From positions 1 through 26,408 of IMG/VR virus record IMGVR_UViG_3300033142_002167: a DNA stretch of 26,408 bases; one strand, given 5' to 3'. The position numbers and the translations under genes are program-made. Below are positions 1 to 26,408 of this stretch, piece by piece; position 1 is the first letter of the stretch; the number at the start of each line of letters is the position of its first letter. The notes below the pieces were generated by a model, which was given only the letters and a program-made list of their open reading frames with translations, made no database searches and was not told where the DNA came from. The stretch is from a virus.

Positions 1-114
1 TCACAACGCTGCGATTAATATCCTCTCCAAGTGTCATCAGGAGTTTATAGTCCCTGATTCTGGAAAAACAAATGTTAACACTTGTTAATATCTGTTAATT
101 AAATTTATAACTAT
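1..114 (+). mobile_element. Right end of a TnpB-type insertion sequence (IS200/IS605 or IS607 type), left copy
   Basis: These 114 bases recur exactly, inverted, at 26295-26408; identity stops sharply at 114/115. The plus strand encodes the C-terminus of a TnpB-like protein (2-88), followed by 26 noncoding bases that form the element's right end. The outer part is less AT-rich than the rest of the window. TGTTAA occurs three times at exactly 10-bp steps (73, 83, 93), and TTAACA/TGTTAA pairs could fold into the subterminal hairpins typical of IS605 right ends. The element's body and left end lie outside the window. The alternative, a telomere of a linear replicon, is less likely because the repeat carries a recognisable gene end and cuts genes on both sides. 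Confidence 0.75.
2..88 (+). CDS. tnpB: TnpB-like RNA-guided nuclease, C-terminal 28 residues only
   Basis: The open frame enters from outside the window, reads HNAAINILSKCHQEFIVPDS and ends at a TAA at 86-88. The N-A-A-x-N-I-L signature is the end of the third RuvC motif (D-x-N) of the OrfB/TnpB family. The first base of the window is a T, as expected for the last base of an Asp codon. Known family role: a transposon-encoded nuclease guided by an omega/re RNA made from the element's right end, promoting retention of the element at the donor site. Only the tail is visible, so whether the full protein is intact, and whether a TnpA is present, cannot be judged. Confidence 0.7.
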   Translation, partial: HNAAINILSKCHQEFIVPDSGKTNVNTC

Positions 115-134
115 TCATATTAATAACATTTATT
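60..134 (+). ncRNA. Putative 3' part of an omega/re RNA with its guide (left copy)
   Basis: In IS200/IS605 TnpB systems the scaffold RNA covers the end of tnpB and the right end, and the guide is the roughly 16-20 bases just outside the element. Here that guide would be TCATATTAATAACATTTATT at 115-134. This is inference from the family: no promoter or processing site is visible, and the 5' end is outside the window. Confidence 0.35.
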
Positions 135-316
135 AATTTACCCTCAACTTCATTATTTGGAACTACTAAATAAAAATTATCATAACCAGCAGCCTTGGCA
201 GATATGCAAATAGATATTGATTGTTGTAAATTAATATATCTCTCTTCTTGACCATTATAAATTGCTCCGGTGTCTTTTCCTAAATGACCTGGTATGATTA
301 AAATCTTTTTATTCAT
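95..316 (-). pseudogene. N-acetylmuramoyl-L-alanine amidase (Amidase_3-like), cut by the TnpB element
   Basis: The ATG at 316-314 overlaps the end of the c-di-GMP gene (stop 311-309). The first ~66 residues resemble the N-terminal third of zinc amidases: a beta strand KILIIPGH with the zinc-ligand His, then K-D-x-G-A and a Glu in NGQEERYINL in the position of the second zinc ligand. The reading frame then crosses into the insertion-sequence end at 114, picks up six foreign residues (NSYKFN) and stops at 97-95. A normal domain is about 170-180 residues, so the C-terminal part with the third zinc ligand and catalytic Glu is missing. Expected role if intact: peptidoglycan cleavage, for example as a phage endolysin. 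The family call rests on a short match. Confidence 0.6.
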
Positions 317-1997
317 GATTATTTTTCTTCTTTAAATAATTTAATATATTTTTAAATTTTATTGGCTTTTGAATATAATATCCCTGTGCACAATCACAAC
401 CAAATGCTTTTAGTAACTGTAATTGTTCTTTAGTTTCTACGCCAATTGCTATCGCCTCTAGTCCTAAATTATGAGCTAAATTTATAATAGCATAAATAAT
501 TTTTTCATTTTCTTCTAAATTCATTATTAGTGACTTATCTATTTTTATTTTATCAAATGGTAATTTTTTTAAATATTTTAAAGAAGAATATCCTGATCCA
601 AAATTATCTAATATTAATTTTATTCCAATATCTTTTAATTCATTCATTAATATTTTAATTATTTCTTCATTTTGAATTATTGCCGTCTCTGATATTTCTA
701 TGTGTAATTCTTGTGATTCTAATAATTTTTCTTTTCTCATCATTGGCAAGAGTAATGTCTCTACAAAATTATCTTTTTGAATTTGACTTGCCGAAACATT
801 GAGTGAAATAAAAGATTTAATATTATTATCTTTTAATAATAAGCTTTGTTTATATATTTCTTTCATTGACCATTTTGTCAAATCTGCTATTATTCCACTT
901 TTTTCAGCTAGAGGTAAAAATTCTTTAGGACTTATGATGCCAATTTCTGGATGATTCCATCTTAATAAAATTTCTATACCAATAATTTTATCTGTTTTTA
1001 ATGATATTTGTGGTTGACAATATAATTCCATTTGTTTATTTTCTAATGCAGAATATAAATCATTTTCTAATGCAAAATCTTTAATAAGTTTATCAGTCAT
1101 ATTTTTTTCATAAAAACGACAAGTATTTTTACCACTATTTTTTGCTTGATACATTGCTACATCTGCATTTTTAATTAACTGCCCTGAAGTAAATCCGTCA
1201 TCTGGAAAAATAGATACACCGATACTGGTAGATAATTTTATTAATTTTTTGTCTATTTTAAATGGTTTTTTAAATGAATCTAAAATTCTTCTAATAACTC
1301 TATAAATATCAACTTTATTTTTAATTTTATTTAATAATATAGTAAATTCATCTCCACCTTGTCTAGATACAACAATATCACTTCCTCTTACACAATTTAA
1401 TAATCTTTTTGAAGTAACTTTTAATATTATGTCGCCTTTATCATGACCAAAAGTATCATTTACATATTTAAATCCATCTAAATCTAAAAATAAAATAGCA
1501 ATTTTTTCTTTTCCATTTGATTCTTGTATTAATTTATCTAAACATTTTTTAAACATTGTTCTATTTGCCAATTGTGTTAATTGATCATAATAAACCATTT
1601 GTTCTAATCGTTTTTTATGATCCAATGATTGAATAATGTTATTGATGCATATGTTAATAACTTTTTTATTTAATGGTTTAAATAAAAATGAATGTATATT
1701 GACATTTTCATTTTTTAATTCTTGACTAAAGCATTTATTTAAATTTACTTCAGCAGTCATTAATATTTTTGTAATATTAGGATAATAATTATCCATATAA
1801 GAACATAATTCAATACCATTCATTCTTGGTAATCTATAATCAATCATAGCAATATCAATATTATTATATCTTTGCATTATTTCAATTGCTTCTTCAGCAG
1901 ATTTTGCAAAAAATAATTTATTTTCTTTTTTTAACAAATCATTTAAAAGTATCAATTGAAGTTCATCATTATCTACTATTAAAATATTTATACTCAA
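309..1997 (-). CDS. Response regulator with GGDEF and EAL domains (c-di-GMP turnover)
   Basis: 562 aa. The receiver domain (1-120) has acidic residues D9, N10 and D11, phospho-acceptor D53 (MIDYRLP) and K107. The GGDEF domain (135-300) has an intact GGDEF at 214-218, consistent with diguanylate cyclase activity; an RxxD (204-207) stands six rather than the usual five residues before it, so the inhibitory site may be altered. The EAL domain (315-555) has EIL for EAL (342-344), DN for the metal-binding DD (464-465) and AIGVE for AEGVE (518 is Ile), but keeps K485, E521 and QGY. This suggests a weak or dead phosphodiesterase. The start is TTG (1997-1995) behind GAGG with a 7-base gap; no ATG fits. 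It follows a small membrane-protein gene and a hairpin. A c-di-GMP enzyme is unusual in a phage-like region. Confidence 0.93.
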   Translation of the reverse strand: MSINILIVDNDELQLILLNDLLKKENKLFFAKSAEEAIEIMQRYNNIDIAMIDYRLPRMNGIELCSYMDNYYPNITKILMTAEVNLNKCFSQELKNENVNIHSFLFKPLNKKVINICINNIIQSLDHKKRLEQMVYYDQLTQLANRTMFKKCLDKLIQESNGKEKIAILFLDLDGFKYVNDTFGHDKGDIILKVTSKRLLNCVRGSDIVVSRQGGDEFTILLNKIKNKVDIYRVIRRILDSFKKPFKIDKKLIKLSTSIGVSIFPDDGFTSGQLIKNADVAMYQAKNSGKNTCRFYEKNMTDKLIKDFALENDLYSALENKQMELYCQPQISLKTDKIIGIEILLRWNHPEIGIISPKEFLPLAEKSGIIADLTKWSMKEIYKQSLLLKDNNIKSFISLNVSASQIQKDNFVETLLLPMMRKEKLLESQELHIEISETAIIQNEEIIKILMNELKDIGIKLILDNFGSGYSSLKYLKKLPFDKIKIDKSLIMNLEENEKIIYAIINLAHNLGLEAIAIGVETKEQLQLLKAFGCDCAQGYYIQKPIKFKNILNYLKKKNNHE

Positions 1998-2015
1998 AAT
2001 ATTTACCTCAAAATG

Positions 2016-2052
2016 TTACATATAAAAATTATTTATTTTCTTTTATATGTAA
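2016..2052 (-). other. 12-bp perfect inverted repeat (hairpin) before the c-di-GMP gene
   Basis: TTACATATAAAA (2016-2027) and TTTTATATGTAA (2041-2052) are exact reverse complements around a 13-base loop. The hairpin covers the last codons of the small membrane-protein gene and ends about 20 bases before the TTG start of the GGDEF gene. No clean U-tract follows on the minus strand, so it looks more like an attenuator or RNA-stability hairpin than a strong terminator. Confidence 0.4.
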
Positions 2053-2191
2053 TTTTAAATTTCAGATTAAAAATTATAATAAATAATATTGTCCACCAAT
2101 TTATTCGACCAGTAAAACCTAGCCATAGTGCTAAAGGAATTGATATAATAAATAATATATTTATTTTTATTTCTTTTTTTAATTTTAACAT
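2033..2191 (-). CDS. Small two-helix membrane protein, 52 aa
   Basis: The ATG (2191-2189) sits behind AAAGGAG with a good gap and directly downstream of a sigma70-type promoter. The product begins MLKLKKEIKINILFIISIPL and continues ALWLGFTGRINWWTILFIII, then ends in a basic tail (KFKITYKRK). Two hydrophobic stretches of about 15-18 residues joined by a short GRINWW turn predict a hairpin membrane protein with both ends probably cytoplasmic. It is the first gene of the unit that leads into the c-di-GMP protein and the truncated amidase. Family unknown. A holin is conceivable next to a lysin gene, but nothing in the sequence proves it. Confidence 0.65.
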   Translation of the reverse strand: MLKLKKEIKINILFIISIPLALWLGFTGRINWWTILFIIIFNLKFKITYKRK

Positions 2192-2210
2192 AAATCTTCT
2201 CCTTTATTAT

Positions 2211-2239
2211 ATTATACGATAATTATTATAAAAAGTTAA
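2211..2239 (-). promoter_or_regulatory. Sigma70-type promoter (P1)
   Basis: On the minus strand TTAACT is followed after 17 bases by TATAAT, about 20 bases upstream of the membrane-protein start. The -35 box overlaps the helicase stop codon. The string TATCGTATAATATAATA and the GTTAAC box are shared with the promoter at 7581-7609 at the same spacing. Confidence 0.7.
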
Positions 2240-5200
2240 CTATTATTTTTTCTTTTTTTCATATATATTTTGTAATCTTGTTGATTTTTAATGCCCAAGG
2301 CATATAATTTTTGAGCTTTTACTCTGCCTATTCCTTTAATTTTAACCAGTTCTACTAAATAATCTTGAATACCATATTTAATACGTAAATTCCAGACCTT
2401 TAACTTATTGTTATTCCAGTGTTTAGTGCATTTAGATTTCATCAATTGCAATGTTTGAAAAATTCTATCACAATCATATTTTATCTGCCTTGCAAGCATT
2501 TCTGAATTTTTTTCTTGAGTTCCACGTAATAATATATAAATAATTGCGCCGTAAATATCTCCTTGACTTTCTTGTAAATCTAACTCTTTGATTTTATTAG
2601 TATATCTGCATACTTCAACTGCTATTTCATTTGGAACATATGGCAAACCATATGATGTATTATGAGTCAATGCCCAGCTTATTGAAGCATCATCAAAAAG
2701 CTTTCTTTTGAATATCTCATTAAAATTTGAATACCATGCATAAATATCATAAGGATTAAAATACATCCAAGATGATATGAGTCCGAGTTGATTAATAACA
2801 AATTTGCCATTCTTTTCTTTTATTATTTTCATACTAATCAGTGTATTGATAATGTTTTCAAGTAGTTGACTGTCTAATTTTTTGTTTTGTAAATAAGCTA
2901 ATGATCGGCTAAACCATTGTTTACATGAGTCTAAATCAGTTATTTCTCCGCCAGCTATTTCTGCCGTTATATGAAATGCCAAATTATACTTGTTATTAAG
3001 ACATGATTCGATATCTCTCATGTTCTCTATTTTGGCTTTATAGGCGTTTATTTCTCTACTTGGTGTCAATATATAGGCATCACCTTTATCGTCTAATCCT
3101 AGTCGTCCTGCACGTCCTGTCTCTTGTATTATATCAAGCTCAGATACCTGTTTCATGCCTCTATGCCAGCCAAAGATAATAACTCTTCGAGCAGGGAGAT
3201 TGCAGTTATGAACCAATACATTATTTGCAATATAATTAGAATTATTATTAATATTTAAATCATAAACTTTTTCTTTAGTTTTTTTGATTTTAATATTTTT
3301 TATTTTACACCAAGCAATATTATCAGAAAACAAAAAATTAATTAAAGAATATTTTGAAAATCCATATGTTTTTAATTTATTTATTGTAATTCTCATAGGA
3401 TGTCTTTTAAAATTATATATATTTTTTGTAAAGAAAAAAATATTTCTATATACAGATGCGGGAATATTTTTTTCTTTCTGATAATATTTTAATCTTTTAC
3501 CAATGGGAATAACATCAATTCCTCCTTTTCCTAAATGTATATCACTTTTATTGATACATTCTTGCAATATATTTTGTTTTCTTTTTAATTTAAATCCTAT
3601 ATGTTGATGGAATAGGCGAACATTTTTTCCATATATTTTAATTCTAAATGATTGCTTATTTTGAATAATTAAATTTTTAAACTTAACTTTTCTTCCTTTT
3701 TGTTTATGCAAAGTCGATATTATATTAAATCTTAATAATGCAAATTGAACCTCTTTTAATAAATCTAAACTTATACTTGTTAATTCAATTTTATAATTAT
3801 TATTGTCTTGTTTCCATATGCATCCATCAGTATCAAATAGTGCTTGTAAAAATAATGATAAATATTTATTATTTTCAAAACAAAATTTGGGTATATGTAA
3901 TTCTATTTTACGCTGAGATTTCATATGTGGTTTAATTAATTTAGTTACACATTGTGCTCCTGTAGCAAATTGCATGACACCATCTTTATTCTTTCTACTT
4001 TTTGGAGCATCATATCCTGTTATTTTTTTTATTAATTTTCTTATTCTAATATCCATTGATATATCGTTTGGAGAAAAGGTCAATCCTGTTATTAAACATT
4101 TTGAATGTTTATTGAAACTAAGATATCCATCTCCAAATATTAATCCTAATAATTCAGATAAATATATTTTATGCAATTCCATAGAATGATTAATAAAATT
4201 ATATTTAGTCGGTATAGGTATTAGATCGTTAATTTTTAAATTTTTTGCTTTTTTTAAAATTAAATTATTATTATTAATAACATAAAAAGGATGATCTAAT
4301 GAGCATGATAATTCATTACCAATATTAATGTTAATATTAATTTTCTTGTCAATAATTTTTGTTATTATATTTTTAACAATACCTTTTTCTATATTTCCAT
4401 TTTTTGATATTGTTGTAATTTCATCATTTTTTATTATATTTTTAATCTTTTTAAATGTTCCGTTCCACATAGATATATTAGTATGATTTGCAAAACATCC
4501 ATAGGCAATTGTAGATGTTGCTATTAAAACACGCAAATCACTTTGTTTAAATAAATTTTCTATATTGTTTCTTTCTTTTAATGTCAAATTTGCATTATGG
4601 AAATCACATGCTATTCCATTATCAAGTAATTGTTTTTTAACATATCTTCCTTCAGATTTAGAATGTACAAATATAAGAAATTTATCATTAACATAATTCA
4701 TAATTAATTGTAAAGTTTGAGAAAATTTATTTTCTTTAGATCTTTGAAAAGTAGATGTTTGATATGGTACATAATGAATATCTAATTTAGTAGGTCTCCA
4801 AGTAGAATAAATTAATTCTGTATCTTTTTTATTTAAAATAGTTAACCATCTGCATAATTCTTTAACATTCGGCATTGTAGCAGATAATAGCATTATTTTT
4901 GCTTTTTTATTATTTTTAGAAAATCGCATCAATCCAGCTTCTAAGCGATCTCCTCTCGTATTAACATTGCTTGCATTATCTTCTTCATTTTCATATCCAG
5001 ATGTAATTAAATGAGCCTCATCAACAATTACTGCCCTAACACTTTTCATCCATTTATTTTTATCAGATTCAATTTTCCTAGTTTTACTATCTAACATTTC
5101 ACTTGTCATGCAAATTATATCTGCTTTTTGTAAATCTTCTGCTTTTGTATTATGAAAATCACCTGTTAATATGGCTACATTATATTTACTAAATGTATGC

Positions 5201-6171
5201 TTTTCATTTGTCCAACTATTATATTTTTCATTTGATAATGCTTTTAGCGGAGACATATAAATTACTTTTTTACCCTTTGACAAAATATATCCCATTATCA
5301 TTTCTGCGCAAATTGTTTTTCCTGAACTTGTAGGTGATGCCAATACTATATTTTTTTTATCTTTATAATGATCATATATTATTGACTGAATAGGATTAAA
5401 TTTTTTAAAAGAATATTTAACATATTTATATTTATCAGTAGAAATAATTTTAGCAGCTTTACTTTCTTTTATAGCTGTTTGTATTTTATATGATCGATTA
5501 ATTTCTTTTCTTCGTTTATCTATAATATATTGTAGCTCTTCATTTGAAACTTTTTCTTTTGTGGGAACAAAACCAAACATATTTATTTGTTTTTGAAATG
5601 TGCCAAATCCTTTTGGATTAATTCTGCCAATAACATATGCTAATTGACTATCACTTAATTTTCCTTTTGCATTTAATTGACTCAATAAACTTTGAGCAAA
5701 TTTATTATATCTTAATTGTGAATGAGAAAGTATTCTTTTAGCTAAAGACATTTTTGAATTTGTATTTTCTCTACATACTTCTTTAGACGTATCAGATAAT
5801 GCAGATAAATAATTACAATTTAAGCAAGCAAAAAAATTATAAGATTGATCTTTAGGATGATATTGTAAAAGTATTGATTTACATTTAGGGCAGGATTTTA
5901 ATTTAACATTTATTAATTCTTTTATATTACTTTGTATTATATAATCAATATGTCGTTGATTGGTAATTATTTTTTGAGATAAAAAAATAAATTTTTTTGA
6001 TACAATATCACGCAGCCCATAAATAATTTCTTGGTCTGATGATAAAAATATGCATATTTCTGCTATTTTATTTTTAGTTGCAATAATATAGGAAAGATGT
6101 CCATTTATATTTTCTTTAATAAATTGTAAATTATTATTTATTAATATATTTTCAAATTCTTGAATTTTCAT
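2236..6171 (-). CDS. Ski2/Hel308-like superfamily 2 helicase interrupted by an intein
   Basis: 1311 aa precursor, about 880 aa after splicing. The N-terminal ~240 residues carry a four-Cys zinc ribbon (CPKC at 94-97, CLNC at 116-119). The helicase core has a Walker A motif SPTSSGKT (279-286), VDEAH (383-387), SAT (430-432), motif V TSTIAYG-CNLPA, split by the intein at 559-989, and motif VI QETGRAGR. A helix-hairpin-helix near the C-terminus (KIKGIGRVKAQKLYALGI) fits the Hel308/Ski2-like group. Expected role: ATP-driven 3'-5' unwinding in replication restart or repair, or RNA unwinding. It starts three bases after the stop of the uracil-DNA glycosylase gene, in one unit with that gene and a DNA methyltransferase. 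Activity requires splicing, because motif V contacts nucleic acid and ATP. Confidence 0.92.
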   Translation of the reverse strand: MKIQEFENILINNNLQFIKENINGHLSYIIATKNKIAEICIFLSSDQEIIYGLRDIVSKKFIFLSQKIITNQRHIDYIIQSNIKELINVKLKSCPKCKSILLQYHPKDQSYNFFACLNCNYLSALSDTSKEVCRENTNSKMSLAKRILSHSQLRYNKFAQSLLSQLNAKGKLSDSQLAYVIGRINPKGFGTFQKQINMFGFVPTKEKVSNEELQYIIDKRRKEINRSYKIQTAIKESKAAKIISTDKYKYVKYSFKKFNPIQSIIYDHYKDKKNIVLASPTSSGKTICAEMIMGYILSKGKKVIYMSPLKALSNEKYNSWTNEKHTFSKYNVAILTGDFHNTKAEDLQKADIICMTSEMLDSKTRKIESDKNKWMKSVRAVIVDEAHLITSGYENEEDNASNVNTRGDRLEAGLMRFSKNNKKAKIMLLSATMPNVKELCRWLTILNKKDTELIYSTWRPTKLDIHYVPYQTSTFQRSKENKFSQTLQLIMNYVNDKFLIFVHSKSEGRYVKKQLLDNGIACDFHNANLTLKERNNIENLFKQSDLRVLIATSTIAYGCFANHTNISMWNGTFKKIKNIIKNDEITTISKNGNIEKGIVKNIITKIIDKKINININIGNELSCSLDHPFYVINNNNLILKKAKNLKINDLIPIPTKYNFINHSMELHKIYLSELLGLIFGDGYLSFNKHSKCLITGLTFSPNDISMDIRIRKLIKKITGYDAPKSRKNKDGVMQFATGAQCVTKLIKPHMKSQRKIELHIPKFCFENNKYLSLFLQALFDTDGCIWKQDNNNYKIELTSISLDLLKEVQFALLRFNIISTLHKQKGRKVKFKNLIIQNKQSFRIKIYGKNVRLFHQHIGFKLKRKQNILQECINKSDIHLGKGGIDVIPIGKRLKYYQKEKNIPASVYRNIFFFTKNIYNFKRHPMRITINKLKTYGFSKYSLINFLFSDNIAWCKIKNIKIKKTKEKVYDLNINNNSNYIANNVLVHNCNLPARRVIIFGWHRGMKQVSELDIIQETGRAGRLGLDDKGDAYILTPSREINAYKAKIENMRDIESCLNNKYNLAFHITAEIAGGEITDLDSCKQWFSRSLAYLQNKKLDSQLLENIINTLISMKIIKEKNGKFVINQLGLISSWMYFNPYDIYAWYSNFNEIFKRKLFDDASISWALTHNTSYGLPYVPNEIAVEVCRYTNKIKELDLQESQGDIYGAIIYILLRGTQEKNSEMLARQIKYDCDRIFQTLQLMKSKCTKHWNNNKLKVWNLRIKYGIQDYLVELVKIKGIGRVKAQKLYALGIKNQQDYKIYMKKRKNNS
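3205..4497 (-). mobile_element. Intein with LAGLIDADG endonuclease in helicase motif V
   Basis: 431 residues, from C559 (CFANHTNISMWNG) to N989 (VLVHN), followed by Cys as the +1 nucleophile. N-terminal Cys, a block B-like SLDHPFYV, and block F/G with terminal HN are all present. Two dodecapeptide motifs, LLGLIFGDGYLS and LFLQALFDTDGCIW, each keep the catalytic Asp, so the homing endonuclease may be active. Removal restores AYGCNLPA, where relatives usually have Val at the Cys position. Confidence 0.93.
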
Positions 6172-6174
6172 AAT

Positions 6175-6732
6175 TTAATAGTCAAATGCTCTTTTTAAAT
6201 CTTGTTGAAATGTTGTTAACAATGACATTTTGTGTTTGATATGTGATGGATGATAAGTTTTTGCAAATAAATATGTTTGGTTTTCTATTTTTATAGTTTC
6301 TATAAATTTTCTTTCTTCAGAAATAATATTAGCATTAGGCTTTAATCCATGTACTGCTATATTGCCTAATGCAATAATTTTTTTAGGTTTTAAAATTTTA
6401 ATATCTTTTTTTAAATTAATTATGCATCTATTTATTTCTTCTAAAGTTGGTGTTCTTGTTTTTTCTTTTTCATTTTTAGGCCAGAATCTACAAATATTTG
6501 AAAAAGCATAATTATTATAAATTGATAAATAAGATAATGTGTTTCTTAATAATTGTCCACATAATCCAAAAAATGGTCTATTAAATTCAACTTCTTTTTT
6601 AGCAGGTGCCTCACCAATTAATAATATGTCAACAGTTTTATTTTCATTTATAATTTCACATGGAATTTTTGGACATTGATTAAAATATGGACAATTAATT
6701 ATAGAACATTTAACTTTTATAAATTTTTTCAT
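6175..6732 (-). CDS. Uracil-DNA glycosylase, family 4-like
   Basis: 185 aa. Motif 1 is LLIGEAPAKKE and is followed by RPFFGLCGQLL; a central NICRFWPKNEKEKTRTPT takes the place of the usual N-x-x-x-CRPPxNR segment; the C-terminal active-site motif is TYHPSHIKHK. Four Cys near the N-terminus (C9, C14, C20, C25) resemble the start of an iron-sulphur site, although their spacing is not the standard family-4 pattern. Family role: removes uracil from DNA to start base excision repair, which matters in a very AT-rich genome prone to C-to-T change. The gene sits between the methyltransferase (3-base gap) and the helicase (3-base gap), so the three are surely co-transcribed. Confidence 0.85.
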   Translation of the reverse strand: MKKFIKVKCSIINCPYFNQCPKIPCEIINENKTVDILLIGEAPAKKEVEFNRPFFGLCGQLLRNTLSYLSIYNNYAFSNICRFWPKNEKEKTRTPTLEEINRCIINLKKDIKILKPKKIIALGNIAVHGLKPNANIISEERKFIETIKIENQTYLFAKTYHPSHIKHKMSLLTTFQQDLKRAFDY

Positions 6733-6735
6733 ATT

Positions 6736-7536
6736 TTATTTATTAGATTTTTCCCTTTTACCAATTTTAATTCTTTCTTTTGCTATTTTAATATATTCTT
6801 TATTAATTTCAAATCCTATAAAATTTCTATTATTTAAAACGCACATTTTTGCTGTAGTACCCGAACCCATAAATGGATCAAGCACTAGATCGTTTTCATT
6901 AGACCAAGATAATATATGATCTTGAACAAGTTTCTCAGGAAAAGTAGCAGGATGCTTAAAAGCTATTTTATCCTGAGATGAATGATTATAGCCGACATTA
7001 TATTTCCAAATATTCCATTTACTTCTTAATGGTTTATTTCTTTTGCCTTTAATTTTGGTTGTAGTTCCGTCAACATTACGCTGTGTTGATCCTTGACTTT
7101 TATATCCTTTAGTTGGTTCTTTTAATAAATTAGTTGTTTTTGGTTTACTTTTTGATAAAATAAACATATATTCAAAGCATTGAATGTATGTTGTTTGTTC
7201 TGGAAATGGCATTGCATTTTTTTGATATATCATTGTATCATGAAGATTAAATCCAATTTTTTTAAAATATAAAGCATGTCTAAAAGAAGTTCCAGATTCG
7301 CTACCTTTTGTTACTCCATCTTTAATTATCCAAACAACTATTCCACCCTTTTTTGTAACTCTGTATAATTCTTTAGCTATTTTTTTAAAAATTTTGAAAG
7401 TAAATTTACTTTTATTATCATAATTTCTAATTTTATCATAAGGCGGTGATGTAACTATTAAATCTATAAAATTATCAGATAAACGTTTTAAACCTTTTAA
7501 ACAATTACATTTATATATTTTATTTATTTTCATCAT
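6736..7536 (-). CDS. Orphan DNA methyltransferase, beta class (N4-cytosine or N6-adenine)
   Basis: 266 aa. The catalytic motif IV (DLIVTSPPYDK) lies near the N-terminus and the SAM-binding motif I (LDPFMGSGTTAK) near the C-terminus, followed by FIGFEINKEYIKIAKERI. This order defines the beta class of amino-methyltransferases; TSPPY favours N4-cytosine but does not exclude N6-adenine. No restriction enzyme gene is adjacent, so it is probably an orphan enzyme for self-protection or regulation. It is the first gene after the promoter at 7581-7609. Two ATGs (7536 and 7533) are possible starts; no strong Shine-Dalgarno is visible. The low-complexity linker between the motifs probably holds the target recognition region. 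Confidence 0.9.
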   Translation of the reverse strand: MMKINKIYKCNCLKGLKRLSDNFIDLIVTSPPYDKIRNYDNKSKFTFKIFKKIAKELYRVTKKGGIVVWIIKDGVTKGSESGTSFRHALYFKKIGFNLHDTMIYQKNAMPFPEQTTYIQCFEYMFILSKSKPKTTNLLKEPTKGYKSQGSTQRNVDGTTTKIKGKRNKPLRSKWNIWKYNVGYNHSSQDKIAFKHPATFPEKLVQDHILSWSNENDLVLDPFMGSGTTAKMCVLNNRNFIGFEINKEYIKIAKERIKIGKREKSNK

Positions 7537-7580
7537 TATTAATTTCTGTAATTAAATTTATATACAGTTATATCTATTAT

Positions 7581-7609
7581 ATTATACGATAAAATTTAAG
7601 AAATGTTAA
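7581..7609 (-). promoter_or_regulatory. Sigma70-type promoter (P2)
   Basis: On the minus strand TTAACA is followed after 17 bases by TATAAT, 45 bases upstream of the methyltransferase start. It shares the GTTAAC box and TATCGTATAATATAATA with the promoter at 2211-2239 at the same spacing. It lies just after the epimerase stop codon. Confidence 0.7.
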
Positions 7610-7612
7610 CTA

Positions 7613-8164
7613 TTATTTTAAAGAATTTATTTGGTGAGAATAGGTTTTGAATGATTGATTTGCTTGATCTTTTGCAGATACTATGAAATTATTTTTTATA
7701 CTTGGCCATTTGATATCGAGACTTATATCTGCCCAAAAAATACTATTTTCATGTTCAATAGAATGATAATTATCAACTTTATACATAAATATAGAATCTT
7801 CAATTGCCATAAAACCATGAGCAAACCCTTTTGGAATATACATGGTACATTTATTTTTTTCTGATAATATTATACCTACATGCTGACCAAATGTAGATGA
7901 ATTTTTTCTTAAATCAACAGCAACATCAAAAACCTTACCTTGCACAACTCTTACTAATTTAGCTTGCGCCATTGGTTCATCTTGGAAATGTAAACCTCTA
8001 ATAGTTCCTGCTTTTGAATAACTAATATTATCTTGAAAAAAATTATTTTTTAAACCATATTTTTTTTGATTATACGATTCAAAAAAGAAACCTCTGCTAT
8101 CTTCATATATATCTGGTTTGATTATAATTATATCTGGAATTTTTTTAGAATATTTAATTTTCAT
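7613..8164 (-). CDS. rfbC: dTDP-4-dehydrorhamnose 3,5-epimerase-like protein (RmlC/RfbC family)
   Basis: 183 aa, the family's normal length. Hallmarks are QDNISYSKAGTIRGLHFQ with the catalytic His, a KLVRVVQGKVFDVAVDLR strand pair with the partner Asp, IPKGFAHGF and the conserved Tyr in MYKVDNYHS. The fold is a cupin dimer. Known reaction: epimerises dTDP-4-keto-6-deoxyglucose at C3 and C5 in dTDP-rhamnose synthesis. None of the other three rhamnose genes is here, so it must draw on host intermediates, serve a sugar on the virion, or have another substrate. It lies 6 bases after the FmdB-like gene, at the end of a run of probable structural genes. Confidence 0.9.
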   Translation of the reverse strand: MKIKYSKKIPDIIIIKPDIYEDSRGFFFESYNQKKYGLKNNFFQDNISYSKAGTIRGLHFQDEPMAQAKLVRVVQGKVFDVAVDLRKNSSTFGQHVGIILSEKNKCTMYIPKGFAHGFMAIEDSIFMYKVDNYHSIEHENSIFWADISLDIKWPSIKNNFIVSAKDQANQSFKTYSHQINSLK

Positions 8165-8170
8165 AAATTA

Positions 8171-8563
8171 TTATTCATAATCTCCATAAGTACCATCTTT
8201 TCTAGATAGTTTTTGAGATTCTTGAAATACAATTTGTGTTTTTTCTTTTGGTGTAATTTTTTCTTGTTTTTTTAATGTTTCTTTTTCTGCCTGTTCAACT
8301 CTTTCTTTTAAAACTTTTGTTTTAGCTTTTTTGCGATCTGCATGTTCTTGCCATTTTTTTTCAGCATCTTGACCAATATATCTGTCAACATCACCTTGCT
8401 GAACTAATTCAGTTGGAGTTCTGCTAATTTTAAAATTAGCAGCAGACATTTTAAATTCTGCTTGATTTCCACAATGATCACATACAACTGTATCTTTTTT
8501 TTCTTTTAGAAAAGATTCAAAAACTAAATTACAATTATCACAATGGTATTCGTAAATAGGAAT
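8171..8563 (-). CDS. FmdB-like zinc-ribbon protein with a probable ATT start
   Basis: 130 aa from the ATT at 8563-8561. The sequence opens I-P-I-Y-E-Y-H-C-D-N-C, matching the usual MPIYEYxCxxC opening of FmdB-type zinc ribbons, and the second CxxC (CDHC) follows about 17 residues later. AAAGGAGG (8580-8573) stands 9 bases before the ATT, and no ATG, GTG or TTG is available between it and the zinc ribbon. The first ATG (8449) would delete the whole ribbon. The rest is highly charged and probably helical (WQEHADRKKAKTKVLKERVE). Related proteins are common in phage structural regions; their role is unknown. Confidence 0.75.
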   Translation of the reverse strand: MPIYEYHCDNCNLVFESFLKEKKDTVVCDHCGNQAEFKMSAANFKISRTPTELVQQGDVDRYIGQDAEKKWQEHADRKKAKTKVLKERVEQAEKETLKKQEKITPKEKTQIVFQESQKLSRKDGTYGDYE

Positions 8564-8595
8564 TTTAATCAGCCTCCTTTAAAAAGTTTAAATTT

Positions 8596-9042
8596 TTAAT
8601 CATAAATAAAATTATTCCAAATTACCTGATTATATAACCCTCTATTAGTTCCACCCCATATAGCAGTTCCAAACGTAAATTGATTATATATAGGTTTCTC
8701 AGTTATATTATCAGAGCTTGAAATTTTCCAATAAAATAAAGTTTCTATTTGAGGAAAATTAGATTCTCTATATTTATTAATAATAGCTCTTGCTTCAATT
8801 CCATTTCGTCCCATAATTCCAGCAGGTTCAATTAAATTCCACAAATCATTTTCATAATATTTCCATAGAGCTTGTTCATATCTTGATTCATATGTTAATA
8901 AATTTACAGAGTCAAATGTATTAACAGTATCTATATCTAATTTAAATATTAATCTATCAACTGCTGGAATATAAAAACCAAATCGCAATACATTACCCAC
9001 TACAGTATTATTATTTGCAGGATGATCTAAAGTAATTGCCAT
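8596..9042 (-). CDS. Probable virion structural protein, 148 aa
   Basis: Begins MAITLDHPANNNTVVGNVLR. It is rich in aromatic residues and short beta-like stretches with no catalytic motif, ending in GTNRGLYNQVIWNNFIYD. It starts at the base after the preceding 464-aa gene ends, so the two are co-translated. The position between that protein and the FmdB-like protein, in a run of probable structural genes, suggests a virion component. The family is not recognised and the function is inferred from context only. Confidence 0.7.
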   Translation of the reverse strand: MAITLDHPANNNTVVGNVLRFGFYIPAVDRLIFKLDIDTVNTFDSVNLLTYESRYEQALWKYYENDLWNLIEPAGIMGRNGIEARAIINKYRESNFPQIETLFYWKISSSDNITEKPIYNQFTFGTAIWGGTNRGLYNQVIWNNFIYD

Positions 9043-10437
9043 TTAACTTATTTTTTCTCCATTAAACACAAATTGTAATCTTTCTGGATCATCCAAAGAA
9101 GGAGTTGGATATTTTTCTAAAGCAGCTACTTCTTCATCTGTCATTCCAGGCGAATCGTCTGGACTTGTTAATATAATTTTTTCAATTCTTTTTAAGATCG
9201 GAATTCTGATTTCCCACTCTGATTTAATAGTAATATCTAATCCATTCATGTATCTGTATTCATTGATAGTAGAGTAATCTTCATCTTCAACTTCTCCAGA
9301 TATAGATAGAGCATCCATTGCTAATCCTAATTCATCTAACAATGGTTTTTTTAACATTAAATACATAAATGTAAGATCGGTAAGTTCCTCTTCCTGATCA
9401 ATGTCACTGGCTAACACATCAATTGTTACAGATATATCCCAAGGTCCACCATAAACTTTATCTGATACTGTTCTTGTATTTTCAATAACTATAACATGTT
9501 TATCACCAATTATTGGATGTGCTGCAAATGCTATTATTACTCCAGGAATTGCATCATCATTAAATTCTTCTGGCTTATAATCAAACATTCCCAAACTTAC
9601 ACCAATTGCTCTATATGTTATATAAACATTATCTTTATTATCTAATGATTCAAGCAATGTAATTTCGCCATTGGTATAATTAATACTATAAAACTGATCT
9701 TTAGCCATTAAAATATCATTTTTATAAACTTGTTCTGATCCTGTTAATAAATTATCTCTTTTTAATTTTTTAAAACTTTCATCAAGATTATTTGGTGTAA
9801 CACTTATTATTCCTGAACCATCTGTAACAACAATTGCCATATTTGCATGATAATCAGTTGGCTCATATTCAGCAAAATCTACTTGTTTTGTGACATTTAC
9901 AAATACATACCAAGTACCTTCTTCATGCGGTAATTCTAAATTATTCGCATCAATATCAACTCTTACGCTATCTATATATGCAGTGCCAGAAGTCCATTCA
10001 ATTTCCCATGTTGATTTTTGTGCTGTAATTAATCCAGAGTCTATATAGTTTCCAGCAGATTGTACAATAGTTTCATTTTCAAGATATAATGGATCAACAG
10101 CAAATTTTTCATTATCTAAAATTTCTATATAATAATATCCTGCTTCTGCCCATAATTCTATATCTTGTTTTTCTCTGATCCATTCTATTGATAAACCAGG
10201 TTTGTCAACAACATTAGCAAGCGTACAAAAACTATGTCTGAGACCTTTAAAATGATTTGCGGATAATCTAATTTCTGAACTCGAACCTGTTTTGACTACG
10301 ATTTCAAATTTATTTTTCTTTTTCAATGGATATTTACCAGTTATCATTACTTTTTCATAAGCTGGATGTCTTGAAAAAGAATCTTTTAATTCTTGTATTA
10401 ATATTTTTTTAACAGCTTTTAAAAATCTAACATACAT
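9043..10437 (-). CDS. Probable virion structural protein (neck, tail or baseplate), 464 aa
   Basis: No enzymatic motif is visible. The N-terminus is basic (MYVRFLKAVKKILIQELKDS). Most of the chain alternates short beta strands, with a central part of immunoglobulin- or carbohydrate-module-like character (STWEIEWTSGTAYIDSVRVD) and a segment VYKNDILMAKDQFYSINYTN that resembles beta-rich phage structural proteins. The C-terminal third (VYGGPWDISVTIDVLA and a Leu-rich helix) is more globular. ATG at 10437 behind AGGT with a 7-base gap; another ATG lies at 10433 out of frame. It follows two very small genes. The structural role is inferred from composition, length and neighbours. Confidence 0.7.
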   Translation of the reverse strand: MYVRFLKAVKKILIQELKDSFSRHPAYEKVMITGKYPLKKKNKFEIVVKTGSSSEIRLSANHFKGLRHSFCTLANVVDKPGLSIEWIREKQDIELWAEAGYYYIEILDNEKFAVDPLYLENETIVQSAGNYIDSGLITAQKSTWEIEWTSGTAYIDSVRVDIDANNLELPHEEGTWYVFVNVTKQVDFAEYEPTDYHANMAIVVTDGSGIISVTPNNLDESFKKLKRDNLLTGSEQVYKNDILMAKDQFYSINYTNGEITLLESLDNKDNVYITYRAIGVSLGMFDYKPEEFNDDAIPGVIIAFAAHPIIGDKHVIVIENTRTVSDKVYGGPWDISVTIDVLASDIDQEEELTDLTFMYLMLKKPLLDELGLAMDALSISGEVEDEDYSTINEYRYMNGLDITIKSEWEIRIPILKRIEKIILTSPDDSPGMTDEEVAALEKYPTPSLDDPERLQFVFNGEKIS

Positions 10438-10460
10438 AATATTTACCTAGATTGCAAAAA

Positions 10461-10589
10461 TTATTTAATTTTTATAGATTGTGCATAAAACGATGCTGAT
10501 AATCGAGTCGATTCTTTAGGCAAATTCTCGAAACCAGAAATATGCAATATTTTTTTCTTTTTATTTATTTTTTTCTTTTTATATTTCAA
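10461..10589 (-). CDS. Small basic protein, 42 aa, TTG start
   Basis: Reads MKYKKKKINKKKKILHISGF then ENLPKESTRLSASFYAQSIK and ends IK. The only ordinary start is TTG (10589-10587), 11 bases after AAGGA; an in-frame stop lies just upstream. The Lys-rich N-terminus followed by a normal mixed segment argues for a real gene. It sits 14 bases after the 41-aa gene and 23 bases before the 464-aa gene. No family recognised. Confidence 0.5.
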   Translation of the reverse strand: MKYKKKKINKKKKILHISGFENLPKESTRLSASFYAQSIKIK

Positions 10590-10603
10590 TTATTTTTATT
10601 TCC

Positions 10604-10729
10604 TTACATATTAGTTGGTACTTTTTTTTCTGGTTTGCCCTTACGTTTAAGATATCTATTACGTTTTATTATTTTATTTTGTAATGCTAATAATCTTTTT
10701 TCTTGTTTCTTAACTTTAGATTTACGCAT
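10604..10729 (-). CDS. Small basic protein, 41 aa
   Basis: ATG at 10729-10727 behind AGGAG with a 6-base gap; stop at 10606-10604. The product is very basic and helical (MRKSKVKKQEKRLLALQNKI...KRKGKPEKKVPTNM). It is 22 bases downstream of the actin-like gene. Possibly nucleic-acid binding or a head-associated peptide, but this is only a guess from charge. Confidence 0.6.
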   Translation of the reverse strand: MRKSKVKKQEKRLLALQNKIIKRNRYLKRKGKPEKKVPTNM

Positions 10730-10751
10730 TTATTTCTCCTAATTAATTATA

Positions 10752-11771
10752 TTATAATTGTGAAGCAACTAAAAGTCCTTGGGCAACTGCACCAAGTGGA
10801 TCTTCTGCTTGTCTAATTTCAGATATTGGAATAGGAAATTTGCCTTTTGATACCTCTTTAAATACCTCTTTAAAAATTGGAAGAAAATTTTTAGCCATTG
10901 AAGTACCACCAGCTACAATTATAGGAATTGGAGTGTCTATTTGCACTTCATTTGACATAATAATTTTATTAATAACATTTTGTAATACATATTTAATTAA
11001 AGCTTTGTAATATATTACAATTGCTTCTTCATCACCATTTTTAGGATTTAACAAATCTATACCTGATTCTTTTATTGAAGTAATGCGACTTGGATTCAAT
11101 GCCCTAACTTTGGCTGCTGAAGAATCCAAATGGTCTCCGCCTCGTGCAACTGAAAAACTTATTTGAGGAATTTCTAATGTACGATATGTAAGACAAACAT
11201 TTGACATTCCTGCACCCATTGATATTCCTATACAGGAAAAATCGTCTTGTTCGGCTTCTGAAAAAGCGATAGCATGTGCTTCACGCATTTCAATCGCCTT
11301 ATAGCCAAGATTAGACACAATTTGTCCTAATATAGATGAATGATATATAACATCTTGTTCTGAATCTATAGGGGCTGCTGGAACTCCATAAACACATTTT
11401 TCATTGGGTTTAGCTTTTTTTAACAACGATTCAATCATAAGACTAAGTATACCAAAAGCATCTTTTTCACGAGGACTTATTAAACCACTTTTTAATGGTC
11501 TACGAATTTCTTTGTTAAATATTTTACCAAAATCTAAAGCATCATCACCAATAATATAATATTCACCATCTTTTTCTATATAATTAATATTGCCAGATTG
11601 CAACATTTTTTCTGTAAATGCTGATATTTCAACATTTAAAAAAGCATCTCTTATACGTTTAGTTTTTATTTTACCATTACTTAATTTTTTAGCAGAAATT
11701 ATGTTCATTGTGCCGATATCTATAGCTTTATGTGGCAATGTATGTATTTTTTGTTTGATCTCCTTTACCAT
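10752..11771 (-). CDS. Actin/ParM-like ATPase
   Basis: 339 aa. Phosphate-1 motif AIDIGTMNIISA (16-27), phosphate-2-like IGISMGAGMSN (181-191) and adenosine motif IIVAGGTSM (near 283-291) are in the order and spacing of the actin/Hsp70 superfamily. The connecting helix MREAHAIAFSEAEQ (162-175) is in the expected place. Such proteins form filaments that segregate plasmids, position phage DNA or shape cells. The protein is longer than most plasmid ParM proteins only by its N-terminal lead, and no ParR-like partner is obvious beside it, although two basic 41-42-aa peptides follow. The ATG at 11771 has AAGGAG 8 bases upstream and its own promoter at 11832-11860. It belongs to a divergent branch, not a close MreB or ParM. 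Confidence 0.85.
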   Translation of the reverse strand: MVKEIKQKIHTLPHKAIDIGTMNIISAKKLSNGKIKTKRIRDAFLNVEISAFTEKMLQSGNINYIEKDGEYYIIGDDALDFGKIFNKEIRRPLKSGLISPREKDAFGILSLMIESLLKKAKPNEKCVYGVPAAPIDSEQDVIYHSSILGQIVSNLGYKAIEMREAHAIAFSEAEQDDFSCIGISMGAGMSNVCLTYRTLEIPQISFSVARGGDHLDSSAAKVRALNPSRITSIKESGIDLLNPKNGDEEAIVIYYKALIKYVLQNVINKIIMSNEVQIDTPIPIIVAGGTSMAKNFLPIFKEVFKEVSKGKFPIPISEIRQAEDPLGAVAQGLLVASQL

Positions 11772-11831
11772 AATGATTACTCCTTTTTTATATTAAAATT
11801 TATTAATTTAAAATTTAATCTTTCTTTATAT

Positions 11832-11860
11832 ATTATATCAGAAAAAATAAAAAATGTAAA
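11832..11860 (-). promoter_or_regulatory. Sigma70-type promoter (P3) for the actin-like gene
   Basis: On the minus strand TTTACA is followed after 17 bases by TATAAT, about 60 bases upstream of the ATG at 11771. The stretch 11861-12002 beyond it is nearly pure A+T and should hold the plus-strand promoter of the homing endonuclease gene, but no clear -35/-10 pair stands out there. Confidence 0.65.
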
Positions 11861-12002
11861 ACTTTTTTTAAATAATCAATTATTATATTATTATATATAA
11901 GACAAAAATATAATTGAATAATATGATTATTATAAAACGTAAGCTTTTGAAATTAATAGACTTTCTTTGTCTTGTTTATCGATTTTTTTATTGGAAAATA
12001 CA

Positions 12003-13112
12003 ATGTCATTACCAAAAGGATTTAAACATTCAGAAGAGACTAAGAAAAAAATAGGAAAAGCATCTAAACAATTATGGTTAGATCCTATTTTTAAAGAAAA
12101 AATGTCAGCCAAAAAAAGGGGTAAATCAAATAGTATGTATGGACGAACTCAATCTGAAGAAACCAAAGAAAAAATAAGACAAAAAGCTATTGAAAGAATG
12201 AAAGATAAATCACGTAGAGAACATTTAAGTAAAATAAATAAAGGCAAAAAACATACTAAAGAATCAAAGAAGAAAATAAGTATGGCGCAAATAGGCAAAA
12301 AACACACTAAAGAGTCAAAGGAGAAAATGAGTTTGTCTCATAAAGGCAAAATAATTAGTTTGGAAACACGAGCTAAAATGAGTAAAGCTCGTAAAGGTAA
12401 AAAAATGTCAAAAGAAACTAAAATAAAAATGAGTCAAGCATTAAAACAAAAATGGAAAGACCCAATATATCGTAATAAAGCTATAAATTCTCATCAAGGA
12501 AGAGTATGTTCAGAAGAAACCAAAAGAAAATTAAGTATAGCTAAAAGTGGCAAGAATCATCCAATGTATGGTAAAAAAACGTCTAAAGAAACAAAGAAAA
12601 AACTTAGTGCTAAATTAAGTGGCAAAAATAATCCTATGTATGGCAAAACTCCTTGGAAGGGAAGAAAACATTCCGAAGAAACAAAAAGTAAAATGAGTCA
12701 GTCTGCCAAAAAAATATGGAATGATCCTGAACGTAGAAAAAAAGGATTACAGCAAATAATACGTGCCTTAAAATGCCAAAATCGTTCTCCTAATAAAGTT
12801 GAAAAACAATTAAATCAATTACTTCAAAAATTATTCCCAAATAAATATCAATTTGTTGGTAATTGGAAAATTATTATAGACGGATTTTGTCCAGATTTTA
12901 TTGATAAAAAATCTAAAAAAATTATTGAATTATATGGAGATTATTGGCATAATTTACCAAAAAGAATTGATTGTGACAAACGTCGAGTTATATCTTATAC
13001 TAATCATGGTTATGAATTACTTATAGTTTGGGAACATGAATTAAAAAATATTAAAACACTTAAGAAAAAACTTATTAATTTTATAACAAATAAAAAAATA
13101 TCTATTAATTAA
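12003..13112 (+). CDS. Free-standing homing endonuclease: NUMOD3 repeats plus Vsr-like nuclease domain
   Basis: 369 aa from the ATG at 12003; a TTG at 11967 would add 12 residues but is less likely. Residues 1-260 hold about nine repeats of the type G-K-K-H-T/S-x-E-T/S-K-x-K-I/M-S (NUMOD3), known DNA-binding modules of homing endonucleases. The C-terminal ~100 residues carry DGFCPDFI, IIELYGDYWHN and GYELLIVWEHEL, the PD-(D/E)XK/Vsr-like pattern also seen in EDxHD homing enzymes such as phage I-Bth0305I. It is the only clear complete plus-strand gene and lies between two minus-strand genes, its stop 2 bases from the stop of the 224-aa gene. This is a selfish insertion likely to spread into relatives lacking it. 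Confidence 0.9.
   Translation: MSLPKGFKHSEETKKKIGKASKQLWLDPIFKEKMSAKKRGKSNSMYGRTQSEETKEKIRQKAIERMKDKSRREHLSKINKGKKHTKESKKKISMAQIGKKHTKESKEKMSLSHKGKIISLETRAKMSKARKGKKMSKETKIKMSQALKQKWKDPIYRNKAINSHQGRVCSEETKRKLSIAKSGKNHPMYGKKTSKETKKKLSAKLSGKNNPMYGKTPWKGRKHSEETKSKMSQSAKKIWNDPERRKKGLQQIIRALKCQNRSPNKVEKQLNQLLQKLFPNKYQFVGNWKIIIDGFCPDFIDKKSKKIIELYGDYWHNLPKRIDCDKRRVISYTNHGYELLIVWEHELKNIKTLKKKLINFITNKKISIN
12030..12740 (+). repeat. Imperfect tandem repeats encoding NUMOD3 modules
   Basis: About nine diverged coding repeats with variable spacing. The closest pair, around 12240-12350, shares the string GGCAAAAAACA and most of the following 40 bases. They encode the DNA-binding modules of the homing endonuclease and probably grew by unequal duplication. 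Confidence 0.7.
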
Positions 13113-13114
13113 AA

Positions 13115-13780
13115 TTATTTTTTCTTTTTTCTTAAAGATTTGAGTTTTTGAACAGCATTGTCAATATTTTTACTTGAAGATTTTGATTTAACTTTTATTT
13201 TTTTCTTTTTGATATTTTTAGTATTTAAATCGCTTTTTATAATAGGCATAAATTCTTCTTCTATTGCAACTATATTATCTTTATGCAATGAGTTGTTTTT
13301 ATTTAAATCTTTTTTATTATCTGCAATCGTATTGTTTATAACAGTAGTATTAGTAATTTTTAAATTTTTTAATTTATTCAATATAAGATCTTGAGCTTCT
13401 TGCATTTTAACAATAGATTCTTTTAAATCTTTAACTTCGATTTGAACTTGTTTGGTTTGTTCAGACCCATTAAATTTATTAATTTTTCCTTTTAAAAGCT
13501 GTGCAATATTATCTATTTGTTTTTTTAAAGGATTAATAGATTTGTCAACTGTTTTTTGCATTCTTGCTTTATTCATAATGCCCGCCTTATTGACTATAAA
13601 GTCTTTTTTTATTGTTACTATTCCTTTATTAAGGAACTCATTAATTTTTTTAGATTTTTCAAATTCTTCATCTGTTAAATTAATAGTCCCATTTGGAGGT
13701 ATTTCCTTACATTTTGTTTTAGTTATTTTTAAATCAGTAATAGGTAAATAACTATAACTATTATTTTGAATAGTTTTCAT
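13115..13780 (-). CDS. Lys-rich coiled-coil protein, probable phage protein
   Basis: About 221 aa from the ATG at 13780-13778 (AGAGG 9 bases upstream); the TTG at 13789 touches the Shine-Dalgarno and is unlikely. The N-terminal part (YSYLPITDLKITKTKCKEIP, then TINLTDEEFEKSKKINEFLN) resembles small phage capsid-associated or head-tail domains. A coiled-coil-like segment follows (VQIEVKDLKESIVKMQEAQD) and the tail is extremely basic (KKKKIKVKSKSSSKN...KKKK). It is 40 bases downstream of the gp10-like gene. A virion or DNA-contacting role is inferred from this context. Confidence 0.65.
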   Translation of the reverse strand: MKTIQNNSYSYLPITDLKITKTKCKEIPPNGTINLTDEEFEKSKKINEFLNKGIVTIKKDFIVNKAGIMNKARMQKTVDKSINPLKKQIDNIAQLLKGKINKFNGSEQTKQVQIEVKDLKESIVKMQEAQDLILNKLKNLKITNTTVINNTIADNKKDLNKNNSLHKDNIVAIEEEFMPIIKSDLNTKNIKKKKIKVKSKSSSKNIDNAVQKLKSLRKKKK

Positions 13781-13820
13781 AAAATACAACCTCTTTTAAA
13801 ATTTAGAAAATATTGATTTA

Positions 13821-14276
13821 TTATTTAATTCTTAGATGTTTACGAATAATTTTAGTACGTGCTTTTTTTAATCCTCTTTGAAAAAATCTTCTTCCATTAT
13901 ATCCTGGATGTGTCCATCCTCCACGTCCCATGCTTCGTCTTGTTGCCCATCTAAATATTAATCCTCTTGAAGTTTCTAATGGTATTGGCCTTTTTGCTTT
14001 TAATAAATATGTCATTTGATGTGCTCTAACACCATTATTTTGATGTAATGCTCCAGGATGACGAGAATAAAATTTAACAGAATTTAAACCTATTTTTGCT
14101 TTGATAGATTTTTTTAAACCAGCAGGTGAATGTTTCCATGAATAACGGTCTATTTCTTTGCGTATTGCTTTTTTGCCTTTTTTAGATAATTCTTTAAGTA
14201 ATTTTTTTTTATTAATTATTTTTGGTGAGGGAAATTTTTTTGTAATAGGTTTTGCATATGTTCTATATTTAATCAT
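13821..14276 (-). CDS. HK97-gp10-like tail/neck protein
   Basis: 151 aa from the ATG at 14276-14274, which overlaps the PLD stop as ATGA, a sign of translational coupling; an upstream TTG at 14282 is less likely. The product is very basic, with YSWKHSPAGLKKSIKAKI, VKFYSRHPGALHQNNG and GWTHPGYNGRRFFQRGL. A region rich in R, K and H ahead of a conserved HPG...F-x-x-G-L end is typical of HK97-gp10-like tail-completion/neck proteins, which sit at the head-tail interface. The identification rests on pattern recall, not on a search. Confidence 0.65.
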   Translation of the reverse strand: MIKYRTYAKPITKKFPSPKIINKKKLLKELSKKGKKAIRKEIDRYSWKHSPAGLKKSIKAKIGLNSVKFYSRHPGALHQNNGVRAHQMTYLLKAKRPIPLETSRGLIFRWATRRSMGRGGWTHPGYNGRRFFQRGLKKARTKIIRKHLRIK

Positions 14277-14791
14277 CGACAATCTTTTCCCCAGATTTGA
14301 AATAATTTGTCAGATTCTTTTTGATATTCTAAAGCTATTGTTTTATTTTTAATAACTATTAAATTTTCAGCATTTCTTTTAGTAGCATTTTTAGTAAAAT
14401 TATAACTACCTGTTAAAACTATTTCTTGATCAACCACAATAACTTTATTATGCATTAAGCCACCCTTGCAATCTCTATATAATTCAATATCATGCTGTTC
14501 TAAATATTCATCTTGAGCATAACGATTACCAGCTTGCTGTTTATCTATTAGCACTCTTACTTTAACATCTCTATTTTTTGCTCTTATAATAGCATCAGCT
14601 ATTGATTGTAAAGTTAGGGAATAAATAATGATATCTAATGTTTTATTTGCTTGATCAATATAACTTATTACAATTTCATCACATTTATCTTGTGGCGAAA
14701 AATAAGATTTGATAAATGAATCAGCAAAGCAAATAGTAGTTGATAAAATTAATAATAATATTAATAGTTTAATTTTAAATAATATTTTAAT
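14273..14791 (-). CDS. Secreted phospholipase-D-family nuclease (Nuc-like), probable ATT start
   Basis: 172 aa from the ATT at 14791-14789. Residues 1-23 form a signal peptide (KILFKIKLLILLLILSTTIC-FA). The mature part has SYIDQANKTLDIIIYSLTLQ, a single HKD-type motif HNKVIVVD (114-121) and GSYNFTKNA, as in the single-domain Nuc/PLD endonucleases of about 155-180 residues that dimerise to form one active site. A later GTG (14554) would remove the signal peptide and half the domain. AAGGAG (14804-14799) stands 7 bases before the ATT, and the ATT shares its last T with the TAA stop of the upstream gene (ATTAA). Role: exported nuclease, possibly clearing DNA at the envelope or acting during entry or lysis. 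Confidence 0.8.
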   Translation of the reverse strand: MKILFKIKLLILLLILSTTICFADSFIKSYFSPQDKCDEIVISYIDQANKTLDIIIYSLTLQSIADAIIRAKNRDVKVRVLIDKQQAGNRYAQDEYLEQHDIELYRDCKGGLMHNKVIVVDQEIVLTGSYNFTKNATKRNAENLIVIKNKTIALEYQKESDKLFQIWGKDCR

Positions 14792-14954
14792 TTTGTTTCT
14801 CCTTGATTTTAAATGGACAATTAGGATGTTGATTATTTTTTTGCAAATAGATATCTACACGATCAATAATCCAATAACAATATGCAATTTTAATATTATG
14901 CAAATATTTTATTATAAGAAATGGACAATTTATACATTTGATGCAATTGTGCAT
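14787..14954 (-). CDS. Cys-rich small protein, 55 aa
   Basis: ATG at 14954-14952; stop overlaps the PLD start. The product is MHNCIKCINCPFLIIKYLHN, IKIAYCYWIIDRVDIYLQKN, NQHPNCPFKIKEKQN. Five Cys, four in CxxCxxCP...NCP patterns, suggest a metal-binding knuckle. Only a weak AGAAG lies upstream. The tight overlap with the next gene supports expression. No known family recognised. Confidence 0.6.
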   Translation of the reverse strand: MHNCIKCINCPFLIIKYLHNIKIAYCYWIIDRVDIYLQKNNQHPNCPFKIKEKQN

Positions 14955-14991
14955 ATTATTTTCTTCTTATTGCGTAAAAATTATTAATTGA

Positions 14992-15618
14992 TTATAGTAT
15001 TTTGCCATATTTGAGCCACCAATATGTATCAAAAATTTTTAATGTATATTTATTAGCACCAACATCACGGCCATGATTATATGCTGTTATTGCTTTGATT
15101 ACACTTTTATAGCGTTTAATATATCTTTTTAAAATATTAGTTCCAATTCTTATATTTGTCTCTGGATCAAATAAATCTTGTTTATTAATATTAAATACTT
15201 TTGACCATATACATAATCTAACTTGCATTAATCCCATTGCTCCTTTGTCGCTTACGATATCATATCTAACACTACTTTCAACAATTATGATTGCAATAAT
15301 TATATTAGGATCTAAATTATTTTTTCTAGCATATTTATCAATGATTAATCCATATTTAAAAGCTAGATCATCACTTAGTCTAAAATTAGCATGTTTTAAT
15401 TTCCAAGCATATTCATTTGCTCTTTTAAAAGATTGTTTTATTTTATCAATAGATGCTTTTTCTTTGCTAAATTGATATTTTAATAATAGAATATTTTGAT
15501 TAATATATTTTATATTTTGTTTATATGCATCATCAATATTATCTTTAGAAGTATCGCTACTAATATTGGCAGGTAATAAAATATATATTATTAATAAAAT
15601 AAAAAATATTTTTTTCAT
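14992..15618 (-). CDS. Lytic transglycosylase (SLT domain) with signal peptide
   Basis: 208 aa. An N-terminal signal or anchor (MKKIFFILLIIYILLPANIS) leads into a helical linker (residues 30-85) and a goose-type/SLT domain: IIAIIIVESSVRYD with the catalytic Glu, SDKGAMGLMQV, NIRIGTNILKRYI and AITAYNHG. Known reaction: cleaves the MurNAc-GlcNAc bond in peptidoglycan with formation of 1,6-anhydro ends. It could serve DNA entry, lysis or assembly of an envelope machine (VirB1-like). It is followed by the Cys-rich peptide and the secreted PLD nuclease, so three consecutive genes seem directed at the envelope. No good Shine-Dalgarno is visible; translation may depend on coupling to the 72-aa gene upstream. 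Confidence 0.9.
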   Translation of the reverse strand: MKKIFFILLIIYILLPANISSDTSKDNIDDAYKQNIKYINQNILLLKYQFSKEKASIDKIKQSFKRANEYAWKLKHANFRLSDDLAFKYGLIIDKYARKNNLDPNIIIAIIIVESSVRYDIVSDKGAMGLMQVRLCIWSKVFNINKQDLFDPETNIRIGTNILKRYIKRYKSVIKAITAYNHGRDVGANKYTLKIFDTYWWLKYGKIL

Positions 15619-15633
15619 GATTATTTTTTTAAA

Positions 15634-15852
15634 TTAATGTGAGGTTTCATTTTTACATTTTTCATTAATTATAAATCTTTGTTTTAATTCATCCAAAACT
15701 AAAGATGCACGTTTAGATTTATAAATATTTTTAATATCTTGATTAGCATAATCTAACATTATCTCTTCTAATACAAAAAATAATTCGGATTCATTCATCA
15801 TTTTAATTTGTTGTTCTAGAAGAGATAGCATATCAATTGATCCTTTTTTCAT
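15634..15852 (-). CDS. Small acidic/helical hypothetical protein, 72 aa
   Basis: MKKGSIDMLSLLEQQIKMMN opens two predicted helices with many Glu and Leu residues, then a basic stretch IYKSKRASLVLDELKQRF. ATG at 15852 behind AGGG; stop 15 bases before the transglycosylase gene. No family recognised. Confidence 0.6.
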   Translation of the reverse strand: MKKGSIDMLSLLEQQIKMMNESELFFVLEEIMLDYANQDIKNIYKSKRASLVLDELKQRFIINEKCKNETSH

Positions 15853-15855
15853 AAT

Positions 15856-15993
15856 TTATTTCCCTGTGGTTAAGCACATACATCTTTTTTTCCAAGAGCA
15901 TATGCAGCATTGTGTTTTATTTTGTCTAAATTTTCTAAAACAAGTAGGCAAAATTTTAATATTTGATATTTTATTAATTGGATTTATTCTCAT
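15856..15993 (-). CDS. Possible Cys-rich basic peptide, 45 aa
   Basis: ATG at 15993-15991, 7 bases after the Lon stop; stop 3 bases before the next start. The peptide (MRINPINKISNIKILPTCFR, KFRQNKTQCCICSWKKRCMC, LTTGK) has six Cys, five of them within a 12-residue CCIC...CMC stretch. No clear Shine-Dalgarno is present, so expression would depend on re-initiation after Lon. It may be a metal-binding peptide or not a gene at all. Confidence 0.4.
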   Translation of the reverse strand: MRINPINKISNIKILPTCFRKFRQNKTQCCICSWKKRCMCLTTGK

Positions 15994-16000
15994 AATATAT

Positions 16001-18898
16001 TTATTTAAAAACTATATCAATAACTTCATCCATAGTTTTAACTGCAATAATTTCAAGACTTTCTTTAATATTGTCTGGAATATCTTTTAAATCTTTTGTG
16101 TTTTTATAAGGTACTATTATTATTTTATTTTTCATACGTTTAGCAGCTAATATTTTTTCTTTTAATCCACCTATGGGCAATACTTTACCTCTTATTGTAA
16201 TTTCTCCGGTCATTGCAATATCTTTGCTGACTGATTTATTAATAAGTGCTGAGATAATTGATGTAGCAATTGTAATTCCAGCAGATGGTCCATCTTTTGG
16301 AGTAGCTCCAGCAGGTACATGAACATGAATATCTTTTTCAAAAAATACTGATTTATCAATTCCTAATTTATCAGCTCTTGATCTTACAAAATTTAAAGCA
16401 ACTTGAGCAGATTCTTTCATAACATCTCCAAGTTTTCCAGTTAATATAACATTGCCTTTCCCATCTAAAACATTAGTTTCTATATATATAATTGCACCAC
16501 CAACTTGAGTCCATGCTAATCCAGTTGATACGCCAATTTCATCTTTATCTTGCTCATCTTCTCTAATAAATTTTAGTGTACCTAAATATTTTTCAATATT
16601 TTTATCAGTAATTTCTACAGGATTATCAAATATTAATAAGTTTTGTTCTAAAACTTCTTTAACTCTTTTTCTGCAAACATTTGCTATTTCACGTTCAAGA
16701 TTTCTTACGCCAGATTCTCTTGTGTAATATTCTATTATACTTTTTATTCCACTAGAATTAAAAGCAATATGCTTATCATTTAAACCATTTTCATTTATTT
16801 GTTTAGATACTAAATAATTTTTAGCTATTTCGAGTTTTTCTAATTCAGTATATCCAGACAATTCAATTATTTCCATTCTGTCTCTAAAAGCAGGTTGAAT
16901 TGGTTCTAATAAATTTGCTGTAGCTATAAACATCACATTTGACAAGTCAAATGGGACATTAAGATAATGGTCAACAAAAGAATTATTTTGTTCTGGATCT
17001 AATATTTCTAATAAAGCAGAAGATGGATCTCCACGATGATCTGAACCAATCTTATCAACCTCATCAATCATAAAAACTGGATTATTTACTCCAGCTCTTT
17101 TAAGTTCTTGAATAATTTTTCCTGGCATAGCTCCAATATAGGTTAATCTATGACCTCTTAATTCTGCTTCGTCTCTAATGCCACCCAATGCTATACGAAT
17201 AAATTTTCTTCCTAAAGCACGAGCAATTGATTTCCCCAAAGAAGTTTTTCCGCAATTATGCACAAAACATCCTGTATGTTGATCTGTCATAATAGCAAAA
17301 TTATTATAAAAATCAACATTTATCATGTCATATACTGGCACAGCTTTTGATAATTTTATAATTTTTATTTTGGTGACAGCATGATTATTATATTTTTTAG
17401 CATTATCATATAATTTTTGTATATCATTTATATGATGATTAATATTGAATTTTTTTGATATAGTTGGGTCCTTAAATAATTTATATTCATCAGCTAATTG
17501 ATGTGTAAAATATTTTCTACCTTCATATGTTATTATTTCTTCATATTTTTCGCATTTTATATTAGAACTAATTTGTCTATTAAGAGGCATTAATGAATCA
17601 CCTATTTTTAAATCTTTTGTTTTTTTAAATACATTATTAATAGTTAGCCATAAATGATCAGGTGTGCATTGATGTTTAAAACCATCTATTTCTATTTCAA
17701 TCAATTTATTAACATATTTTGTTAATTGTACTTTTTTTGCAATAGAAACAGCAGGTTTATTATTGATAATATCCCACGAATAAACACCTATATTGGTATC
17801 TTTATCATTATACATTTGTTCTAATGTTTTTTGCCCATGATCTAGTGTTAATACTTTGGTATTTCCAATAAAACATCCTGGCGGACCTACTAACGCTAAA
17901 ATTGGACTTTTTCCATTTTTATTCATTTGTCTAACAGCTATGTGCTCAAGTATTCTTTCTTTTACTTTTTCCAAGCCATAATGATCTTCATTAAGAATTT
18001 TAGATGCTTTATTTATATCATTATCATCTTCTGTTTTATTATACCATGGAACTGATAATAGCCAGTTAACATAATTCCTTATATTAGCTGCTTCTGCACT
18101 ATCAATTCTCATATTTTCTAATTTTTTAAGTTGTTCTTGAACTTCTTTTTTAGCATCATCAGGCATTTTTGTTTCTTGAAATTTATTATGTATTTCAGAA
18201 CTATTATTGTGAGAATTTAATTCATTGTTAATAGCTTTTAATTGATCTTGAAGATATTGTTTTTTTTGTTCATTATTTAAATTTGGTTCAGCTTCACATT
18301 TAATATTTTTAACATCTTGGTGCGTTTTTGTATTAAGTATGGAATTTATTTTATCAATACATTTTTCTATATTTGACATTTCTAATATTTGCTGTAATTC
18401 TTTAACATCAAGAGGTAAATTTGATATAAGAAAATAAACAAATTCATTAATAGAATTACATTTCTCAAATTTTGTATATAAATCATTCATGTATGAATAA
18501 TTTTGAACTTGTTTTTTAACTTGATCAAATATAAATTTAACTTGTTTTTTATCATCAATAATTTTTTCTGGATATTCCCATACTTCTACTTTAGTAAATG
18601 ATTGTAAATTATTATGATATTTAATTAATCTTGCTTTGGTTTTGCCTTGTAATATAATTTTTAATTTTGTATCTGATACTTTAATAACTTGAACAATATC
18701 GCATACAGTACCAATAGTATAAGTTTTACTCAATATTGATTTTTCTTTTTTTGCTACAATGAATAAAGATTTATTTTTATTTAAAATATTTTCTACAGCA
18801 TTTATAGCATGTTCTTGCTGTATATAAATAGATTTAGATATAAATGGAAATATTACTGTATTAATAGGCAATGCTAAAATTTCAGTAGTCTTTGTCAT
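16001..18898 (-). CDS. lon: ATP-dependent protease Lon, interrupted by an intein
   Basis: 965 aa precursor, 758 aa after splicing, close to normal LonA. The N-terminal substrate domain (about 1-200) is followed by coiled-coil helices (QYLQDQLKAINNELN), then the AAA+ module: the Walker A is split by the intein as GPPG...CGKTS, the Walker B is FMIDEVDKIG, and a sensor region IATANLLEPIQPAFRDRMEII follows. The C-terminal S16 protease domain has the catalytic Ser in PKDGPSAG and Lys in GGLKEKILAAKR. Role: degradation of misfolded or regulatory proteins; a phage copy could remove host regulators. The ATG (18898) overlaps the HNH stop as ATGA, with AAGGAG inside the HNH gene end. Both ATPase and protease sites look intact once spliced. 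Confidence 0.95.
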   Translation of the reverse strand: MTKTTEILALPINTVIFPFISKSIYIQQEHAINAVENILNKNKSLFIVAKKEKSILSKTYTIGTVCDIVQVIKVSDTKLKIILQGKTKARLIKYHNNLQSFTKVEVWEYPEKIIDDKKQVKFIFDQVKKQVQNYSYMNDLYTKFEKCNSINEFVYFLISNLPLDVKELQQILEMSNIEKCIDKINSILNTKTHQDVKNIKCEAEPNLNNEQKKQYLQDQLKAINNELNSHNNSSEIHNKFQETKMPDDAKKEVQEQLKKLENMRIDSAEAANIRNYVNWLLSVPWYNKTEDDNDINKASKILNEDHYGLEKVKERILEHIAVRQMNKNGKSPILALVGPPGCFIGNTKVLTLDHGQKTLEQMYNDKDTNIGVYSWDIINNKPAVSIAKKVQLTKYVNKLIEIEIDGFKHQCTPDHLWLTINNVFKKTKDLKIGDSLMPLNRQISSNIKCEKYEEIITYEGRKYFTHQLADEYKLFKDPTISKKFNINHHINDIQKLYDNAKKYNNHAVTKIKIIKLSKAVPVYDMINVDFYNNFAIMTDQHTGCFVHNCGKTSLGKSIARALGRKFIRIALGGIRDEAELRGHRLTYIGAMPGKIIQELKRAGVNNPVFMIDEVDKIGSDHRGDPSSALLEILDPEQNNSFVDHYLNVPFDLSNVMFIATANLLEPIQPAFRDRMEIIELSGYTELEKLEIAKNYLVSKQINENGLNDKHIAFNSSGIKSIIEYYTRESGVRNLEREIANVCRKRVKEVLEQNLLIFDNPVEITDKNIEKYLGTLKFIREDEQDKDEIGVSTGLAWTQVGGAIIYIETNVLDGKGNVILTGKLGDVMKESAQVALNFVRSRADKLGIDKSVFFEKDIHVHVPAGATPKDGPSAGITIATSIISALINKSVSKDIAMTGEITIRGKVLPIGGLKEKILAAKRMKNKIIIVPYKNTKDLKDIPDNIKESLEIIAVKTMDEVIDIVFK
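17255..17875 (-). mobile_element. Intein in the Lon P-loop (207 aa)
   Basis: Residues 342-548, from CFIGNTKVLTLDHG to GCFVHN, followed by Cys as the +1 nucleophile. A block-B-like CTPDHLWLT and block F VPVYDMINVDFYNNFAI are visible. No LAGLIDADG motif is present. The middle part (YFTHQLADEYK...INHHIND...NNHAVTKI) resembles an HNH endonuclease with its centre deleted. Removal restores GPPGCGKTS, where other Lon proteins usually have GPPGVGKTS. Confidence 0.92.
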
Positions 18899-19455
18899 TT
18901 TAACTCCTTTTTATAAAATTTTTGTGCTTCTTTTGCAGATTTAAATTTAGGTTTATATTTTTTATTATCAATAATTAATCTCCAATCTTTCCATTTTATT
19001 TTTGAAGATTTTAAATTATATTCATTGTATTGATCTAATTCAAGTTTCTGTTTATATAAATTATGTTTTTTTAAAATATTATTTCCATGTTTAATAATAG
19101 TATCATAACGTCTTTTACATATTTTATTAGATTGTAATAATTGATAAAGTCTGCCACTATGAATATAATTATGACAGCAATAACATAACGCCACAATTGA
19201 ATTAAATGTCATTATACCTTTATTATAATCAATATCATATGTTTCATGAGCCTCTAATCTTTTATAGTATTTTGCTTTAGATTGATGCGTCCCACATACC
19301 CAACAATGATAATTATTTTTTAAATAAGTCTTTTTTCTTTCCCATTCCCACCATCCTCTACCAAAAATAGTTCTTGGATTCGTTCCATGTAATGGATCGG
19401 GAATAACTGGATGTAAAAGTAATTTGGGTTCGATAAATTTTGGTTTAATAATCAT
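18895..19455 (-). CDS. HNH endonuclease
   Basis: 186 aa. CWVCG, LEAHETYDIDY and ALCYCCHNYIHSGR give the zinc-stabilised HNH pattern (CxxC, catalytic His, CxxCH...H). The first 45 residues include WWEWERKKTYLKN, and the rest is basic. It overlaps the upstream methyltransferase-like gene and the downstream Lon gene by ATGA at both ends, so it is embedded in the operon without breaking translation. A homing-type selfish gene is the likely identity; a role in DNA processing for the phage is an alternative. Confidence 0.82.
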   Translation of the reverse strand: MIIKPKFIEPKLLLHPVIPDPLHGTNPRTIFGRGWWEWERKKTYLKNNYHCWVCGTHQSKAKYYKRLEAHETYDIDYNKGIMTFNSIVALCYCCHNYIHSGRLYQLLQSNKICKRRYDTIIKHGNNILKKHNLYKQKLELDQYNEYNLKSSKIKWKDWRLIIDNKKYKPKFKSAKEAQKFYKKELK

Positions 19456-19973
19456 ATTCTTTTATCATTAATTTTATTAGTTTTAAGAATTACGTTACAT
19501 GGTGATAAAATATTTTTATCTTGATATAATTTTCCATCAAATATTGTCGTAGTCAGATAATAACTCCAAGTTAAATATTTACCTAATTTTTGTTTAATAA
19601 TAGATGGAATTTTCATTTGAATCTGACCCGTGCAACATGGCATTAAAAATAAATAATGACAATTATTAAATTCATTATATATTTCTGTAATTCTTTTTGC
19701 TAAATTTCGACATGGATGAGACGATATAATTATGCAGGGTAATTCTGGTATATAATCAGGTTGATCAAAAATATCTCTTTTTAAATAAGAAAATTTATTT
19801 ACTAAATTATATGATCTTGATCTTTTATTGATATCAACAGCTATTGCACTATTAATTGGTAATAAAAATGATGCAACAATGCTAGTTAATGCATTACCAG
19901 CGCACAAATCAATAATGCAATATTTATTTGGCTTTTTAAGAACAATTTTCCGCAAAAATCTAATAATTGCCAT
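19452..19973 (-). CDS. SAM-dependent methyltransferase-like protein
   Basis: 173 aa. A Rossmann SAM-binding loop CIIDLCAGNALTSIV is followed by an acidic strand end AIAVDINKRSRS. Later motifs are SSHPCRNLAKRI and LMPCCTG, as in the Methyltransf_32-like group. Substrate unknown; RNA or protein is as likely as DNA, because no NPPY/DPPY motif is present. The ATG at 19973 lies unusually far (14 bases) from AAGGA; an ATG in another frame at 19980-19978 is closer. The frame carrying the motifs is clearly the coding one. The stop overlaps the HNH start. Confidence 0.72.
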   Translation of the reverse strand: MAIIRFLRKIVLKKPNKYCIIDLCAGNALTSIVASFLLPINSAIAVDINKRSRSYNLVNKFSYLKRDIFDQPDYIPELPCIIISSHPCRNLAKRITEIYNEFNNCHYLFLMPCCTGQIQMKIPSIIKQKLGKYLTWSYYLTTTIFDGKLYQDKNILSPCNVILKTNKINDKRI

Positions 19974-19990
19974 AGATTCATTATTTTCCT

Positions 19991-20161
19991 TTAATTTGGT
20001 TGTCTGCTTATTTGACTAGAATAAAAACAATCATTAGGATTTATTAATGATTTGCCATAATCATTTAAAGAATCTTTTCGATTAATAAATTTTAAATGAT
20101 CTTTTAATTCTTTTGCTTTTTGAATTAATTCTTGAGCTGTAAATTTTGTTATTTTACTCAT
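19991..20161 (-). CDS. Small hypothetical protein, 56 aa
   Basis: ATG at 20161-20159 behind AGGAG with a 7-base gap, directly after the frameshifted phage gene; stop at 19993-19991. It reads MSKITKFTAQELIQKAKELK then DHLKFINRKDSLNDYGKSLI and ends NPNDCFYSSQISRQPN. An N-terminal helix precedes a polar tail. Family unknown. Confidence 0.65.
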   Translation of the reverse strand: MSKITKFTAQELIQKAKELKDHLKFINRKDSLNDYGKSLINPNDCFYSSQISRQPN

Positions 20162-20163
20162 GA

Positions 20164-20656
20164 TTATTTCTCCTTTTTTATAGGGCTTAATATATCATCA
20201 ATCCTTTTAAATATTTTAGGAAGTATATTTTTATTAATATTATTTTCAAGTTCTTTATCGATCAAATTAATTTCTTTGCAAGATGATAGATGAGAATTTC
20301 CTTGATGAAAAATTGCAGCAGTTTTTTGTAAAGTATAAAAACTTTGCATAAGATCTGCTAATTCCCAGCTTTCTGAATCTGTTAAAGTAGTAGATTGAAA
20401 AGCATTAATATTTTCATTAATATGATGAATTCCATGTTTTACTATTTCATAATTCCAATGTGAATGACTTGTAATATTTCTGGCTTTTTCAGGATGTTGA
20501 TTGTTAGTATATCTTTCAATATATCCGAATCCCCAATACCATTTACAATCCCATGATGGCTCTTCTAACCATACTTTTTTTTCCATCAATATCTATTCCT
20601 AATAAATATATCTTTTTGTTAAATGCTTTTGTTACTTGCTTTTTAATTTTTTTCAT
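20164..20656 (-). pseudogene. Conserved phage protein (LEEPSWDCxWYWGFGY type) with a +1 frameshift at an A8 run
   Basis: ATG at 20656-20654 behind AGGAGGG opens MKKIKKQVTKAFNKKIYLLG and IDIDGKK, but the frame then hits TAG. Removing one A from the A8 run (plus-strand T8, 20575-20582) joins it to VWLEEPSWDCKWYWGFGYIE, which runs to 20164; the joined protein is about 164 aa. I recall phage proteins of this type as one continuous reading frame in which an LLGKDKDGK-like strand precedes the LEEPSWDC segment, so the split is unlikely to be two genes. The cause may be a homopolymer sequencing error, a true mutation, or slippage at the A8 run. Without the fix, the second part could start at the ATG 20586. 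Function unknown. Confidence 0.75.
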
Positions 20657-20676
20657 GGCTTTTCCCTCCTATTATA

Positions 20677-20705
20677 AGTATACCATGGGAAGCTGGATTT
20701 GTCAA
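20677..20705 (-). promoter_or_regulatory. Consensus sigma70 promoter (P4)
   Basis: On the minus strand TTGACA is followed after 17 bases by TATACT, about 20 bases before the ATG at 20656. The spacer (AATCCAGCTTCCCATGG) is unusually G+C-rich for this window. A second TATAAT lies 6 bases downstream next to AGGAGG. The stretch 20706-20747 shows nothing further. Confidence 0.8.
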
Positions 20706-20747
20706 GGGGAAAGTGGAATAATTAATATCTATAAGTTATTGAAAAGA

Positions 20748-20909
20748 TTAACTTACTTTATAAAAAATAATCATATCATAAGGATTTTCAATAATATTTA
20801 TGATATCATCAGATTTTATATTTAATTCGTCCATTTTTCGATTAATATCATCAATTGTATCTGTTATATATTTTTTACTTACTGTAAAAGCATCTACTTT
20901 TTTTGACAT
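20748..20909 (-). CDS. Small hypothetical protein, 53 aa
   Basis: ATG at 20909-20907 behind AAAGGAG with a 6-7-base gap; stop at 20750-20748. It reads MSKKVDAFTVSKKYITDTID, DINRKMDELNIKSDDIINII, ENPYDMIIFYKVS: a helical core and a beta-like C-terminal strand. Last gene before the next promoter, 16 bases after RtcB. No family recognised. Confidence 0.65.
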   Translation of the reverse strand: MSKKVDAFTVSKKYITDTIDDINRKMDELNIKSDDIINIIENPYDMIIFYKVS

Positions 20910-20925
20910 ATTTTTCTCCTTTTAT

Positions 20926-22134
20926 TTAATCTTCTGATTTTAATACATATATAGATTTAATAATTTTATCTATTGTTAATACCTCTTTTAAAATTTTAAT
21001 AATTTTATTACTATCTTTATAAACTTCTGGAGATTCATCAAGTGTTTTAGCAGAAATTGAACTTGACCAAACTCCTTTCATCATTTTTTTAAAATTATCT
21101 AATTTTAATTTTCTTTTGGCATCTCTTCTTCCCATGATTCGTCCAGCCCCATGAGGAGCTGAAAAATTCCAATTTTTCAATTTTTTATTATCTTTTCCCG
21201 CTGCAATTATTATTCCATCTAACATATTCAACGGTATGACAACTTGAGTGTCTTTCATTACTTTTATTGCACCTTTGCGAATTATTTTTTGATCAAAATC
21301 AACATAATTGTGTACTGATTCTATTAAATTTTCTTTGTTAAAATTTATTTTAAAATATTGTAATATTAAATCTAACATTAATAAACGATTAACATTCGCA
21401 AAAGATTGAGCTATTTTCATATATTCTAAATATTGTTTTCCACCAAAATCTATAGGAAGATATTCTAAATCTTGTTCTACATTTATTTTAAATTTTTTCA
21501 TAAAATATTTAGCCAATTCTTGAAATATACAAGCAATCTTATATCCAAAATTTCTTGAACCTGAATGAATTGAAACATATATGTTATCCTCATCATCTTT
21601 TTCTAATTCAATAAAATGATTTCCAGAGCCTAATGTGCCTAATTGACACATAGGTTTTTTAATGTCAAATCTATTAATAGTATTTTTAACAAAACTATGA
21701 TTATGCGTTAAATACATTAATTTATTAAATAATAAACTTTTAAATTCTTCTGGAAATATTATATCATTATATAATTTGTTATTTATTAAGTCTCTATTTA
21801 ATAATTTCATCTGATTTTCATTTCTATGCTTACAGCCCAGAAGAATTGTTTTTCTTATATAATTATCTAAATCTTGAAAATTAACTTTTATTTTTCCTAA
21901 TTTATAAGTAATAATGGCGCATCCGATATCTACACCGATTACATTAGGAATTATTAAATCATTATAAGTAGAGGTGAATCCTATAACACATCCTGTTCCT
22001 TTGTGATAATCAGGCATAATTCTTATTTTTTCTTTTGCAAAAGCTGGATGATCTATCATAGTTTTTATTTGATCAATAGCTGTTTCTTGTATTTCATCTG
22101 TCATTAAAATTTTGTTGTTTCCAAAAACTTGCAT
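20926..22134 (-). CDS. rtcB: RtcB-type RNA ligase
   Basis: 402 aa, typical of shorter bacterial and phage RtcB. Conserved stretches are MPDYHKGTGCVIGFT, VIGVDIGC with the metal-binding Cys, GTLGSGNHFIEL, VSIHSGSRNFG and APHGAGRIMGRRDAKR with the His that is guanylylated. Known reaction: joins RNA 3'-phosphate or 2',3'-cyclic phosphate ends to 5'-OH ends using GTP and Mn2+. In a phage it could reverse host anticodon-nuclease or toxin cleavage of tRNA; no tRNA gene or archease was seen in the window. The ATG (22134) lies one base after the upstream stop, with GGAG inside the upstream gene end. Confidence 0.94.
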   Translation of the reverse strand: MQVFGNNKILMTDEIQETAIDQIKTMIDHPAFAKEKIRIMPDYHKGTGCVIGFTSTYNDLIIPNVIGVDIGCAIITYKLGKIKVNFQDLDNYIRKTILLGCKHRNENQMKLLNRDLINNKLYNDIIFPEEFKSLLFNKLMYLTHNHSFVKNTINRFDIKKPMCQLGTLGSGNHFIELEKDDEDNIYVSIHSGSRNFGYKIACIFQELAKYFMKKFKINVEQDLEYLPIDFGGKQYLEYMKIAQSFANVNRLLMLDLILQYFKINFNKENLIESVHNYVDFDQKIIRKGAIKVMKDTQVVIPLNMLDGIIIAAGKDNKKLKNWNFSAPHGAGRIMGRRDAKRKLKLDNFKKMMKGVWSSSISAKTLDESPEVYKDSNKIIKILKEVLTIDKIIKSIYVLKSED

Positions 22135-22135
22135 T

Positions 22136-22447
22136 TTATTCTCCTATTATTTTACACCATTTCTTATATTTTCTAAATGCTTCTTCACTTCTTTTATCAC
22201 ATTCTCTATTCCTATCACATATCATGTTTCTGACCCCGTTATTTTCTTCCAAAATAACTCTATATCTTTTTGAGCCTAATTTACATCTAACTATTTTACT
22301 ATTTATTTCTAAACAAACAGGATTATCAAATATAGCAATAATTTGATTAGCGTAACATTCCAACCATCCATTAGAAACATTATAAATGTATAACCCTATT
22401 GGTTTACCATGTTTTTTAACTAATTTAATAAAATCTCTTTTTAACAT
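22136..22447 (-). CDS. Hypothetical protein, 103 aa
   Basis: ATG at 22447 behind GGGGAGAAG. MLKRDFIKLVKKHGKPIGLY is followed by a strand-rich middle (IVRCKLGSKRYRVILEENNG) and a basic, Cys-containing C-terminus (MICDRNRECDKRSEEAFRKY). It lies one base before the RtcB start and is co-translated with it. No family recognised; the basic tail and the link to RtcB might hint at RNA binding. Confidence 0.7.
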   Translation of the reverse strand: MLKRDFIKLVKKHGKPIGLYIYNVSNGWLECYANQIIAIFDNPVCLEINSKIVRCKLGSKRYRVILEENNGVRNMICDRNRECDKRSEEAFRKYKKWCKIIGE

Positions 22448-22461
22448 ATAATCTTCTCCCC

Positions 22462-22794
22462 TTAATCTAAAAATAATAATTTCTTTTTATCTATAAATTC
22501 ATGAATAGTTTCAATATCTATAATAAAGCCTTGATCTCTTTCTATATGTAATCTTTTTGATAATCCTGCATCTTTGGCAATTCTGTATATTGCAGCTAAT
22601 AACATTTTATCTGCTTCCCGTCCTGGATAATGATCATTAACTTTTATATATTTTCCAAGATTTCGCAAACCAATATTTATATAAGCTATAGCCATTAAAT
22701 AAGTTCTTCCTTGGTGTCTATTATTTTCATCTAATAGCCAATCTAAAACTTCTATCTTGTTTTTTAATGTTTGATCTATTTTAACTCTTTTCAT
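22462..22794 (-). CDS. Hypothetical phage-type protein, 110 aa
   Basis: ATG at 22794 behind AAGGAG. It reads MKRVKIDQTLKNKIEVLDWL, then HQGRTYLMAIAYINIGLRNL, GREADKMLLAAIYRIAKDAG and ends in an acidic helix. Mostly helical, no catalytic motif. Family not recognised; position in the small-gene run after ligA suggests early phage function. Confidence 0.7.
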   Translation of the reverse strand: MKRVKIDQTLKNKIEVLDWLLDENNRHQGRTYLMAIAYINIGLRNLGKYIKVNDHYPGREADKMLLAAIYRIAKDAGLSKRLHIERDQGFIIDIETIHEFIDKKKLLFLD

Positions 22795-22809
22795 AAAATC
22801 TCCTTGTTT

Positions 22810-22974
22810 TTATAAATTATAATTTTCAATATTATCACTTTGACAATCAGGACAATAATTAAAATCATTATCTTTATCATTAATAGTTAATCTAATTAAT
22901 TCTGTTGAATCTCCTTCCCATCCACAATTATTACATTTCAATTCTGGTTTTTCTATATTTAAATCTTCTGACAT
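22810..22974 (-). CDS. Zinc-ribbon protein, 54 aa
   Basis: ATG at 22974-22972 with a weak AGAAG; stop at 22812-22810. It reads MSEDLNIEKPELKCNNCGWE, GDSTELIRLTINDKDNDFNY, CPDCQSDNIENYNL. Two CxxC pairs (CNNC and CPDC) about 25 residues apart form a classical zinc ribbon. Probable regulator or nucleic-acid binder. The stretch 22975-23050 upstream holds no gene. Confidence 0.75.
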   Translation of the reverse strand: MSEDLNIEKPELKCNNCGWEGDSTELIRLTINDKDNDFNYCPDCQSDNIENYNL

Positions 22975-23050
22975 AATTTATTTCTTCTTATTTTTAATTT
23001 TAAAATAAATTTTATTTCTTCTAATATTCTTATTATTGAATTATGTATTT

Positions 23051-23403
23051 TTAATCTCCAGTATATTTTTTATTTACTAATTTCTTAAACAAACTTTTAA
23101 TTTTATTTATATATTTACAAAACCAAAACTTTTTCTTTAATTTACTAATCTGTTCTTTTGTTAAAAAACATATGCAATAGAATCAATAGAATCAATATGA
23201 GAAATTGGAACTAAACTTTTTTCTTTAGAATTATATCCTTTTTTACATAAAGTACAATCTTGTATTTCTTTACAAAGTTTATCTGCTTTTTTAAAGCTTA
23301 TAGGTTTTTTGTGTAATATTATCTTATGAAAAAAAGATTTAGAATCATTTTCAGTATCATTTAATGGATGTATTTCATTGGGAAAGGGTTTAAAATTCAT
23401 CAT
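23051..23403 (-). pseudogene. Hypothetical Cys-containing protein, probably one gene with a frameshift at a T6 run
   Basis: ATG 23403 (or 23400) behind AAGGAG opens an 80-residue frame (MMNFKPFPNEIHPLNDTEND...LCKEIQDCTLCKKGYN...SHIDSIDSIAYVF) ending at TAA 23163-23161. Directly after, in the +2 frame and with no ordinary start codon, the sequence reads LTKEQISKLKKKFWFCKYIN, KIKSLFKKLVNKKYTGD and stops at 23051. Adding one T to the T6 run (A6 at 23163-23168 on the plus strand) gives one 117-aa protein. The first part has a CxxC (CTLC) pair. The 80-aa form may also be the real product; the downstream frame is the main sign of a break. Confidence 0.5.
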
Positions 23404-23405
23404 TT

Positions 23406-23651
23406 TTATGCTCCTTCATATTGCATAGGTTTTGGCATAGGATCATCTTCATATCTGTCTTCAATTTCATAAGGATCAACAAAATTAAGTTTTTTACATG
23501 CTTTAGATACTTTTGTCATATCATTTCCTGATAATTCTATTATTAAAGCATAACATTCTTCCAATGTTTCATAAGCATCTCCAAGATTTTCTATTAATTC
23601 CATTGTAAATTTGCCATCATCACCTATTATATGATTAAGAGACCCAGCCAT
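23406..23651 (-). CDS. Acidic hypothetical phage protein, 81 aa
   Basis: ATG at 23651 behind AGGAG. MAGSLNHIIGDDGKFTMELI leads into a helix with ENLGDAYETLEECYALIIEL and an acidic, Pro-rich C-terminus (EDRYEDDPMPKPMQYEGA). I associate the opening segment with small proteins of tailed phages, but no function is known to me. Confidence 0.75.
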   Translation of the reverse strand: MAGSLNHIIGDDGKFTMELIENLGDAYETLEECYALIIELSGNDMTKVSKACKKLNFVDPYEIEDRYEDDPMPKPMQYEGA

Positions 23652-23654
23652 AAT

Positions 23655-24047
23655 TTAATCTCCTATATATTCTTTAAATTCTTTAAAAAGTACTTTAACT
23701 GGTTCGCCAACACCCATTACCCAAACTCCTCTATTATTATTTTGTCCTCCAGGAGATTCTATTACACTATGAATAGATCCTGGAACAAGATTTTTAAATT
23801 GTTCCCCAAATGCAGTACAATGTGTAATACATATCTTTAGTAATAGTTTGGCTTTAGGACAATTTAAAACTTTATTTTTTGATACACGTCCATCAATTAG
23901 TAAAGTTTCTTTAAAACCAAAGCGTTTTGCTTTAATTCCACAATTTATACATTTGTATAAATCATAAAAATATTTTCCTTCTTTTAACGTTACTAAATTT
24001 TGTTTTCTAAAATCATGATTTGTATTATCTAATTCTATAGATGTCAT
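23655..24047 (-). CDS. Zinc-binding hypothetical protein, 130 aa
   Basis: ATG at 24047, one base after the ligA stop region, with GGAG inside the ligA end. YKCINCGIKAKRFGF and VLNCPKAKLLLKICITHC provide Cys/His residues of a probable zinc site. The C-terminal half (VPGSIHSVIESPGGQNNNRG, VWVMGVGEPVKVLFKEF) looks like a small beta barrel of SH3 type. Function unknown; perhaps a nucleic-acid-binding regulator. Confidence 0.75.
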   Translation of the reverse strand: MTSIELDNTNHDFRKQNLVTLKEGKYFYDLYKCINCGIKAKRFGFKETLLIDGRVSKNKVLNCPKAKLLLKICITHCTAFGEQFKNLVPGSIHSVIESPGGQNNNRGVWVMGVGEPVKVLFKEFKEYIGD

Positions 24048-24048
24048 T

Positions 24049-26037
<1,989 letters not shown>

Positions 26038-26059
26038 TTACTTTCTCCTTTTTATTATA

Positions 26060-26088
26060 AATATAACATGTAATATTGAATCTGTCAA
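26060..26088 (-). promoter_or_regulatory. Sigma70-type promoter (P5) for ligA
   Basis: On the minus strand TTGACA is followed after 17 bases by TATATT, about 25 bases before the ligA ATG (26034). A strong AAAAAGGAG lies between. Confidence 0.75.
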
Positions 26089-26094
26089 GTAGTT

Positions 26095-26298
26095 TTAAAA
26101 ATTTCTAGAATCTTCTATGCATAAAAGATTTAATTCGTAAGGAATTCTATTATAACCACCGGTTGTTTTTATTTGATAGTCACAAGGACTTCCAAATATT
26201 CTATTGTCATAATCTTCATCACAAGTACTAACATCCATAGAAATCTTAATTTCTACATTCTTATCTGAAAAATTAGATTTATTTATTTCTTTATATAG
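26095..26298 (-). pseudogene. 3' fragment of an unknown gene, cut by the right TnpB element
   Basis: An open frame starts four bases inside the insertion-sequence end (CTA 26298-26296) and runs to TAA at 26097-26095. It reads ...NKSNFSDKNVEIKISMDVST, CDEDYDNRIFGSPCDYQIKT, TGGYNRIPYELNLLCIEDSR, NF. An ATG at 26238 could give 47 aa but has no Shine-Dalgarno. The amino-acid mix looks like real protein, and its abrupt 5' loss at the element boundary suggests truncation by insertion. Family unknown. Confidence 0.55.
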
Positions 26299-26349
26299 TT
26301 ATAAATTTAATTAACAGATATTAACAAGTGTTAACATTTGTTTTTCCAG
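26275..26349 (-). ncRNA. Putative 3' part of an omega/re RNA with its guide (right copy)
   Basis: Mirror of the left copy. The guide would be ATAAAGAAATAAATAAATCT on the minus strand (26294-26275), different from the left guide, while the scaffold part is identical. Inferred from the TnpB family; not demonstrated. Confidence 0.35.
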
Positions 26350-26408
26350 AATCAGGGACTATAAACTCCTGATGACACTTGGAGAGGATATTAATCGCAG
26401 CGTTGTGA
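26295..26408 (-). mobile_element. Right end of the TnpB-type insertion sequence, right copy
   Basis: Exact reverse complement of 1-114; the first inner base differs (A versus T on the element strand). It contains the tnpB tail and the same three 10-bp-spaced TGTTAA boxes. The two copies point toward each other with their right ends inward, so the segment between them could be inverted by recombination between full-length copies. Confidence 0.75.
26321..26407 (-). CDS. tnpB: TnpB-like RNA-guided nuclease, C-terminal 28 residues only (right copy)
   Basis: Identical to the tail encoded at 2-88: HNAAINIL and onward, ending at TAA (26323-26321). The remainder lies beyond the window end. See the left copy for the family evidence. 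Confidence 0.7.
   Translation of the reverse strand, partial: HNAAINILSKCHQEFIVPDSGKTNVNTC

Follow-up and report, generated by a model that had tools for sequence, protein, structure and literature searches.

A probable ATT start codon in a phage nuclease gene and recurrent ATT/ATC starts in two gene families of related huge phages

Introduction

Where does translation of a phage nuclease begin when no standard start codon is available at the head of its reading frame? The question is raised by a virus record from IMG/VR (26,408 bases, 25% GC), which was analysed at full length and is called the window below. An earlier note had proposed that a PLD-family nuclease in this DNA starts at an ATT which touches the stop codon of the preceding gene, that this is the second ATT start in the window and that this phage uses ATT initiation. 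Here we examined the start site, the encoded protein and its homologues, and the start codons of related phages.

Results

The nuclease frame is located on the minus strand. It is open from 14854 to 14273 and is preceded by a stop at 14855. Neither ATG nor GTG nor TTG is present between this stop and GTG 14554, which is codon 79 after an ATT at 14791-14789. The minus strand at this position reads ...AATCAAGGAGAAACAAAATTAAAATATT... A Shine-Dalgarno (SD) sequence, AAGGAG (14804-14799), is followed by the spacer AAACAAA and, 7 nt on, by the ATT. The SD lies inside the 3'-end of an ORF (14954-14787, minus strand) which starts with ATG and codes for a Cys-rich protein of 55 amino acids; profile searches gave no family match for it. 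T 14789 is the last base of the ATT and the first base of the TAA (14789-14787) of the Cys-rich ORF. This one-base overlap only suggests a stop-start coupling at ATTAA (14791-14787); it would allow a ribosome leaving the Cys-rich ORF to reinitiate at the ATT. At its other end the nuclease TGA overlaps with the ATG of the next gene (14276-13821, minus strand) as ATGA. That gene is conserved in 46 related huge-phage loci.

SD pairing at the nuclease ATT was -8.5 kcal/mol, and only 1.7% of 1786 minus-strand ATT/ATC sites pair as well or better. Within the window this SD belongs to the better third of genes, i.e. it is good, not exceptional. The minus strand has 18 copies of AAGGAG, nine of them 3-12 nt upstream of gene starts (two ATT starts included), and the plus strand has two. 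The leader region contains 20 near-cognate codons, of which a single one, ATA 14785, matched the ATT in pairing energy. It follows two codons after the ATT and, at 13 nt, is too far from the SD. The overlap of two ORFs in different frames by a single base could also mean that the nuclease is produced by a frameshift from the Cys-rich ORF and not by initiation at the ATT. This is very improbable: a +1 (or -2) shift would be needed at CAA-AAT-TAA where no known slippery motif is present, the signal peptide would be buried in a fusion protein, and a well-placed SD exists.

Read from the ATT, the nuclease has 172 amino acids (14791-14273, minus strand). It has a PLD domain (PF13091, E=4.5e-29, 101.4 bits vs. 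a curated cut-off of 27) with a single HxK(x4)D motif, H114/K116/D121, all three residues of which were invariant in the family alignment. The protein missed the cut-off of the NCBIfam equivalog NucT (58.9 bits vs. 297). The N-terminus is (M)KILFKIKLLILLLILSTTICFA-DS... By inspection it contains a signal peptide, MKILFKIKLLILLLILSTTICFA, with a basic N-region, a hydrophobic core (LLILLLILSTTI, mean hydropathy 2.84) and an AxA-like C-F-A end. The leader is in frame from the ATT, as had been claimed, and the first standard start is 79 codons on. Judged by this signal peptide, the destination of the nuclease would be the periplasm. Because the phrog_12711 profile matched from position 3 to 160 of 162, aligned to nuclease residues 5-163, a leader of such length appears to be usual in this phage family.

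The earlier note held that evidence for a start at GTG 14554, or relatives with an ATG at the ATT site, would speak against its proposal. In frame, no standard start codon precedes GTG 14554; use of this GTG would leave the upstream frame untranslated and result in a protein of 93 amino acids lacking a signal peptide. Such a product would have lost the invariant residues F31, P33, Y57, I64, A71, R74 and V76 and half of the domain, and the Pfam PLDc_2 match begins as early as residue 42. Therefore, a start at GTG 14554 is extremely improbable. The best viral homologues were from GC-rich phages, several of which also carry a volactin-like gene. The closest phage homologues start with ATG and have no signal peptide, so their ATG marks a different site. 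A standard start was present in 71 of 71 PLD relatives checked, and none of the homologues checked shared the leader. Single-protein scans of viral_contigs gave no close relative of the nuclease or of the Lon-like protease in the window (16001-18898, minus strand), which has an apparent, intein-like in-frame insertion (GCFIGNTKVLTLDHG ... CFVHNCGKTSLGKS). Frame, SD, leader and context thus back the ATT, and the nuclease seems to start at 14791-14789 as proposed.

Is this start unique in the window? When frames lacking a standard start were scanned for an opening near-cognate codon with a good SD, two genes emerged, the nuclease and an FmdB-like gene. The latter (8563-8171, minus strand) codes for a zinc-ribbon protein of 130 amino acids (TIGR02605, 37.3 bits vs. 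a cut-off of 31.3; PF09723). FmdB proteins begin with MPxYEYxC and ATT 8563-8561 falls on this Met; an alternative ATT is at 8569-8567. The SD, AAAGGAGG (8580-8573, minus strand), pairs with -15.3 kcal/mol, the strongest in the window. Most likely, ATT 8563 (or ATT 8569) is the first ATT start which the earlier note had counted without naming the gene; family evidence for ATT 8563 is strong.

ATT is one base away from ATG, and the window is a single metagenomic record for which no near-identical relative was found. ATT 14791 may have arisen from an error of sequencing or assembly, or by recent mutation if the gene is decaying. We consider this improbable. The nuclease frame is intact with all catalytic residues present, and the second ATT start of the record is matched in independent relatives; for one of these, several assemblies show the same ATT. 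Errors at exactly the start codons of the PLD and FmdB genes would be a coincidence.

Approximately 30 other genes of the window start with ATG or TTG. In a DEAD-box helicase gene (2236-6171, minus strand) the coding sequence is split by an intein which carries a LAGLIDADG domain (Pfam intein_splicing, residues 567-989). The sole long plus-strand ORF (11967-13112) has repetitive KHTKESKEKMS motifs and is homing-endonuclease-like; it sits between the volactin gene and 13115-13789, and its homologues are found elsewhere in some related loci. A response-regulator GGDEF-EAL protein (309-1997), a dTDP-sugar-epimerase-like protein (7613-8164), RtcB (20926-22134) and an NAD-dependent DNA-ligase-like protein (24049-26034), all on the minus strand, are encoded on this one 26-kb phage fragment.

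The phage clade was identified with the volactin-family actin-like protein of the window (11771-10752, minus strand; PF25216, E=9.8e-69) as a query. The scan yielded 80 loci, some on contigs of 200-485 kb, and two further scans were added. The gene order volactin, 464-aa gene, FmdB is kept in related loci. In the loci from all scans the start was read as the codon aligned with the first residue of the family, so homologues support its position in both genes. First codons of FmdB (n = 78) were ATG (50), GTG (12), TTG (6), ATT (8) and ATC (2), i.e. 10 of 78 were ATT/ATC. In the 464-aa family (n = 85) we found ATG (42), GTG (22), TTG (6), ATC (11) and ATT (4), i.e. ATT/ATC in 15 of 85. No other first codon occurred in either set, and starts of tblastn matches, for which no residue was imposed, comprised only the same five codons. 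The predicted N-terminal Met peptide of one ATT/ATC start is, e.g., MPIYEYHCDNCNLVF. A weak start codon is not required, as ATG or GTG is found in the majority of members in both families. GTG/TTG use was higher in these two families than in other genes (36% vs. 21%, p=0.004).

Twelve of the 25 ATT/ATC starts have no standard start upstream in frame or within 12 codons downstream. These strongest cases are the 464-aa genes of L170, L175, L183, L207 and L148 and the FmdB genes of the window, L144, L256, L276, L277, L127 and L152; in each, 12 codons or more separate the site from the first standard codon downstream. The remaining cases are weaker, with a possible alternative start nearby or upstream. 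The alleles of L114/L115 and L154/L155 were found again in independent assemblies, and the same ATT locus was seen in several of them. The codon preceding the ATT/ATC was considered as a possible true start, but it varied (GTC, GCC, ACC and others) and was not consistent. An in-frame fusion of the 464-aa gene and FmdB in L114/L115 was dismissed as well: the frame of the former stops at 7108, ahead of the FmdB frame. The base before the start was C in 18 of 25 ATT/ATC cases and in 21 of 92 ATG cases.

The ATT/ATC starts were selected by homology, regardless of the SD, yet their SD pairing was far stronger; therefore, they are not due to chance. The median was -10.7 kcal/mol compared to -6.75 kcal/mol for ATG starts with both families taken together (p=6e-8; FmdB, p=4e-5; 464-aa family, p=3e-4), p-values which are optimistic as the rows are kin to one another. 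Trees required at least 11 and at least 5 changes of start-codon state on well-supported branches. The 464-aa gene of L148 starts with ATC and that of its close relatives L142 and L145 with ATG, with the same AGGAGGTG beside the start. L148, L142, L145 and L153 represent a natural ATC/ATG swap next to a conserved SD.

What is the 464-aa protein? In the window its gene (10437-9043, minus strand) starts with ATG. It had no Pfam match. The predicted structure was partly of low confidence (pLDDT 68.8, pTM 0.56); its best Foldseek matches were phage necks (E=2.2e-7 for the phage 812 neck, and 7.7e-7; probability 1.00). The predicted fold resembles phage neck and tail-terminator proteins (812 neck 8q01/8qkh, E217 8fvh, lambda gpU 3fzb), whereas sequence identity is only about 9-18%. 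By analogy with the matched structures six copies would be located at the head-tail joint. Because such proteins form six-fold rings, few copies would be needed, which may be a reason for weak initiation.

Is ATT initiation then a property of the whole phage? The earlier note had suggested surveying all genes of the genome for family-supported ATT starts. A count of SD-anchored codons over all clade sequence, made irrespective of homology, suffered from too much noise in GC-rich loci and a homology-based survey was used instead. This survey covered 750 conserved genes from 76 non-redundant loci and flagged 16 of them because no standard start was present at the conserved N-terminus. After inspection only the FmdB and neck families and the window nuclease were convincing. 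Thus the survey did find family-supported starts, and they were not spread over other genes. The notion that this phage uses ATT initiation is supported as a real lineage trait, as attested by the 25 starts in relatives; as a general habit it is not supported, with standard starts in approximately 30 other window genes and recurrence concentrated in two adjacent families. By this sequence survey ATT initiation is gene-specific, not phage-wide.

This bears on an overall relaxed start selection in phage or host, by an altered initiator tRNA or an IF3 variant, under which ATT would be tolerated anywhere and carry no gene-specific meaning. ATT/ATC starts in three different genes of the lineage, and the many tRNA genes in records G030 and G019, would be in line with it. 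However, no IF3 gene was detected in 30 clade records, some of which are fragments; tRNAs in two large records had ordinary anticodons and seven of nine records showed no tRNA. GC content, and presumably hosts, vary widely across the clade, and the cases without a standard start cluster as described. We consider relaxed selection unlikely. As a cause of the ATT/ATC starts neither IF3 nor odd tRNAs were found in the clade records searched, which may be incomplete. In a 411-kb relative (the record of L207) at least 30 tRNA genes are accompanied by a tmRNA gene (L319:2147-2534, tag ANDNAALPLAIAA).

Most matches in a volactin scan of genome contigs were on haloarchaeal chromosomes, and some were on MAG contigs of Planctomycetota. 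In nine of the loci (the seven best and two from Archaeoglobaceae) no homologue of FmdB or the neck gene reached its start.

Discussion

The data argue that the nuclease ATT is probably translated, as one of several ATT starts in a huge-phage lineage which pairs a poor start codon with a strong SD, likely for low output. ATT 14791 would be decoded as formyl-Met by the ordinary initiator tRNA, with initiation on a good SD at the stop codon of the Cys-rich ORF. In particular genes the lineage would repeatedly exchange ATG, GTG or TTG for ATT or ATC, combined with a strong SD. The likely effect in vivo would be a low output, sensitive to host IF3, of proteins which may be needed in few copies: the six-copy neck part, the small zinc-ribbon protein and, in the window, the nuclease with its presumed export.

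Low expression is suggested by precedents. In S. aureus cvfC1 (AUU) and ccpN (AUA) an extended SD supports about 10% of the output of AUG (PMC13009471). These Bacillales genes likewise have a conserved non-canonical start with an unusually strong SD, and cvfC1, which is part of an operon, also codes for a putative zinc-finger protein of small size (PMC13009471). Yet they are bacterial chromosomal genes; here, ATT/ATC starts are found in other gene families of metagenomic huge phages and are repeatedly switched with ATG/GTG/TTG. Expression of infC (ATT start in E. coli, ATC start in Streptomyces) and of sigR (GTC) is held down by IF3 (PMC5472188). The isoleucine-codon start is common to infC and the phage genes, the IF3-dependent low expression is that of infC (PMC5472188). 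In contrast, infC is autoregulated by its own product, and the phage records searched gave no IF3 gene. By analogy with infC or cvfC1, the best reading is that a weak start is combined with a strong SD to keep output low. Reinitiation in polycistronic mRNAs is sensitive to IF3 (PMC2268962). There, the start codon touches the upstream stop as in ATTAA 14791-14787, although the studies were done with AUG in an M13-derived junction (PMC2268962). In RcsD-Hpt AUU is functional in place of AUG, the effect of AUG being stronger, but this is an internal start in a bacterial signalling gene (PMC10191623). In the open-access literature, the part covered, no description of phages with recurrent ATT/ATC starts was found.

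We tentatively propose, at somewhat less than even chance, that the lineage sets the dose of low-copy proteins (neck, FmdB-like and sometimes others such as the nuclease) by ATT/ATC starts and a compensating strong SD, tied to the IF3 level of the host. Gene callers accept only ATG, GTG and TTG; consequently, genes with ATT/ATC starts are shortened or missed and N-terminal leaders, here the signal peptide of the nuclease, vanish from the annotation. The lineage would offer natural ATG/ATC swaps by the dozen, with which the discrimination of start codons by IF3 could be studied. If ATT/ATC starts recur in a gene-specific manner in the structural operons of phages, they would represent a new means of setting stoichiometry and timing.
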